DNA of 64,000 bases, taken from positions 1-64,000 of the forward strand of contig CAKZPV010000047.1 in the NCBI GenBank assembly GCA_937139405.1, written 5' to 3'. Origin of the DNA: an uncultured Nitrospirota bacterium (GTDB lineage Bacteria; Nitrospirota; Nitrospiria; Nitrospirales; UBA8639). Below, in pieces: positions 1 to 64,000 of this stretch (the stretch's first letter is position 1; each line of letters begins with the position of its first letter). A program made the translations under genes and the position numbers. The notes below the pieces were generated by a model. The model made no database searches. It was not told the origin of the DNA and saw only the letters and a list, made by a program, of their open reading frames with translations.

Positions 1-1
1 G

Positions 2-76
2 CAGGGGGTGCGGTTTGCGGTACGTGAAGGCGGACGGACGGTGGGCGCGGGCGTGGTCACGGAAATTGTGGAATAA
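2..76 (+). CDS. tuf: Elongation factor Tu, C-terminal fragment (5' end outside window)
   Basis: Only the last 24 codons are present, reading QGVRFAVREGGRTVGAGVVT and ending EIVE before TAA. This is the conserved C-terminal beta-barrel strand of EF-Tu, the GTPase that delivers aminoacyl-tRNA to the ribosome. Its position directly before rpsJ is the usual str-S10 junction. The rest of the gene lies upstream of the window. Confidence 0.93.
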   Translation, partial: QGVRFAVREGGRTVGAGVVTEIVE

Positions 77-115
77 GCAATAAATTAACGGTGAAAGTGG
101 AAGGGTAGGTTTTTC

Positions 116-427
116 GTGGATCGAGACCGTAGAATTCGAATACGTTTAAAGGGCTTTGATTACCGTGTGTTGGATCAGTCTGTGCGTGAGATTGTGGATA
201 CGGTCCGACGTAGTGGAGCCCTGATAGCTGGCCCTGTTCCTTTGCCCACTCGAATTGAAAAATATACGGTTAATCGTGGAACTCATGTTGATAAGAAATC
301 TCGTGAGCAGTTTGAGATTCGTACTCATAAGCGTTTGTTGGATATCATGGAGCCAACTCCTGAGACCATGGATGCTTTAATGAAATTGAATTTAGCGGCA
401 GGCGTTGATGTTGAGATAAAACTGTAA
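116..427 (+). CDS. rpsJ: 30S ribosomal protein S10
   Basis: Full-length S10 (103 aa), with the conserved [15 protein letters not shown] start region and the [20 protein letters not shown] loop; family length is about 102-105 aa. S10 binds the 30S head and also serves as NusE in antitermination complexes. The start is a GTG preceded by a purine-rich GAAGGGTAGG stretch. It lies 39 bp after tuf and opens the S10 cluster. Confidence 0.97.
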
Positions 428-477
428 TCTTGATTTTTCTTGGTCATTATTTCTTTTGAAATATAGGTAAAACGTAA

Positions 478-1095
478 ATGGTTAATGGGTTGATGGGTAA
501 AAAGCTTGGGATGATTCAGGTCTTTGATGAATCGAGGTCTCTTGTCCCGGTTACTGTGGTCGAAGTTGGGCCTTGTGGAGTTGTTCAAATTAAAGAAAAA
601 AACCATGATGGGTATGGGGCCATTCAGATTGGGTTCCAGGAAGTACCAGAGCGAAAAATGACTAAGCCCCAGGTTGGGCATTTGAAGAAGGCAGGTGAGC
701 GCCGCTGGCGTAATTTGCGAGAATTTCGATCTACTGGAAATGCGGAGTTGGGTGCACTTATTACCGTAGATTTATTTGCCAAGGGTGATCAGGTGAATGT
801 GCAGGGAGTGTCTAAGGGTAAGGGATTCCAGGGAGTCATGAAGCGCCACAATTATGCTGGTGGTCCGGCTACTCATGGCTCCATGTTTCATCGGGCTCCT
901 GGGGCAATTGGTCAATGCTCTTACCCTTCTCGTGTGTTTAAAAATAAGGCATTGCCCGGTCAAATGGGGAGTAAGAGAATTACTGTAAAGGGCCTAAGAA
1001 TCTTTGATGTAAGGTCAGAGGAAAATATTCTGCTCGTTTCTGGATCAATCCCTGGCCCTGTTGGCGGGATGGTGATCGTGAGGAAGGCTGGGTAA
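478..1095 (+). CDS. rplC: 50S ribosomal protein L3
   Basis: 205 aa, typical for bacterial L3. The N-terminal GKKLGMIQVFDE and the extended-loop segment GVMKRHNYAGGPATHGSMFH, which reaches toward the peptidyl transferase centre, are both recognisable. One of the first proteins in 50S assembly, binding the 3' end of 23S rRNA. Start is ATG; rplD follows after 4 bp, so the genes are co-transcribed. Confidence 0.97.
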   Translation: MVNGLMGKKLGMIQVFDESRSLVPVTVVEVGPCGVVQIKEKNHDGYGAIQIGFQEVPERKMTKPQVGHLKKAGERRWRNLREFRSTGNAELGALITVDLFAKGDQVNVQGVSKGKGFQGVMKRHNYAGGPATHGSMFHRAPGAIGQCSYPSRVFKNKALPGQMGSKRITVKGLRIFDVRSEENILLVSGSIPGPVGGMVIVRKAG

Positions 1096-1099
1096 GTAG

Positions 1100-1720
1100 A
1101 TGGATGCTATTCCTGTGTATGATTCCTCGGGGCAGAAGGTAGATACTGTGGAGTTAAATGAAGCTGTGTTTGCTGCTTCTGTTGATGTGCATCTTGTTCA
1201 TAGGGCTGTAGTCATGCAAAGAGCGTCAATTCGACAAGGTAATGCGTCAACAAAGGGCCGAGGGGAAGTGCGAGGGTCTGGGAAGAAGCCCTGGAAGCAA
1301 AAGCATACTGGGAGGGCTAGGGCTGGTTCTGTGCGATCTCCTATTTGGCGGAGTGGTGGAACAGTTTTTGGTCCTAAGCCTAGATCTTATTCCTATCAGT
1401 TGCCAAAAAAAGTATACCGCGCGGCTCTAAGGGCTGCATTGGCCGAAAAGGCTTCCTCTGGGGATTTGATTGTAGCTGATCTCACTTTGTCGGAAATGAA
1501 GACGAAGGAACTTACTCGGCAGCTTGTGCAAGTTGGTGCTGTTGGGAAGATTGTGTTGGTGGTTGAGGAAAGCCTTGTAGATATTGCTCGAATTGGAAAA
1601 AATGTGAAATTGCTAAAGGTTCTTCATGCCAAGGATCTTAATGTTTATGATTTGTTGTGGTGCGAAAAGCTTGTCGTCTCTCGTGGAGAGTTGACGAAAA
1701 TACAGGAATGTTGGGTGTAG
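1100..1720 (+). CDS. rplD: 50S ribosomal protein L4
   Basis: 206 aa. The conserved basic loop GRGEVRGSGKKPWKQKHTGR, which lines the exit tunnel, is intact around residues 50-72. In E. coli L4 represses its own operon by binding the S10 leader; no such leader can be judged here because rpsJ follows tuf directly. rplW starts 1 bp after the stop codon, implying translational coupling. Confidence 0.97.
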   Translation: MDAIPVYDSSGQKVDTVELNEAVFAASVDVHLVHRAVVMQRASIRQGNASTKGRGEVRGSGKKPWKQKHTGRARAGSVRSPIWRSGGTVFGPKPRSYSYQLPKKVYRAALRAALAEKASSGDLIVADLTLSEMKTKELTRQLVQVGAVGKIVLVVEESLVDIARIGKNVKLLKVLHAKDLNVYDLLWCEKLVVSRGELTKIQECWV

Positions 1721-1721
1721 T

Positions 1722-2009
1722 ATGAATCCATATGATGTTTTGATTCGTCCATTGTTGACTGAGAAAATCACGGCCATTCGTGAAATAAAGAACAGCGTGG
1801 CATTTGCTGTTGATAGCCGAGCGACTCGAATTGATGTGAAGAGAGCGGTGGAAAAAGTGTTTAGTGTTAAGGTTGCTTCTGTAAATGTCATGAATGTTAG
1901 AGGAAAGAAAAAGAGGCAAGGGCGATACTTGGGGAAGAGATCAGATTGGCGCAAAGCGTTTGTGACTCTTAAGAATGGTGAGAAGATAGAGCTGTATGAG
2001 ACCGCCTAG
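1722..2009 (+). CDS. rplW: 50S ribosomal protein L23
   Basis: 95 aa, normal length. The opening MNPYDVLIRPLLTEK is the L23 signature, and the basic GKKKRQGRYLGKRSDWRKA segment is the rRNA-binding part. L23 sits at the tunnel exit and docks trigger factor, SRP and SecYEG. It follows rplD with a single intervening base. Confidence 0.97.
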   Translation: MNPYDVLIRPLLTEKITAIREIKNSVAFAVDSRATRIDVKRAVEKVFSVKVASVNVMNVRGKKKRQGRYLGKRSDWRKAFVTLKNGEKIELYETA

Positions 2010-2057
2010 TAAGATTAGTTTTGTTGTTTTTGTAGCATTCAGGAAAGAAGGCCTTTT

Positions 2058-2897
2058 ATGCCAGTAAAAGAATATAAGCCCACATCACCTGGCCGTCGGG
2101 GAATGTCTGCGGTGATTAATCAGGGGTTGTCTCCTAATAGGCCTGAGAAAAGTCTGACAAAGACAATTTCTCCGTCTGGTGGAAGGAATAATTCAGGTCG
2201 GATTACAGTGCGTTTTAGAGGTGGTGGTCATAAGCGCCAATACAGAAAGATTGATTTTAGGAGAGATAAAGTTGGTATTCCGGCTAAAGTGGCTAGTATT
2301 GAATATGATCCGAATCGAACGGCTCGTATTGCCTTGCTTCATTATGTTGATGGGGAAAAGAGATATATTTTAGCTCCTCATGGCTTAGGGGTTGGAAATT
2401 TGGTGAAATCAGGTACTCAGAGCGAGGTAAGGGTGGGGAATGCTTTGCCGCTTATGGAAATGCCATTAGGTATCGTTATTCATAATATTGAATTGAAGCC
2501 TGGGAAGGGTGCTCAATTGGCAAGAAGTGCGGGTGCTTCCGCTCAAGTTATGGGTAGAGATCAAGGCTACGTTCAGATCCGTTTGGCATCCGGGGAAATG
2601 AGAAAAATTTTGGGGACCTGTATGGCAACTGTAGGTCAAGTAGGAAATCTTGATCATGGAAATGTCACAGTTGGCAAGGCGGGCCGTTCTCGTTGGAAGG
2701 GAAAGAAGCCTCATGTGCGAGGTGTGGTCATGAATCCGGTGGATCATCCCCATGGGGGAGGCGAGGGAAAAGCTGGTGCGGGAAACCCTCATCCTGTGTC
2801 GCCTTGGGGGCAACCCGCAAAGGGGTTTAAGACTCGAAAGCCAAGAAATCAAAGCTCACGGTATATCATTGCTAGTAGAAAGAAGAAGTCTCGATAA
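2058..2897 (+). CDS. rplB: 50S ribosomal protein L2
   Basis: 279 aa, standard for L2. It starts [17 protein letters not shown] and keeps the C-terminal segment with [17 protein letters not shown], whose histidine is essential for subunit association and peptidyl transfer in characterised L2 proteins. Highly basic throughout. An ATG with an upstream AGGAAAGAAGG ribosome-binding region sets the start; rpsS follows after 14 bp. Confidence 0.98.
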
Positions 2898-2911
2898 ATT
2901 AGGGGGAGGCG

Positions 2912-3199
2912 ATGCCAAGGTCAGTTCATAAAGGTCCGTTTGTGGACGAACATCTTCTCAAGAAAGTTGAGAGGGCGAGGGAGTCAAGGGAGTCAAGGGT
3001 TATTAAGACGTGGTCTCGTCGTTCTACTGTCACACCAGATATGATTGGCTTGACGTTTGCCGTACACAATGGAAAAAAATTTATTCCTGTATTTGTAACA
3101 GACAACATGGTTGGTCATAAATTGGGTGAATTTTCTCCAACAAGGCTTTTTAAGGGGCACAGCGCGGCAAAAAGCGAAAAAGGTGTTGCCTTAAAATAG
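2912..3199 (+). CDS. rpsS: 30S ribosomal protein S19
   Basis: 95 aa with the hallmark [20 protein letters not shown] start and the [19 protein letters not shown] region that contacts the 30S head near S13. A strong GGGGGAGG ribosome-binding site lies just upstream of the ATG. Internal repeat of ESR codons (residues 24-29) is a local duplication without apparent consequence. Confidence 0.97.
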
Positions 3200-3253
3200 T
3201 CAAATAGTCATTCAGGTCTAGAAGTTATTGCAATTGAAAGAATAGAGAGAATT

Positions 3254-3592
3254 ATGTCTGAAGCAAAAGCAATTCTACGGCATGTAAGGATGGCCCCTCG
3301 AAAGGCAAGGTTGGTGGTAGATATGGTGAGGGGGAGAAACGCTGCTGAAGCTTTGGCGCTTTTGAAGTTTACGCCTCGTTCGGCTGCGAGAGTGGTTGAG
3401 CAATTGTTGTTTTCGGCGGTCTCAAATGCCGGGCATAAAGATTTAGGGGATCCAGAGAATCTAAGGGTTTCAAGGGCATATGTTGATGGTGGTCCAGTCC
3501 TTAAGAGATTTCAGCCTCGTGCTATGGGTCGAGCCAGTCCGATAAAAAAGCGCACCAGTCATATTACGATTGTGGTTAGTCCAGTTAATTAA
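3254..3592 (+). CDS. rplV: 50S ribosomal protein L22
   Basis: 112 aa; typical L22 is about 110 aa. It shows RHVRMAPRKARLVVDMVRGR at the N-terminus and the beta-hairpin VDGGPVLKRFQPRAMGRAS that lines the exit tunnel beside L4 and is the usual site of macrolide-resistance changes. The hairpin appears intact. The gene follows rpsS by 54 bp. Confidence 0.97.
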   Translation: MSEAKAILRHVRMAPRKARLVVDMVRGRNAAEALALLKFTPRSAARVVEQLLFSAVSNAGHKDLGDPENLRVSRAYVDGGPVLKRFQPRAMGRASPIKKRTSHITIVVSPVN

Positions 3593-3640
3593 TTGTTGTG
3601 AGAGTGGCATCCCTGGATGGGATGGTTGGGAGAGAGATTT

Positions 3641-4306
3641 ATGGGGCAAAAGACCCACCCGTATGGTTTTCGATTAGGCTACACAAGAACATGGCATTCA
3701 CGGTGGTATGCCAAAAAAGATTACGCAAAGCTTTTGCACCAGGATTTGTCTATAAGAGCATTAGTAAAAAAGCGGTTATATCACGCTGGAATTTCCAGTG
3801 TCGAAATTGAGCGTTCTGGAAATCAATTGAAGTTAATTATTCATACAGCACGACCAGGAATTATCATTGGCCGAAAGGGTGCCGAAGTCGATAAGTTGAA
3901 AGCATCACTTGAAAAAGAATATGGGAATGAAGTTTTCGTCACCGTTAAAGAAATAAAAAAGCCAGAAATTGATGCTCAATTAGTTGCTGAAAATATTGCA
4001 ACGCAGTTAGAAAAGCGCGTGTCCTTTCGGCGTGCTCTGAAGCGGAGTGTGGCATCGGCTCTTCGACTTGGTGCGTTAGGGATCAAGGTCTATTGTGCTG
4101 GTCGTTTGGGTGGACATGAAATTGCTAGGACTGAATGGTATCGTGAGGGGCGCGTTCCGCTTCATACCTTAAGGGCTGACGTGGAATATGGTTTTGCGGA
4201 AGCAAAGACTGCAATGGGTCAGATTGGAGTGAAGGCCTGGATTTATAAAGGAGACGCTCAAATTCCATCTTTAGAGAAATCTGAGCCATCTCTGGGATTT
4301 TTATAG
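3641..4306 (+). CDS. rpsC: 30S ribosomal protein S3
   Basis: 221 aa from the ATG beginning [16 protein letters not shown], the universal S3 start; an in-frame ATG 24 nt upstream is judged wrong because the GGGAGAGAG ribosome-binding site sits between the two. A type 2 KH domain with the [10 protein letters not shown] loop and the C-terminal [20 protein letters not shown] motif are present. S3 lines the mRNA entry channel with S4 and S5. Confidence 0.96.
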
Positions 4307-4340
4307 TACATATGTTTCCCTATTTTGGAGAATTAGGATA

Positions 4341-4763
4341 ATGCTAGCGCCGAAACGCATTAAGTTTCGTAAGGTACATAAGGGGCGAATGAAGGGAAAA
4401 GCTTACCGTGGTGGTGAGATTTCTCATGGCCAATATGGTCTCAAGGCGGTAGAGCCGGGTCGAATTACGGCTAGGCAAATTGAAGCTGCTCGTATTGCGA
4501 TGACGCGCCATGTGAAGCGTGGCGGTAGAATTTGGACAAGAATTTTTCCTGATAAGCCCATTACTAAAAAGCCCGCAGAAGTCCGCATGGGAAAGGGTAA
4601 GGGTAACCCTGAGTATTGGGTAGCTGTTGTAAAGTCCGGTCGAATTTTATTTGAAATGGACGATGTTACTCGAGAGGTAGCGGAGGAGGCCTTGCGTTTG
4701 GCGGGCCATAAGCTTCCGGTGCTCACTAGATTTGTTGTTCGAGGAGAAATACCGATTTTATAG
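4341..4763 (+). CDS. rplP: 50S ribosomal protein L16
   Basis: 140 aa. [19 protein letters not shown] at the N-terminus and [20 protein letters not shown] in the middle are diagnostic of L16, which helps position tRNA in the A site. A GGAGAATTAGGATA region provides the ribosome-binding site. rpmC begins 16 bp downstream. Confidence 0.97.
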
Positions 4764-4779
4764 GTTTAGGGTAATCATC

Positions 4780-4965
4780 ATGGAAATAGATCAATTGAAA
4801 AACTTGGAAAAATCGGAGCTCATTGAAAAGGTTGGCCAGCTGAAGCAGGAGTTATTTCACTTTCGTAGTCAACAGGCCATGGGTCGTATTGAAAATCCAA
4901 TGAAAATTCGAGAGACAAGGCGTAATATTGCAAGGGTTCGTACGGTTCTCCGTCAAAAGGATTGA
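4780..4965 (+). CDS. rpmC: 50S ribosomal protein L29
   Basis: 61 aa, all-helical and charged, with the family pattern LFHFRSQQAMGRIENPMKIR and a C-terminal RRNIARVRTVLRQK. The ATG beginning MEIDQLKNL is chosen; a longer in-frame ORF would overlap the end of rplP and extend beyond family length. L29 sits next to L23 at the tunnel exit. Confidence 0.95.
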   Translation: MEIDQLKNLEKSELIEKVGQLKQELFHFRSQQAMGRIENPMKIRETRRNIARVRTVLRQKD

Positions 4966-5002
4966 AACGGGCATGATGTATTTCCAGGAAAGTCTCTAAT
5001 TT

Positions 5003-5269
5003 ATGACACAAACAAGACCTGTCTCGCGTGCGCTTTTCGGAAAAGTTATCAGTAATAAAATGGAAAAGACGGTAGTGGTGGAGGTCATTCGAATTGAGCG
5101 CCATTCGGTCTATGGGAAGGTGCTTAGGCGAAAAACAAAAATGAAAGTCCATGATGGCCAAAACCAATGTCAAATAGGCGATCAGGTAAAAATTGTGTAT
5201 TCACGCCCCATTAGCAAGGATAAGTGTTGGCGGGTGGCTGGGGTTTATGGAAAAAAATCGGCCGCCTAA
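5003..5269 (+). CDS. rpsQ: 30S ribosomal protein S17
   Basis: 88 aa OB-fold protein with GKVISNKMEKTVVVEV and IGDQVKIVYSRPISKDK, the standard S17 blocks. S17 is a primary 16S rRNA binder that acts early in 30S assembly. It sits between rpmC and rplN as in the classical spc/S10 order. Confidence 0.96.
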   Translation: MTQTRPVSRALFGKVISNKMEKTVVVEVIRIERHSVYGKVLRRKTKMKVHDGQNQCQIGDQVKIVYSRPISKDKCWRVAGVYGKKSAA

Positions 5270-5309
5270 GTTCTCCTCAAATTATTTAGTTAAAATTTAG
5301 AGATCCGTC

Positions 5310-5678
5310 ATGATTCAAAATTATACATATCTTGATGTTGCAGACAATTCTGGTGCGAAAAGCGTTCGGTGCTTTCATGTCCTAGGTGGAACAAAGCGTC
5401 GTTATGGGTCCCTGGGTGATTTGATCGTTGTTTCAGTTCGTGAGGCTATTCCCAGGGCTTCTGTTAAAAAAGGTGATGTGATGAAGGCAGTCATAGTCAG
5501 AACAAAAAAGGGCTCCCGTCGTGATGATGGATCTCATATTAAATTTGATCGAAATGCTTGCGTTCTGGTGAATGCTCAAGGGGATCCAGTAGGTACTCGC
5601 ATTTTTGGGCCAGTGGCAAGAGAGCTTCGCAAGAAGAAATATATGAAAATAATCTCGCTGGCTCCTGAGGTCATTTAG
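5310..5678 (+). CDS. rplN: 50S ribosomal protein L14
   Basis: 122 aa, exactly the common L14 length. [35 protein letters not shown] and [13 protein letters not shown] are conserved blocks. L14 lies at the subunit interface and is the docking site of the silencing factor RsfS. rplX starts 10 bp after the stop. Confidence 0.98.
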
Positions 5679-5688
5679 GAGAATAGGT

Positions 5689-6021
5689 ATGGCTGGAAAA
5701 TTCAAAATTAAAAAGGGCGATATGGTGATGGTGATTGCTGGGAAAGAGCGAGGAAAGACTGGAAAAGTTCTAGAGGTACTCACCAAAAATGAACGTGTAA
5801 CCGTTGAAAAGCTAAGCATTCTTAAGCGCCATACCAAGCCTAACGCTAAAAATAAGCAAGGTGGGATTCTGGAAAGAGAGGGTTCGATAGCCATTTCTAA
5901 TGTTATGGCATATTGTGAATCGGTCCAAAAGCCTTCACGTTTGAGGATGAAAACCTTTGAAGACGGACGAAAGGTTCGCGTATATCAAAAGGCTCCAACG
6001 GAAGTATTGGATAAAAGCTAA
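5689..6021 (+). CDS. rplX: 50S ribosomal protein L24
   Basis: 110 aa with an N-terminal KOW motif ([20 protein letters not shown]) that binds 23S rRNA and nucleates assembly. Its last base is shared with the ATG of rplE (TAATG arrangement), so translation of the two is probably coupled. Confidence 0.96.
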
Positions 6022-6647
6022 TGAAGTCACAAGCTGCACCAAAAGAATCTGGAAAATCCAAAGGAAAGAAGATCTCATCTTCTACTGTTGCACCGGCGAA
6101 TTATGTTCCCCGACTGAAGGTGCTATTCCGTGAAAAAGTCTTGCCAGCTATGATGAAGGAGTTTGGCTATAAGAACCCTATGCAAGTTCCTCGAGTTGAG
6201 AGAATTGTGTTAAATGTTGGGATGGGGGAAGCTGTTCAGAACGTCAAGCTTTTAGAGAGTGCAGCTGGGGAATTAGAGCAAATTACTGGTCAAAAGCCTG
6301 TTCTGACAAGAGCTAAAAAGGCGATTGCAGGGTTTAAATTACGAGAAGGCGTTCCTATTGGGGTGAAGGTGACCTTGAGGGGCGCAGTGATGCATGAATT
6401 TATGGATAGATTGGTGGCGGTGGCATTACCTCGTATACGAGATTTTCGAGGTATCTCGCCGAAAGCTTTTGATGGTCGCGGCAATTACACCTTAGGTTTG
6501 AAAGAGCAATTGACGTTTCCTGAAATTAAGTATGATGACATTGCTTCCATTCATGGGATGGATATTACCTTTGTGACGTCAGCTAAGCGGAATGACGAAG
6601 CCAAGGCTTTGTTGGCTCATTTAGGGATGCCTTTCCGCGCATCCTAG
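6021..6647 (+). CDS. rplE: 50S ribosomal protein L5 with N-terminal extension
   Basis: 208 aa, longer than the usual roughly 180 aa L5. The conserved part begins near residue 29 ([20 protein letters not shown]) and includes [14 protein letters not shown] and [12 protein letters not shown]. The first 28 residues are rich in Lys, Ser and Ala ([17 protein letters not shown]) and are extra. The ATG overlaps the rplX stop by one base, which supports the long form. L5 binds 5S rRNA and contacts P-site tRNA. Confidence 0.94.
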
Positions 6648-6666
6648 GAAAGGGAAAGGAGTTTCG

Positions 6667-6852
6667 GTGTCAAGGTTAGCACTTAAAAATAAGGCAAAGC
6701 GTGAGCCAAAGTTCCCTTGCCGTCAATATAACCGTTGCCCATGTTGCGGCCGCGTTAGGGGTTTTTTGAGACGGTTTCGTATGTGTCGTATTTGTTTCCG
6801 TTTTCTCAGTCTGCGCGGAGATATTCCAGGTGTAACGAAGTCCAGTTGGTAG
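6667..6852 (+). CDS. rpsN: 30S ribosomal protein S14, zinc-binding (type Z)
   Basis: 61 aa, the short S14 form. Four cysteines (C24, C27, C40, C43) make the CxxC-x12-CxxC zinc site in [21 protein letters not shown] (cut here by one residue each side of interest). The start is GTG, preceded by AAAGGGAAAGGAG. A zinc-independent long S14 paralogue is not present in this window. Confidence 0.96.
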
Positions 6853-6913
6853 CACTTATGAGTAATTCTTTGAATTTTTTAAATGCCATGTTATTTAAAA
6901 GAGGTTTTGTCTC

Positions 6914-7318
6914 ATGTCGATGACTGATCCGATTGCGGATTTATTTGTTCGAATCCAAAACGCCGGCAAGCGTGGCCATGATTTGGTAAAGATTCCTGCC
7001 TCTCGAGTAAAGGGTGAAATTCTTCGAATCTTTAAAGAAGAAGGATTTATTCGGGATTTCGAATCAATAACTACCGAGGCGCATCCAACTCTACAGGTAG
7101 CGTTACGGTACGAGCCTGGGCGTCAAAAGAAATCGTTTATTACTGGTATTAAGCGAATCAGTAAACCTGGTTGTCGTGTATATGCTGCTAAAAATGAAGT
7201 GCCGCGGGTTATGAAAGGTTTGGGAGTAGCTATTCTCACGACTGACCGTGGTTTGTTGACAGATGAGCAATGCCGAACGATGGAAGTTGGTGGTGAGATT
7301 TTGTGTCACGTATGGTAG
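6914..7318 (+). CDS. rpsH: 30S ribosomal protein S8
   Basis: 134 aa with MSMTDPIADLFVRIQNA at the start and a C-terminal GGEILCHVW matching the S8 GGEvLCyVW-type ending. S8 binds the central domain of 16S rRNA and in E. coli represses the spc operon. The first ATG is used; a second in-frame ATG two codons later is an equal alternative. A 61-bp gap separates it from rpsN. Confidence 0.96.
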   Translation: MSMTDPIADLFVRIQNAGKRGHDLVKIPASRVKGEILRIFKEEGFIRDFESITTEAHPTLQVALRYEPGRQKKSFITGIKRISKPGCRVYAAKNEVPRVMKGLGVAILTTDRGLLTDEQCRTMEVGGEILCHVW

Positions 7319-7366
7319 TTGTTTCATTGATTGGTAAATTGTTTAGCTTTAATCAATAGGATAATC

Positions 7367-7906
7367 ATGTCTAGGATTGGAAGAAAACCGATACCGATAC
7401 CATCTGGTGTAGAAGTTAAAGTGCATGATACGCAGGTGTTTGTGAAGGGCCCATTGGGGCAGTTGGAGTGGTCCTTGTCTCCTGGAATTCAAGCTCAAGT
7501 TGAAAGTGGTGTGGTATCTCTTACTCGAGCTGATGATTCGGTGAAGTTGCGAGCCATGCATGGCCTCACAAGAGCAGAAATTTCCAACCAAATTACTGGC
7601 GTCAAGGATGGGTATCAGAGGGATTTAGAAGTCATGGGTGTGGGTTATCGAGCCCAAATTCAGGGTGATGATTTGAGCTTTACTGTTGGGTATGCTCATC
7701 CTGTTTCTTTAAAACTACCTCAGGGGGTCAAGGCTTCAGTCGACAAGCAAACGTTAATTTCTCTTAAGGGTATTGATAAGCGGGTGGTCTCGCAATTTGC
7801 AGCACAAATTCGAGAAATGAAAATACCTGATGTATATAAGCACAAGGGTATTAAGTATGCTGGTGAGGTACTTCGGAAAAAGGCTGGCAAGGCTGGTAAA
7901 AAATAG
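7367..7906 (+). CDS. rplF: 50S ribosomal protein L6
   Basis: 179 aa from the ATG reading MSRIGRKPIPIPSGVEV, the canonical L6 start, with AATAGGA as ribosome-binding site. An in-frame ATG 36 nt upstream would add an unconserved 12-residue head. Two L6 repeats are visible; the second ends with the conserved IPDVYKHKGIKYAGEVLRKK. L6 forms part of the factor-binding site. Confidence 0.96.
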   Translation: MSRIGRKPIPIPSGVEVKVHDTQVFVKGPLGQLEWSLSPGIQAQVESGVVSLTRADDSVKLRAMHGLTRAEISNQITGVKDGYQRDLEVMGVGYRAQIQGDDLSFTVGYAHPVSLKLPQGVKASVDKQTLISLKGIDKRVVSQFAAQIREMKIPDVYKHKGIKYAGEVLRKKAGKAGKK

Positions 7907-7915
7907 GATATACAC

Positions 7916-8281
7916 GTGAATATTTTGGAAAAACGAAAACGGTTAGGTAAGCGGAGTCGAAGGGTTCGTCTTCGTATTGTGGGGTTATCTTCTCGTCCTC
8001 GGTTAAGTGTCTTTCGGAGCAATGCCCATATCTATGCTCAAATTATTGATGATATCGATGGGCGCACGCTTGTGTCGGCGTCAACGTGTGAATCTGGATT
8101 AAGAGCTCGAATAAAGTCCGGTGGGAGCGTGGAAGCGGCAAAGATCGTAGGAGAAACTATCGCTGAACGGGCAAAGGCCATTCCTGTTGAATTGGTGGTT
8201 TTTGACCGTGGAGGAAGATTGTACCATGGTCGAGTCAAGGCTTTGGCTGATGCAGCACGTTCGGCCGGACTAAAATTTTAA
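7916..8281 (+). CDS. rplR: 50S ribosomal protein L18
   Basis: 121 aa with a basic head ([14 protein letters not shown]) and the conserved [20 protein letters not shown] and ending [16 protein letters not shown]18 binds 5S rRNA together with L5. GTG start, 9 bp after rplF. Confidence 0.97.
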
Positions 8282-8325
8282 TGGGGCCTATTCCCAAATT
8301 TTGAGGAAGGGAAGGATTCACGACT

Positions 8326-8820
8326 GTGAGGGTTAATGTTGATGAGCTCAATTTAAAAGATAAACCAGTGGTGATAAATCGTGTTGCCAAAGTTGTCAAG
8401 GGTGGTAAGCGGTTTTCTTTCTCGGCTCTAGTTGTTGTTGGTGATGGAGAAGGTTGGGTGGGTGTTGGAAAAGGTAAGGCAGCTGAAGTTCCATCTGCTA
8501 TTGCTAAAGCCGTAGAGCATGCGAAGAAAAATCTTATTAGAATTCCCTTGAAATACAATTCCATTCCCCATGAAGTGCATGGACGATTTGGAGGAGAGCA
8601 TATTTTATTAAGGCCTGCTAAGCAGGGAACTGGCATTATTGCAGGGGGTGCAGTTCGGACTCTCTTGGAGGTAGCAGGTACAAAAAATGTTGTGGCAAAA
8701 ACATTGGGAAGAGGGAATCCTTTTAATGCTGTAAGGGCTACGATTCAGGGCTTGCGACAACTTCGTGACCCTCAAGAAGTAAGAGCTATGAGACAAGCCG
8801 CTATTAGTGTAGATGAATAA
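8326..8820 (+). CDS. rpsE: 30S ribosomal protein S5
   Basis: 164 aa, normal for S5. It has a double-stranded RNA-binding-like N-terminal domain (VVKGGKRFSFSALVVVGDGE) and the second domain with GTGIIAGGAVRTLLEVAGTK. It is part of the decoding-fidelity region with S4. A GAGGAAGGGAAGG ribosome-binding region precedes the GTG start. Confidence 0.97.
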   Translation: MRVNVDELNLKDKPVVINRVAKVVKGGKRFSFSALVVVGDGEGWVGVGKGKAAEVPSAIAKAVEHAKKNLIRIPLKYNSIPHEVHGRFGGEHILLRPAKQGTGIIAGGAVRTLLEVAGTKNVVAKTLGRGNPFNAVRATIQGLRQLRDPQEVRAMRQAAISVDE

Positions 8821-8856
8821 CCCTTGTTAAAGAAGTTGTGAGGTACGAGAGCGATT

Positions 8857-9045
8857 ATGACCACGCCATCCCAGTTATCAATCAGATTAAAACGGAGTCA
8901 AATTGGTCATCCGAAAAAAATGCGACTTGTCTTGAGGGGGTTAGGTTTAAGAAAAATAGGCCAAACGGTTTCTAGGCCAGATACACCGCAGGTACGAGGA
9001 TTAGTGAATAAAGTGCGACATCTTGTTGAGGTTTCAGGCTCATGA
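8857..9045 (+). CDS. rpmD: 50S ribosomal protein L30
   Basis: 62 aa with LSIRLKRSQIGHPKKMRLVL and GLRKIGQTVSRPDTPQVRG, the L30 fold. Its TGA overlaps the ATG of rplO by four bases (ATGA), indicating translational coupling. L30 is absent from some bacterial lineages; here it is intact. Confidence 0.95.
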   Translation: MTTPSQLSIRLKRSQIGHPKKMRLVLRGLGLRKIGQTVSRPDTPQVRGLVNKVRHLVEVSGS

Positions 9046-9491
9046 AGCTCCATGATTTACATCCATCTCCTGGTTCTAAAACAAAAAAGAAGCGTCTTGG
9101 TCGTGGGCATGCGTCTGGTTTAGGGAAGACTTCTGGGAAAGGACACAAGGGCTTATTGGCTCGTTCTGGTCGGGCTAATCAGATTGGTTTTGAAGGTGGG
9201 CAAATGCCCTTAGCTCGTCGCCTGCCAAAGCGAGGTTTTACGAATACGTTTCGAGTCGAATATACCGTGATAAATATTCAGGCTCTTTCAGCTCAAGAAA
9301 GTTCTGCCGATTTCAACCCGTCTGTTTTTCGAGAATTAGGTCTTCTGAAAGGGCGTAATCCTCGAATTAAAATTCTTGGAGAAGGCGATATTAGCCGCCC
9401 TGTTGTGGTTGAAGCGCATAAATTTAGCGCCTCAGCTAAACAGAAAATTGAAGATGCGGGTGGGCAAGTCAAGGTGATTGGCCGTGCTTGA
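9042..9491 (+). CDS. rplO: 50S ribosomal protein L15
   Basis: 149 aa. The glycine-rich basic N-terminal half (MKLHDLHPSPGSKTKKKRLG, then GRGHASGLGKTSGKGHKG) is the L15 signature. Starts inside the rpmD stop and itself overlaps the beginning of secY by a few bases, so rpmD-rplO-secY form a tightly coupled trio. Confidence 0.97.
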   Translation: MKLHDLHPSPGSKTKKKRLGRGHASGLGKTSGKGHKGLLARSGRANQIGFEGGQMPLARRLPKRGFTNTFRVEYTVINIQALSAQESSADFNPSVFRELGLLKGRNPRIKILGEGDISRPVVVEAHKFSASAKQKIEDAGGQVKVIGRA

Positions 9492-10797
9492 ACGGCTTGT
9501 TACGAGCCTTCAAAATATTTTCAAAATTCCTGAGTTACGTAGCCGGGTTCTTTTTACTCTGGCTATGTTAGCTGTTTATCGGGTTGGGGCGCATATTCCG
9601 ACTCCAGGAATCAATAACGAGGAATTATTTAAGTTTCTGACAGAGCGTGGCGGAGCCCTCATGGGGTTCCTGGATATTTTTTCTGGAGGGGCATTATCAA
9701 GGCTAACTATTTTTGCATTGGGCATTATGCCCTATATCAGTGCTTCGATTATTCTTCAACTCCTTACCGTTGTTGTCCCGCATCTCTCGAAATTAGCAAA
9801 GGAGGGTGAACGAGGCCGAAAAACGATTATTCAATATACCCGCTATGGAACAATCGGTATTGCCTTTATCCAAGGTTTTGGTATTGCCCTTGGGCTTGAG
9901 GGAATGAATGATGGGGCTTTTGTGTTGGACCCTGGATGGGATTTTCGATTCATGACAGTGATTACGCTTGTTGCAGGAACGGCGTTCCTCATGTGGCTAG
10001 GTGAACAAATCACTGAGCGTGGGGTCGGGAATGGTATTTCCCTAATTATTTTTTCGGGGATTGTTGCGAGTCTTCCTGGTGCCATTGTTCAAACTTTTGA
10101 ATTATATAAAGTTGGTCAAATTAGTCTCTTGCTGCTGATCATGCTTGGTGTGGTCATGCTAGCCGTGATGGGGGCCATTGTTTTTTTAGAAAGTGGGAGA
10201 CGAAAAATTTCTGTACAATATGCAAAGCGAGTGGTTGGGCGTCGAGTCTATGGGGGGCAAAATACTCATATTCCTTTGAAAATTAATACAGCGGGGGTTA
10301 TCCCGCCAATTTTTGCCTCGTCAATTATTGCTTTTCCGGCAACCATTACGAGTTTTATTCAAGTGCCGTGGGTGCAAGACTTTGGGGCGCAGTTAGCTCC
10401 AGGATCCTTGTTGTACACCATGATGTATGTGGGCCTTATTATTTTCTTTTGCTTTTTTTATACAGCGGTCGTATTAAACCCAGTGGACATGGCGGATAAT
10501 ATGAAGAAATATGGTGGTTTTATTCCTGGTATTCGGCCAGGGCAAAAAACTGCTGATTTTATATATAAAGTTTTAACAAGAATTACATTTGCTGGAGCAA
10601 TCTATCTGGCAATTGTGTGCGTGATTCCTGAATTGCTAATTTACAAGCTGAATATGCCGTTTTACTTTGGCGGAACCTCGTTACTGATTGTCATTGGCGT
10701 TGGTCTTGATACAGCTCAGCAAATTGAAAATCATATGCTCATGCGAAATTATGATGGGTTCCTTGGAAAAGGGTCATTGAAGGGAAGAAGTGGCTAG
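9484..10797 (+). CDS. secY: Protein translocase channel subunit SecY
   Basis: About 437 aa with ten hydrophobic segments, the plug and lateral-gate regions, and the conserved cytosolic loop KRVVGRRVYGGQNTHIPLKI. Forms the SecYEG channel in the inner membrane. The start is uncertain: a TTG at 9478 or the GTG at 9484. The GTG is preferred because AAGGTG ends 7 nt before it, whereas it is too close to the TTG. Either start overlaps the end of rplO; adk overlaps its 3' end. Confidence 0.95.
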   Translation: MLERLVTSLQNIFKIPELRSRVLFTLAMLAVYRVGAHIPTPGINNEELFKFLTERGGALMGFLDIFSGGALSRLTIFALGIMPYISASIILQLLTVVVPHLSKLAKEGERGRKTIIQYTRYGTIGIAFIQGFGIALGLEGMNDGAFVLDPGWDFRFMTVITLVAGTAFLMWLGEQITERGVGNGISLIIFSGIVASLPGAIVQTFELYKVGQISLLLLIMLGVVMLAVMGAIVFLESGRRKISVQYAKRVVGRRVYGGQNTHIPLKINTAGVIPPIFASSIIAFPATITSFIQVPWVQDFGAQLAPGSLLYTMMYVGLIIFFCFFYTAVVLNPVDMADNMKKYGGFIPGIRPGQKTADFIYKVLTRITFAGAIYLAIVCVIPELLIYKLNMPFYFGGTSLLIVIGVGLDTAQQIENHMLMRNYDGFLGKGSLKGRSG

Positions 10798-11458
10798 CCG
10801 TATGAGAGTCATTTTTCTTGGTCCTCCCGGAGTTGGTAAGGGTACGCAAGCAGATTTTATTGCGCAGAAATATGAGATTCCTAAATTGTCAACAGGGGAT
10901 TTGCTTCGTGAAAGCGTGGCCAAAGAAACGTCTTTGGGTAAAGAAGCAAAAGGATATATGAACAGAGGAGAATTAGTTCCGGATTCGGTGGTGATTGGGT
11001 TGGTCGAGGAAAAACTAGAATCGACGGCATGCCAAAAAGGCTTTCTTCTTGACGGATTTCCTCGAACGGTGGCGCAGGCTGATCAGCTATCGACCTATTT
11101 GTCTACGACGGGAAAAACCTTGGATCACGTCGTCTATTTTTCTTTATCAAATGATGAGATTGTTAGGCGAATCAGTGGTCGACGCAGCTGTCCAGAATGT
11201 AAAGCGGTGTATCATGTTGAATTCGTTCCCCCAAAATTAGAAGGTGTCTGTGATTCGTGTGGGAAAGATCTCGTTCAAAGAAATGATGATAAACCTGAAA
11301 CAATTGCATCACGTTTAGCCGTTTATCAGGATCAAACAGCGCCATTAATTGAGTATTATAAAATCAGAAATATTCTTCGCGAATTAGACGGCGCGGGCTC
11401 AGTGCCTACTGTGCAGGATCGGTTAGTAGCTCTTTTGGCTAAGCCAAGAGTAGAATGA
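10790..11458 (+). CDS. adk: Adenylate kinase with zinc-type lid
   Basis: Converts ATP and AMP to two ADP. The P-loop GPPGVGKGTQ is at residues 11-20, and DGFPRT at about 89-94 is the nucleotide-binding signature. The lid carries C134, C137, C154 and C157 (CPEC, CDSC), so it is the zinc-binding long form (222 aa). GTG start overlapping secY by 8 bp; an ATG four codons later (MRVIFLGPPG) is an alternative start closer to the family consensus. The stop overlaps map (ATGA). Confidence 0.97.
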   Translation: MASRMRVIFLGPPGVGKGTQADFIAQKYEIPKLSTGDLLRESVAKETSLGKEAKGYMNRGELVPDSVVIGLVEEKLESTACQKGFLLDGFPRTVAQADQLSTYLSTTGKTLDHVVYFSLSNDEIVRRISGRRSCPECKAVYHVEFVPPKLEGVCDSCGKDLVQRNDDKPETIASRLAVYQDQTAPLIEYYKIRNILRELDGAGSVPTVQDRLVALLAKPRVE

Positions 11459-12207
11459 TTATCCTTAAAACGCTTGAAGAGATTGAACTCATTTCTCGAG
11501 CTAGTCAAATTGTCGCAGAATGTCACCAAATATTGATTCGAGAACTTAAACCGGGTATGACCACTTTAGATTTAGATGTGTTAACGGAAACCTATATTCG
11601 CGATCACGGCGCAATCCCAGCATTTAAGGGCTATCGAAATTATCCCAAAAGCCTGTGTGCGTCACTCAATGAAGAAGTCGTTCATGGTATCCCGTCCAAA
11701 CGGGTTCTGAAAGATGGAGATATCATTGGGTTGGATGTTGGAGCTATTGTTGAGGGGTTTTATGGAGATGGTGCTGTCACTGTTCCCGTGGGGGAAGTCC
11801 AGCCAGCAATTGGTAAGTTGATCCAGGTCACGAAAGATGCGTTATCCAAAGGTTTGGAACAGGCTGTGGTGGGGAAACGATTGTCAGATATTTCTTCGGC
11901 TATTCAAATTCATGTCGAAGAGCATGGTTTTTCCGTTGTTCGTGACTTTGTGGGGCATGGCATTGGTCGTCAATTACATGAAGAGCCGCAAGTGCCAAAT
12001 TATGGGAAACCAGGCCAAGGACCACGATTAAAGCCTGGGATGGCTCTTGCGATCGAACCAATGGTTAATATGGGAGGAGTTGGAGTGAAAGTCCTGGAGG
12101 ATGGGTGGACAGCCGTGACCAGTGACGGCTCGCTCTCTGCTCATTTTGAACATACTGTTAGCATTGAGCCAAATGGGCCTCCACGCGTTCTTACGGCTTG
12201 TGTCTAG
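11455..12207 (+). CDS. map: Methionine aminopeptidase, type I
   Basis: 250 aa. Removes the N-terminal Met of nascent proteins. Metal ligands are seen in [18 protein letters not shown] (two Asp), [13 protein letters not shown] (His) and the Glu residues of AIEPMVN and FEHTVSI. No N-terminal zinc extension, hence the short type Ia form. ATGA overlap with adk. Located before infA as in many spc-alpha junctions. Confidence 0.96.
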
Positions 12208-12230
12208 AGAGGACAATTGGTAATTTCCTA

Positions 12231-12449
12231 ATGGGGAAAGAAGACATCATTGAGGTCCAAGGAGCGGTTACTGAAACGTTGCCTAATGCCATGTTTCGTG
12301 TCCAACTAGAGAATGGGCATAAATTGTTGGCCCATATTTCTGGGAAAATGCGCATGCATTTCATTAGAATTTTACCAGGTGATAAAGTGACCGTGGAACT
12401 TTCTCCTTATGATCTTACACGGGGCCGAATTACTTATCGGTTTAAATAG
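12231..12449 (+). CDS. infA: Translation initiation factor IF-1
   Basis: 72 aa, exactly the family length, beginning [20 protein letters not shown] and ending [11 protein letters not shown]. Single S1-like OB domain that occupies the ribosomal A site during initiation. An in-frame TTG/ATG extension upstream overlapping map is discarded because the family start and length fit this ATG. Confidence 0.97.
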
Positions 12450-12460
12450 AGGGTGAAATT

Positions 12461-12574
12461 GTGAAAGTTCAAGCATCAGTGAAACCAATATGTGCTAAGT
12501 GCAGCGTCATTCGCCGAAAAGGTGTCATTCGAGTGTTATGTGTCAATCCTCGGCATAAGCAACGTCAAGGCTAA
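12461..12574 (+). CDS. rpmJ: 50S ribosomal protein L36, zinc-binding form
   Basis: 37 aa starting at GTG: it reads [20 protein letters not shown] then [17 protein letters not shown]. Zinc ligands C11, C14, C27 and H32 are all present. GAGGGTGAAATT supplies the ribosome-binding site 11 bp after infA. This gene is easily missed because of its size and GTG start. Confidence 0.95.
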
Positions 12575-12628
12575 TGTTTTGTTTCATAAGCAGTATTAGA
12601 AACTGCCTTTAACCAAGGAATAGAAGCG

Positions 12629-13000
12629 ATGGCTAGAATTGCAGGTGTAGAACTTCCGATCGGAAAACGTGTAGATGTTGGCTTGACGTATATTTTTGGT
12701 ATCGGTCCTGCCCGAGCTCGAGATATTTTACGAAAGACCGGTGTAGCTTTTGATGCGCGAATCAAAGATTTGCAAGAAAATGAAGTAGTGAAATTGAGGG
12801 AGACGATTGATCAAGATTATGAAGTGGAAGGTGATCTCCGAAAAGAGCAGTCAATGAGCATCAAGCGATTAATGGATATTGGGACCTATCGTGGGCTTCG
12901 TCATCGGAAAGGTCTTCCAGTTAGAGGACAGCGGACAAAAACAAATTCCAGGACAAGAAAAGGCCGCCGAGGCGCCATCGGTGGCAAATCGAAACGATAA
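12629..13000 (+). CDS. rpsM: 30S ribosomal protein S13
   Basis: 123 aa. [20 protein letters not shown] and the C-terminal [20 protein letters not shown] region are diagnostic. S13 contacts P-site tRNA and bridges the head to the 50S subunit. First gene of the alpha segment; AAGGAATAG is a suitable ribosome-binding site. Confidence 0.98.
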
Positions 13001-13021
13001 ACCTGGCGAAAGGGACGGTTC

Positions 13022-13405
13022 ATGAGTGTGAAGAAGGGGAAAAAGAAGGAACGAAAAATCATACAGGTTGGTATTGTTCATATCATGGCTTCTTTTAATA
13101 ATACCATTGTAACCATTACCGATATGACAGGTGGGGCCGTATCGTGGGCGAGCGCCGGGAGCCAAGGATTTAAGGGTTCAAGAAAAAGTACGCCATTTGC
13201 GGCAACCCGTGCCGGTGAAGTCGCGGCCAAGAAAGCTATGGAACATGGATTGCGACAAGTTGATGTCTATGTGAACGGTCCTGGATCTGGTCGAGAGGCG
13301 GCGGTTCGTGCGTTGCAATCTGTCGGTTTGCGTGTGAACTTAATCCGTGATGTGACTCCGATTCCTCATAACGGCTGTCGGCCTCCAAAGCGTCGGCGGG
13401 TATAG
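13022..13405 (+). CDS. rpsK: 30S ribosomal protein S11
   Basis: 127 aa with a lysine-rich head, [19 protein letters not shown] and the ending [18 protein letters not shown], the universal S11 C-terminus. S11 forms the platform that holds the E-site mRNA. 21 bp after rpsM. Confidence 0.98.
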
Positions 13406-13470
13406 TATGTCAAACAATGAGTACACAGAGAATCATTTGTCTCGCATCTTGAGATAGGGGGAGAACGGCT

Positions 13471-14100
13471 ATGGCCAAATATACTGGGCCTGTCTGTCGA
13501 TTGTGTCGACGTGAGGGCGTAAAACTATTTCTCAAAGGCACCAGGTGCATGTCAGAGAAGTGTGCAATTGAGCGTCGAAGTTATCCACCTGGACAGCATG
13601 GGCAGTCTCGGAGAACTCGGGCCACGGAATATGGTACGCAGTTAAGAGAAAAACAAAAACTTCGACGTGTGTATGGCATGCAAGAACGACAATTTTTGAA
13701 AACCTATCATTTGGCTGAACGTCGAAAAGGGGTGACTGGTGAACATTTGCTGAGCCTTTTAGAGCGACGTCTGGATAACGTAGTCTATCGGCTGGGTTTT
13801 GCGGCTTCGCGTGGTCAGGCAAGGCAGTTAGTCAATCATGGGCATTTGTTGGTGAATGGGCGAAAGGTGACGATTCCTTCTATGACCATTAACATCGGAG
13901 ATTCAATTGAAGTACGAGAAAAAAGCCGACAACTCGTGCCCGTCCAAGCAGCACTTGAAGTGGCTGAGGGTCGCGGTGTGCCCAACTGGTTAGATATGGA
14001 ACGCAGTGTCTTGAAAGGGACAGTGCAGGCTCTTCCCACTAAAGAAGATATTGATGTTTTGGTCAATGAACAAGTGGTTGTGGAATTATATTCACGGTAA
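13471..14100 (+). CDS. rpsD: 30S ribosomal protein S4, zinc-binding form
   Basis: 209 aa. The N-terminus [20 protein letters not shown] followed by CMSEKC gives four cysteines (C9, C12, C26, C31) typical of the zinc-containing S4. An S4 RNA-binding domain lies around residues 99-160 ([20 protein letters not shown]). S4 starts 30S assembly and in many bacteria represses the alpha operon. GGGGGAGAA ribosome-binding site. Confidence 0.97.
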
Positions 14101-14196
14101 ATGAACGGGATAGTTCATGAGCTGCAAAAACGATAAAGGCGTTATGGGACAATTAGTGTCACCGCCTTGGGATCAAGAAAGGGAGACGCGGTCCTT

Positions 14197-15183
14197 ATGA
14201 TTACAAGCATGAAGGATTTCCAACTGCCCACGAAGCTGGAATTGGAAAAAGAAACCGCTTCGTCGACGTATGGCAAATTTATTGCTGAACCCTTTGAACG
14301 GGGTTTTGGTACCACGCTGGGAAGTGCCTTACGACGAGTGCTACTTTCATCGCTGCCAGGAGCGGCGGTGACATCTGTCAAAATTGAAGGGGTGTATCAT
14401 GAGTTTTCTACTATTCCTGGGGTCACAGAAGATGTCACCATCTTAATCTTGAATATTAAAGGATTACGGTTACGGTTATATTCAGAGAAGGCCAAGGCCA
14501 TTCGATTGAAAAAGAAAGGCCCTGGTGAAGTAAAGGCGGCTGACCTCGCGGTCGATTCCGAAGTCACCATTTTAAATCCAGATTTACATATTGCCACCTT
14601 AGATAAAGATGCGACTTTAGATATAGAGCTTATTGTGAAGCCAGGGCGAGGGTATGTTCCTGCTGAACGTAATAAAGAAGAGGGTCTTCCTATTGGAGTC
14701 ATACCGGTTGATTCAGTATTCTCTCCTATCAAACGCGTGAACTTTAGCGTCGAAAGTGCGCGAGTTGGACGGATAACCGACTATGATAAATTGCTTTTGG
14801 AAGTTTGGACTGATGATAGTATTACGCCGCAAGAAGCGGTAACTGCAGCTGGGAGTATCTTGCGCGACCATTTAGATATTTGTCTGCCTTCAGATGATAT
14901 GGGTGAACCGACACAAGAAGACAGCAGTGATGAGGCGAATTCTCAAATTAATCAGCATTTGTTCCGGAGCGTCAATGAATTAGAACTTTCGGTTCGGGCG
15001 GCGAATTGTTTGAAAAACGCCAATATTAAAAGCATTGGTGAATTGGTCCAGCGAAGTGAAAATGAGATGTTGAAAACAAAGAATTTCGGGAAAAAATCTT
15101 TGAATGAAATAAAAGAGGTATTGTTGGAAATGGGGTTGGAGTTAGGGACAAAAATTAGTGAAGTCACGGAAACCCAATCCTGA
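14197..15183 (+). CDS. rpoA: RNA polymerase alpha subunit
   Basis: 328 aa from the ATG reading [30 protein letters not shown] about 12 nt upstream supports it over an in-frame ATG 30 nt earlier. The N-terminal domain has [20 protein letters not shown] (dimerisation and beta contact). The C-terminal domain has [20 protein letters not shown] for UP-element and activator contact, after an acidic linker near residue 240. Located between rpsD and rplQ as is standard. Confidence 0.97.
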
Positions 15184-15207
15184 ACTTTTTAAAAGGACGG
15201 TGTTGTT

Positions 15208-15609
15208 GTGCGGCATAGAAAACGGGGTAGACAATTAGGGCGAAATACAAAGCATCGATTGGCGCTTTTTAGGAATTTGGCCACTTCCTTAATGGAGCAT
15301 GAGAGAATTGAAACCACCGAGGCAAAAGCGAAAGAATTACGTGGGATCACAGATAGACTCATTACTCTTGGGAAGGAAGGTACGCTTCATGCCCGACGTG
15401 GTGCCTTACGTGTGCTCCGCACCAAACAAGCAGTCTCCAAACTTTTTGATGATGTGGCTAAGCGATTTTCTGATCGTCATGGTGGCTATACCCGCATCAT
15501 AAAAACAAGACGTCGACCTGGAGACGCCGCAAAGTTAGTGGCTATTGAACTGGTCGAAGGAGTTGCTGGATCTCAATCAGCCGTGAGCACGACAGATTCT
15601 CAAGAATAG
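15208..15609 (+). CDS. rplQ: 50S ribosomal protein L17
   Basis: 133 aa. [20 protein letters not shown] and [20 protein letters not shown] are the family hallmarks. The last ~15 residues (a Ser/Thr-rich tail) are variable. GTG start with AAAAGGACGG upstream. Last gene of the ribosomal block. Confidence 0.97.
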
Positions 15610-15637
15610 GGACGTCAGGCGTTCCGTTCCTTCTCCA
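15609..15637 (+). terminator. Weak intrinsic terminator candidate after rplQ
   Basis: GGGACG (15609-15614) can pair with CGTTCC (15620-15625) around a TCAGG loop, followed by a pyrimidine-rich but not pure T stretch. It would close the ribosomal operon. The tail is poor, so the call is tentative. Confidence 0.3.
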
Positions 15638-15706
15638 CTTCATCCTTTATCGCTTTTCCTCTCTTCGTAGTTTTACGTCTTCTTCATCAACTGACTAGGG
15701 CATTCA

Positions 15707-15735
15707 TTTACTTGCTATAGGCCCTGTGCTATCAT
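15707..15735 (+). promoter_or_regulatory. Sigma-70-type promoter candidate for lptC
   Basis: TTTACT and TATCAT are separated by 17 bp; they match the -35 and -10 consensus at 4/6 and 5/6 positions. It lies about 55 bp before the lptC start in the gap that follows the ribosomal operon, where a new promoter is expected. Confidence 0.45.
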
Positions 15736-15789
15736 TTTTACTGGGTTTTTAGCATCCAGGCCTTTTCATTTCGTCTACTTGTCGGCCCG

Positions 15790-16368
15790 ATGAAAACCTA
15801 TCTTATTCGAAGTATTCTGACGATAAGCATCATTATCATGGCTATTTTTATTGCACAACGAGTAATTACTCATATGGAAACAAAAAGCCAAGCTACGGCT
15901 TCAGTGCCATTAGAGGAACAGCAGGGGGCAGATGCTTGGATTCAAGGGTTTTCCTACCACCAGACGAGATCAGGCGCCACAAAATGGGTAGTGACAGCTG
16001 ATCAGGCAAAAGTCTTTGATGAAGAGCATAGTGTTAAATTACAGGCTGTGAAAGTCCAGCTATACGATCAGGATTTTGAAAAAGAGCAAATGGTCATTAC
16101 TTCCGAAGCGGGCATAATGAATACCTCTAGTAATGATTTTGACTTAATCAGTCATGATGAAAAAACTGTGATGACTTTTGAGGCAGGCTATCAAGTATTT
16201 TCAGACAGTCTAAAGTGGAAGGAAGAAGCGCAACAAATTCACACTGAAGATCCTGTGGTCATTCGAGGTGACGGGTTAGTGATTACTGGTACTGGTTTGA
16301 TTGGAGATGTTGAAAAGAATGAATTTCAATTGCTCCATAACGTCCGAGCGGAGGTGTCGTCACCATAG
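15790..16368 (+). CDS. lptC: LPS export protein LptC
   Basis: 192 aa bitopic protein: one N-terminal membrane helix (about residues 5-24) and a periplasmic beta-jellyroll of the LptC/OstA type (ATKWVVTADQAKVFDEEHSV, then repeating V.L....V hydrophobic strands). LptC passes lipopolysaccharide from the LptBFG complex to LptA. Identification rests on topology, fold-like pattern and on lptA and lptB lying directly downstream; the sequence itself is poorly conserved in this family. Confidence 0.85.
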   Translation: MKTYLIRSILTISIIIMAIFIAQRVITHMETKSQATASVPLEEQQGADAWIQGFSYHQTRSGATKWVVTADQAKVFDEEHSVKLQAVKVQLYDQDFEKEQMVITSEAGIMNTSSNDFDLISHDEKTVMTFEAGYQVFSDSLKWKEEAQQIHTEDPVVIRGDGLVITGTGLIGDVEKNEFQLLHNVRAEVSSP

Positions 16369-16373
16369 TACAT

Positions 16374-16892
16374 TTGCTTCGAGTCTACAGTCAGCGGGTG
16401 CTCGTAATGATGTGTATTGCTTTCTTCCCTTCCTTAGGGTGGGCTGCGACTCAAAACACACAAACTATTATTACTTCGAATACTATGACCGCCAGTAATG
16501 AAACCAATCAGGCGATCTTTCGTGGAAACGTGAAAATGATTCAGGAGGAGCTGATTGTCCATTCAGATATTATGATCGTGTATTTTACAGAAAAACCCTC
16601 ATCGGGCTCTTCAGCCATTTCCCAACCCTCGTCGCAGCAGTCAAAAAAAGAAATTCGATTTATTCAAGCAAAAGGCCATGTCAAAATCACAAAAGGTGAA
16701 AGCCGAGCCACATGCGAGCGTGCCATCTATGACAAAAAAGCAGAAAAAGTCATTCTTCGAGGATCTCCTGTAGCCTGGCAAGCGGGAACGCGAATCAGTG
16801 GACCAAAAATGACGATGTTTTTAAAAGAAAACAGGAGTGTTGTGGAAGGAGGCACTCGTGTCACTATTCTGGAGTCTGAGGAGAATGAATGA
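16374..16892 (+). CDS. lptA: LPS transport periplasmic protein LptA (OstA-like)
   Basis: 172 aa. After a signal peptide ending near GWAA it shows the OstA pattern TITSNTMTASNETNQAIFRG and GHVKITKGESRATCERAIYD, which builds the periplasmic bridge carrying LPS to the outer membrane. A TTG start 5 bp after lptC is preferred because it gives a positively charged signal-peptide head (LRVYSQR); ATG at 16407 would leave none. A Ser/Gln-rich insert sits near residue 85. Confidence 0.82.
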   Translation: MLRVYSQRVLVMMCIAFFPSLGWAATQNTQTIITSNTMTASNETNQAIFRGNVKMIQEELIVHSDIMIVYFTEKPSSGSSAISQPSSQQSKKEIRFIQAKGHVKITKGESRATCERAIYDKKAEKVILRGSPVAWQAGTRISGPKMTMFLKENRSVVEGGTRVTILESEENE

Positions 16893-16910
16893 CCGTATGG
16901 TTTAGCTTTA

Positions 16911-17672
16911 GTGTTGCTTATGGTTGAGGATCAGCGACATGCCACTCATAAAATTTCTGCATCGAATCTGCACAAAAGCTTCAAGGGCCGACAAGTTGTT
17001 CGGGGAGTTAGCGTGGAATTGTTTGGTGGCGAAGTTGTGGGGCTACTTGGCCCAAATGGGGCAGGGAAGACGACAATTTTTGATATGGTTGTGGGACTTT
17101 GTCAACCAGATCAGGGTGATATTTTTCTTAATCAAGAAAAAATTACGCGTCTTCCCATGTATAAACGTGCCAGGCAAGGGGTTGGCTATTTGCCACAGGA
17201 AGCCTCAATTTTTCGAAGATTGTCAGTCCAGGATAATGTGTTGGCCGTCTTGGAAACCCTCAAGCTTTCGACGGCTCAACGAAAAACTCGCCTGGATGAA
17301 CTACTTGAGGAACTCAATCTTACTCGACTGCGGACACATGCCTCTTATACATTGTCGGGTGGAGAGCGACGCCGGTTGGAGATTACTCGAGCCTTAGCGA
17401 TGAAGCCAAAATTTCTCTTGCTTGATGAGCCGTTTGCAGGTATTGATCCTATTGCAGTTGGGGATATTCAAGATATTCTGACCAACCTGAAAAAGAAAAG
17501 CATTGGTATTCTTATCACGGACCACAATGTCCAAGATACGCTTTCCATTACTGACCGAGCCTATATAATAAGTGAAGGTCTTATTTTAGAAAGTGGTGCT
17601 CCAGAGGTAATTGTGAATAGCCCAAAAGCACGAGCGGTGTATCTGGGTGAGCGATTTAAAATGACGCAATAA
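16911..17672 (+). CDS. lptB: LPS export ABC transporter ATPase LptB
   Basis: 253 aa ABC ATPase with Walker A GPNGAGKTT, Q-loop LPQEASIF, signature LSGGERRRLE, Walker B FLLLDEPFAGID and the switch histidine in ITDHNVQD. YLPQEASIFRRLSV and the C-terminal YLGERF are characteristic of LptB. It powers extraction of LPS from the inner membrane with LptF and LptG, which are not in this window. GTG start; an ATG three codons in is equally possible. Confidence 0.95.
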   Translation: MLLMVEDQRHATHKISASNLHKSFKGRQVVRGVSVELFGGEVVGLLGPNGAGKTTIFDMVVGLCQPDQGDIFLNQEKITRLPMYKRARQGVGYLPQEASIFRRLSVQDNVLAVLETLKLSTAQRKTRLDELLEELNLTRLRTHASYTLSGGERRRLEITRALAMKPKFLLLDEPFAGIDPIAVGDIQDILTNLKKKSIGILITDHNVQDTLSITDRAYIISEGLILESGAPEVIVNSPKARAVYLGERFKMTQ

Positions 17673-17693
17673 CAATGGGATAGAATTTTTCTT

Positions 17694-19211
17694 ATGGATC
17701 TTCGTTTAGACCTTCGTCTCTCTCAAAAGCTGGTAATGACTCCCCAGCTTCAGCAAGCGATTAAGCTCTTGCAATTGTCGCGTTTAGAGCTGCAACAAAA
17801 TTTGGCGCAACAGTTAGTTGAAAACCCGCTCTTGGAAGATCTTGCTCTAGAAACACAAGAAGAAGAAACCGTGAATACGGAAGAAGGAAGCGAACGAGGG
17901 AAAGAGAATGAGGCTGAAGGTGAGGGCGCTGGAGATTCTGATGAAGCCCAACCAGCCGTCAAGGAAAGTGAGCCTCTTACTTCCGAAGAATGGGATAACA
18001 TTTTAGGAAATGACTGGCGCCCAGCACAGCGTGATCAAATTGGAACTGGCGACGAGGAGTTTCCTTCATACGAACAAACGTTAACAAAGCCAGCTTCGCT
18101 TGAAGAACACCTAGAGTGGCAACTTCGTCTGTCTTCATTGGAAGGTGCTGATCGAGATATTGGGCGGATGATTATTGGGAATTTAGATGAAGATGGATAT
18201 TTGCGTGTACCGTTGCCAGAGTTAAAAGAAGATGCTGAATGCTCTCTTGAGCAGCTAGAACGAGTGGTACAACAGATACAGACTTTTGACCCACCAGGGG
18301 TGGCTGCACAAGATTTAGCAGAATGTCTACTGATTCAATTGAAATTCTTACGGCAAGATGAGTCAGGCTTAGAGCAAACATTTCCTTCAGGGTTTTCTAT
18401 GGAAATCGTTTCCTCAATCATTCATAACCATTTAGTGGATCTACAAAAAAAACGGTATCCAGTCGTTGCGAAAGCCTTGAGTATAACATTGGATGAGGTT
18501 TATGATGCCGTTCATCTTATTGAAGGATTAGAGCCTAAACCTGGCCGTCCATTTTCAATAGATAGTAATTCCATCATTATTCCTGACGTCTATGTCGTCA
18601 AGTATGAAGGCGAGTGGGTCGTTTTATTGAATGAAGATGGACTTCCTAGATTGAGGATTAGTCCGTATTATCGGCGCTTGCTTTCGAATTCTGGAGAGGA
18701 CGCAGGGACAACCAAAACCTATTTAGAAGAGAAACTCAAAGGTGCGCAATGGATTATTCGCAGTATTGATCAACGCAATAAGACTATTGTGAAAGTCGTG
18801 ACCAGTTTGATTAAGTTTCAAGAGGCATTTTTGGAAAAAGGGATTCAGTATCTTCGTCCCTTGGTCTTGAAGCAGGTTGCGGATGATGTTGGGATGCATG
18901 AGTCGACCATTAGCCGCGTCACAACTAATAAGTATGTCCATTGTCCGCAAGGAATTTTAGAGCTCAAGTTCTTTTTTAATGCAGGAATCCAACGGGCAGA
19001 TAATCGTGGTGAGGATATGTCCTCTGTTACGGTACGAGAAATGATCAGAGAAATGGTTGGGCAAGAAGAGTCAGCTAATCCGTTGAAAGATCAAGAAATT
19101 GTTGCCAAGCTCAAACAGAAAAATATTTTGATTGCTCGTCGAACGGTTGCCAAATACCGCGCTGAACTGCATATTGCTTCTGCCAGCCAACGTAAACGTA
19201 TCCCTACATAA
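17694..19211 (+). CDS. rpoN: RNA polymerase sigma-54 factor
   Basis: 505 aa. Region I (residues 1-50) is Gln/Leu-rich and activator-responsive (LRLSQKLVMTPQLQQAIKLL). Region II is a highly acidic linker of about 60 residues. The core-binding domain follows, and the C-terminus has an HTH (VADDVGMHESTISRVTTNKY) and the RpoN box (IARRTVAKYRAELHI) that reads the -24 element. It sits directly behind lptB, the usual arrangement in diderms. Confidence 0.97.
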   Translation: MDLRLDLRLSQKLVMTPQLQQAIKLLQLSRLELQQNLAQQLVENPLLEDLALETQEEETVNTEEGSERGKENEAEGEGAGDSDEAQPAVKESEPLTSEEWDNILGNDWRPAQRDQIGTGDEEFPSYEQTLTKPASLEEHLEWQLRLSSLEGADRDIGRMIIGNLDEDGYLRVPLPELKEDAECSLEQLERVVQQIQTFDPPGVAAQDLAECLLIQLKFLRQDESGLEQTFPSGFSMEIVSSIIHNHLVDLQKKRYPVVAKALSITLDEVYDAVHLIEGLEPKPGRPFSIDSNSIIIPDVYVVKYEGEWVVLLNEDGLPRLRISPYYRRLLSNSGEDAGTTKTYLEEKLKGAQWIIRSIDQRNKTIVKVVTSLIKFQEAFLEKGIQYLRPLVLKQVADDVGMHESTISRVTTNKYVHCPQGILELKFFFNAGIQRADNRGEDMSSVTVREMIREMVGQEESANPLKDQEIVAKLKQKNILIARRTVAKYRAELHIASASQRKRIPT

Positions 19212-19345
19212 CAATTATCATCGTTGATTGTTTGTCAATGAATGTCTACGTGAGAGAAATGATCCTTTGTTTGAGTGTGTAGCAAATGGCAGCCTTCTTG
19301 TACGTCTTACTTGATTGTGAATAGTTGTGCATTTATAGGTCTTAG

Positions 19346-20245
19346 ATGATTACTAAGCTTTCTGACCATCCAGTTCAGAGCGATGCCTTGCCGCTACAAT
19401 TCATGATGGTGTCAGGGACGTCTGGGTCAGGCAAGACGCAGGCACTCAAGTGCTTGGAAGATTTGGGGTTTTTTTGTGTTGATAATCTTCCGCCAGCTCT
19501 CTTTCAAAAATTTACGGAATTATGCACTCAGCCAGGGAAAGATGTGAAGAAAGTTGCTTTGGGGATTGATATTCGTGAGCGAGCTTTTTTTGATGATTTG
19601 CTGAGTAATTTAGAAGCCTTACAGTCGAATGGGTGTCACGTCGAACTTTTGTTCTTGGAAGCCCAGGACGATGTTTTGGTTCGTCGGTTTTCTGAATCAC
19701 GTCGTCCCCATCCTCTTCTTCCACAAAGACCTGTCATTGAAGGGATTCAATTAGAACGGGAACGCTTGCAGGGCCTTCGAAACAGAGCTCATCGGGTGTT
19801 AGATACATCAGAGTTTTCCGTTCATGATTTAAAATCTTGGATGATTAAGCATTATCAAGAACGCGATGATGGACAAACTCTAAAAATCAGTCTCTTAAGC
19901 TTTGGGTATAAATTTGGGGTTCCTGTCGATGTGGATTTAGTATTTGATGTACGATTTCTTAGGAATCCTCATTTTGTTTCAGACCTGCAACCCCTAACTG
20001 GTGAATATGTTGAGATTCAACAATTTGTACTTGATAATAAAGAAGGGAAAGATTTCTTGGATCATTTGCGAAAACTCTTTACGTTTTTGCTCCCATTATT
20101 TGAACGTGAACAACGTAGTTATTTGACCATTGCTTTTGGGTGTACGGGAGGTCGGCACCGTTCGGTTGCCATGGCCTTATACATGCAAGATATTCTAAAA
20201 ACATTAGGGTATGATGTCACTCTTCGCCATCGAGAAATTCACTGA
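19346..20245 (+). CDS. rapZ: RapZ/YvcJ-family nucleotide-binding protein
   Basis: 299 aa. The N-terminal P-loop GTSGSGKT is at residues 24-31, followed by DLGFFCVDNLPPALFQKF. The C-terminal domain has SFGYKFGVPVDVDLVFDVRF and the GCTGGRHRSVAMA segment, the metabolite/RNA-binding part in E. coli RapZ. In E. coli RapZ steers decay of the GlmZ sRNA and so GlcN6P synthesis; whether that holds here is unknown. hpf and ptsN, often found between rpoN and rapZ, are missing. Confidence 0.92.
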   Translation: MITKLSDHPVQSDALPLQFMMVSGTSGSGKTQALKCLEDLGFFCVDNLPPALFQKFTELCTQPGKDVKKVALGIDIRERAFFDDLLSNLEALQSNGCHVELLFLEAQDDVLVRRFSESRRPHPLLPQRPVIEGIQLERERLQGLRNRAHRVLDTSEFSVHDLKSWMIKHYQERDDGQTLKISLLSFGYKFGVPVDVDLVFDVRFLRNPHFVSDLQPLTGEYVEIQQFVLDNKEGKDFLDHLRKLFTFLLPLFEREQRSYLTIAFGCTGGRHRSVAMALYMQDILKTLGYDVTLRHREIH

Positions 20246-20545
20246 AAAAACTTGAAACTTTATAGGATCTTGATTCCTCTTTGAACGAAGAGGCCTCTAA
20301 GACCCAACTTTCTTATAGTATCCATCACTACCTGCCTGCCAACATACTAGAAATTCTCTCCACATTCTTTTTAAATCTTATTTGTAGCGTTAACGGGATT
20401 TTCTGGATTTTCCTAAGGGATGTTTCCCTAATATGGAATAATTCAGTCTCAAGTAATGCTTAGGTGTAAACACGGCATCATAATGAGGGATGGCCGATAA
20501 GAATTCAAGCAGGCTACAACTAAAGACAATGAGTCAAAGCAACCC
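20246..20545. other. Intergenic region rapZ-pilM
   Basis: 300 bp that hold the hairpin noted above and a second small perfect hairpin, AGGGA-TGTT-TCCCT at 20416-20429. No convincing -35/-10 pair or sigma-54 -24/-12 element was found. A 60-codon ORF at 20281-20463 lacks a ribosome-binding site and recognisable sequence and is not called. Confidence 0.5.
20276..20300 (+). terminator. Weak hairpin after rapZ
   Basis: CCTCTT pairs with AAGAGG around a 6-nt loop 30 bp beyond the rapZ stop codon. No T tract follows directly, so it may be an RNA-stabilising hairpin and not a terminator. Confidence 0.25.
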
Positions 20546-21619
20546 ATGACAATCTTACAAGAACACAGCTGGCATCGAGCGATCCGTACCACAAAGAGGC
20601 TATTTAGACATGCGCCATTGGCTACTGGTGTTGATGTGGGATCTCGTATGATAAAGACGGTTGTATTGCAGGCCGATCGTGAGGGGTTGTCGTTAACCGA
20701 TTTTTCGATGCAGTCTGTCGGTGAAATGGCGAATTCAGATGAGCAGGCTTTTTCCCAACTTGTCGCGTCAATTCGAGCCAAGATGATCGTCCCCTTCACG
20801 AGGATAGGAACGGCCCTGTCGGGGCCTTCGGTATTTGTAAAATCTCTCAATCTTCCTTTTCTGATGACTGAGGAAAATCTTCGAGAACATCTGACATTAG
20901 AACTTGATCGATATATTGCATGCGATGTTCAGGATGTTTTTTGGGATGTTTGCGCTCTACATCCCTTATCCAAGATGGTAAATGACCAACATGAATATTT
21001 TCTTGTTGTGGCCCAGAAGGAATGTGTTGAACGTCACATGGATGCGTTTGCTCAATGTGGAGTGATTGTTCAGTTTATTGATGCCGATGCTTTTGCTTTG
21101 GTCAATTTAGTGACATACAACTATGGTCAGGAGGGATCTTGGTTACTCGCTCATATGGGGCCAACAGGAGTTGTCATGGTCGTGATGACTGGAGGACAGC
21201 CAGCTTATATTCGAAAAGCGGGTTATGAAGCTGACTGGTATGGAGATTTCCTTGAGCAAGTGCTCTTGCCGACTTCCCTATTGGAGGCGAGAAAAGAGCT
21301 TGGTGCGTCGGAATCGTTGCTCCTGGAACAGTTTTTTCAAGAAATGTATAGGCAAATCTGTGAGACGCTGGAATCGTTCTCAGATCTCTCAATAACGGAA
21401 ATCAGTAGAGGAATTCTTTTATCCGGGGGATATGCGGTTGCGCCAGAGATGGCATCAACGTTCGCGCGTTCCTTAAAAATGCCTGTGCATGTGTTGGATC
21501 CCTTCCAGGCCATCACAGTGCCTTCTGCCATTCAACAGGATCCAGTTTTTGCCCAAAGGGCTCCGCTCATGAGTGTCGCAGTTGGTGTGGCGTTGAGAGG
21601 AGCCCTTTGCCATGCTTGA
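20546..21619 (+). CDS. pilM: Type IV pilus assembly protein PilM
   Basis: 357 aa actin-like (FtsA/PilM) ATPase fold. GVDVGSRMIKTVVL near residue 28 is the phosphate-1 loop, MTEENLREHLTLELDRYIAC matches the PilM/Cpa-type central helix, and ISRGILLSGGYAVAPEMAS is the adenosine-binding loop. PilM is cytoplasmic and docks on the N-terminus of PilN. First of four overlapping or adjacent pil genes; the stop overlaps pilN. Confidence 0.9.
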   Translation: MTILQEHSWHRAIRTTKRLFRHAPLATGVDVGSRMIKTVVLQADREGLSLTDFSMQSVGEMANSDEQAFSQLVASIRAKMIVPFTRIGTALSGPSVFVKSLNLPFLMTEENLREHLTLELDRYIACDVQDVFWDVCALHPLSKMVNDQHEYFLVVAQKECVERHMDAFAQCGVIVQFIDADAFALVNLVTYNYGQEGSWLLAHMGPTGVVMVVMTGGQPAYIRKAGYEADWYGDFLEQVLLPTSLLEARKELGASESLLLEQFFQEMYRQICETLESFSDLSITEISRGILLSGGYAVAPEMASTFARSLKMPVHVLDPFQAITVPSAIQQDPVFAQRAPLMSVAVGVALRGALCHA

Positions 21620-22178
21620 AATCAATCTGGCGCGTCAACTACAGGTTCCCTCAGTGGTACATGCGGAATCTCATCGTCGTTATGAATGGGTTGCTGTTAT
21701 TCTTTCTATAGGAATTGGATTGGCAAGTTGGTGGTGGACTCAGGTCAAGCAAGACGAATATGACGCTGTGGTTCAAGAGAAATATGTTCAAGCACAATCT
21801 CTTGCTGCTACCCAAACTTCCTTGAATCGCCTTGAACGGTATCAGGAGGAAAAGCGGCGTCTTGGTGGTTCATTGGAAGCCATGGATGCACAAGAGTTTA
21901 ACCGCAAGCATCCAATGAGCCTCTTAGATGGAGTGAGTCGTAGTGTTGAGGGTTTGGATATTTGGCTGGATCGTCTTCACATGGTTGATCAGCTTGTCGA
22001 ATTGCACGGGCAATCGTTTGCCCTCGAGGAAATTGGGAAATATATTGATGCATTAGAAAATCATGGTGTGATTACCTCGCTCCCAGTCGTTGAAATACTT
22101 GATCAAGAAGGGAGGGATAGCGCAGAGTTTTTTTCCTTTATGATCCGCTTTGTCTTGGAGCAACAGTCCACGACATGA
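21612..22178 (+). CDS. pilN: Type IV pilus inner-membrane protein PilN
   Basis: 188 aa. The N-terminal MLEINLARQ resembles the PilM-binding INLLP motif. One membrane helix lies at about residues 27-44, then a coiled-coil stretch and a ferredoxin-like periplasmic domain. Starts 8 bp inside pilM and overlaps pilO by 4 bp, so expression is coupled. Confidence 0.85.
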   Translation: MLEINLARQLQVPSVVHAESHRRYEWVAVILSIGIGLASWWWTQVKQDEYDAVVQEKYVQAQSLAATQTSLNRLERYQEEKRRLGGSLEAMDAQEFNRKHPMSLLDGVSRSVEGLDIWLDRLHMVDQLVELHGQSFALEEIGKYIDALENHGVITSLPVVEILDQEGRDSAEFFSFMIRFVLEQQSTT

Positions 22179-22768
22179 TTCAAGGATTGAATGAAATTCC
22201 CCTCTGGCAACGCTTCATGCTCTTTAGCTTGGGCGTCGTCTTGTTTGTATGGGCTATGCATATCTGGGTTTGGAGTCCGTTAGATAGCTCCATTGCCACC
22301 TTAACCCAAGAAATTGAGGAGTTGACTCACAAGAATCACGAGTCTATCCAGAACATGGCGTTGCTACCTGAAGTAGAGCAGGAAGTGATAACTCTACGTG
22401 CAAAATTACTTCTTCGACATCAACAGCTACCTGTGAAGGTTGAGCCACAGTCTTTTCGGCGAGCCGTTGTCAGTATTGGGAAACAAACTGGTGTGGCCAT
22501 TCGTCTTTGGAATCCTCAAAAGTCTGTTGGGAATGTTCAGGATTCTGATGCTTCACTTGATGTTGCTGTGAAGGTGGAAGGAAGTTTTTATGACACCGTT
22601 CAATTCATGAATGATGTGTTGCAGCTTTCCTGGGTGGAAACTGTCAACCCTCTGATATTTGTTAGAAAGCACGATGACAGTAAGGCATCTATCGTAACGA
22701 CTGAATTTACTATAAAAGGTTTAGTATCTATTGAATTTTCAGAGACGGGAAGATTGCTGAAAACATAG
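22175..22768 (+). CDS. pilO: Type IV pilus inner-membrane protein PilO
   Basis: 197 aa. One membrane helix at about residues 13-33, a coiled coil (residues 40-90) and a C-terminal ferredoxin-like domain with VKVEGSFYDTVQFMNDVLQL, the typical PilO segment. Forms the alignment complex with PilN. ATGA overlap with pilN. Confidence 0.87.
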   Translation: MIQGLNEIPLWQRFMLFSLGVVLFVWAMHIWVWSPLDSSIATLTQEIEELTHKNHESIQNMALLPEVEQEVITLRAKLLLRHQQLPVKVEPQSFRRAVVSIGKQTGVAIRLWNPQKSVGNVQDSDASLDVAVKVEGSFYDTVQFMNDVLQLSWVETVNPLIFVRKHDDSKASIVTTEFTIKGLVSIEFSETGRLLKT

Positions 22769-22796
22769 GGTTTTGTCTAGTAACTGAGTATGATCT

Positions 22797-23369
22797 ATGC
22801 GAAAATTTTTGCCAAAAATAAATAATCATTCTGGTGTCGTATTCATTACAAGCAAAAACATATGCCGTCAGATGTCTCGATTTCTGATAGCTATGCTCTG
22901 CGGTTTGTTCATTCTTCCTGTGTTGACAGAAGATGTTTCAGCTCGTTCCAAAAAATTCAAGAGTGCTGTGAATGAGTTCGTGCAGCGAACCTCGGTCCGC
23001 GGAGATTTTAAAAAACGACGTGATCCTTTTAGGCCGATAAGAAAACGTCGATCTGCTTCAACTGTATCTAGAAAATCACATTCCCTGCCTCTCAAAATAA
23101 TTCCGATTTCAGAACGTAAAAATCCAAATTGGAAATTATTGGGGATCATTGATGGACGGTATGAGCGTCAGGCTGTCATCCAAGTTTCCCCCCAAGAGCG
23201 AGTATTTGTCAGATCAGGATTAGAAGTTGGGCGATCAGGATGGATTATCAAAACCATCAGTAAGGGAGAAGTGTTATTGGAGCGTTCCTTTCCCCCGACT
23301 AGTAGAAAAGGTCATACTGAATCACAAGTTTTTAGCCTTGCCTTTGTCACTCTTAAGCAATCCTCTTAA
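22797..23369 (+). CDS. pilP: PilP-like pilus lipoprotein/alignment protein
   Basis: 190 aa. Secreted N-terminus, a KKRRDPFRPIRKR segment matching the RDPF motif of PilP, and a C-terminal beta domain (WKLLGIIDGRYERQAVIQVS) like the HR domain of PilP that contacts the secretin PilQ. The usual lipobox cysteine is absent, so it may be anchored by its hydrophobic segment. The start may instead be the ATG at 22872, which opens the hydrophobic stretch. pilQ does not follow. Confidence 0.7.
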   Translation: MRKFLPKINNHSGVVFITSKNICRQMSRFLIAMLCGLFILPVLTEDVSARSKKFKSAVNEFVQRTSVRGDFKKRRDPFRPIRKRRSASTVSRKSHSLPLKIIPISERKNPNWKLLGIIDGRYERQAVIQVSPQERVFVRSGLEVGRSGWIIKTISKGEVLLERSFPPTSRKGHTESQVFSLAFVTLKQSS

Positions 23370-23378
23370 AAATTCCGG

Positions 23379-23407
23379 TTGAGAAAGACTGGAAAAACCT
23401 TCATAAT
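23379..23407 (+). promoter_or_regulatory. Sigma-70-type promoter for aroC
   Basis: TTGAGA and CATAAT are separated by exactly 17 bp (4/6 and 5/6 matches), about 80 bp before aroC. It would separate the aro segment transcriptionally from the pil genes. Confidence 0.6.
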
Positions 23408-23487
23408 CCCTATCTTTGCTAGTGGATTGTAACAAATAGTTCTAAGCGAATTAGGTTTTTATACTTACTAACGATAAGGATTGGTAA

Positions 23488-24648
23488 ATGTTGAGATATT
23501 TAAACGCCGGGGAATCTCACGGAAGAGGACTGATGGCGGTGGTTGAAGGGGTCCCTTCTGGGTTGCCGGTAACGGCAGATGCGATAAACGCTGATCTCAT
23601 TCGTCGACAAGGTGGGTATGGACGAGGCGGTCGAATGCGTATTGAAAAAGATCGGATCGAATTTATTTGTGGGGTTAGAAAGGGAAAAACGATAGGCAAC
23701 CCGTTAGGGCTTCTCATTTGGAATAAGGATTGGGAAAACTGGAAAGAGATTATGGCCGCAGAGCCGGGGCCACCTCCGACTGAGCGAGTCGTAACCCGTC
23801 CACGTCCAGGGCATGCCGATTTGGTTGGAGCGATCAAGTATGGTCATCGAGATATCCGGAATGTCCTAGAAAAAGCAAGTGCGCGGGAAACAGCGATTCG
23901 AGTCGCTATTGGTGGGGTCGCAAAGGCGCTGTTGTCACAATTTAATATGCAAGTAGTGAGCTATACCATGGATATCGGTGGTGTGGCAGCACCTAGCCAG
24001 GCTGATCCTTTAGTGGCATATCAAGAAGCTGAACAATCAGATGTCCGGTGCCCAGATCCTGATGCTGCTAAAAAAATGATTGAGCATATTCGCGGAGCCA
24101 AACATAAGGGCGATTCACTGGGAGGAATTTTTGAGGTGGTGGTGACGAATCCTCCAATTGGTTTGGGAACCTATGCTCAATGGGACCGACGGTTGACCGC
24201 ACGATTGGCCATGGCGGCCATGAGCATTCAAGCCATGAAGGGTGTGGAAATTGGCATGGGCTTTGAGTCTGCGCGACGCTATGGATCTGAAGTACATGAT
24301 GATATTTATTTCGATCAACCGACTGGACAATTCATTCGGAAGACCAATAATGCTGGTGGATTGGAAGGTGGTATTACCAATGGACAATCAATTGTTCTGC
24401 GTGTGGCAATGAAGCCAATTGCCACGCTCTATACTCCCAAAGATAGCGTGGATATTGAAACCAAAGAACCTTTTAAAGCTACCGTCGAACGATCTGATAT
24501 TTGTACTGTACCAGCAGCAGGGGTTGTGGGCGAAGCAGTTATTGCTTATGAAATGGCGAATGCCCTCATCGAAAAGTTTGGTGGAGATACGCTAGAAGAA
24601 ATGAAGCGAAATTATCAAGCCTATCAGGAGTACGTTCGATCGTTTTGA
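23488..24648 (+). CDS. aroC: Chorismate synthase
   Basis: 386 aa. Last step of the shikimate pathway, EPSP to chorismate with reduced FMN. Signatures: LNAGESHGRGLMAVVEGVP at the start, GRGGRMRIEKD, RPGHADLVGAIKYGHRDIRN and the ending region ERSDICTVPAAGVVGEAV. All conserved His, Arg and Asp residues of the active site appear present. Followed by aroB after 64 bp. Confidence 0.97.
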   Translation: MLRYLNAGESHGRGLMAVVEGVPSGLPVTADAINADLIRRQGGYGRGGRMRIEKDRIEFICGVRKGKTIGNPLGLLIWNKDWENWKEIMAAEPGPPPTERVVTRPRPGHADLVGAIKYGHRDIRNVLEKASARETAIRVAIGGVAKALLSQFNMQVVSYTMDIGGVAAPSQADPLVAYQEAEQSDVRCPDPDAAKKMIEHIRGAKHKGDSLGGIFEVVVTNPPIGLGTYAQWDRRLTARLAMAAMSIQAMKGVEIGMGFESARRYGSEVHDDIYFDQPTGQFIRKTNNAGGLEGGITNGQSIVLRVAMKPIATLYTPKDSVDIETKEPFKATVERSDICTVPAAGVVGEAVIAYEMANALIEKFGGDTLEEMKRNYQAYQEYVRSF

Positions 24649-24712
24649 TCAATTCTTTATCCTATGTGTGCTTGATGCATGCAGATTGTTCCCATCAAAT
24701 CTCTGATTCCTT

Positions 24713-25900
24713 GTGCGTGATCTGCCAGCAATGAAGACTGTTTCCACCTCAAGTCGTGTTCCTGTCGCTCTGGGTGATAGGAGTTATGAGATTGTCGTTC
24801 AGTCAGGAGTTTTGAGCCAAATCGGCAATGTTCTTCAAGGGGCTGGATGTTCCGGTCGTGTGGGGATTGTCACCAATCCTGTTGTCAATCAATTATATGG
24901 TCGTATGGTACACCGTGCTTTGCGTCAAGCGGGGTTTTCTCCATTTTTCATCATAGTTCCAGATGGAGAACAGGCAAAGACGGTAAAGTGGTTGAGTAAA
25001 ATTCTCGATGCGCTTGTAACGCAACGTGTTGAACGCCAAGATTGCCTCTTAGCCTTAGGTGGCGGAGTCACGGGAGATGTGGCGGGATTTGCGGCTTCCA
25101 CGTATCTGCGAGGTATTCCGTTTGTCCAAGTTCCAACGACACTCGTTGCTCAAGTGGATTCAAGTGTTGGTGGAAAAACAGGGGTCAACCATCCACACGG
25201 GAAGAACTTGATCGGCGCATTTTATCAACCTCAAATCGTGATCGTTGACCCACATGTCCTTGCAACGCTGCCCTCACGGCAATGGATTGCTGGTCTAGCT
25301 GAAGTGATTAAATATGGGATGATCACAGACAAACCATTTTTTGAGTACCTTGAACAACATGTTGAGGGATTGCGAAACCAATCTGATGAGGTGTTGCTTC
25401 ACGTACTTCGACGATGTTGTGAATTAAAAGCCGAAGTGGTTGCGGGAGATGAGCGTGAGTCTGGCAGACGACGAATTTTGAATTATGGTCATACCATTGG
25501 ACATGCCTTAGAGTCTTGGGGACATTACAAAAAATGGATCCATGGCGAAGCTGTGGGACTGGGGATGGTTCAAGAAGCTTCAATAGCAGAGAATCTTGGC
25601 ATATGTTCAAGTGCGGTCGTGGAGCGGCAGAATGATCTGATTAAGCGTGTCGGATTACCAAGTGGTATGCCAAAGAAAATAAAATTTCTGGAACTGTGGC
25701 AAGCTATGCAACATGATAAAAAAGTCGTGAAAGGCGATATTCATTGTGTGTTGCCGACATGCATTGGAGAGGTTGCTGTGGTGCCCTTGGTGCGTGAATC
25801 GATTCGAAAGTGGTTTTCAGTTCAGCAACGATCTTCTTCCAAATTAATGAACCTGGTTTCTAAGCCTCTCTCGAGTTCGCGTCTAGTAAGAAAGAAATAA
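24713..25900 (+). CDS. aroB: 3-Dehydroquinate synthase
   Basis: 395 aa. Converts DAHP to 3-dehydroquinate using NAD and a divalent metal. PDGEQAKT, LALGGGVTGDVAGFAASTYL, VPTTLVAQVDSSVGGKTGVN and NYGHTIGHALES hold the NAD and metal-binding residues. The last ~30 residues are a variable extension. A GTG start is listed; ATG at 24731 is an alternative. The ANTAR gene begins 2 bp after its stop, so both are on one mRNA. Confidence 0.96.
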   Translation: MRDLPAMKTVSTSSRVPVALGDRSYEIVVQSGVLSQIGNVLQGAGCSGRVGIVTNPVVNQLYGRMVHRALRQAGFSPFFIIVPDGEQAKTVKWLSKILDALVTQRVERQDCLLALGGGVTGDVAGFAASTYLRGIPFVQVPTTLVAQVDSSVGGKTGVNHPHGKNLIGAFYQPQIVIVDPHVLATLPSRQWIAGLAEVIKYGMITDKPFFEYLEQHVEGLRNQSDEVLLHVLRRCCELKAEVVAGDERESGRRRILNYGHTIGHALESWGHYKKWIHGEAVGLGMVQEASIAENLGICSSAVVERQNDLIKRVGLPSGMPKKIKFLELWQAMQHDKKVVKGDIHCVLPTCIGEVAVVPLVRESIRKWFSVQQRSSSKLMNLVSKPLSSSRLVRKK

Positions 25901-25901
25901 C

Positions 25902-27158
25902 ATGGCAGGGGCTAAACAATTGACGAATGAGGAACTCAAGCTGCAAGTACGGGAACGAACACGCGAGGTCCAAATCCTCCACCGGATCAGCGAGTCGATT
26001 AGTAGTACCTTGGAACAGGCCACCGTGTTGAAACAAATTGTGGAAGTGGTTGTTGAGGTTACGAAAGCAGATGCCTGCTTGCTCTTCTTAATTTCTGAAA
26101 ACAAAGAGGAACTGATTCTACGAGCCTCGAAGAATCCCCATCCCCGACTGATCGGGCGCATTTCACTAGGATTAGGCGAAGGAATCACAGGATGGGTGGC
26201 GCGGGAAAAAGTGCCAGTGGTTGTTCCTCGCAATGCTAGCGATGACGCCAGATTTAAGTTTTTCCATCGATTGCCGGAAGATCGTTATCAAGCCTTCGTA
26301 TCGGTTCCGATTATCAGTAAAGGCGAAATTATTGGAGTGATTAATGTCCAACATAAACGCTCCAAGCGTTATACCGAACGGACGCTGGCGTTACTCCTGA
26401 CGATTGCGAATCAAGTTGGTGGCGCTATTGCCAATGCGCGCTTGTATGATGACATGCGAGAAAAAGCGCGTCGCCTGGAAACACTTTCTCAGGTATCTGA
26501 AACCGTGGCATCGGATCGATTGATAGAAGATGTTTTGCAGTTGATTGTGACAATGACTGCACAATTAATGAGTTCAAAGATTTGCTCTATCATGTTGGTT
26601 GACCAAGATTCAGGGGAACTTCGGATTACTGCGACACAGAGTTTGAGCGATGCCTATCGTAGAAAACCTCCTTTAAAGGTGGGGCAAAGCATGAGTGGGC
26701 GGGCTGTGCAGGAACAGCGCTCGGTTTATGTGCCAGACGTGACAGCAGAAGGCGGGTATTTTTATCGTGATTTAGCGAAGCAGGAAGGATTGCATTCGCT
26801 GTTGTCAGTGCCCATGTTGATCAAAAACAATGTGATCGGGGTTATTAATGTTTATACTTCGACACATCATGTGTTTTCAGAAGAAGAAATGAAGACGCTA
26901 CAGGTTATCGCGAACCAATCAGCTGTGGCCATTGAACATACCCGCTTGCTAGAAAAATCTTTTGAAATGCAAGAGGCATTGGAAGTCCGTAAACAAGTTG
27001 AGCGGGCCAAAGGATTTCTCATGGCGTCAAAGGGACTTTCAGAGCCTGAGGCGTTTCGCCTGATGCAACGGCAGAGTATGAATTTGCGAAAATCGATGCG
27101 TGAAATTGCGGATGCCATCATTCTTGCCGAAGAACTTCAGCAAGCGACTCAAGCGTAG
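25902..27158 (+). CDS. GAF-GAF-ANTAR RNA-binding antitermination regulator
   Basis: 418 aa. A short N-terminal coiled coil is followed by GAF 1 (about residues 38-180, GRISLGLGEGITGWVAREKV) and GAF 2 (about 205-345, GQSMSGRAVQEQRSVYVPDV). The C-terminal ANTAR domain (about 355-410) has QVERAKGFLMASKGLSEPEA and AFRLMQRQSMNLRKSMREIA, matching the family AKG-LM and AFR-L--SM blocks. ANTAR proteins bind paired hexaloop hairpins in nascent RNA and prevent termination. Ligand of the GAF domains is unknown. Its gene ends 73 bp before a promoter that drives a leader with such a hairpin in front of nadE. Confidence 0.9.
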   Translation: MAGAKQLTNEELKLQVRERTREVQILHRISESISSTLEQATVLKQIVEVVVEVTKADACLLFLISENKEELILRASKNPHPRLIGRISLGLGEGITGWVAREKVPVVVPRNASDDARFKFFHRLPEDRYQAFVSVPIISKGEIIGVINVQHKRSKRYTERTLALLLTIANQVGGAIANARLYDDMREKARRLETLSQVSETVASDRLIEDVLQLIVTMTAQLMSSKICSIMLVDQDSGELRITATQSLSDAYRRKPPLKVGQSMSGRAVQEQRSVYVPDVTAEGGYFYRDLAKQEGLHSLLSVPMLIKNNVIGVINVYTSTHHVFSEEEMKTLQVIANQSAVAIEHTRLLEKSFEMQEALEVRKQVERAKGFLMASKGLSEPEAFRLMQRQSMNLRKSMREIADAIILAEELQQATQA

Positions 27159-27207
27159 GAGATATTGGAAAGTTGTGTAATGGAGGCGGATTAGCGTTAC
27201 GGGTAAT

Positions 27208-27236
27208 TTTATGCGCTATTCTGCCAGGTATATAAT
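27208..27236 (+). promoter_or_regulatory. Promoter of the nadE leader
   Basis: A perfect TATAAT (27231-27236) is preceded at 17 bp by a poor -35 (TTTATG). Transcription would start near 27243 and give a leader of about 95 nt before the nadE ATG. The weak -35 suggests either dependence on an activator or a basal promoter whose output is set by the attenuator. Confidence 0.6.
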
Positions 27237-27246
27237 CTATCGAAAC

Positions 27247-27306
27247 GAGCGGCAATGAAAAGACGCTCATTAATTTTGAAAGATATGAATAGGACAATGG
27301 CGTCCT
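27247..27306 (+). promoter_or_regulatory. ANTAR-type antiterminator hairpins in nadE leader
   Basis: Second hairpin: AGGAC (27291-27295) pairs with GTCCT (27302-27306) around the hexaloop AATGGC, with A at loop position 1 and G at position 4, exactly the feature that ANTAR domains recognise. First hairpin: GAGCG (27247-27251) pairs with CGCTC (27264-27268) around a 12-nt loop that contains AATGAA, again A1/G4, but not as a clean hexaloop. The 3' arm of the second hairpin is part of the terminator stem, so the two structures exclude each other. Confidence 0.7.
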
Positions 27307-27337
27307 CGGTTCCGTTTGGGACAGAGGACGTTTTTTT
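27301..27337 (+). terminator. Intrinsic terminator (attenuator) directly before nadE
   Basis: CGTCCTC (27301-27307) pairs with GAGGACG (27324-27330). Inside, after a G-A mismatch, GTTCC pairs with GGGAC around a GTTT loop. Seven T residues follow and run into the nadE ATG. As it stands before the gene and not after one, it must act as an attenuator. GAGGA of its 3' arm (27324-27328) is also the only ribosome-binding site for nadE, 9 nt from the ATG. Confidence 0.85.
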
Positions 27338-29140
27338 ATGATGCACTTACGATTAGCAATGGCTCAGATGAATGCTGTGGTTGGCGATCTCGAGGGAAAT
27401 ACTCGTCAGATTTGTCGACTGATTCGCGAGGCCAAGAAAGCCAAGGCTGATGTTATTGTCTTTCCAGAGTTAGCTGTATCAGGATATCCCCCAGAAGATC
27501 TGCTCCTCATCCCGCAGTTTCTTAAAGATGTTCAAAATATGAAGAGTCGAATTGCCAAGGCGGCTAATGGTCTTGTGGCAGTGGTCGGCAGTATAGATCG
27601 TCCTCAGAAATTCATTTCGAAAGGAAATCCTCAATCCAAACGCTGTGATTATCTGGATAAGCAAAAACCGATGAACGTGGCATGGGTATTTGCGAAAGGC
27701 CGATTGGTTGGCAATTATGCCAAGCATAAATTGCCTAACTATGGAGTGTTTGATGAACAGCGGTATTTTCAGGAGGGGATGGCGAGCCCGATTCTTTGCT
27801 TAGGATCGGTTCGAATGGGCATCAATATTTGTGAAGATATTTGGTTTGCGGATGGGCCCGTCTCTACACAAGTCAAACAGGGCCGAGCCCATGTCATTCT
27901 CAATCTCAATGCTTCTCCCTATCATATTGGGAAAACACGCATTCGACGACGTATGCTCGCTGAACGTGCGAAAGCCTATGGGGTATTTGTGAGCTATACA
28001 AATATGGTTGGAGGGCAAGATGAATTAGTTTTTGATGGGAATAGTCTTGTGTTTGACCCTAGTGGAAAACTCATCGCGCGCGCGAAGGCCTTTGAGGAAG
28101 ATTTTCTTCTTATCGACCTTCCCATTTCTAGGATAACCAATGCCCAGCCTCCCCGAATCTCGACGAGATCGTTATCTCAGAAGAAACATGGGATTTCTTT
28201 CATTGACATTCCATGGAGATCTTCGCATTCAGAGGCTGTGTCCTGTCCTGCGGTCAGTCAATCTTCAGCTATACCTGAACCCGAAGAAATTTATCGCGCA
28301 TTAGTGCTCGGAGTGCGAGATTATGTCAAAAAAAATGGGTTTTCCAAGGTAGTGGTAGGGATTAGTGGGGGGATTGATTCTGCATTAACGGCTTTGATCG
28401 CCAGAGATGCGCTGGGTGCCTCGAAAGTAGTGGGTGTCATGATGCCATCTCCCTATACCTCCTTAATAAGTAAACAGGATTCAAGGGCCTTGGCGAAGAA
28501 CATAGGAATAGAGTTACTGAACCTTCCGATCGTCGCCCTTTACAAAACCTTTCTGCGAGAATTAGGACCACTTTTTAAAGGTTGTCCTTCCGGAGTCGCC
28601 GAGGAAAATGTACAGGCACGTATTCGTGGAACACTTTTAATGGCCCTTTCGAATAAGTTTGGCTATCTGGTGCTCACCACTGGGAATAAAAGCGAAATGA
28701 GTGTAGGGTATGCCACCTTGTATGGGGATATGGCAGGTGGATTTGCCGTTGTCAAAGATCTTCCGAAAATGCGGGTGTACCAATTGGCTCGATGGCGGAG
28801 CGACACTCAAGATACAGATTTCGACGCAGCCAGTATTCCCGAGAGAATTCAATCTCGAGCTCCATCCGCTGAGCTGAAAGCGAACCAGACAGATCAAGAT
28901 TCATTGCCGGCATACCCTGAGTTAGATGCAATTTTACAGGCCTATGTTGAGGACAATCAGTCTAAAAAGGCCATTGTGAAGTCTGGCTATCCTGTCGGTG
29001 TCGTGAAAAAGATTTTGCGACTGGTTGACCGGAGTGAATACAAGCGCCGTCAAGCGCCGATCGGAATAAAAATTACCGTGAGGGCGTTAGGCAAAGATCG
29101 ACGTATGCCGATTTCCAATCGATACCTTCCCAAGGGATGA
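27338..29140 (+). CDS. nadE: Glutamine-dependent NAD(+) synthetase
   Basis: 600 aa, two-domain form. The N-terminal nitrilase-type glutaminase has E44, K131 and C165 (in NICEDIWF) as the catalytic triad. The C-terminal synthetase has the PP-loop SGGIDS at 343-348 and NVQARIRGTLLMALSNKFGY plus TGNKSEMSVGYATLYGDMAG. It makes NAD from deamido-NAD, ATP and glutamine. Start ATG lies immediately after the attenuator T tract; a second ATG is the next codon. glnD follows 40 bp downstream, probably co-transcribed. Confidence 0.96.
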   Translation: MMHLRLAMAQMNAVVGDLEGNTRQICRLIREAKKAKADVIVFPELAVSGYPPEDLLLIPQFLKDVQNMKSRIAKAANGLVAVVGSIDRPQKFISKGNPQSKRCDYLDKQKPMNVAWVFAKGRLVGNYAKHKLPNYGVFDEQRYFQEGMASPILCLGSVRMGINICEDIWFADGPVSTQVKQGRAHVILNLNASPYHIGKTRIRRRMLAERAKAYGVFVSYTNMVGGQDELVFDGNSLVFDPSGKLIARAKAFEEDFLLIDLPISRITNAQPPRISTRSLSQKKHGISFIDIPWRSSHSEAVSCPAVSQSSAIPEPEEIYRALVLGVRDYVKKNGFSKVVVGISGGIDSALTALIARDALGASKVVGVMMPSPYTSLISKQDSRALAKNIGIELLNLPIVALYKTFLRELGPLFKGCPSGVAEENVQARIRGTLLMALSNKFGYLVLTTGNKSEMSVGYATLYGDMAGGFAVVKDLPKMRVYQLARWRSDTQDTDFDAASIPERIQSRAPSAELKANQTDQDSLPAYPELDAILQAYVEDNQSKKAIVKSGYPVGVVKKILRLVDRSEYKRRQAPIGIKITVRALGKDRRMPISNRYLPKG

Positions 29141-29180
29141 ATTTTTTCTTTCGAATGTCTCTATAAGGGTAGCTACTATC

Positions 29181-31889
29181 ATGACCCAAGGTTACTTCGG
29201 TGTTTCCATAACTTCCGCAGCCACTGGCGTGCAAAGTTTACAAGAACAACGAGAAGCCCTCTATCAACGATTGAAAGACGGGGCTTTAGGTGGAGAAATT
29301 GTTCAGGCTTTCTCCGATTTCATGGATGCACTGTTAATAACGCGGTTTCGTGAAGTGATCCAAGACGGTAAGGCCGACATTCAAATGAGCTGGCAACAAT
29401 GCTGTTTAGTCGCCATGGGAGGCTATGGTCGTCGAGAATTAGCACCCCATTCTGATATTGACGTCATGGTTTTAACCCGAGGGAACCAAGTCGAGGTAGC
29501 ACAGGCGATCTCCAAAGGCGTGTTTCATCACTTGTGGGATTTAGGGTTTCAAGTTGGGCATAGTGTCCGATCGATCGCAGAATGTCTTGAGATTGGGGAA
29601 GCCGATTTGCCGGCATGTACCTCTCTCATGGAGTCCAGATTTTTGGGAGGGAAAGCGGAAGTATTTCAAGAATTTCGGAAGAAATTTGATCGACGAATTC
29701 TCAAGCGACAGGCCAAGCAATTTGTTCTGGATAAAATCGAAGAGCGGCAGCGAGAATACGCCAAATTTGGAGAGACGGTTTTCTTACTTGAACCCAATAT
29801 TAAAAAAAGTAAAGGTGGTTTACGGGACATCCATTTGATTCAATGGATAGGCCAGGCCCGTTTTGGTGCAGGAACCATTCAAGAACTTGCCAATCAAGGG
29901 ATTTTGGCATTTCAAGACTATCAGGTACTCCAAGAGGCCCAAGAGTTTTTGTGGCGAATTCGGGGGTTTCTTCATTTTGAAGCCAAGAGAGCGCAAGATA
30001 TTCTTACCTTTGATGATCAGGTTAGGATCGCAGAATTTTTTGGCTTATCAGATCTTCCACATCTGCTGGCGGTTGAGCAATTTATGCAACAATATTTCCG
30101 TCATACGACCGGATTACATGATCAGTGTGTGCGATTTCTTGACCAAGTACAGGAGCAGTCATGGATAGATCGAATGCGAAAATGGTGGCCTCATTCATCA
30201 ATTGAAGATAATTTTCTGATAGAAAATAATCGGCTCACGATTCCCGCAGCCAAATTACATGGCGTGTTGAAAAACCCTGTGAGGCTTCTGCGATTATTCG
30301 AACTATCTCAAGAGAAAGCGATCTCCATTGATTCCAAAATTTTAAATGAATTATCTCCATATTTAAGCACTATCCCGAATGAAATGTTTCATACGGAGGA
30401 AGTGAGCAGGTTCTTTCGAGGGATTCTGAGTCGGCCAGGACGAATTGGACAGACGTTGGAAGCGATGCATCAAGCTAGTCTGCTTGAAAAACTGGTTCCA
30501 GCCTTTGCTCGAGTTCGAGGCCTCATGCAGTTCAATCAGTATCACAAATATACTGTTGATGAACATAGTCTTTTAGCCGTGAAAGAAACTGAACGGTTAC
30601 AAGATGATCAGGGGCTTATTGGTGAAGTCTATCGGCAGGTCCAGGATAAAGACATTCTGCATCTAGCTGTCTTATTGCATGACTTAGGAAAAGGGCGGCC
30701 TGGTGATCATAGTAAAATTGGACAAGAAATTGCCCATAAAATGGCTGACCGCCTGGAGTTGTCGCCGCCAGACCGGGAAGCGTTGGCCTATCTGGTGTTT
30801 CACCATTTAGTGATGTCCCATACGGCATTTCGTCGAGATCTCAATGATACGAAAATCATTCGCACTTTTGCGAGGAAAATGAAAACTGTCGAGGTTCTCC
30901 AAAAAATGTTCATCCTGACTATTGCGGATATTTCTGCCGTGGGGCCGGACGTGATGACGAAATGGAAAGAATCTCTGTTGGGTGAGTTATATACAAGAAC
31001 GTATGAAAGTTTGGTAGAGGAACGAAAGCCGACCACTACCGAAAGAGAACGATCAATTTTCCCCGCTGGATCTCGAAAGGCACTTCTTCAGGTCCTCGCG
31101 AAGCAGGGTGGAGAATGTCCTGACTCTCATCCTAACTGGGCTGCTTGGGTTGATACGCAATTCACGCAACTTCCCGATTGGTACATCGCTTCCACACCGG
31201 TTGAGCAGCTGGCAGTCCATCTCCTTGCCATAAAGAATTTGTGTTTCAGGACAACCTATGTTGATGGACGGAACAATACTGAACTGGGAATCTCTGAATA
31301 TGTCCTCATTACACGAAAACAGGCCAAACCGGGCCTCATCATGCAAGTGACTGGAGTCTTCGCGGCATTGGGGCTAGAAGTATTGAATGCCCAGATCATG
31401 ACCATGAGCGATGGCACGGTGCTGGATGTGTTTTCGGTCAATGATTCCGATAGTGATGGTCAACCGTCAGACTATCGATTAAATGAGGTTTCTCAGGAAA
31501 TTCTCGCGGTCGTGCAAGAAGAGTCTACTGTTGATCAAGTGTTCGAACGCCGCCGCCGCATGACCTTTGGCCGACAGTTTCCGACCGGACGTCGTCCAAC
31601 AGAAGTTCTCATTGATAATGAGGTATCTGATTCCTATACCGTCATTGATGTGTTTGCGGATGATAAGCCCGGCCTTTTATTCGTGCTAGCGAAAACCTTA
31701 GTGCAATTAGGTTTATCTATTCATATGGCCAGAATTGGAACGCGGTTAGATCAGGTGGTCGATGTATTTTATGTGACGAATGCTCAAGGGCATAAAATTT
31801 CTTCTGGAGAAGAGAGGGAGGAGATTCAAGGTTCTCTTCGTTTTTCAGTTGACAAATTTTTAGATGAGGAAGGCTTGTCTGCTTGCTAA
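29181..31889 (+). CDS. glnD: PII uridylyltransferase/uridylyl-removing enzyme GlnD
   Basis: 902 aa. Nucleotidyltransferase domain with GGYGRRELAPHSDIDVMVL (about residues 78-96), GlnD-type middle domain with KKSKGGLRDIHLIQWIGQAR, HD domain with HSLLAVKETERL and LAVLLHDLGKGRPGDHS, and two C-terminal ACT domains (about 710-780 and 815-895). It senses glutamine and sets uridylylation of PII, thereby controlling nitrogen assimilation. Being behind nadE, it falls under the same leader. No PII or glutamine synthetase gene is in the window. Confidence 0.96.
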   Translation: MTQGYFGVSITSAATGVQSLQEQREALYQRLKDGALGGEIVQAFSDFMDALLITRFREVIQDGKADIQMSWQQCCLVAMGGYGRRELAPHSDIDVMVLTRGNQVEVAQAISKGVFHHLWDLGFQVGHSVRSIAECLEIGEADLPACTSLMESRFLGGKAEVFQEFRKKFDRRILKRQAKQFVLDKIEERQREYAKFGETVFLLEPNIKKSKGGLRDIHLIQWIGQARFGAGTIQELANQGILAFQDYQVLQEAQEFLWRIRGFLHFEAKRAQDILTFDDQVRIAEFFGLSDLPHLLAVEQFMQQYFRHTTGLHDQCVRFLDQVQEQSWIDRMRKWWPHSSIEDNFLIENNRLTIPAAKLHGVLKNPVRLLRLFELSQEKAISIDSKILNELSPYLSTIPNEMFHTEEVSRFFRGILSRPGRIGQTLEAMHQASLLEKLVPAFARVRGLMQFNQYHKYTVDEHSLLAVKETERLQDDQGLIGEVYRQVQDKDILHLAVLLHDLGKGRPGDHSKIGQEIAHKMADRLELSPPDREALAYLVFHHLVMSHTAFRRDLNDTKIIRTFARKMKTVEVLQKMFILTIADISAVGPDVMTKWKESLLGELYTRTYESLVEERKPTTTERERSIFPAGSRKALLQVLAKQGGECPDSHPNWAAWVDTQFTQLPDWYIASTPVEQLAVHLLAIKNLCFRTTYVDGRNNTELGISEYVLITRKQAKPGLIMQVTGVFAALGLEVLNAQIMTMSDGTVLDVFSVNDSDSDGQPSDYRLNEVSQEILAVVQEESTVDQVFERRRRMTFGRQFPTGRRPTEVLIDNEVSDSYTVIDVFADDKPGLLFVLAKTLVQLGLSIHMARIGTRLDQVVDVFYVTNAQGHKISSGEEREEIQGSLRFSVDKFLDEEGLSAC

Positions 31890-31980
31890 GTTTGTAAAAT
31901 ACCATTGTGTTAAAGTTCGAACACCTCTAGGTCTTGCCAATTTTCTTTAATCCGTCACTCCACATACTTTACATATATTT

Positions 31981-32667
31981 ATGAGCGTCAAACTTGAATC
32001 GGTTGTTCCGTTTGGGCGATCTCTCGATGAATATCAACAGATATTCAATCTTTCCGAAGATGATTTGTCTAAAAATATTCTGGGTGTTGGGGATGGCCCA
32101 GCGAGTTTTAATGTAGAAATGCTGAAGTTGGGCCATGTTGTGACCTCCCTAGACCCGTTGTATGGGCGATCGGCAATAGAGATTGAACAACAGTTTCACG
32201 CTGTTGTTGATGACGTGATTCAGCAAGTGAAAGCGACACCGGAAAATTGGGTGTGGACGTACCACACTTCTCCTGACAATCTTCGAGCCAATCGAGAAAA
32301 AGCTCTCACACGTTTTGTGAAGGATTATGAACGTGGGAGACAGCAGGGTCGCTATAGAATTGGAGCGCTGCCTCATCTACTTGGCCTAGAAGATCGGTCA
32401 TTTGATTTGGCGCTATGCTCTCATTTTCTCTTTCTCTACTCGGAACAATTCGATTGTGAATTCCATCTAGCCGCAATTCAAGAGATGCTTCGTGTTGCGA
32501 CCGAAATCAGGATATTTCCACTGCTAACATTGAGTAGAGACAAGTCGGTTTATGTTGAATCGGTCATCCAGATGCTTCAATCAAATGGCTTTGAAGTGGG
32601 TATTCAAAAGGTAGCCTATGAATTGCAACGAGGCGGCAATCAAATGCTTTGGGCTAGGCACTCTTGA
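31981..32667 (+). CDS. SAM-dependent methyltransferase-like protein
   Basis: 228 aa. ILGVGDGPASFNVEMLKLGH followed by VTSLDPLY resembles motif I and the acidic ribose-binding residue of class I methyltransferases, and LEDRSFDLALCSHFLFLYS resembles motif IV with the surrounding strand. No substrate-specific feature is recognised. It starts 91 bp behind glnD on the same strand with an ATG; its promoter and operon membership are unclear. Confidence 0.6.
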   Translation: MSVKLESVVPFGRSLDEYQQIFNLSEDDLSKNILGVGDGPASFNVEMLKLGHVVTSLDPLYGRSAIEIEQQFHAVVDDVIQQVKATPENWVWTYHTSPDNLRANREKALTRFVKDYERGRQQGRYRIGALPHLLGLEDRSFDLALCSHFLFLYSEQFDCEFHLAAIQEMLRVATEIRIFPLLTLSRDKSVYVESVIQMLQSNGFEVGIQKVAYELQRGGNQMLWARHS

Positions 32668-32821
32668 TCTCCTCATAACTAAGGAGGCCATAGTTTGGAG
32701 AACTGGAAACGTACACAGAGGAATAGGGTAAACGTGTTTCCGAGAGGTAATGCTTGCTATTACATAAGAACATCCCCAATTATATTAAGGACGCCCTTTC
32801 CAAAGTGAATTATTAAAGGGT

Positions 32822-34606
32822 TTAACTATAATCTTCGTTGAGTGAATTCAGAAATTTTACCAATGGTGCGATGTCTTGTTCGGTGAGAGCAATTTTCTTC
32901 AGCCGCCGATCACCGTTTCGAAGCTCCCCTTCTCGCTGTAACTCAGCATTCTTGATATAGCCACGAATCACGCCTTCCAAGGTGTCGGCTTGGCCCGTAT
33001 GGCTGTACGGAGCTGAGTGACTCAGGTCGCGCAGGCCTGGAGTCTTAAATTGAGCAATGGAACGAGTAAGTAAACGATTCAGATTACACACTTGGAAAAA
33101 GTTTTTTCCTTGAACAGGTTCTTTGAGAGCATCCTTACATAAACCTCGCCAGATTCTTTGCTGGGGTTTCGGAAAATCAAAATTAAAAAAGATATTCCAA
33201 AGACCCAGATCAGTCAGTTGAGGATTGTCAGTAGTTGGAATGGCCCTGAAGGGTTCCTTGGCCTGTGGGTGTTGCTCTGTCGCCGGAAAAAATTCGTTAT
33301 GGTTAGAAAAACGTTTCCATAAACCTGGGATATCAAGTTGAGCAAAGGTGCCTGGGCCATGAGTGCGATCATATTCAGCTTGCGCGATTCCAGTGTTATG
33401 GAATTGGAAATCAGTGAAGTTCGGAGCTGTATGGCAGGCGATGCAGTTGCCAGTCTTGCCATCCGCAAGATCACTTGGTTGAAGCTGATGACGCTTCTGC
33501 GTGAAGAAAATTTTCAAGCCTTTTAATTCCTCTGCGCCGAACATGAAGAGTTGCGTATGAAATTCGAACCCCCCATTGTCGGTATTGGGATTTTCGGTGA
33601 CAAATTGTAACAGCCCTCGACGTTCTAGCCTCTTTATTTTTCTGAGGAGTCGTTTGCTATACGAGCGGTTTGATTCCCATCCCTCCGGTTGCCGTGGGAG
33701 ATTATTGGTTTCTAAGAACACATCGTAAGGAGAGAGATTGAAGTTTCCGTTCTCATCTTGAGAAAAGGCTAAATCTTCCGTGTAGGCGGCAATGAGTTTA
33801 GCCACCGCTTGGAAAATTTCTTCATCTGTGGCATTGGCCACATCGACTCGAAATTCTTCAGGGAGTACAAATTCTTCAGGGAGGGATGGATCTGTTCCTG
33901 TAAGGAGTATGCCATAAGGTAGTGCTTCGAATTCTGATGCCAATTCGCCTTGCCCATCGTCCTCTCGGACAATTTTGGCGATATGGGCTATAGCCGCTGG
34001 GCCTTCACCAGGAAGCCATCCATAGTTTCGTCCAGTTAATGTGCCCTTAACCAGATCAACCATTGTCGTGAATTCAGCATCGAAGTGAAGAAAGAAGTCT
34101 CTTCGAGGGAGGGAGGCATTGACGAGCGGAGGCGAGTTGCGCACGGTGACAGTTTTGTCATCTTCCCGTGCTGGCACTGGACTGCGTCGAGCAAAATCTG
34201 AATAGGTGAGCATGCCATAATCGACAGTCCCGTCTTCTTCAACGCCGATTTCATCGACAAAGTGGCAGCTGCGACAATTCATCGATTGACCGGAAAATGG
34301 CCCGTCTGCGAATTGATCTGGTGATAGTTTCCAGTTCACGGCTTTATCAAGAACGGGATCTCCCTCAGTCAAGGGATCGTTGATCGTTTTCCCTCCATCT
34401 AAAAAGACTTTAAAGAACTGGGCAAACCGTGTTTCGAGAAAGAGCCGTTCTCCATTGGTAATCTCGGCTGGATCAGCCTCTTCTTCCACCTCTTGGGCAA
34501 AGACCAAAGGCAACGTCCCGGGGATGGATAGCGTTGCTATGAGTAATGGAATAAGAAGAGCGCCGGAGTACGATAAATGTGGAATTCTAGGAACGATCAT
34601 AGTCAA
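32822..34606 (-). CDS. Periplasmic di-haem cytochrome c peroxidase-like protein (MauG/CCP family)
   Basis: 594 aa with a signal peptide ending near VFAQ. Two c-type haem sites are visible: CRSCH (111-115) and CIACH (388-392). The interval of almost 280 residues is longer than the roughly 150 of classical cytochrome c peroxidases, and the protein is about 200 residues larger. The C-terminal FKTPGLRDLSHSAPYSHTGQ is a CCP/MauG hallmark. Probable role: periplasmic peroxide reduction or protein oxidation. It has its own structured leader and sits behind a terminator, so it is a separate transcript from the flavoprotein operon upstream. Confidence 0.85.
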   Translation of the reverse strand: MTMIVPRIPHLSYSGALLIPLLIATLSIPGTLPLVFAQEVEEEADPAEITNGERLFLETRFAQFFKVFLDGGKTINDPLTEGDPVLDKAVNWKLSPDQFADGPFSGQSMNCRSCHFVDEIGVEEDGTVDYGMLTYSDFARRSPVPAREDDKTVTVRNSPPLVNASLPRRDFFLHFDAEFTTMVDLVKGTLTGRNYGWLPGEGPAAIAHIAKIVREDDGQGELASEFEALPYGILLTGTDPSLPEEFVLPEEFRVDVANATDEEIFQAVAKLIAAYTEDLAFSQDENGNFNLSPYDVFLETNNLPRQPEGWESNRSYSKRLLRKIKRLERRGLLQFVTENPNTDNGGFEFHTQLFMFGAEELKGLKIFFTQKRHQLQPSDLADGKTGNCIACHTAPNFTDFQFHNTGIAQAEYDRTHGPGTFAQLDIPGLWKRFSNHNEFFPATEQHPQAKEPFRAIPTTDNPQLTDLGLWNIFFNFDFPKPQQRIWRGLCKDALKEPVQGKNFFQVCNLNRLLTRSIAQFKTPGLRDLSHSAPYSHTGQADTLEGVIRGYIKNAELQREGELRNGDRRLKKIALTEQDIAPLVKFLNSLNEDYS

Positions 34607-34710
34607 ACCTCACAAAAAATGATGAATCGTGTATTGAGAGAAGCCTTCTTCTGTTTCTCTCATATGAAATGAATACGAATTGTTCTCTCACGCATCATGT
34701 GTGAAAGTGT

Positions 34711-34780
34711 GGCGAGGGGTACAGGAGGAGACCCACCCCCTCGCCGTCATGAGAATGGAACGGGGAGGATCCACTCTCAT
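34711..34780 (-). ncRNA. Structured 5' leader with two strong hairpins
   Basis: Upstream of the di-haem protein gene, GGCGAGGGG (34711-34719) pairs perfectly with CCCCTCGCC (34737-34745). CATGAGA (from 34749) pairs with TCTCATG, extended by TGGA/TCCA after one mismatch, further upstream. Neither has a T tract, so they are not intrinsic terminators. The first loop holds CTCCTCCT in the mRNA sense, an anti-Shine-Dalgarno-like string. Could be a cis-regulatory RNA; no known class is recognised. Confidence 0.4.
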
Positions 34781-34813
34781 GCACAATCAAAATTAAAAAC
34801 ACGTCGAACGCAT

Positions 34814-34851
34814 AAAAAAAGCCCATGAGCGTAAAATTCTGGCTCATGGGC
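34814..34851 (-). terminator. Strong intrinsic terminator of the flavoprotein operon
   Basis: GCCCATGAGC (34821-34830) and GCTCATGGGC (34842-34851) form a perfect 10-bp stem with an 11-nt loop. On the minus strand it is followed by seven T residues. It ends the leftward operon that comes from 38328 just past the four-helix membrane protein. Confidence 0.92.
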
Positions 34852-34897
34852 TCTGGACTTTAAAGTCTCTGGCCTTAACTGTGTCGTCAAAATCTCT

Positions 34898-35410
34898 TTA
34901 GTCGTCTGAATCCGGCATCATAAACGCGGCCTTTTGCCACCACATTTCATACATTGGTACGACAAACATAATCAGAAATCCAATAACCATCAGAAAATCG
35001 CCCGTGAGCATGGTTAACACAAATACGGGAGAGACATAGGTTATTAGCCAAGGGGAAATCAGATCTAATGTGACGCCTACAAAGGAAATCCAGGTTGTGA
35101 GAACCTTCAGGAAAGGGCTAATCATCGTCAAATACAAGACATGCACCAAAATCATAAACACGACCGGCATGGTAAACAAATGAAAATGCATGGTTTCGGA
35201 TAGCTGTCCGAAGGACATGGGTTCACCGAAGTTGGCATCAGATCCTCGATAATGGGCTGCGAGGCCTTTGGGTGTGAGTTGAGTCATATCGTGAGCCCAG
35301 ATAAAAGTAAAGACAAAACCAGTGAGCATTAAGAGCAGGAACCAGGTATAGACCAATCGAATATGGCGGTCCGTGTCGCGGAGGCGAAATCGAGCATTAA
35401 AATTTCGCAT
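34898..35410 (-). CDS. Four-helix membrane protein with conserved-looking histidines
   Basis: 170 aa with four hydrophobic segments (about residues 17-38, 78-98, 103-125, 128-152). Histidines H40, H53, H75, H77 and H90 cluster at or near the second helix and the first extracytoplasmic loop, so haem b or quinone binding is possible but unproved. No family is recognised. The gene starts 17 bp behind the FMN-binding protein gene and is followed by the operon terminator. Inference: membrane electron carrier partnering the flavoprotein. Confidence 0.6.
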   Translation of the reverse strand: MRNFNARFRLRDTDRHIRLVYTWFLLLMLTGFVFTFIWAHDMTQLTPKGLAAHYRGSDANFGEPMSFGQLSETMHFHLFTMPVVFMILVHVLYLTMISPFLKVLTTWISFVGVTLDLISPWLITYVSPVFVLTMLTGDFLMVIGFLIMFVVPMYEMWWQKAAFMMPDSDD

Positions 35411-35427
35411 TTAAGACGATTCTTCAC

Positions 35428-36147
35428 TCAAAACCCTAGAAGGGATTCCAGAAATCCTTTTTCGGTATTGCCAGCGACTAATGTGGTGGTTCCCAATCCG
35501 AGGGGCTTTAAATAAAACTCATCAACCAGAACCAGCACACGTTTTACTCCGGCACTGGCTGACCGCACCGACATCGTGGCTCCGGAAATATTGATAATGT
35601 CTCGATTGATTCGAATGGGGTCTCGAGCATCTTTGCCTTGGTATTGGTAATTAAATCGTTTCTTGGCAATTTCATTACCACGCGCCTCGCGATAGACGAG
35701 GACTTCAAAATTGGTGACTTCCCCTTCGGAATCAACGGCCACCATATAGGTAATAGGACGATGTTTGCCAATTGTGTTTTGCACAATGGCATAGCCATCA
35801 ATCTTGCCCTGTGTCTCGCCTATATACACAGGAAACGAGCTTTCAGGGAATTTCCAGCCAACGCGTTGTTCAATGGATTTTTTTTGTTCGGCAGTAAGGG
35901 TGAGTATCTCCTTACGGAGATACTCTGAATCGGGGAACATGACCTTGGCGGCTTCTTCCTCTGTGAAATAGATTTCTAGATGCCCAAGCTCATCGGGTGT
36001 GAGCCAACGATTGAGTTCATGGTCCCAAATTTTCTCAAGATTGGGTTCTGCCGCTTGTGGTGAAGATAGCCCTGCCACGGTAACGAAAGTGATGGCGCTT
36101 GCTATGAAAATGTTTTGAATAATGGATGAATTGAAAAAAGTTAACAT
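35428..36147 (-). CDS. Periplasmic FMN-binding (RnfG/NqrC-type) flavoprotein
   Basis: 239 aa with a signal peptide (about residues 1-32). The C-terminal FMN-binding domain includes NISGATMSVRSASAGVKRVL; T191 in SGAT is the expected site of covalent FMN attachment by ApbE. The residue six before that Thr is normally Asp in NqrC/RnfG-like proteins but is Ile here. An ApbE gene lies 3.2 kb away in the divergent unit. The start overlaps the preceding lipoprotein gene by 7 bp. Confidence 0.85.
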   Translation of the reverse strand: MLTFFNSSIIQNIFIASAITFVTVAGLSSPQAAEPNLEKIWDHELNRWLTPDELGHLEIYFTEEEAAKVMFPDSEYLRKEILTLTAEQKKSIEQRVGWKFPESSFPVYIGETQGKIDGYAIVQNTIGKHRPITYMVAVDSEGEVTNFEVLVYREARGNEIAKKRFNYQYQGKDARDPIRINRDIINISGATMSVRSASAGVKRVLVLVDEFYLKPLGLGTTTLVAGNTEKGFLESLLGF

Positions 36148-36584
36148 GCCTGCCTCTTAAGTCGGGTTTGAATGCGGGTTGCGAGTTGTTGCTCCTGTTC
36201 TTTATGTGCAGGTATTTGTCGCCATGATCGAGATTGGACGCCTTGAGGTGACCAAAATTCTCGAATCTGTTTGACTGTGATCTGGCTACCAGATTGTCCT
36301 GGGGTAATATTCAGGATAAAACGGGCTCGTTCTTGATTCATACTCCGTTGAAAGACGCCACCTGCAGCGGTCTTTGGGTTATGGACGTTAATCCAATCAG
36401 TCTCGATGACGCCATTGGACTTGTCAGTACGACGCAATTCAAATTCATGTAGACTGGACAGCGCGACACTCCAGGTGTCTTCAAGCGAACAGGTCGTCTT
36501 CAGGCGGGGTGCGTTGGTCCAGCCAGCACACCCCGACATGAAGAAACACACAACGAATACACTGAGGAACAATCGATTCATCAT
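36141..36584 (-). CDS. Small outer-membrane lipoprotein, unknown function
   Basis: 147 aa. The lipobox FFMSGC places acylation at C19. The following GVIETDWINVHNP and repeated V.Q.REFW strands resemble BamC-like small beta domains, but not strongly enough for a name. It sits between the porin gene (stop abuts its start) and the flavoprotein gene (7-bp overlap), so it belongs to the operon. Confidence 0.7.
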   Translation of the reverse strand: MMNRLFLSVFVVCFFMSGCAGWTNAPRLKTTCSLEDTWSVALSSLHEFELRRTDKSNGVIETDWINVHNPKTAAGGVFQRSMNQERARFILNITPGQSGSQITVKQIREFWSPQGVQSRSWRQIPAHKEQEQQLATRIQTRLKRQAC

Positions 36585-38006
36585 TTAGAAATACGTGGAC
36601 ATACTCATCTGCCAGCCGTTACGCGACTGCGGGTCATCTTTATGGTCGTTAAACGTCCAAGCAAATTTGAGTACAGAATCTTCAACGGGTCTAAAGTTAA
36701 AGCCTAACGTGAGTCGTTGAAGGTCGTTGACATTCCCGCTTCTTTGGGTGTTGGTATCAGCCTCTCCCCATCGTACGACGGCGGTGAATGTCGAAGAATC
36801 ACCGAAGTATGTGGGAGCCGCTTGTTTAAGAAAATCTGGCATGAAATGGTAATTGCCTTGGACATAATAGCCAGCCATACGTTTGGGTGGCGTGCCATTG
36901 ACAGCGGCCACATTTTTCGACCCGCCGCCGATTCGTGTCCAAGCCGCTTCTCCAAGTAATTCAAAGGGGCCTCGTTGAATCAAGCCGTCTACTGCCCAAA
37001 TGGTCATGTAGTGATCTCGTTCATCATCCCACTTGCCATGATGAACAGAGCCCGCGACTTCGATGCCGAGAATGGGGCTTACGGAAATCCGGCTCACAAT
37101 GGCTTTATTTTCATTGTTATCGGTTTTGAAGCTGCCTCGGTTTCCCCGATACCCACCTTCTCCAAAGGTGGCTCCACCTGTGGCACTGCTTCCTCCGTCA
37201 AATCCTTGCGTGACGTAAAATTCGTAGTCGACTTTGGAAAGCTGTGTCGGATAGACCGTTCCGAAAAATCCAATTCCTGATTCGGCAAAGGTCGAAGGAA
37301 TAATCAATCGACTGACCATGGGGCGTAGTGGAAGATCATTGAGAGGGGAATCATGAACAAGATTGAACCGACCCATGGGAATCAAAATGATCCCACCTCG
37401 GAGGTTCAACCAATCTTCAAATCGATAGTCCATGGTGGCAAATTCGATCTTGATGTCGCCGTCACCCTGGTTGCTTTGAGGACCGCCATGCTCAATTTCG
37501 ACTTCTGCGGCCACACTGAGACGGTCAGTAACTTGGGAGTAAAAGAACGGGACAAATCGTTCTTGGTCAAACTCTAATCCCTCTGAGCAATCACGTGATC
37601 CGGCGTTGTTACAATCTGAGATCGTAAAATCGATATAGCCACCGACGATTGTTTTTGGCGCACGGACGAAAGGTTTGGCATATACCGTCCGACCACCTTC
37701 AAGAACACTCCCGCCAGTGACCCAATCCCCACTGCCTCCTTGAATCCTCTGTTGTGATTGATTGGTTTGACCTAGGCCGCGCACAGGCATATTTGTAAAG
37801 TCAGTTGGTGGCGTATTCTGCGGAGTTCGACGCATGATATCTTCTAATCGTCGGTCCACAATCCGCTCAATTTCTTCCTTCGAAACGGAATCGACGGCAA
37901 CTGGGACCTCGGAACCACCTTTGGCACTTGCCACATTACTCAACCCAAATCCTCCTACGAGCAAACTGAAAGCTGCAAAAGCCACAAACATCAACCGAAA
38001 CCTCAT
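36585..38006 (-). CDS. Outer-membrane porin-like beta-barrel protein
   Basis: 473 aa. Signal peptide ending near ASA, a short helical segment with VSKEEIERIVDRRLEDIMRR (possible trimeric coiled coil), then many alternating amphipathic strands and a terminal Phe (MSMSTYF), as in outer-membrane barrels recognised by BAM. FATMDYRFEDWLNLRGGIIL is the typical dispensation of such porins. Substrate unknown; the Fur-type operator upstream suggests a role in iron or flavin traffic. GGGAG ribosome-binding site. Confidence 0.75.
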   Translation of the reverse strand: MRFRLMFVAFAAFSLLVGGFGLSNVASAKGGSEVPVAVDSVSKEEIERIVDRRLEDIMRRTPQNTPPTDFTNMPVRGLGQTNQSQQRIQGGSGDWVTGGSVLEGGRTVYAKPFVRAPKTIVGGYIDFTISDCNNAGSRDCSEGLEFDQERFVPFFYSQVTDRLSVAAEVEIEHGGPQSNQGDGDIKIEFATMDYRFEDWLNLRGGIILIPMGRFNLVHDSPLNDLPLRPMVSRLIIPSTFAESGIGFFGTVYPTQLSKVDYEFYVTQGFDGGSSATGGATFGEGGYRGNRGSFKTDNNENKAIVSRISVSPILGIEVAGSVHHGKWDDERDHYMTIWAVDGLIQRGPFELLGEAAWTRIGGGSKNVAAVNGTPPKRMAGYYVQGNYHFMPDFLKQAAPTYFGDSSTFTAVVRWGEADTNTQRSGNVNDLQRLTLGFNFRPVEDSVLKFAWTFNDHKDDPQSRNGWQMSMSTYF

Positions 38007-38037
38007 GATGTAAACTCCCTAATTTGGGACTCCTGGT

Positions 38038-38070
38038 CCTCTGAGGTGAATGAGATATGGAGCTCAGAGG
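38038..38070 (-). repeat. Hairpin in the porin gene leader
   Basis: CCTCTGAG (38038-38045) is the reverse complement of CTCAGAGG (38063-38070), with a 17-nt loop. CTGAGG within it could alternatively pair with CCCTCAG at 38071-38077. It lies in the 97-bp gap between the zinc ribbon gene and the porin gene. Confidence 0.4.
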
Positions 38071-38103
38071 CCCTCAGATTGGCATCACAAGTGGATCAAA
38101 TGA

Positions 38104-38328
38104 CTAGGAGGAACTCCTAGAGGAGGGGGGGGTGGTGCAGAGCTGGAACGTGACTTCGGAGTGTGCTAGAGAAGAAAAAGGTATAGAAACAAGACGTTTG
38201 CAACGTTTACATTTCAATTCAACACCTTCAATCCCTAACTTCGCCACGAGTTGTCCACATTCACATCGAGCCTCGGACGGGCTAGACTGTCCCTCGCTAT
38301 TAACCATTTGTCGCTGACTTGAATTCAT
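38104..38328 (-). CDS. Small Com-like zinc ribbon protein
   Basis: 74 aa. C22, C24, C40 and C43 in RCECGQLVAKLGIEGVELKC and KRC form a treble-clef-like zinc ribbon resembling Com, the Mu phage translational activator, and related small bacterial proteins. The tail after residue 60 is Ser/Thr/Pro-rich. First gene behind the Fur-controlled promoter, ahead of the porin. A DNA- or RNA-binding regulatory role is inference. Confidence 0.65.
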   Translation of the reverse strand: MNSSQRQMVNSEGQSSPSEARCECGQLVAKLGIEGVELKCKRCKRLVSIPFSSLAHSEVTFQLCTTPPSSRSSS

Positions 38329-38358
38329 GAAAAATAAAAATTATGGTATGAATTACTT

Positions 38359-38377
38359 GAGAATGATTATGAATTCT
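38359..38377. promoter_or_regulatory. Second, weaker Fur-like site
   Basis: GAGAATGATTATGAATTCT shares about 12 of 19 positions with the Fur consensus and is spaced 28 bp from the strong box on the same face range. It lies between the strong box and the zinc ribbon start codon and may extend Fur occupancy. Confidence 0.45.
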
Positions 38378-38386
38378 AAGTTAAAT

Positions 38387-38405
38387 GATATTGATAACCA
38401 TTATT
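38387..38405. promoter_or_regulatory. Fur box, near consensus
   Basis: GATATTGATAACCATTATT matches the 19-bp Fur consensus GATAATGATAATCATTATC at 16 positions. It overlaps the -10 region of the leftward promoter for the zinc ribbon-porin-flavoprotein operon, and lies about 240 bp before the rightward lipoprotein-apbE pair. The fur gene itself is in the window. Confidence 0.82.
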
Positions 38406-38433
38406 ATTAAAGAAATTGACTGGAGTTTGTCAA
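38403..38433 (-). promoter_or_regulatory. Leftward promoter of the flavoprotein operon
   Basis: On the minus strand a perfect TTGACA (38433-38428) and AATAAT (38408-38403, 5/6) are separated by 19 bp. The -10 element overlaps the strong Fur box, which fits iron-dependent repression. The interval between the divergent genes (38329-38642) shows no other recognisable element apart from the TTGAC/GTCAA inverted repeat at 38416-38433. Confidence 0.55.
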
Positions 38434-38642
38434 TCCCTAAAGAGGCATTTATCAAAAAATAATGGACCTAAGGTGTTTTAGTTAGGCGGAATATTTCATT
38501 CTCAATCCGAGAGAAATGACATGCTCAGCTATCTGTCAATTTTTTTAAAAATGATAGAAGCATATTATGCTTCCATGCTGTTGATGAGTAGAATGTTAAT
38601 CCTAATGGAGCGAAGACGTTGCATTGAAAAGGATGGTTGTTC

Positions 38643-39236
38643 ATGTTCTTTTTCATGGCTCGTGTCTGGATGTTTTTTTTTATGTTTTTGGCGGGGTGTT
38701 CCACTTGGGAGTCACAAGACTTAGAGCCCGCGACGAGAAATGTTTCGGTCGTGGTTGGGTTCATTCAGGTAGAGCCAAGTGGTCCGTATTTCCGAATGCA
38801 TCAGGCTGAAGCCTACGTTCAATATTTCGATGTCGTAAATAGTAAGACCGGGAAACGAACCAGAGTCCATCTTGAACCGAAGGCGGTGAGGTTTGTGACG
38901 AAGTTATCACCAGGGCATTATGAGCTGTTCCGGATACAAATTGGCGAAGGGCCTTTTCGGTCAGAATCTCATGTCAAAATGAGTTTTGAAGTGCTGGCGG
39001 AAAAAACGATGTACCTGGGAGTTTGGCGATTGCGAGTTGATCCGCCCAAAACGGTTCGGATGCTTCAATGGGAAGTTTTAGCGAAAACCCAAAGTTTGGA
39101 CCCCTCACTAGTGTTCCATCATGTTGTTGACGATAAGCCATTGGAATTTTCTTTGCTTCAACCTGTTACCCATCATGTCCGTCTTTTTTCGGTGGCCCCT
39201 TCTCAGCCACGGGCCAAATATTTTTATCGAAGATGA
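38643..39236 (+). CDS. Lipoprotein, unknown function, upstream of apbE
   Basis: 197 aa. Hydrophobic head and lipobox FLAGC near residue 19 indicate a lipoprotein. The ATG at 38643 is chosen because AAGGA ends 9 nt upstream; a TTG two codons earlier is in frame. The mature part is beta-rich (VSVVVGFIQVEPSGPYFRMH) with no recognised domain. apbE follows 66 bp later. Confidence 0.7.
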   Translation: MFFFMARVWMFFFMFLAGCSTWESQDLEPATRNVSVVVGFIQVEPSGPYFRMHQAEAYVQYFDVVNSKTGKRTRVHLEPKAVRFVTKLSPGHYELFRIQIGEGPFRSESHVKMSFEVLAEKTMYLGVWRLRVDPPKTVRMLQWEVLAKTQSLDPSLVFHHVVDDKPLEFSLLQPVTHHVRLFSVAPSQPRAKYFYRR

Positions 39237-39302
39237 TGTGTGGCAATGATGATAAGGTTGAGTCCTTGCAATAAGACTCATGTATTCTTTGGAGGCGTAT
39301 GA

Positions 39303-40343
39303 ATGGATTGGTTAAGGAGAGGATCATTGTCATCATTTAAGGTCTGGTTTTTCCTTATGCTTACCCTCGGTTTCTTGTGTTCAAGTGTGAGCGAGAGTCA
39401 TTCCAATGATGTTCTCATCAAGAGAAGTCAGTATTTAATGGGAACTCTGGTCTTTGTCACCGGGGTGGCTCCGGAAGAAAAGGTCGCCAAGGACGCGGTG
39501 GCAGCAGGCTTAGCCGAAATACGTCGGATTGAAAAACTCATGAGTACGTGGATCCCCACGAGCGAGCTGTCAAAGGTGAATGCGGCTGCCGGAAGACATC
39601 CTGTCAAAGTCAGCTCAGAGAATATGGAGGTCCTGAAAGCTTCAATGCATATGGCTGTATTGACGGAGGGTGGATTCAATATTGCGGTGGGGCCAGCTGT
39701 TGATGCGTGGAATGTGAGTCGAGAAGGGAGAATTCCTTCGGATAAAGAATTGGATGCCGTACGTCCATTCATTTCTCTGGAAAATATTGTATTAGATGAA
39801 CAGGCTGGAACCGCCTATCTCAAGCATGCAGGGATGCAAGTTGATGTTGGAGGCATCGGCAAAGGGTATACTGCTGATCTCGTGGTGGATGTTATGCAAA
39901 AAGAAGGGGCCACTGCAGGCGTGGTCGCTCTTTCAGGGGATATCAAAACATTTGGTCGTATGCCGGATCAGGAACGATTTGTGTTTGGGATCCAACATCC
40001 TCGTAAGGAACAGGGACATACCTTGGGTCGAATCGAATTAGAAAATGAAGCGGTGTCGACGGCAGGAGATTATCAACGGTTTATGATGAAAGACGGCATT
40101 CGCTATCACCATATTCTTGATCCTGCAACGCTTCAACCAGCTAGAGGTTCTCAAAGTGTGACTGTCATTGCGAAAGATGGCGTCATGGCTGACGGGTTAG
40201 ATACGGGCATCTTTGTCATGGGTCCAGAAAAGGGTATGGCCCTCATCGAATCGCTATCCGATGTCGAAGGCGTTATTGTCAATGCTCAAGGGGAAGTTTT
40301 GGTATCCTCCGGGCTCAAGTCTCGCTTGAAATTAGAGCCCTAG
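39303..40343 (+). CDS. apbE: FAD:protein FMN transferase ApbE
   Basis: 346 aa with an N-terminal signal segment. Motifs: STWIPTSELSKVN, VDVGGIGKGYTADLVVDVMQ, LSGDIKTFG, HILDPATLQPA and MADGLDTGIFVMG, the metal and FAD-binding residues of ApbE. It transfers FMN from FAD to Thr of SGAT-type proteins in the periplasm. The obvious client is the FMN-binding protein of the divergent operon. GGAGG ribosome-binding site 7 nt before the ATG. Confidence 0.95.
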   Translation: MDWLRRGSLSSFKVWFFLMLTLGFLCSSVSESHSNDVLIKRSQYLMGTLVFVTGVAPEEKVAKDAVAAGLAEIRRIEKLMSTWIPTSELSKVNAAAGRHPVKVSSENMEVLKASMHMAVLTEGGFNIAVGPAVDAWNVSREGRIPSDKELDAVRPFISLENIVLDEQAGTAYLKHAGMQVDVGGIGKGYTADLVVDVMQKEGATAGVVALSGDIKTFGRMPDQERFVFGIQHPRKEQGHTLGRIELENEAVSTAGDYQRFMMKDGIRYHHILDPATLQPARGSQSVTVIAKDGVMADGLDTGIFVMGPEKGMALIESLSDVEGVIVNAQGEVLVSSGLKSRLKLEP

Positions 40344-40357
40344 ATGTACGAGATCTG

Positions 40358-40378
40358 ATCTGACTGACAGTGTCAGAT
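40358..40378 (+). terminator. Hairpin after apbE
   Basis: ATCTGAC pairs with GTCAGAT around a 7-nt loop, 15 bp past the apbE stop. There is no T tract, so termination efficiency is doubtful. Confidence 0.35.
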
Positions 40379-40500
40379 TGGATCATGACTTATTCCGAAA
40401 GCAGACGTTTAACCATCCCCAATCTATTTGCTCACGAATAGTCCGGAATAGGCCAAGTGCGGAAGTTCGGCTCCGAGATCGCACCGCCGTGATGCATTCG

Positions 40501-41649
40501 CTAGGGATTGAAAAAGAAGTCAGCCGTCAATGAAGTGGACTCCCACGGCAGTTGTTCGTCCTTAGATTTGGAGATTACCTCAAGTCTGACTTTCTGAAAC
40601 ATTGAGGTTATGGATGTGCCCTTTTCTGAGATGTGGCTAAGTAAGGACTCGGTGTACAAACCATTGGCGCCTACACCGTCGGATGCCGTCTTGCCGGGAG
40701 ATGTTGCATACCCAATTAAAGAACCAGTAGGGGCGTTCATGGTAGCAAGTCCTCGTTGCCCTGTGCCACGGCTCCAGCTCCTTTCGAATGGATTATCTCG
40801 GCATGCATCCAGGATCACGATGTTTACAGAACACTTGCTTTCTTCCATATGGCTAAGGACTCGATTGGCATCAACGCAATCGTACTCAACCATTCTCTCG
40901 GATTTCAGGTTGGCATCAATTGGTATTACATAGTTCAAGCCTTTGATTTGCACACCATGTCCGGCAAAGAAATAGAGACCAACATGATAGTCCTTGAGTT
41001 TTTCTCCAAAATCATCAATGGCAACTTTCAAATCTTTCTGTGTGGGATCGATGATTTTGATGACCTCAAAACCTAACTCCTGTAACGAGTTGGCTATTGC
41101 ATTTGCGTCATTATTTGGATTTCCGAGGGGTGTCGCGTAGGTATAGTTCGCGCAACCGACAATCAGTCCCAATCTCTTTTCCTTGCGAGGTGAAAACACT
41201 GCTTGCGGTGCAGTAATGATCTCACGAAAAGAAAAGATTGGTCTCCCAGCAATGTCACCCGTCTTAATAATCTCGAATCTATGCTTAGAAATATTATTAT
41301 TGTATATCTCAAGAAGGGTGATTACCTGTTCTTGGTTGTCTCTTACAGTGGGGTGAATTGTTAGGCAAAGGAAATCCAGGAATGTTTGATCTGGAACATG
41401 GAGAAGATTGAACCTACTATCGGTGAAAACCCACTCATCAGGCCAATCATCATTCAGAGTGGTGTGTTTCCAAATGTCCTTCTGGGCAGTCTGGTATCTG
41501 TGGTCTGTTGAGGGGAGACTAGATAAATCAAATAGTCGTCCTAAAAAGTTCGTTTGATCCAGATTTCCATACCAGGAAATTTTAGTGATTAGGAATGCAT
41601 CTAGGATATTCCGTCGTGTTGACAATTCGATCTTATGCGTTTTTGACAT
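40501..41649 (-). CDS. Caspase-fold (peptidase C14) protein with AbiJ-NTD3-like N-terminus
   Basis: 382 aa. The C-terminal caspase domain (about residues 158-382) has the catalytic His231 in FFAGHG and Cys283 in LDACRDNPF; GLIVGCANY opens the fold. The N-terminal ~145 residues (TRRNILDAF, GRLFDLSSLPSTDHRYQTAQ, KDIWKHTTLNDDWPDEWVF) match the pattern I recall for AbiJ-NTD3, found fused to effectors in antiphage proteins. No signal peptide, so it acts in the cytoplasm. Probable abortive-infection protease. The gene is isolated from known defence partners. Confidence 0.8.
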   Translation of the reverse strand: MSKTHKIELSTRRNILDAFLITKISWYGNLDQTNFLGRLFDLSSLPSTDHRYQTAQKDIWKHTTLNDDWPDEWVFTDSRFNLLHVPDQTFLDFLCLTIHPTVRDNQEQVITLLEIYNNNISKHRFEIIKTGDIAGRPIFSFREIITAPQAVFSPRKEKRLGLIVGCANYTYATPLGNPNNDANAIANSLQELGFEVIKIIDPTQKDLKVAIDDFGEKLKDYHVGLYFFAGHGVQIKGLNYVIPIDANLKSERMVEYDCVDANRVLSHMEESKCSVNIVILDACRDNPFERSWSRGTGQRGLATMNAPTGSLIGYATSPGKTASDGVGANGLYTESLLSHISEKGTSITSMFQKVRLEVISKSKDEQLPWESTSLTADFFFNP

Positions 41650-41660
41650 TTCCAGATTCC

Positions 41661-41912
41661 TTAGAATATGCCGGCGTGCGCCCTAACAATATTTAGGCCG
41701 ATCCGGCTCTTAGTGCGGATCGGCGTAAGCCCCCCCTTCTGATAGCGATCAGTCGTGAACTTCCGCTTTGGGTCGTTTTCAGCCCGTTTGCGCAGGAGCC
41801 TGTGCGCGGCGGCTTTGTGGTGGTCTGACCCTATCTGTCCGGTCAGATCTGGGCTAATAAACGCAGGATTAAACTCAATGGTGATTATATCTGTTGGTTC
41901 CTCAGATATCAT
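41661..41912 (-). CDS. Hypothetical protein overlapping ynfA
   Basis: 83 aa, basic C-terminal half ([20 protein letters not shown]). Its ATG overlaps the TGA of ynfA by four bases (ATGA), and its stop lies 11 bp before the caspase gene start. Sequence is not recognised and could be non-coding; the tight overlap is the main support. Composition is richer in GC than the caspase gene. Confidence 0.35.
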
Positions 41913-42241
41913 TGAATAATCGGTCGAGGTCCCCAGAGGATTAACCCTGCTCCAAGAAGACAAATTCCAGCCCCAATAAGATCCCACCGATCCGGAACCA
42001 CTCGTTCTACGACAAACAGCCATACAAGGGAAGCAGCAATATACACGCCGCCGTAAGCAGCAAATGCGCGTCCTGCAAAGGCTGTCTCGGAGCGAGTCAA
42101 TAATAGGCCAAAGATGACCAGACTCACCGCGCCTACGATGCCCCACAACGGCGATCGTCCCAACCTGAGCCAGGTCCAAAACGCAAAGCACCCACCAATT
42201 TCAGCGATTGCCGCCGTCATATAAACTGTTACCGTGTTCAT
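41909..42241 (-). CDS. ynfA: YnfA/UPF0060 family small membrane protein
   Basis: 110 aa with four membrane helices, typical of UPF0060 (about 108-110 aa). [20 protein letters not shown] and [20 protein letters not shown] are the family blocks. The fold is related to small multidrug resistance transporters; the transported substrate is not established. It may share an mRNA with the small gene and the caspase gene downstream. Confidence 0.92.
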
Positions 42242-42451
42242 TGAGGCATCCCTTCAAAAATGAATACACTACGAGGAGCTTCCGACAGTATTTCTCGGAA
42301 TCGTTTTTGCTTCTCTTTAAAATCTTTGAAATTGTTATAGAAGCGAGTAGAAATATCAACTATTCATACAACGACACTATCGTGGCAGGTTTCTCTTATC
42401 AAATTTTGGCAAAAGAGAAATAAAGGGTATCCTTACAATTTGAAGGTCGTG

Positions 42452-43375
42452 ATGTCTAAGAAACCATTTGTGAGTGTTGTGATCCCTATTTTTAATGGGG
42501 CGTTATTTATTGCGAGAGCAGTGGAGAGTGTGCTGGCTCAAACATATAAGGATTTCGAGATTATCATTGTTGATGATGGTTCGACTGATGACAGTCGAGT
42601 CGTTCTCACCCAATTCGCGAATCAACCTTTTATTCGCTGCCTCTACCAAGATAATGCCGGTCCTGCTCAGGCTAGAAACTTAGGAATTGAATCAGCTTTG
42701 GGGGAATATATTGCATTCCTTGATTGTGACGATTTCTGGTTTCCAGAAAAGCTGGAAGCGCAGGTTGCCATGTTACGAGGAAATTCCCATCCAGTTCTGG
42801 TTCATTCCAACTATGAGGTCATTGCTTCCGAAGGACGGATTATTCAACAGGCAAAAGCAGGACAAACTCGCGATGCTTTTCATAAAGCTTTTTCGGGTGG
42901 GCAAGCACCTTTGTTATCGACTACTATCATTTCTCGAATTTTGCTTGAACAAGTTGGAAAATTTGATCCAAACTTATGGGTTTCGGAGGATTCAGATTTA
43001 ATCCTTCGATTATATGAAAGGGTGCCATTCGAATGTATTGAGCAAACCCTGGTGCACAAATTTCAGCAGATTCATGGGGATTCGGACATTCCTTATGATA
43101 AGGATACGCATCAAAAAAATGTTTTAACCAGCCGAGAGCGTTTTCTTACTTGTGTACAGAATCGTCCAACTCTGAATCAAGAACAGCTGACTGCTCTCAA
43201 CCGCGAATGGAGTAGCTTTTACATTATGAAGGGCGGATTCCAAGAACGGCAGGGGCGATGGGCAGAGGCTCGTCGGCAGTATCTATCGGCAATTGCAAAG
43301 GAACCATTTCGATTACGTGGATATACTCGTTTCTTACGAACGTTTCTCATGTCACCAAGTAATTTTGAAAAGTGA
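42452..43375 (+). CDS. Glycosyltransferase family 2
   Basis: 307 aa from the ATG of MSKKPFVSVVIPIFNGALFI. Nucleotide-sugar binding fold GT-A: IIIVDDGSTDDS, GPAQARNLGIESALGEYIAF and the metal-binding LDCDDFW. No membrane segment. Probably adds a sugar to cell-surface polysaccharide or LPS, but no other surface-sugar genes are near. An in-frame TTG 12 nt upstream is an alternative start; AAGG precedes the ATG. Confidence 0.88.
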   Translation: MSKKPFVSVVIPIFNGALFIARAVESVLAQTYKDFEIIIVDDGSTDDSRVVLTQFANQPFIRCLYQDNAGPAQARNLGIESALGEYIAFLDCDDFWFPEKLEAQVAMLRGNSHPVLVHSNYEVIASEGRIIQQAKAGQTRDAFHKAFSGGQAPLLSTTIISRILLEQVGKFDPNLWVSEDSDLILRLYERVPFECIEQTLVHKFQQIHGDSDIPYDKDTHQKNVLTSRERFLTCVQNRPTLNQEQLTALNREWSSFYIMKGGFQERQGRWAEARRQYLSAIAKEPFRLRGYTRFLRTFLMSPSNFEK

Positions 43376-43401
43376 GCCAGGATGAGTAGAAGGCGTACAT
43401 G

Positions 43402-43430
43402 AAAAAGGGGGCATTCGAGCCCCCTTTTTT
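43402..43430. terminator. Bidirectional intrinsic terminator
   Basis: AAAAAGGGGGC and GCCCCCTTTTT flank an ATTCGA loop. With T runs in both directions it serves the glycosyltransferase (+) and the iron operon ending with the Spy-like gene (-), which converge here. Confidence 0.93.
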
Positions 43431-43461
43431 GTTAGATATTTAATTGTTGAAAGAATTGGTG

Positions 43462-44133
43462 TTAGCTTTTGTGTTCTTTGCTGTGGTGTTTGTAGCCACC
43501 AGGATGGCCTTTGGCTCCCATGCCAGTACCTTGATAGGCATTGATTCGATCATGGACGGTCTTCATCCGGGCCCGTTGCTCAGGGGTCAATACGGCTTTG
43601 GCATCGCGACTGGCTTTGACTGACGCGAAGTACATGCCAGCTCGTGTGTCATAGAGATCTTTTAATTTAGCTTCAACTTCACTGAGTGACCCTTTATCAT
43701 CCCGTAAAAGTTCATGGAGGTCCACGCTGGTGAGTTGAATATCTGCCTTCATTTTGATCTTGGTCTTTTCAAAGTCAGTTTTGATTGTTTGAAGTTTGGT
43801 TGTTTGATCGTCCGTGATGGCCATACCGTCTTTAAATTTCAAAATATGATCGATAAATTTCGAGGCACTTTGATGTGGACCATGATTACCTCCACTCATT
43901 TTCCCTTTCATCCCGTGGCCGCCATGCATACTTCCACCAGAGTACCCTTTTCCATGTCCCATCGAGCCTGACCCATGCGGCGATGTTTTTCCTGAGGCAT
44001 GGTGAGCGTTTCCACCTCCCCCATGGCCATATCCGCTAGCTAGAGCGAGTAAGGGAAATCCCAAGACCAAGCTGAGTACTCCAGCCCAGATGGGAAGCAA
44101 CCGAAAACCGTGTCTGCTGTGTTTAGGTGTCAT
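43462..44133 (-). CDS. His/Gly-rich periplasmic Spy/CpxP-like protein
   Basis: 223 aa with a signal peptide. Residues ~33-92 are rich in His, Gly, Ser and Met (GYGHGGGGNAHH, MHGGHGMKGKM), a likely metal-binding zone. The C-terminal helical part carries LTPEQRARMKTVHDRI, the LTxxQ motif of Spy/CpxP and related metal-resistance proteins. It begins 20 bp behind the iron transporter ATPase gene, thus in the same operon; a periplasmic iron or metal buffer is inferred. Confidence 0.75.
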   Translation of the reverse strand: MTPKHSRHGFRLLPIWAGVLSLVLGFPLLALASGYGHGGGGNAHHASGKTSPHGSGSMGHGKGYSGGSMHGGHGMKGKMSGGNHGPHQSASKFIDHILKFKDGMAITDDQTTKLQTIKTDFEKTKIKMKADIQLTSVDLHELLRDDKGSLSEVEAKLKDLYDTRAGMYFASVKASRDAKAVLTPEQRARMKTVHDRINAYQGTGMGAKGHPGGYKHHSKEHKS

Positions 44134-44153
44134 GTGGAAAACCTCCTTTCACT

Positions 44154-45239
44154 CTACGAAAGAGCGGGTTGTGGAAAGAGAATGGTATCTGATGTCGTAA
44201 CATGGATAATGACAGATGTTTCTACATTATACACGGGAATGGGCTTCATGCAGCAGTGAATGAGTTGCCCGGATTTCAAACGAATGGCATAGAGTGTTTG
44301 TGGGCCTTGAAATTGACGGTTCTCAATCTTTCCTGTCCCCGATTCAGAGGGCGTAAATTCAATATCATTGGGACGAACCATCACTAATACACGACTGTTG
44401 CTCTGGAAGTCAGTTTGATTAGGGAAGTTCCCGATTTCTGTTTCAATGTGACCGTTATGGATGATCCCGGAGATCGTGTTAGCTTGACCGATAAATTCTG
44501 CTACGAATGCACAGGAAGGCTGTTGGTAAATGATCTCAGGTGTATCGCATTGCACGAGGACCCCATCGTGCATGACTGCGACTTTGTCGGCCATGGCAAA
44601 GGCTTCTTCATGATCATGGGTCACAAGAATGGCGGTCGTCTGAGTTTGGCGAAGAATGCGAAACAGTTCCTTCCGCATTTTTATCGTCATATCCGGATCT
44701 AAATTACTGAATGGCTCATCAAGTAAAAGCATGAGGGGTTTTGGAGCCAACGCGCGCGCAATAGCGACCCGTTGCTGTTGCCCTCCAGAGAGTTCATGCG
44801 GGAAGCGACCCTCAAGACCGTGCAACCCGACTATATCTAATAATTCCTGAACACGGGATTCACGATCAGAAACTTGCCAATGATAGAGCCCAAACGCCAC
44901 GTTGTCTCGAACAGACATATGCGGAAACAGGGCATATTCTTGAAAGACCATTCCGACTCGACGTTGTTCGGGAGCTATATGTAACGAGGACGAAGCCAAG
45001 ACTTGGCCTTGCAATCGAATTTCCCCAGCAGAAATCTTTTCAAATCCGGCGATAGCCCGCAGTGTTGTCGTTTTTCCGCAACCAGACGGTCCTAGTAAAC
45101 ACAAAATATTTCCTGGCTGAAGGTGAAGAGAGAGGTCGCGAACAGTGGGGAGGTCTGGTTGGTATCCGCAGGTGATATGGTCTAATTCGAGTATTGGTGC
45201 TTGAGGAGCGGTATCAGTCAACGATGAGAGAGGACTCAT
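44154..45239 (-). CDS. Ferric iron ABC transporter ATPase (FbpC/FutC type)
   Basis: 361 aa. Walker A GPSGCGKTTT, Q-loop VFQEYALFPHMSV, signature LSGGQQQRVAIARAL, Walker B LLLDEPFSNLD, switch THDHEEA, and a C-terminal TOBE-like domain (about 280-355). Energises ferric iron uptake with the permease and binding protein encoded just upstream. 58 bp separate it from the permease gene. Confidence 0.9.
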   Translation of the reverse strand: MSPLSSLTDTAPQAPILELDHITCGYQPDLPTVRDLSLHLQPGNILCLLGPSGCGKTTTLRAIAGFEKISAGEIRLQGQVLASSSLHIAPEQRRVGMVFQEYALFPHMSVRDNVAFGLYHWQVSDRESRVQELLDIVGLHGLEGRFPHELSGGQQQRVAIARALAPKPLMLLLDEPFSNLDPDMTIKMRKELFRILRQTQTTAILVTHDHEEAFAMADKVAVMHDGVLVQCDTPEIIYQQPSCAFVAEFIGQANTISGIIHNGHIETEIGNFPNQTDFQSNSRVLVMVRPNDIEFTPSESGTGKIENRQFQGPQTLYAIRLKSGQLIHCCMKPIPVYNVETSVIIHVTTSDTILFPQPALS

Positions 45240-45297
45240 GTGTCGTGTTTCAAAAGAAATGAACCTGAAAAACTTTTCAGGACTATTGTACTAAGGC

Positions 45298-46875
45298 TTA
45301 GCCTGCCTGCCAATTCTTTTTGGATAAGAGAAAGACGGCTGGAATTGACAACATGACAATGAGTAAGGCTGGTGGGGCAGCCAGCTGATACAGTTCTTCA
45401 CTGGCCTCCAACCAAATTCGCACCGCCAACGTATCAAACCCAATCGGGCGCAAGAGCAATGTAGCGGGCAATTCTTTCATGCAGAGCAAGAACATGAGTA
45501 ACCAAGCTGCCGAAAATCCTTTTCGGACCAGAGGGAAAGTAATCTGTGCAAACGTTCGAATCCCCTTGGCTCCGAGATTACGCGCCGCTTCTTCCAAATT
45601 GGGATTCACTTGTTGGAGTGCCGATTCCATGGCTTGTAGGCCGGCGGGTAAATAATGAATCAGGTAGGCCAAAATTAAGACGAAGACCGTGCCATACAGA
45701 AAAGGGATCATATCCGTAAATAACATGAGGAGCGCTAATGCAGCGACAGGACCTGGGAGTACATAGCCAATATACGCGCCTTGCAAACAGGCGAGATGTA
45801 GTTTGGAAGGAATGCGGGAAGCCAAATATGCGAGAGGTGTCCCCAAGGCCAGCGCGGCGGTTGCGGTCACAGCTGAAAGCATGACACTATTCCCGATGTA
45901 CGTTCCAAAAGACGTGCCGATTTCACCATTGGTCCAGGCAGTGAGAGTCCATTGAAGAAGCAGGAAGACTGGTAGTCCAAATGCCGCTGTAAAAATCATC
46001 AAAAATAAGAGGTTAATCGTTAGTCCACGGGCCAGAGAACAGGGTTTCGGCGTCGCGGTTCGGACACGGCCAGATGTCTGGTAAAATCGACTTTGTTTGC
46101 GAAACCATCGTTCAGCGAAGACAAACACGAGAGCAAAGCCTACCAATATCAGACTCAACAGGGCGGCAGATTGGTAATCAAATCGTCCAGTAATTTGTTG
46201 ATAAATGGCGTAGGTAAACGTTTGAAAGCGCAAAAGCGAAACGGCCCCAAAATCTGACACGACGTAGAGTACCACCAGAAACATACTCGCGACTAAGGCT
46301 GGACGGATCAGTGGTAAAGAGACGCGCCAAAACGTTTCCCATCGTGTCGCACCCGTCGCCTGAGCGGCTTCTTCAAAAGACAAATTGAAATTTTGAAAGG
46401 CTGCGCGAGCTAGCAAATAGACATACGGAAACGTATTCAGCGTCATGACGACAAGAGCCCCTGTAAAACTATAGGGAGAGGGGATATGGGCATCTGAGCT
46501 GGTGAGCCATTGCCAGGATTGCTCGACAGGACCGGCTCGGTCTAACAAATACGTGTACACATAGGCCAACACAAAAGAGGGGATGGCCAGAGGCAACACA
46601 AACCCCCAATCCCAAAAGGCCCGTCCCCAAAACTGATGCCGGGTGATAATCCATGCGGTAGAAATCCCCAGGGTCAATGTGGCTAATGACACGCCTAATG
46701 CCAAAGAAATAGTATTGGTCAACAATTCAGGAAGGCGAGTGTTCCACAGATTACCAGCCTGCGAAAGATCGCCAGTAAAAGCGGAATAGGTCACATACAA
46801 AAGAGGAAACGTCAGGAGTGCGGCGATGCTCATCCCCAAAAAAGAAAGCGGAGTCAGGTGGCTTTGGCGTACCAT
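45298..46875 (-). CDS. Ferric iron ABC transporter permease (FbpB type)
   Basis: 525 aa with about twelve membrane helices and two BPD-transport modules, each with an EAA-like loop (EEAAQATGATRWETFWRVSL and EEAARNLGAKGIRTFAQITF). This fused two-domain architecture is typical of FbpB/SfuB/FutB. 18 bp behind the binding protein gene. Confidence 0.9.
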   Translation of the reverse strand: MVRQSHLTPLSFLGMSIAALLTFPLLYVTYSAFTGDLSQAGNLWNTRLPELLTNTISLALGVSLATLTLGISTAWIITRHQFWGRAFWDWGFVLPLAIPSFVLAYVYTYLLDRAGPVEQSWQWLTSSDAHIPSPYSFTGALVVMTLNTFPYVYLLARAAFQNFNLSFEEAAQATGATRWETFWRVSLPLIRPALVASMFLVVLYVVSDFGAVSLLRFQTFTYAIYQQITGRFDYQSAALLSLILVGFALVFVFAERWFRKQSRFYQTSGRVRTATPKPCSLARGLTINLLFLMIFTAAFGLPVFLLLQWTLTAWTNGEIGTSFGTYIGNSVMLSAVTATAALALGTPLAYLASRIPSKLHLACLQGAYIGYVLPGPVAALALLMLFTDMIPFLYGTVFVLILAYLIHYLPAGLQAMESALQQVNPNLEEAARNLGAKGIRTFAQITFPLVRKGFSAAWLLMFLLCMKELPATLLLRPIGFDTLAVRIWLEASEELYQLAAPPALLIVMLSIPAVFLLSKKNWQAG

Positions 46876-46893
46876 GTCGGAGTGCCCTAATGT

Positions 46894-47907
46894 TTAGCGA
46901 AGACCCAGGCGTTGGATCTCTTGAATGATGGGCTCACGCAGTTCGGCTAACCGGGTAAGAGGAATCGTGGAAGCCCGAAAGGAGGCGGCGGGGGGAATGA
47001 CTGGATCGGCGTTAACGGTAGGGTTTATCGGATATTCTTTATTGGTGTGAGCAAACATTTCTTGTCCGGTTGGAGATATCAAAAATTCAATCAATTGGTT
47101 GGCTGCCGAAAGATGTTTGGCATGAGCTGTCAGTCCGATGCCTGCCACATTCATGATGCTTCCCATGCCGTCCTCTGCCTGGTCGGTGATGAGGGGTGCG
47201 ATCGGGGCTTTTGGATCTTTGGCTAGATGACGGAAAATATAATAATGATTCACGATGCCGACACCGACTTTGCCTTTGGCTACTGCATCCACAATCTGCC
47301 GATTCTTTCCATAGACCTCGTTACCCGCGTTGTCACGTATCCCTTTTAAAAATTTGTTGGCTGTTTGTTCACCTTTGGCCGCCAAGATCATAGAGGCACC
47401 GGCATGAAGATATTCGCTATTGGCTGTTGGAATAGCCAATTTCCCTTTCCAGGTTGGTGTGGCTAAGTCCAATAGCGAGTGAATCGTTGTAGGATCAACC
47501 ATGTTGGTGTTGTAGACGATGACCCACATACGTCCAGAAAGCCCAATCCAACTGTTATCAGGAGCACGAAATGGCTCAGGAATAGTCGTTGCCACAGAAG
47601 GAAGGGTGATTGGTTGAAGCAGATTGAGGCTTCGTGCCAATTCGAGGGCACCGGCTTCATTCGTAATAAACACATCAGCTGGCGTTCGTGACTTTTCTGC
47701 ACGCAACCGGTTCACCAATTCCGTGCTGCCTGCAGTGAGCAGTTTGACGGTCGTGCCTGTTGTTTTTTCAAAATGATCTAGCACAGGTTTAATAAGCCGT
47801 TCCGCACGTCCTGAATACACCACGACAGAGTCATTGGCCTTAATCGCAGGGACTTCAGTCCACAAACTGATTGCGAATAAAGATAAAATGATTGAAAAAT
47901 AAGGCAT
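46894..47907 (-). CDS. Ferric iron-binding periplasmic protein (FbpA/FutA type)
   Basis: 337 aa, signal peptide of about 24 residues. VVVYSGRAERLIKPVLDHFE opens lobe 1; GVGIVNHYYIFRHL contains the tandem tyrosines that chelate Fe(III) in this family. Delivers iron to the permease. A Fur-like operator lies directly upstream, and fur is the next gene on the same strand. Confidence 0.9.
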   Translation of the reverse strand: MPYFSIILSLFAISLWTEVPAIKANDSVVVYSGRAERLIKPVLDHFEKTTGTTVKLLTAGSTELVNRLRAEKSRTPADVFITNEAGALELARSLNLLQPITLPSVATTIPEPFRAPDNSWIGLSGRMWVIVYNTNMVDPTTIHSLLDLATPTWKGKLAIPTANSEYLHAGASMILAAKGEQTANKFLKGIRDNAGNEVYGKNRQIVDAVAKGKVGVGIVNHYYIFRHLAKDPKAPIAPLITDQAEDGMGSIMNVAGIGLTAHAKHLSAANQLIEFLISPTGQEMFAHTNKEYPINPTVNADPVIPPAASFRASTIPLTRLAELREPIIQEIQRLGLR

Positions 47908-47933
47908 AATTTGAAATCCCCCTAACGATTTAG

Positions 47934-47952
47934 AGAATCATTTTCATAATTG
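47934..47952 (-). promoter_or_regulatory. Fur-like operator before the iron transporter operon
   Basis: Read on the minus strand, AATTATGAAAATGATTCTC matches the Fur consensus at 14 of 19 positions, about 30 bp before the binding-protein ATG. Consistent with iron repression of the transporter and possibly of the upstream fur read-through transcript. Confidence 0.65.
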
Positions 47953-48028
47953 ATATTGTACTATGCCTCTTCTGACGGGAGCAAGAACGGAATCAGGTAT
48001 CGAAAGGAGCCTGGTGTGAGAGGTAAAA

Positions 48029-48463
48029 TTAGGCCGGTTGGCACGTGGCACAGAGGCCGTAAAGCTCGAGTTTGTGAGTTTCAATCGTAAAACCGTTTTT
48101 TCGAGCTACGGCTTCTTGCAGGTCTTCAATTTGGCAGTTATTAAACTCCACAATTTTCCCGCATCCCGTGCATATAAGATGGTCATGATGGCCTTTGTGG
48201 GCGACATTATCGAACTGGGTTTGCGTGCCGAAATGGCGTTCTTGTGCTAAGCCGGTTTCGCAAAAGAGTTTGAGAGTCCGATAGATCGTGGCAAGGCCTA
48301 TATGAGGGTCTTTTTTGGCTAAAATATGATATAACTGCTCGGCTGTGACATGCTCCATTTTCAGGAATGTCGTCAGAATGAGTTCTCGCTGCCGCGTGAG
48401 CTTAAGGCTGTGCTTAGCAAGATGATGTTTAAGGAGTTCGAGTTCTTTGACGGGTTTGGGCAT
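48029..48463 (-). CDS. fur: Ferric uptake regulator Fur
   Basis: 144 aa from the ATG reading MPKPVKELELLKHHLAKHSL; an in-frame ORF extends 32 codons farther and would overlap the divergent gene, so it is not used. Winged helix with LTRQRELILTTF and LATIYRTLKLF, HHDHLICTGCGKIVEF with the metal-binding His residues, and two CxxC pairs (CTGC, CATC) for structural zinc. A Zur or PerR identity cannot be excluded, but adjacency to the ferric transporter favours Fur. Confidence 0.88.
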   Translation of the reverse strand: MPKPVKELELLKHHLAKHSLKLTRQRELILTTFLKMEHVTAEQLYHILAKKDPHIGLATIYRTLKLFCETGLAQERHFGTQTQFDNVAHKGHHDHLICTGCGKIVEFNNCQIEDLQEAVARKNGFTIETHKLELYGLCATCQPA

Positions 48464-48570
48464 GACTGGAAGATCCTGAAAATTGAGAAGGCGTATTAAA
48501 CCCCAAGAGCCTAATTTGGTCAAGGATTTTTTTTTGACTAGCCATTGCAATGAAATCAAGTGGAGTCTGT

Positions 48571-49143
48571 ATGCGAAAACCAGTAGAAGTGACTAGTGAT
48601 CGTGCGCTGTTGATTTATACCTTGCATTTGATGGAATCGATAGAAGATTCGGGTGGATTGATGAGTGATGTGAAGCTCCAGCAATTGTTGTTTCTGGCGG
48701 AGTTACAGATGTTGGGGAAAGGTCTTAAAGGAATGCATTGGGAATTTGTTCGTTTTCCCTATGGAGCTTTCAGTAAGGATGTGGATAACGATTTACTGTT
48801 TTTACGCCGCAAAGAGCGCATCCAGAATTTTGATGTAACAGGAGATGCGGAAGAGGTTGTGGCGTTGGTTGATAAGGTAGTGGACGGCCATGAAGCGAAT
48901 GAACAAATTATGGAAATTATTCGCACGGTTATTGAAACCTATGGTCCACAGGATACGAGCGAGATTATGAGTTCGGTAGAGTCTGTGGAATTAAGTCCAG
49001 CAGACAATCCTGAAGAAAAGCTCGCCATTCGAGATATTTCGTTTCATACCATTATGTTGGTGCCATCGCGAGTAGAGACTACTGAGGCCTTTATGCTTTC
49101 AACTGCACAGGCAAAAAACCTTAATAAGGCGATGGGGTATTAA
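48571..49143 (+). CDS. Panacea (SocA-like) domain protein
   Basis: 190 aa. VKLQQLLFLAELQMLGKGLK and EFVRFPYGAFSKDV resemble the Panacea/DUF4065 domain of SocA-like antitoxins and phage-associated proteins. The ATG at 48571 is preferred because GGAG lies 5 nt upstream. No toxin gene is adjacent: the downstream neighbour is on the other strand. Orphan antitoxin or proteolytic adaptor role is inference. Confidence 0.6.
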   Translation: MRKPVEVTSDRALLIYTLHLMESIEDSGGLMSDVKLQQLLFLAELQMLGKGLKGMHWEFVRFPYGAFSKDVDNDLLFLRRKERIQNFDVTGDAEEVVALVDKVVDGHEANEQIMEIIRTVIETYGPQDTSEIMSSVESVELSPADNPEEKLAIRDISFHTIMLVPSRVETTEAFMLSTAQAKNLNKAMGY

Positions 49144-49255
49144 GCAAAGGTGCCAATAGGCATTGCCTTGAAGTGTTCCTTAGAGAGCCCCAGTCCAGGT
49201 TCTCATGAGCTGAGGCTCTCATCATGTTGAAAGTGGTCTGCCGTTTTATAAGCGG

Positions 49256-49561
49256 CTATTTTGTCGATTTTTTCACTTCGACAACAAATGCTTCCTTTAA
49301 TGCGTCTGTTCGAACTTTGCCCACACCATTGACGGCTTCTAGCTCTGTCATTGATGTAAATTTTCCGTGCTTTTTTCGATAATCCAGAATATTTTGAGCT
49401 GTGTCATGCCCAATGCCTTTTACTGCCTCGAGTTGTTTCAAGTTGGCTGAATTAATGTCCGTTTTCATCACAGCAAAGGCTGAGGTGACAGGCAACAAGA
49501 ACCCCAAAGAAAAGCACATCGCTAACATGAGAGCGGAAAGCCTTTGTAGTTGTTTCTTCAT
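49256..49561 (-). CDS. Helix-hairpin-helix (ComEA-like) secreted DNA-binding protein
   Basis: 101 aa. Signal peptide (about residues 1-30), then two HhH motifs: INSANLKQLEAVKGIGHDTA and MTELEAVNGVGKVRTDALKE. This is the ComEA core domain that binds DNA in the periplasm during natural transformation; many diderms use such proteins with type IV pili. The second of two adjacent ATGs is chosen, 7 nt from a perfect AGGAGG. Confidence 0.85.
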   Translation of the reverse strand: MKKQLQRLSALMLAMCFSLGFLLPVTSAFAVMKTDINSANLKQLEAVKGIGHDTAQNILDYRKKHGKFTSMTELEAVNGVGKVRTDALKEAFVVEVKKSTK

Positions 49562-49741
49562 CATACGACCTCCTTTTGTAAAAAATAAACGAGGGATTTG
49601 GCATGTGTTTGGTGACAAATCTGAACACCGGTTCACGCAAATCCTATAAATAATGAGAAAAGTTAGCGGTGACTGATGTGTGCTGGCAAGCTGTCGATAC
49701 TCTTGGCGGATCAATGAAGAGAAGTGAAAGAATGTCAGGGG

Positions 49742-51304
49742 TTATGTAGAGGTTTTTGATGAAAAACTTGTCGGAAATTGATACAAGTTGCCGAATTTTT
49801 CTTCGAGATTGCGGATGAACGGCTCTGGAGTGAGGGGCTGGCCTGTGACTCGCTGAATGAGATCACTGGCTGAATATTGCCGACCCCATTGGTGCACGTG
49901 TTTATTTAACCAGTTTTTTAATGGTTGAAAATTTCCCTGGCTAATATTTTGTTCAAGGTCGGTCATATCTTTCTTGGCTTGATCAAATAACATGGCGGCA
50001 TAGAGGTTTCCCAGCGTGTAAGTGGGGAAATAACCAAAGGCACCAAAGGACCAATGGACATCCTGCAGGACACCCTCAGCATCGTTGGACGGAGTGATCC
50101 CTAAATATTCCTCTATTTTGGCATTCCATATTTCGGGTAATTCATCTATCTGAACCCGACCCTCAATGATTTCTAGCTCAATTTCAAATCGCACCATAAT
50201 GTGCAGGTTGTAGGTAAGCTCGTCCGCTTCGACTCTTATCAAAGAGGGTTCTGCTTGATTGATGGCCAAATAAAACTCGTCTGTTTGCACACCACCGAGT
50301 TGTGAGGGAAAGACCTCTCGTAATTTCGGGTAAAAATATTGCCAAAAGGCTTGGGAACGGCCTACAGAATTTTCCCATAGACGAGATTGGCTTTCATGAA
50401 TGCCCAGAGAAATCGCTTCGCCTAATGGTGTTCCGTAATGTTGGGTAGACAACCCTTGTTCGTACAGGCCATGTCCTCCCTCGTGGATGCAACTGAATAA
50501 GCAGGAGGGCATATCGTTTTCAAATACACGTGTGGTGACTCGTACATCTGTAGGATGAAACGAGGTCGTAAAGGGATGAGCAGAAAGGTCCAGGCGGCCG
50601 CGTTGAAAATCATATCCCATCTGTTTGAGAACCAGGCGGCCAAAATCAATTTGCTTAGTGGTGTCAAATGATTGAGTGAGCAAACTGGTATTGGGTTGTA
50701 CGGGTGAGTGTTGAATCTGTTTCAGTAATCGAATCAGGTGTGTGCGCAATTCGGCAAAGAGAGGACGAAGCTGAGCGACCGTGACTCCTGGTTCAAAGGT
50801 ATCCAATAAGGCATTGTATGGAGAATCGGTGTATCCTAAATAGTCGGCTTCCTTCCGTTTGAGTCCAACAAGGCGTTCCAAGTTTGGGAGAAAGCGTTGG
50901 AAATCGTTCGTCTGCCGGGATTCGGCCCAGACTTGTTGTGCAATGGAGCATTCGCGTTCCAATTTGTTCACAAATGCCGAAGGCAATTTTTTTGCGCGGG
51001 AGAAATCTCGCCAAGTTTCGCGAAGCAAGGCCTGTGAAGTGTCATCAAGAGAGTCTTGATGCTTGGAGAGAAGAATGCCCGTTTCGCTATCAAGAAAAGT
51101 GCATAACAGTGCTTCAACTTCGCGTGAGACAAATTGGTTGTGTGCCAAGGTTTGTAGAGTTGCCAGTTGCTCGGCGCGAATGGCACCACTTCCCGCTGGC
51201 ATATAGGTTTCTTGATCCCAGGAGAGCACTGCCGCTGCATCGTGTAGATGATGAATCTCTCGAAGTTTGGATGTTAAGGAGTCAAGTGCACCTAGAGTAG
51301 CCAT
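49742..51304 (-). CDS. Carboxypeptidase M32 (Taq-type)
   Basis: 520 aa, full family length. HEGGH at 274-278 is the zinc motif, with the downstream Glu in LGIHESQSRLWENSVGRS. Cytoplasmic metallocarboxypeptidase with broad specificity. Stands alone, divergent from the O-methyltransferase. Confidence 0.95.
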   Translation of the reverse strand: MATLGALDSLTSKLREIHHLHDAAAVLSWDQETYMPAGSGAIRAEQLATLQTLAHNQFVSREVEALLCTFLDSETGILLSKHQDSLDDTSQALLRETWRDFSRAKKLPSAFVNKLERECSIAQQVWAESRQTNDFQRFLPNLERLVGLKRKEADYLGYTDSPYNALLDTFEPGVTVAQLRPLFAELRTHLIRLLKQIQHSPVQPNTSLLTQSFDTTKQIDFGRLVLKQMGYDFQRGRLDLSAHPFTTSFHPTDVRVTTRVFENDMPSCLFSCIHEGGHGLYEQGLSTQHYGTPLGEAISLGIHESQSRLWENSVGRSQAFWQYFYPKLREVFPSQLGGVQTDEFYLAINQAEPSLIRVEADELTYNLHIMVRFEIELEIIEGRVQIDELPEIWNAKIEEYLGITPSNDAEGVLQDVHWSFGAFGYFPTYTLGNLYAAMLFDQAKKDMTDLEQNISQGNFQPLKNWLNKHVHQWGRQYSASDLIQRVTGQPLTPEPFIRNLEEKFGNLYQFPTSFSSKTST

Positions 51305-51467
51305 TGATTCTTTCCTTTTTGTGTAATGATATAGTCAAATTTGATGGATGGCACTTTACGTCAGCTATTCTGATATTGGCAACAAACCTACGCATATTCC
51401 CTCTTCATGTTTTTTCTGGCAGTAGAGAAAGAAGAGGAGAATTGAGTTCTTAATCATTTCCATTTGC

Positions 51468-52136
51468 ATGGAGAAAATTTCTATGAAACCCATGGTATTG
51501 CCAGAGGTTGAAGCGTATGCGGAAGCCCATTCGCAAACTGAATCGGAAATATGTCGACGGCTTCGTGAAGAGACCAATCGCACGATGGAGTTGCCTCAAA
51601 TGGTCGTGGGGCCTTTGGAAGGGGCATTTTTAAAAGTGATGGCGATGACTGTGGGTGCCAAACGTATCTTAGAAATTGGCACGTTTACCGGCTATAGCGC
51701 CTTGTGTTTTGCAGAGAGTCTTCCCAGGGGCGGTGAAGTTATCACCTGTGATATCGATCCTGAATCCACTGCTCTTGCCAACCAGTATTGGGCAAAAAGT
51801 CCTCATGGCTCGAAGATTCAGCTTCGTTTAGCCCCGGCACTTGAAACTCTTGCAGAATTAACCGCTCCGTTCGATCTTATTTTCATTGATGCGGACAAAG
51901 CCAATTATGTGAAATATTTTCAACGTGCGTTAGATTTAATTGCTCCGACGGGTGTGATATTGATTGATAATGTCTTGTGGAGCGGAGAGGTATTGAAGAT
52001 GCCACCTTCCGATCCTAATACAGAAGCTATTCAAGAATTGAATCGTCTGGTTCATGCCGAAACCCGAGTGTCTGCTGTACTTCTCACGATTCGTGACGGC
52101 GTCTTTTTGATTAAACCTCAATCCTCAAACGCCTAG
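51468..52136 (+). CDS. Class I SAM-dependent O-methyltransferase
   Basis: 222 aa. ILEIGTFTGYSALCFAESLP (motif I), VITCDIDPESTALANQYW and FDLIFIDADKANYVKYFQRA are characteristic of the CCoAOMT-like, metal-dependent catechol O-methyltransferase family. Substrate unknown. An ATG 15 nt inside is an alternative start. Converges with the transglycosylase gene. Confidence 0.92.
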   Translation: MEKISMKPMVLPEVEAYAEAHSQTESEICRRLREETNRTMELPQMVVGPLEGAFLKVMAMTVGAKRILEIGTFTGYSALCFAESLPRGGEVITCDIDPESTALANQYWAKSPHGSKIQLRLAPALETLAELTAPFDLIFIDADKANYVKYFQRALDLIAPTGVILIDNVLWSGEVLKMPPSDPNTEAIQELNRLVHAETRVSAVLLTIRDGVFLIKPQSSNA

Positions 52137-52174
52137 ATGTCACAGATTGTATCAGTAGGAAAGTAATGTCAGTT

Positions 52175-53068
52175 CTAGGGCGCCTGTCGGATCGTTTTGT
52201 CTCTTGCGCCGGGGTGGTTGAATCTCTTTTTTAATGAATTAATACGCGAGAGGTATTTGCGTACATCGTGATCTCCGCATCGTTGGCGGGGATTCAACTT
52301 GAGCCCGCGTGTGGTATACGCTTTCCCAGCCCCTGCGCCACAGAGATGAATGATTGCGGCTAAATCCTGCTTCTGCTGGAGTGTGGTTGTTTGTAACTTG
52401 CGTGTGCCTAGCAACTCTGCGACTCGGCGATCAAGCAGGGCCGCAGTCAACTCAATGGCATGGGTCGGTATCACGCGCGTGTAAAGGCTATTGAACCAGC
52501 ATGACTTGAAGTTGTGCCACGGGCCGTCCTTGATCACTATGTGGTCATGGATACAGTAATGTTTGGCTTCGCGGAAAGTCCCGTCAGTAATCTGAAACAT
52601 GCCAACTGCGCTCGAAGCTGGTCGGTACCAATTGAGGGGATTCCACGTCAACTGCCATCGCCAGTATGTCCTTGCTACAGGATTTCCTCCTCCCTCCACT
52701 TGCGCTAGCGCAGCCAGAAATTCAGGTGTGATCATCGCGGTTGCATGTTCGCGGAAGAGAGATTCATATTGTTTCCAGGTTTGGTTAGGGTGCTTGTTGA
52801 ATGAGTTGTCTATGGGGAAGAGGATTTCACTTGGCTTATTGAGCGTATGATAGGTCCAGTTGAAACTGAACCACAGAAGGAGTAGGAGGGTTGGGATTGC
52901 GACGATACGAACGAGCGGTGGCGAGGCTAGCACTGCCCTCATAAACATTCGAAGTCCATTCCAACCCTGGCGCGCGAACCGCGAGAGCACAGTGAGGGGT
53001 TTTCGATGACTGCGCCTCTTTTGCTGGCGAGGTTGTTTACGAGTAAGCCGGTTTAACTTCGATGCCAT
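52175..53068 (-). CDS. Membrane-anchored lytic transglycosylase (SLT domain)
   Basis: 297 aa from the ATG at MASKLNRLTRK, just behind the stop of the hydrolase gene. Basic N-terminus, one membrane helix (about residues 53-70, IPTLLLLLWFSFNW) and a periplasmic SLT-like domain with FLAALAQVEGGGNPVAR (catalytic Glu) and SAVGMFQITDGTF. It would cleave peptidoglycan glycan strands. A longer in-frame ORF overlaps the upstream gene and is rejected. Confidence 0.75.
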   Translation of the reverse strand: MASKLNRLTRKQPRQQKRRSHRKPLTVLSRFARQGWNGLRMFMRAVLASPPLVRIVAIPTLLLLLWFSFNWTYHTLNKPSEILFPIDNSFNKHPNQTWKQYESLFREHATAMITPEFLAALAQVEGGGNPVARTYWRWQLTWNPLNWYRPASSAVGMFQITDGTFREAKHYCIHDHIVIKDGPWHNFKSCWFNSLYTRVIPTHAIELTAALLDRRVAELLGTRKLQTTTLQQKQDLAAIIHLCGAGAGKAYTTRGLKLNPRQRCGDHDVRKYLSRINSLKKRFNHPGARDKTIRQAP

Positions 53069-53072
53069 AGAC

Positions 53073-55097
53073 TTACTGGAAAGAATGTAAAACGACAGGT
53101 AATTCAATGTGTGAGGGTCGGTCGGAGGTACGCCAGATTTTCCATGTGGGTGACGGACCATCCAGCAATTGAAAATGATCTTTATCGACACCAGCCAGTG
53201 CCACGCGGATGCGGTGACCTTTTTTAAATTGGTAAGAGACGGGGAGCAAGTCCAGAGTCAGAGGGACCACTTCACCAGGAACGAGTGGAGCCGCATCTGC
53301 CCGCCGAAACGTACGATTAGGTATGGAGAGCAACTGGTTAGTTGTGGGTTTGGCTGGCTGCCTTGTTCGGTGAAGGGCTCGTAATTCACCTTCCGTCACA
53401 TAATGCACCTGCTCTTCTGGGGTGACATCTTCTAAATACACAAACAGCGTCGTATCGGTGGCGTTCGCTGAGAGGTAGACCTTAGCAACAGGGTGCCCTG
53501 TGACCTCGAGATCTTCGGGAAGCGGATCGGTTGTATACACCATTAATTTTTTGTCTTGTTCTCGGCGATCTGGGTAAGGATTTTCTAGCGAAATTCCTAC
53601 TAATGTGTTCCATCGGGAATGTGGTCCTGTACCAGTCGTGGGGTTGACCTGATAGTGGTCTGGTCGTGATTCCTGCTGTGGGTGTTCCTCTAAAAGTTTA
53701 TGATTTGGGTGAAAGTAGAGTTGGGTAGGTGAGGATGGTGGAGGCCATTGTGTTGAGGTGTTCCATCTTTCGGCGCCCATCGTGTAGTACTGGATTGGCG
53801 CTTCGACTTTGGTATCCGTGGGATTGCTTTTAAGATGTGGATTGAAGAAGTGGATTAGTTCTTGGGCATGATCAAATTTGGCGGGCCCTATTGCGTACGG
53901 ACTGATCTGGCGTTTACCGCCATGATCCCAAGGTCCTAAAATTAATTTATTTTGAGGATTTTTATGGTTGAGGTGACGCTTAATGGCAGCCAAACCATAG
54001 CCTCCATCAAACCAGCCACTATAGCTGTAGATGGCCGCGCCAGATTGTTCAATTTCCTTTATGTAGGATTGAGTGCTCAATGCATCAATATTTGGGGCTT
54101 GCTCTGACGGTGGGAGATCATCCCGAAATGTGATGCCCGAGGCTTCTTTAAATGGACTCCAGTTTACTTCATGTTCTTGGATTGCTTGGCTGAGGAGTTG
54201 GTTGTCGAGGTCGCCATTAACGGGATGGACGCCACGAACAAAAAGATTGGCTATCCACCCAGCGAACGGAAGTTCGTTATGGTCCAGTTGGTTATTGATA
54301 TAGCTCCAGGTTTCCGTAAACCAATTCAAATGGATGCCGCCGGGAAACGCAATTTCAGAATAGAGATCGAATCCTGCGAACATTGGCGCAATGGCCGTGA
54401 CTGCTGGATGTTGATTGATCAATAACATTTCGGCTGTTCCGCCACTATAGGAAATGCCCATCGCTCCGACCCTTCCATTTGACCATGATTGAGTCACAAT
54501 CCAATCAACGATTTCAGCACCGTCTTTGATTTCTGCCGGAGAATAGGCAATAGGCCGTGTGCCAAACGATGCGCCAGAGCCCCGCACATCGACGTCGACC
54601 CATGCGTATCCCTGTTTCAGAAAACGCTCGGCATAGTTTCCGATCGTTCCGCGCGGTCGATCATCTTTGAACAGTGAGATGAGCCACCGATATTCAATAG
54701 CCCGCCAGTAGCGGGTTTGATGCAAGATCGTTGGGACCTTTTGCCCTCGTTTATGTTCGTTAGGCAGGTAGAGATCTACAGCAAGCTTCACGCCATCTCG
54801 CATCGTGAGATATTGCGAGATGCGCTGCCATGAGTGGTTGGTGGTTGCTAATAAGTTGGAAGTGACGGTCGATTCAGTCGTTGCATTTGATGGTTCTTTG
54901 GATATTGGCGAACATCCTATGAGGGAACATATGGTGAGCGAGAGGCTGACTAGGATTGGCAAAGACCGCGAGAAATTTTCAAGGATATGTTGACGCCAAC
55001 GATTTCGGGTTCGATCTAGAATATGTTGTGACGGGAGACTCCAGAATCGTCTTGTAGAAAAACTGATGGTCATGTAGGTATTGAGGCCTTGAGGCAA
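53073..55097 (-). CDS. CocE/NonD-family hydrolase lipoprotein
   Basis: 674 aa. The lipobox SLIGC marks C62 as the acylated residue; the ~35 residues before the signal peptide are unusual, so the true start may be internal. X-Pro dipeptidyl-peptidase-like alpha/beta-hydrolase with GISYSG (nucleophile S216), upstream WVDVDVRGSGASFG, and a C-terminal jelly-roll domain. Acts on acyl esters or X-Pro peptides in the periplasm; substrate unknown. Confidence 0.85.
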   Translation of the reverse strand: MPQGLNTYMTISFSTRRFWSLPSQHILDRTRNRWRQHILENFSRSLPILVSLSLTICSLIGCSPISKEPSNATTESTVTSNLLATTNHSWQRISQYLTMRDGVKLAVDLYLPNEHKRGQKVPTILHQTRYWRAIEYRWLISLFKDDRPRGTIGNYAERFLKQGYAWVDVDVRGSGASFGTRPIAYSPAEIKDGAEIVDWIVTQSWSNGRVGAMGISYSGGTAEMLLINQHPAVTAIAPMFAGFDLYSEIAFPGGIHLNWFTETWSYINNQLDHNELPFAGWIANLFVRGVHPVNGDLDNQLLSQAIQEHEVNWSPFKEASGITFRDDLPPSEQAPNIDALSTQSYIKEIEQSGAAIYSYSGWFDGGYGLAAIKRHLNHKNPQNKLILGPWDHGGKRQISPYAIGPAKFDHAQELIHFFNPHLKSNPTDTKVEAPIQYYTMGAERWNTSTQWPPPSSPTQLYFHPNHKLLEEHPQQESRPDHYQVNPTTGTGPHSRWNTLVGISLENPYPDRREQDKKLMVYTTDPLPEDLEVTGHPVAKVYLSANATDTTLFVYLEDVTPEEQVHYVTEGELRALHRTRQPAKPTTNQLLSIPNRTFRRADAAPLVPGEVVPLTLDLLPVSYQFKKGHRIRVALAGVDKDHFQLLDGPSPTWKIWRTSDRPSHIELPVVLHSFQ

Positions 55098-55378
55098 GCT
55101 TGCAGATACTGAAAAAAGCAGAGTTTGTTCATTTCAACGTCGGCTGATTTGGAGAAGTAGTTAGATGGTATCAAGAAGTTGAGCAAATGGAACAGAGATG
55201 GTCTACCTTTTGTACATGGGGTGTCCAGCAGTGACGAGGAAGACCATGAAACCGGATTGGGCATCAACCAGGATTTGAGTTTTGCGCGATGTAGATCTGC
55301 TGAGATTCGTGGACTGATTTGGGATGGGGTTCTGGTCGGTGTGTGGTTACTGGGACAACGGGCTATAAAGAAGAATGG

Positions 55379-57040
55379 TTAATACGTCCAGGTTAGAATC
55401 ATTGTCCAAGAGTTTTTCGTATAATCGTATAGCGGAATATCGGATTTGCTCCGAATCCCTTGGTATTGGGCTGTGAGAGATAAATTATAAGGGAGCGGTT
55501 TTGTGAGTTGAACAAGGTGCGTTTGTTGGCGATCATTGCGTTTTGAAAGGTTCCCGTCCCTGTCTGTAAAAACAACGGTGGTTTGTCTATTTTTATAATC
55601 TCGCCAATGCACATCATAGTCGTACCGTAAGGACATGTTCCCCCATGGGAGTTGGAGTTGTCCTCCCGTGAGAAGGCGATTACCCTGATAAGCAAATGCG
55701 GCGCCATCAGTGCTCTCGTTATCGTACTGATACCCAATTCGTAGTATGAGGCGATCATTAATTAATCGGAAAGCATGAATGAGGCCCAAGGTATTATTAA
55801 AGCCATCACGCAAATCGCCTCGGAATCGTGCGTCTCGAGCTCCAACCTCTCGGAAAAATGTCTGGGCTTGAAAGCGGTATAAGCCAGTGGTGAGGTTCCC
55901 TACGACTCCTAACCCTGGAAGTGTAAACGTAGGTCCCACCACTGTGGTACTTAGGGTTGGTGTGTGGCGTGAGAGAAAACCGTCTCCATCCAAGAACAGG
56001 TAGTCATACGTGTATTGGGCACCTAATTGAAATGGTAAATCCAACACTACCCCTCGGTAAAACCCTGAAACACCAACTAAATGATTCTGTATATTAAACT
56101 CATCGAACCCTCTTCCGTGGAGAGTCTGTAAGAAAGAATAGGTGGCGGTCGCCTCAAACGGGCCACTTCGCAAAAAAGAGTAATCAGCTCGTAATGAGCC
56201 AAGAAACCCTGGTGCCTTGGTTTTCCTGTTTTGCAAAGCCTTCAACAGGGGGTTAGGATCGTTAGGAGGATTCACGATACGGATTTCACCGACAGAGTCA
56301 GGATTAACTTTCACGTTGTCGTCGTAGAACCCACCTAAACTGACCTGAAGTCGAAACCGTTTTTGCGTGCCAAAAATTTGTCCAGCTGAAAGAGCCTCAC
56401 GAATTCTGACGGAAGCTTGAGTGAGGGGGGATATCGTTTGAGTGCGTTGGACTTGCTCTAACTCACTTAAGGCTTCCCCGGGTAGCCCTAAAACTCCTAA
56501 GGCTAAACCTCGATAAAATGCATTTAATTGTTGGATGTCAGGATCGGGCGTCTGATTTTTGTCAAAGGCTTGAACTGCTTCTCCATATTGTTTTTCACGA
56601 TACCGGAGAAAGCCCACGTAATATCCTACATTTTCTGTATCAGGGTTTTGCTCATATATTGTTTCAAGTAATGGTCTGGCTTTGTTGTATGCTCCAACGG
56701 AAAAATAGGCCACACCCAGATGATGTTGAATATCTACATCAGCCGGTTTTAGCTGATTGGCTTGTTCTAGGGGGGCAATGGCTTCCTGCGGATTTTCTTG
56801 GGCAAGGTGAACTAAGCCTTTATAAAAAAGGGCCCGCTCATGATCCTGATCAAGTGTGAGGGCTTTATTGAGAAGGGTTAAAGCTTCTTCGTAGCGTTTA
56901 TCGTCATACGCAATGGCGGCATTAGCGGTCAAGACGTTGGCATCTGAGCGCTGCCCCCAAACAAGGGATGGCCCCATACCGCTACCAATTAGCAAGAAGA
57001 CTAAGCTTAAGGAAATGTACAAACGAAAGAATTTCGACAT
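55379..57040 (-). CDS. TPR protein with C-terminal outer-membrane beta-barrel
   Basis: 553 aa. Signal peptide, then about five TPR units (residues 35-215; ALTLLNKALTLDQDHERALF, GLVHLAQENPQEAIAPLEQA) and a C-terminal part of about 320 residues of alternating strands starting RLQVSLGGFYDDNVKVN and ending MILTWTY, an aromatic barrel terminus. Architecture is like Slam- or PgaA-type export proteins, but the family is not identified. Neighbour of the FecR/beta-solenoid protein gene, a possible export client. Confidence 0.7.
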   Translation of the reverse strand: MSKFFRLYISLSLVFLLIGSGMGPSLVWGQRSDANVLTANAAIAYDDKRYEEALTLLNKALTLDQDHERALFYKGLVHLAQENPQEAIAPLEQANQLKPADVDIQHHLGVAYFSVGAYNKARPLLETIYEQNPDTENVGYYVGFLRYREKQYGEAVQAFDKNQTPDPDIQQLNAFYRGLALGVLGLPGEALSELEQVQRTQTISPLTQASVRIREALSAGQIFGTQKRFRLQVSLGGFYDDNVKVNPDSVGEIRIVNPPNDPNPLLKALQNRKTKAPGFLGSLRADYSFLRSGPFEATATYSFLQTLHGRGFDEFNIQNHLVGVSGFYRGVVLDLPFQLGAQYTYDYLFLDGDGFLSRHTPTLSTTVVGPTFTLPGLGVVGNLTTGLYRFQAQTFFREVGARDARFRGDLRDGFNNTLGLIHAFRLINDRLILRIGYQYDNESTDGAAFAYQGNRLLTGGQLQLPWGNMSLRYDYDVHWRDYKNRQTTVVFTDRDGNLSKRNDRQQTHLVQLTKPLPYNLSLTAQYQGIRSKSDIPLYDYTKNSWTMILTWTY

Positions 57041-57436
57041 ACAGGTTGATCGGGTAGAGAAATTGATTCGTTACAGTTTTTGTTTAGCTAAAATTAGATA
57101 GGATTTCTAAATGATCGGAAAACTTACTTTAATTTCGTTGAAGAATGCAAGACTTCTGAACGGTTTACAGAGATTCTGCTGTCTTTGTCAATTTTCCTAT
57201 ATTTTTTGATAGTTTTGGATTTGGTACCTGAAGTGCCGAATTCTTGTCTTCGGCTTTTTGAGGATAGTAAGAGCGGGAAGGTTAACATTTAAGATAAAAT
57301 ACGTATATTCTATGGATTAGTAAGAAAAATTTGATCTAGACAAGAATAGGTTTTTTTCTATCTGGTCCTGCGATAGGGGAATATTCCCGCTACCGAGTAT
57401 TGTGAAGGAATGGGAGAAATATTAAGTAAGGTTTAC
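57041..57436. other. Intergenic region with an orphan terminator
   Basis: AT-rich region of 396 bp upstream of the TPR/barrel gene. The only clear element is a plus-strand intrinsic terminator (57235-57259) with no plus-strand gene before it. Promoter-like strings are ambiguous. No ORF with a plausible start was found. Confidence 0.6.
57235..57259 (+). terminator. Orphan plus-strand intrinsic terminator
   Basis: GCCGAA and TTCGGC form a 6-bp stem with an 8-nt loop followed by TTTTT. Flanking genes are both on the minus strand, so it may end a small RNA that begins between 57060 and 57200. Confidence 0.6.
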
Positions 57437-57856
57437 TTAATTATTGGGGTGGAAGTGGCCTAATGCAGCGTGATGTAGCTCGTGCCCACAGACCTCATAA
57501 TTCCATTTTGGACAATAGAGTGTTTCAGTCGAAAAGTCATAAAACCCTCGAACCGTTTTTACAGCAGCTAGGTCCCCTCGAAGCCACGGCTGGAATTGTG
57601 TGCTGGGCTTTCCCGTCTTAGATTCCCATATCTCCTGTAAGCTTTGATTATCTAAAAAGACGACTTTCAGTTGGGAAATTTCATGAGTTTCTTTATAGCG
57701 GTTTTGTTGGGCGCAAGCGAATAAATTCATGAAACAGAGGCAAAGGCCAATGACAATAAAAATTCTCTTGGAGTCATTGCCCAAGGCCCCTTGGCTTCCG
57801 ACCCACGGGATGCCGTGAAAATATTTGAAGATGAACTTGGAGCGGAAGCAAGGCAT
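57437..57856 (-). CDS. Lipoprotein with HExxH metalloprotease-like motif
   Basis: 139 aa. Lipobox-like LFAC gives C48 as acylation site; the sequence before it is long, so the real start may be internal. The C-terminus has CGHELHHAALGHFHPNN, an HExxH motif (125-129) with another His pair downstream, suggestive of a small zinc peptidase. No family was recognised. Located between the TPR/barrel and FecR genes, on the strand of the former. Confidence 0.5.
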   Translation of the reverse strand: MPCFRSKFIFKYFHGIPWVGSQGALGNDSKRIFIVIGLCLCFMNLFACAQQNRYKETHEISQLKVVFLDNQSLQEIWESKTGKPSTQFQPWLRGDLAAVKTVRGFYDFSTETLYCPKWNYEVCGHELHHAALGHFHPNN

Positions 57857-58078
57857 GATAATAGTTGTCGGTCATTAAGGAATGAGAATTAACCATGGGT
57901 TTTCGCAATTTGCTATACCGGACAGAAAAAATGGTTTGTGATTTATTCGAATTCTAATTCTTCGTCTCTCTATGACATTAAATATGCAGGAAAAAGATTG
58001 AAATTTCTAAGCAGGTTTAAGCGGAATTGCTCAACTTTTACAATGAGTTGGATATGGTACAAATATTGTTGAAAGCAT

Positions 58079-58110
58079 TTGTTAAAAATGAGAGGGAAAA
58101 TGGGTATAAT
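58079..58110 (+). promoter_or_regulatory. Promoter candidate of the FecR-domain gene
   Basis: A perfect TATAAT (58105-58110) preceded by TTGTTA (58079-58084) at 20 bp. The spacing is wide. It gives a leader of about 140 nt before the preferred start codon at 58257. Confidence 0.45.
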
Positions 58111-58256
58111 GCTAGGTCTTTAGTGTAATAGACAGGTAGTTTACAAATTTGATAGAAACCCTTAGAGCATTATATGAATCTAAAAAATACAGCAGCCTTT
58201 GGCGCCTTGTGGATGGCAATCTGAAAAATACCTATTTAACAAGTGAGGTACGATAT

Positions 58257-60974
58257 ATGAAGATTCTAAATAAAATTCTTTTATCTTCCTTGATCGCACT
58301 TCAAATTATTGGGCCTTCCTGGGTCCTGGCCATTCAAACATCTGCACAAGAGACAGGGAAAAGTGAAGCCCTTATTGCAGGGCTGCGTGGTGTAGTGACG
58401 GTTACTCCGGGAGCGAATGATCGTCCTGGATATACCCCCAAATATCGGTCAATTCTGGCTATAGGAGATGTCATAAGTACAGAAGAGGAATCTGTAGCTG
58501 AAATTTTATTAGAAAACCAAGGACTAGTTACCATTCAAGAATATTCTGAGGCCATGTTAAATAAAAATGATGATGGCGGACTTTCTGTAAGGTTGGAAGT
58601 GGGAACAGCAGAATGGTCTTTTCCGATCAAAAGTCAAGATGGTGCTCCGTTAACGTTTACGACTCCTAATATCAGGGCCGCGACCGGTGGTGGATTAGTG
58701 ACGGTAGAAGTGCAACCGACTTTAGCGGAAATAGCACGGATTTCCAGACCGCGCGATTCGTTTTTGGTCCGGACCAGTCTACATGTGCAAGCATCGCCAT
58801 CGAACGGTGTCGGGCTGTTGGAAACTTTTTGTGTGAATGAGGGAGATCTAACAATTGAATATCCTGGCGCCCAACAAGGTCTTTGGCAAGAGGAAACGGT
58901 GGTATCTGGGGAATGTCGAGGATTTTTAAATGGTCAACCACGAGCTATGACGACTGCGATGGGGAACGGACAGCCTCTAGTTGATTGGCGAGAGGTTTGT
59001 ACCGTAAGGGCACATTGTGAGATTCCTGAGCCGACAAAGAAATTGATTGCGAAAAAACAGACGGGCCAAGCGTTAGCCTTAGAGCGGGCGTTAGTAGGAT
59101 CCGATTCGGAAGAAGTTGAGGTTGATGAGCAGGTTGTTTTAGCCACTACTGGCCAAACGACAGGTCTTTTATTAGCTGCTGTGACTCCAGGACCAGGGAA
59201 CGGGAATAATGGCGATGTGATCTTGCCCTGCACAGGGGATCCAGCATTTTGTAATGGTCCTGATGGAAATGGTGGCGGCAATCCACCCCCACCCCCACCA
59301 CAATTTCCTGACCCTAACGTGCCTGGGATGCCTCCAGCATCTGAGCCATTTTTTAATGTTGGGGGTCCAAGTGCGTCAGGTCCGGGTCCCTTCACGGGTT
59401 CGGGTTTCCCAAGCAACATTCAAACCGGTGACCAGCTTTGGCCAGCTAATGGCATGCCGGGAGGAGAAGGGTTACTGAGCTTCATCAACGGGGATTTTAC
59501 CGCAGATAAAGAATTGCTTTTAGCCGATAGTGGTATTCTTGCTGACGCCCCTCACTTAGGAAAAGCCCCGCAGAACTCGTTGCTCGTAAGAGACCTCAAT
59601 TCTGGTGGAGCAGGACGTCCTTCCAACCAAAAATTACCCATACAGTTGGGTGCTTTTGCTATTACTTTGCCAGATTTTAATGAATCGACTCCAACAGTTC
59701 AGTTGGGTGTTGAAGGCACTTCCCGACAGGCACAAGCTCAGCAATTGTCACAATTCGCCCGAGATCCTATGATTGATCCTGACAATAATTTGGCCTCGGT
59801 TCCTGCCGGTGGTTGTCCCTTCTCTCCTGAGTCTTGCTTCCAAGTTATTTTGGCTGCTGGTGTAGGGGGGTTAGAACAACCTGATCCAAAACCTGAACCG
59901 GGTGCGGGCATTGATGGAACGATTCAGGTTCGTAGCGCATCGACTATGGATCCTAGGATTCATGGTACGAGGGTAGTGACTTTGAAAAAAGGTGTCGTTC
60001 TTGGCGGCAATACACAGGTAAGTTTAGCTCTTCAGGAGAAGACCAATGACAGTTTTTCAGGATTAGAGACAACGTTGGGGCAAGCTATTCAAGGGTCTGC
60101 TGTTTCAATTTTGGGAGAGCCGGGAGAGCCAGCGATTGTGAGGATAGAGGATCGGGCCTTGGCTATTTTAGGGGGTAGTCGCATCCAACCTGCCGATTCG
60201 AACGTGACAACGGCGTTACTCGCTATTCTAGATGGAAGGTTGCACGGACCCACTACACCGTCGGTTATCGGAAAAGATTCAGCTGGTGCCGATATCCTGC
60301 GACAAGATGTGTCCCCCATCATTGAAATGATTGGCAGCAGTGCTGAAGTCACAACGGGAGTAATGGTTGGGTCAACAGCTGGTCCTGGTCAAACGGGTGA
60401 TTTGGATCAAGCTCTTTTAGAAGCCTCTTCCCCGCTAGTGGCAATGATCAATAGCAGTCTGACGACCGCATCGGACTTTGGTAGAGTGGCCGGTCAAAAT
60501 GCTAAATTAGATGCCACATTACTCCCAGGAGATGCGTTGGTTCGTCTTAACGCTAGTTCATTAATGATCAATGGAAATTTGTTCAGTGTGACGGGTGGAG
60601 GCCAACTTAATGTGAATGGGAGTCTTTTATCTGTTCAAGGTGGTAGTATGGTTACACTTGCTGGCGGAACATTTGTGCATGTAGGTTCAGGGTCGATGTT
60701 TTCTTTAACGAATGGGGCTCTGGTTGATTTTGGTGCGGGAAATAATGTGGTCAATGTCTCAAATACCTTATGTGCAAGTGGTGGGTGTTTTACCCCGTTT
60801 TCTAACCCTGCATATCAAGTAGCAGGGAATCCTGCTGATTTTTCAGCGCCAGCTGGGTTTAATCCCTTTGTAGATCTTGGAACATTTCCTGATGGGAGTG
60901 TCAATACTGTAAATGTTGCCCAAGATACTGCGATTTTATCGGTTGAACCTGGAGGGTCCATTCAGATCCAATAA
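58257..60974 (+). CDS. Large secreted FecR-domain beta-solenoid protein
   Basis: 905 aa from the ATG at MKILNKILLSSLIALQIIGP (signal peptide; GAGG 9 nt upstream); an in-frame TTG 108 nt earlier is rejected. The FecR-type domain is at about residues 38-155 (LLENQGLVTIQEYSEAML). A Pro/Gly/Asn-rich linker (about 315-385, with PPPPPPQFPDPN) and a C-terminal half with many short beta repeats such as GNLFSVTGGGQLNVNGS and GGSMVTLAGGTFVHVGSGS follow. Likely surface-exposed or exported solenoid. No iron-siderophore FecI/FecA partners are nearby. Confidence 0.75.
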   Translation: MKILNKILLSSLIALQIIGPSWVLAIQTSAQETGKSEALIAGLRGVVTVTPGANDRPGYTPKYRSILAIGDVISTEEESVAEILLENQGLVTIQEYSEAMLNKNDDGGLSVRLEVGTAEWSFPIKSQDGAPLTFTTPNIRAATGGGLVTVEVQPTLAEIARISRPRDSFLVRTSLHVQASPSNGVGLLETFCVNEGDLTIEYPGAQQGLWQEETVVSGECRGFLNGQPRAMTTAMGNGQPLVDWREVCTVRAHCEIPEPTKKLIAKKQTGQALALERALVGSDSEEVEVDEQVVLATTGQTTGLLLAAVTPGPGNGNNGDVILPCTGDPAFCNGPDGNGGGNPPPPPPQFPDPNVPGMPPASEPFFNVGGPSASGPGPFTGSGFPSNIQTGDQLWPANGMPGGEGLLSFINGDFTADKELLLADSGILADAPHLGKAPQNSLLVRDLNSGGAGRPSNQKLPIQLGAFAITLPDFNESTPTVQLGVEGTSRQAQAQQLSQFARDPMIDPDNNLASVPAGGCPFSPESCFQVILAAGVGGLEQPDPKPEPGAGIDGTIQVRSASTMDPRIHGTRVVTLKKGVVLGGNTQVSLALQEKTNDSFSGLETTLGQAIQGSAVSILGEPGEPAIVRIEDRALAILGGSRIQPADSNVTTALLAILDGRLHGPTTPSVIGKDSAGADILRQDVSPIIEMIGSSAEVTTGVMVGSTAGPGQTGDLDQALLEASSPLVAMINSSLTTASDFGRVAGQNAKLDATLLPGDALVRLNASSLMINGNLFSVTGGGQLNVNGSLLSVQGGSMVTLAGGTFVHVGSGSMFSLTNGALVDFGAGNNVVNVSNTLCASGGCFTPFSNPAYQVAGNPADFSAPAGFNPFVDLGTFPDGSVNTVNVAQDTAILSVEPGGSIQIQ

Positions 60975-62090
60975 GTAGTGATTAGAGGTTAATCATTGAA
61001 GTCTGAAATATTTGCCCAGCCTTTTATCTGTTATTTATAAGGATAGGAGCTGGGCAGTTTTATTTAATTCAGAACCTACTACATTTTTGTGGGAATGAAT
61101 CGATTCTATTAAGCCAGGGAAAACTAGAGTTTTTAGAATTCCCCCCTTCCTATATTTACCCATAACTATGTTGGGTATACTCATTTTCTCACTTCTTTTA
61201 ACGCCTGTAGTAATTTACATACATATACTGGAGATCGAGCGACTTTATAGGACATTTTCTCCTTTCAGAAGTCGTGGAATGTTATACGACTGGCTGTCTA
61301 TTTTTTCAAATCATCATCACAGAAACAAGAGTTCAAGCTATACTCTTGTATTAGATATTCTCAGAAAAAAAATATCTGACCGCAAGGCCTCCCCATGAGA
61401 ATTCCCTGCTTCGTACTGAATTAAAGTTTTCAAAGTACTGAGGCAATTGGTAATGATTTAGGCACTGCCAGGAATTCATCTTTTTTGACTCGAACGTACT
61501 TCTCACTCCTTGTTGCAAAGACCTATTTTGCATCGAAAGGCATGTGAAATGTTGTATTAAGAGCTGGGCAAAATTTGGACCTGAAGTGGGTAGAGAGATT
61601 GTGGCGGATGTTCCAGATTATCTCGACTTCCGACACCTAAGATCCAGATGATGGGGTCATCTAGTAGCTGTAGACTTACCGATACGTCACGGGCAATCGA
61701 TGCGATTGTGAGGGATTGTAATAAGTCCTAAGAGGGCCAAGAGCAGGCCCAAAATGAGGTACAGGGAGGGGGCGATTCAGAATCATGCACTTAGGGTGTC
61801 TGGGTCCTACAATAATTTCAACGTGAAAGCATGGAACGATTGGATCTAATCAAGGGCTGTAAGATCAGCTTATGTTCTAACGTGGGAGGATATGCCAAAT
61901 CGCTTCAATCCTTGCGATGCTGGCGGTTTTTTTGATCTCCGCCATGTACTATCTTATTCAACGAGATAACTAGAAGCTTCTTGCTGATCGGCATTCTTTT
62001 TTTGTAGAAAATTCCCGGAATATTTTTTTGATAAATTTTTTACGAACTGGTTTTCTAGAATATATTTGACTAGGCGTTGTCTAATTTCTC
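60975..62090. other. Long intergenic region
   Basis: 1.1 kb between convergent genes. Besides the terminator at 61014-61066, it contains a 76-codon ORF (61168-61398) with one hydrophobic N-terminal segment but no ribosome-binding site. A short reading frame near 61886-61972 encodes one hydrophobic helix behind a GGGAGG string too close to its ATG. Neither is called as a gene. No repeat, RNA gene or transposon trace was seen. Confidence 0.5.
61014..61066 (+). terminator. Terminator of the FecR-domain gene
   Basis: GCCCAGC (61014-61020) pairs with GCTGGGC (61049-61055), followed by AGTTTTATTT. The long partly paired loop makes it imperfect, but position and T-rich tail fit. Confidence 0.6.
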
Positions 62091-64000
62091 TTAAGATGAT
62101 TTGGCCGAAAGATTATTTAATTCCTTTTCTGTATCAATTTCCAAGTAGGGGTCTAATTGTTTAGCTCTCTCAAAGATAGCCTGAGCTTGTTTGCGTGCGC
62201 CTTGCTTGGCTAATTTCTTTCCCTCTTCTATAAAAGTTGGATGTATCGGGAGATTGGGGCAGGTTCGTTCATATGGGACCGCTTCTCCGGCAATCTGTTT
62301 CCATTCTGCAAATGGGATATTTTCTTTTGCCGTATCACATACGGCATGTGCCAGTTGTCCAGTTCCAGACCAAAGGATTACTTTTTTATCACTTCCGCCC
62401 ACAGCAAAAGTTTGTCCATCCGGACTAACGGCCAAGGCTTCTAGGGCTCCTTTGTGCCCAGAAAATTGAATTGGCTGCTGGGTGGGGTCTTGCCAATTCC
62501 AAATACGCAAGGATTTATCCGAGCCGACTGAAGCTACAGAAGCTCCATCAGGACTGAATTGAACTCGTGCGATTCGTCCAGTAGACCCTGTCAAAAAAGT
62601 AGGACTAATAATTGATTGGTGAAGATTCCATAAACCAATTTGACGATCACGGCTGCCAGTAGCCACCAATCGCCCGGAAGGGTGAATTGCAATAGAGGTA
62701 ATACGTTGTTTATGTCCTCGCAAAATTTTCGGTGGGCTGTCCTTTCGCTCAAGGTCCCAGATCCGGAGAGTGAGATCATCTCCACCCGCAAGTAACCTAT
62801 TGCCACTCGGTGTGAAGGCGATGGCATTGACTCGACCAGCGTGGGTACCCAACGTGGTAGCCTTTGGTTGTTTACTGGTCAAATCCCATAATCGAATGGT
62901 GTGGTCTTGACTACCTGATGCAAGTTGTTTTCCATTAGGCTTGAATGCCACGCTGGTGATGCCTTTTGTATGAGCTTGGAGTATACGAGGGGGAGAGCTC
63001 GGCTCAGAAAGATCCCAGAGGCGAATAGTCGAATCTAAACTCCCAGAAGCAATTTGTTGTCCATTGGGGTGTATTGCAACAGATAACACCCCTGCGGTAT
63101 GGCCAGTGAATATTTGAGGTGAATCTAGCGGATTATTTACGGACCATAAGAACACCGTTCCGTCACTAGTTCCACCAATGACATGATCGCCAGAGGGATC
63201 GAATGTCACGGTGTGAATTTTAGTAGAAACTCCCTTGAGTTGAATCGGTGATGTGTGGAGATCCTTACGAAGAGAGCGGTCAATCGTGGACCACTGCATT
63301 CCATTGCCCTGGAGGTTTAAGACATAAGCTTGGCGAGCCCAAAGCAATCTGGTGGTTTCAGATTTTAGTGGGCTAGGTGATTGCGTTAGTTTTGCGGTAA
63401 TTCTTGAGACCACGTTGCCGAAGTCATTTTTGCTAGGATTTCTGGCTCGCAAAGACTTGTCAGGGATTGCCGTCAGTGGGCTGTTTTTTGATGTGCTTTT
63501 TGCGACGGAAGAAGCCGCTCGCAAAGATTTTTCCAAATTATGAATCTGTTGCTGGGCTTTAGCTAATTGCTGTTCTGTTCCTTGAAGTTTTTGCGAATAT
63601 TGATCTCGTTCCTCTTTGGTTTGCTTTAAGGTGCCCTGGGTCTCTAAGTTTTTGGCTGATTTGTTTTCAAGTTGCGTAATCTGTTTTCCCGCTTCAGCTA
63701 ATGCTGTCTGACTTTCCTCAAGTTTTGTTTGAAGGGTTGAACGAGCCAAGGCGAGTTTAGTGAACTCCTCTTCCGAACGCCGAGCTTTCTCAGAAGAAGC
63801 AGTATTAATAGATTGTAAAGAGTTCTTGCTGATCGCGACCTGGCCTATTGCTGTCGAAAGCTTATCTCCTAAGGTCGCCACTTGAGTTGTCGCTGAGTTC
63901 AGCTCTCGTTTGACCTGGTTCAGTTCAGTGCTTAGCTCATCTCGTTCCTTTTGCAAGGCAGTCAAGGAATTATCAGCGTCGGAATTCTTTTGGGCTATTA
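62091..64000 (-). CDS. Coiled-coil WD40-repeat protein (5' end outside window)
   Basis: At least 636 aa; the frame is open to the window edge. The N-terminal ~155 visible residues form a coiled coil (Gln/Glu/Leu heptads). A helical linker with RLLWARQAYVLNLQGNGMQW resembles the LARQAY segment that precedes WD40 repeats in NACHT/STAND proteins. Seven WD40 repeats follow (GSLDSTIRLWDLSEP, GSQDHTIRLWDLTSK and so on), then a TPR-like C-terminus (QARKQ... in AQAIFERAKQLDPYLEID). An ATPase domain, if any, lies outside. Confidence 0.8.
   Translation of the reverse strand, partial: IAQKNSDADNSLTALQKERDELSTELNQVKRELNSATTQVATLGDKLSTAIGQVAISKNSLQSINTASSEKARRSEEEFTKLALARSTLQTKLEESQTALAEAGKQITQLENKSAKNLETQGTLKQTKEERDQYSQKLQGTEQQLAKAQQQIHNLEKSLRAASSVAKSTSKNSPLTAIPDKSLRARNPSKNDFGNVVSRITAKLTQSPSPLKSETTRLLWARQAYVLNLQGNGMQWSTIDRSLRKDLHTSPIQLKGVSTKIHTVTFDPSGDHVIGGTSDGTVFLWSVNNPLDSPQIFTGHTAGVLSVAIHPNGQQIASGSLDSTIRLWDLSEPSSPPRILQAHTKGITSVAFKPNGKQLASGSQDHTIRLWDLTSKQPKATTLGTHAGRVNAIAFTPSGNRLLAGGDDLTLRIWDLERKDSPPKILRGHKQRITSIAIHPSGRLVATGSRDRQIGLWNLHQSIISPTFLTGSTGRIARVQFSPDGASVASVGSDKSLRIWNWQDPTQQPIQFSGHKGALEALAVSPDGQTFAVGGSDKKVILWSGTGQLAHAVCDTAKENIPFAEWKQIAGEAVPYERTCPNLPIHPTFIEEGKKLAKQGARKQAQAIFERAKQLDPYLEIDTEKELNNLSAKSS

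Follow-up and report, generated by a model that had tools for sequence, protein, structure and literature searches.

The leader of nadE, the gene for glutamine-dependent NAD+ synthetase, is very probably a transcription attenuator under the control of the GAF-GAF-ANTAR protein encoded next to it, as judged from the sequence of the window (the whole stretch of 64,000 nt that was analysed) and of related genomes. This reading is supported directly by the anatomy of the leader, the conservation of its elements, the mutually exclusive pairing of two hairpins, and a strict co-occurrence with the ANTAR gene. A first-pass annotation of the same DNA had placed such an attenuator before nadE-glnD; the claim stands for nadE, and for glnD the one pointer is the 40-nt gap behind nadE, which suggests that glnD may share the transcript and its control. 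The mechanism is most likely that of the ANTAR dual-hexaloop leaders (PMC3369931, PMC8934654).

For binding, antitermination, and the direction of control, we infer the following course of events. By default, the terminator (27301-27330) would form in the nascent RNA, and transcription would mostly stop at the U tract ahead of nadE. The active ANTAR protein would grip the hexaloop of the second hairpin (P2), probably after or together with that of the first (P1), and because the GUCCU strand would then be held, the terminator could not form and polymerase would read into nadE and probably glnD.

Anatomy of the nadE leader

The following features, all on the forward strand, were assigned.

25902..27158, +, GAF-GAF-ANTAR protein of 418 aa, presumed antiterminator (Pfam GAF_2 over two stretches, and ANTAR)
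27231..27236, +, TATAAT, -10 box of the presumed leader promoter (sequence; place conserved in relatives)
27247..27268, +, P1, first hairpin, GAGCG-(GCAAUGAAAAGA)-CGCUC (sequence and folding; P1 intact in relatives)
27269..27290, +, P1-P2 linker, 22 nt
27291..27306, +, P2 hexaloop hairpin, AGGAC-AAUGGC-GUCCU, presumed antiterminator (sequence, shuffles, and conservation)
27301..27330, +, intrinsic terminator, CGTCCTC-GGTTCCGTTTGGGACA-GAGGACG, followed by T7 at 27331..27337
27324..27327, +, GAGG, the sole Shine-Dalgarno-like motif close to the start of nadE (10 nt ahead of the ATG, within the terminator 3' arm)
27338..29140, +, nadE, glutamine-dependent NAD+ synthetase, presumed controlled gene (NCBIfam NF010588, 714.8 bits; CN_hydrolase and NAD_synthase)
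29181..31889, +, glnD, PII uridylyltransferase (TIGR01693, 719.1 bits)

The series described in the first-pass annotation, namely TATAAT, a hairpin with an A1/G4 hexaloop, an overlapping terminator, seven Ts, and the nadE ATG, was found to be exact to the base; P1 (27247-27268) had gone unnoticed. TATAAT was retained at the same spot in nearly all same-genus nadE leaders, and the transcript is expected to start at about 27243. The -35 region is poor. No -35 consensus was found in the nadE leader by a simple promoter and terminator scan (loops of 3-8 nt, mismatches forbidden), which also overlooked the promoter and the terminator, so this negative was set aside.

In the P2 loop, A1 is at 27296 and G4 at 27299. 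Positions 27301-27306 are common to P2 and the terminator, the P2 3' arm GTCCT (27302-27306) lying within the terminator 5' arm. The terminator consists of a 7-bp basal stem (CGUCCUC/GAGGACG), a 5-bp apical stem, and U7, and its stem-loop alone has a folding energy of -18.5 kcal/mol; a z score of -5.2 was obtained for the terminator. Folding of the leader gave -29.7 for the terminator fold versus -20.5 when the hexaloop was enforced, so that the terminator is favoured by about 9 kcal/mol. With termination as the default and help needed for readthrough, the leader RNA looks as an ANTAR target should. The window, scanned in both orientations, contains a single P2-terminator composite, defined as a stem of at least 5 bp with an R1/G4 loop and an overlapping terminator, and dinucleotide shuffling of the intergenic sequence gave none in 5000 trials. 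A search against the Rfam families gave no match over the gathering score within the window.

The position of the sole GAGG inside the terminator 3' arm, a layout shared by most nadE leaders of the family (spacing 10-15 nt), suggests that the terminator hairpin may hinder ribosomes as well, and a second layer of control at nadE translation is possible.

Conservation and covariation

Inspection of the relatives' leaders bore out the conservation on which the first-pass annotation had staked its proposal: P2 and the terminator were almost unchanged amid diverged flanking DNA, and, with few exceptions, the nadE leaders of the family kept the hexaloop and its overlapping terminator. The loop R1-A2-N3-G4 and the GGAC/GUCC stem were retained in 70 aligned elements. 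Over 78 elements, the hexaloop read R1, A2, any base at position 3, G4, mostly G or A at position 5, and C6; since R1 and G4 were requirements of that scan, the independent signal consists of A2, C6, and the GGAC/GUCC stem.

The compensatory changes that had been proposed as a check were present in P1 and the terminator and almost lacking in P2, which shows little covariation because it is nearly invariant. In a MAFFT alignment of same-genus leaders, the terminator and P1 pairs varied too little to decide the matter, and divergent sets were used instead. Among 44 divergent P1 hairpins, 55 cells were changed on both sides versus 14 expected from shuffles. Of the cells in this set, 91 percent were paired (the nearest shifted registers gave 45-58 percent), a figure that is biased because the set was collected by requiring pairing, and the double changes are its informative part. 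For the terminator basal stem and arm (66 sequences), 12 double changes were counted versus 2.5. The best single case of covariation is a Manganitrophaceae-type nadE leader (L253), in which the left, shared, and right arms were changed together to GAAGAC, GUCUUC, and GAAGAC.

Variant leaders were also observed. In family f2 (L044-L050) and in L253, tandem hexaloop-terminator units stand one after another before nadE, and the f2 leaders have one more hexaloop hairpin ahead of them, in which loop position 1 is often G. One nadE leader (L027 / L238, genome G036) kept the terminator 3' arm and T-run and had lost the P2 left arm, with the ANTAR gene present; this looks like decay of one target.

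The first hairpin and the linker

The P1 of relatives forms a proper hexaloop hairpin with A1 and G4, for example GGGCGAC-AAUGAA-GUUGUCC. The window P1 retains AAUGAA and has lost two closing pairs, which leaves a 12-nt loop, and the outer stem GAGCG/CGCUC stands in place of the relatives' stem. The nadE leader of the window has no P1 hexaloop with three or more closing pairs; most relatives and the second target of this genome do have one. The degenerate P1 may make this leader a P2-only switch or weaken its response. A single hexaloop has been argued to be the minimal ANTAR binding motif (PMC8934654).

The P1-P2 linkers of 57 elements measured 14-41 nt, with one outlier of 73 nt and a median of 23 nt. 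The 22-nt linker of the window falls outside the 5-12 nt of the Enterococcus faecalis eut leaders, and in E. faecalis eutP hardly any induction was left once the linker had been lengthened to 14 nt (PMC3369931); the general definition of the ANTAR dual-hexaloop leader permits a variable linker, the range of 5-12 nt being that of E. faecalis eut.

Five nadE leaders of the g4 genus (L033, L036, L067, L074, and L075) carry P2 and the terminator without a recognisable P1 hexaloop. From their sequence, they may be natural cases of antitermination with a single hexaloop. The lack of P1 in these leaders, like the damaged P1 of the window, the long linkers, the scant covariation of P2, and the replacement of EutV Arg168 and Arg177 described below, counts against the proposed mechanism.

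Co-occurrence with the ANTAR gene and alternative explanations

By its named relatives, the genome belongs to the order Nitrospirales and lies nearest to MAGs such as OFTM42 and UBA8639. An ANTAR orthologue was found in 51 of 60 relatives, one per genome, with nadE as the next gene in most. The covariance-model search suggested in the first-pass annotation was carried out on all 60 genomes using a model built from P2 and the terminator, and it gave matches in exactly the 51 with an ANTAR domain and none in the other nine. The nine come from two genera, one in family f3 and the other in family f4, and represent at least two independent events rather than nine. The nadE leaders inspected in ANTAR-less genomes had neither T-run nor attenuator.

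These data bear on three other explanations. The hairpin could be a mere terminator of the upstream aroC-aroB-ANTAR transcript with a coincidental hexaloop, given that intergenic terminators are ordinary and that the ANTAR gene ends 180 nt upstream. However, the stretch from that gene to the terminator holds a conserved -10 box and P1, R1, A2, G4, and the GGAC arm are needless for a terminator and yet conserved in 70 elements, and the same composite precedes unrelated genes elsewhere while being absent from ANTAR-less genomes; coincidence is therefore very improbable. Still harder to credit is a sensor other than ANTAR, either a riboswitch or another RNA-binding protein, with the ANTAR gene as a bystander. 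The degenerate P1 and the long linker of the window would suit such a sensor, but no Rfam family matched anywhere in the window, presence and absence track the ANTAR domain across the 60 genomes, and conservation is highest at the bases of the ANTAR hexaloop.

The least improbable of the three, although unlikely in itself, is a mainly translational switch in which the terminator-like hairpin masks the only GAGG of nadE and ANTAR binding frees it. In agreement with this, most nadE leaders of the family have the masked GAGG at 10-15 nt from the start and lack any other ribosome-binding site, and ANTAR RNAs that overlap ribosome-binding sites have been reported in mycobacteria (PMC8934654; PMC8164766). 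Against it, a tract of U7-U9 is retained that would be superfluous in a switch of translation alone, and 10-15 nt is a long spacing. Moreover, the start codons of the other targets and of family f2 are well downstream of the hairpin and have a purine-rich site of their own. Transcription attenuation by the GAF-GAF-ANTAR protein is the reading preferred below.

The ANTAR protein and its signal

The ANTAR domain of the 418-aa protein scored 72.5 bits versus a curated Pfam cut-off of 27.3, and this protein, encoded directly upstream of the nadE leader, was the one ANTAR match in the whole genome. Its AlphaFold model had a mean pLDDT of 83. The residues equivalent to the EutV RNA contacts Arg142, Lys143, Lys149, Glu160, Met172, and Arg175 were invariant across 36 orthologues. 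EutV Tyr164, which stacks on G4, was replaced by Phe in 36/36, so that the aromatic is kept, and Arg168 and Arg177 correspond to Gln and Ser in the GAF-GAF-ANTAR protein.

Among curated families and solved structures, the first GAF domain was nearest to the PtsP GAF (TM-score 0.86-0.89 by target length). A fold search returned tandem GAF matches only, and these did not indicate a ligand. Because the PtsP GAF binds glutamine (PMC4848567), glutamine is a reasonable guess for the signal; that the protein responds to a nitrogen-status metabolite, either glutamine or 2-oxoglutarate, is the likeliest reading and a guess given a little less than an even chance.

Other targets

An exact pattern, GGACRANGNCGTCC, matched only the nadE site in the genome of the window and had 2 matches in the reversed control; a second site was found with the covariance model (G000:C3, P1 205924-205943, P2 205964-205977, E 3.7e-5). 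It precedes a gene for a BBP2 porin, which is followed by two amt genes and glnA. At the sites examined in relatives, the element stood before the same porin in 21 cases, before a formate/nitrite transporter gene (nirC) in 15, often with a nirA-type reductase gene 1.5-3 kb behind, before a sigma-54 activator gene in nine, and before genes for an NMT1-type ABC binding protein (nitrate/nitrite-type) and another porin-like protein in four each. Since NIR_SIR counts alone cannot separate NirA from an 840-aa homologue, only positions beside attenuators were used. The gene nadE retained the element where it lies away from the ANTAR gene (L206, L209, Nitrospira moscoviensis L234, and N. defluvii L088), and beyond Nitrospirales the element was found ahead of nadE, glnA, a porin-like ORF, or a sigma-54 activator gene. 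As far as the positions of these elements tell, the predicted control is that of a small nitrogen-assimilation regulon and not of nadE alone. A nitrogen theme is known for ANTAR regulons, and the target functions found here match it (PMC3369931).

A third hexaloop-like hairpin, CACG(A)C-AAUGAC-GCGUG, was seen in L178 at about 2075-2095 and in the same place in L179, L180, L183, and L185; it sits between the porin-amt terminator and the porin start.

Comparison with known systems

The predicted system resembles the EutV type (E. faecalis eut; PMC3369931, PMC8934654) in its A1/G4 hexaloop, in the 3' arm that serves as terminator 5' arm, in the second hexaloop hairpin upstream (in relatives), and in an ANTAR protein with most of the RNA-contact residues unchanged. 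It differs in its tandem GAF sensor, where EutV has a phosphorylated receiver, in its linkers (about 16-37 nt versus 5-12), in the G that may occupy loop position 1, in the change of Tyr164 to Phe, in the damaged P1 of this leader, in the tandem attenuators of some lineages, and in its targets (nadE, porin, nirC, and a sigma-54 activator).

The nitrate-assimilation ANTAR regulators NasR and NasT of Klebsiella, Paracoccus, and Bradyrhizobium would work alike, and the relatives' targets include nirC-nirA for nitrite uptake and assimilatory reduction. Unlike in those systems, the NIT domain is absent here, no NasS-type partner was found beside the ANTAR gene, and the predicted regulon covers ammonium uptake, glutamine synthetase, and NAD synthetase.

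PII controls glutamine-dependent NAD synthetase by protein-protein contact, and nadE-PII gene islands include Nitrospirae (PMC7196632). Both systems tie NadE to nitrogen status; unlike that control of the enzyme, the one proposed here would act on nadE transcription, alongside the PII-modifying enzyme GlnD. NAD synthesis would thus join the processes under ANTAR control, beside the known PII-NadE link.

A full-text literature search found no paper on ANTAR control of nadE or on a Nitrospira ANTAR regulon; the supplementary list of predicted ANTAR RNAs in 1902 genomes (PMC3369931) lay outside the search and may hold a Nitrospira entry.

Genomes without the ANTAR protein

Nitrospira are the most widespread nitrite oxidisers and are hard to manipulate genetically, and to our knowledge the regulation of nitrogen assimilation in them is hardly known. 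The proposed attenuators offer a concrete one-protein regulon with RNA targets, open to in vitro study. An AMO-family gene was found in all five ANTAR-less genomes of family f3 and in no other of the 60, and these five most likely represent comammox Nitrospira. The sixth genome of their genus has no AMO gene and retained the ANTAR gene and two attenuators. Comammox genomes have been reported to be without assimilatory nitrite reductases (PMC6311188), which would fit a regulon lost along with its function. The AMO-positive genomes, with neither ANTAR protein nor any detectable attenuator, would provide the regulatory counterpart to that lack.

A wider reading is put forward only tentatively, as somewhat doubtful in its entirety. 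The GAF-GAF-ANTAR protein would be a dedicated nitrogen-assimilation regulator of a class that includes the Nitrospira nitrite oxidisers, sensing glutamine or 2-oxoglutarate through its PtsP-like GAF domain and acting on long-linker attenuators, single-hexaloop or tandem in some lineages, to govern both transcription of nadE and ribosome access, and complete ammonia oxidisers would have lost this system along with nitrite assimilation.

In the f4 genomes without the ANTAR protein (L245-L247), a gene for a NifA-like GAF / sigma-54 activator follows nadE, which there too lies beside a GAF-type regulator.
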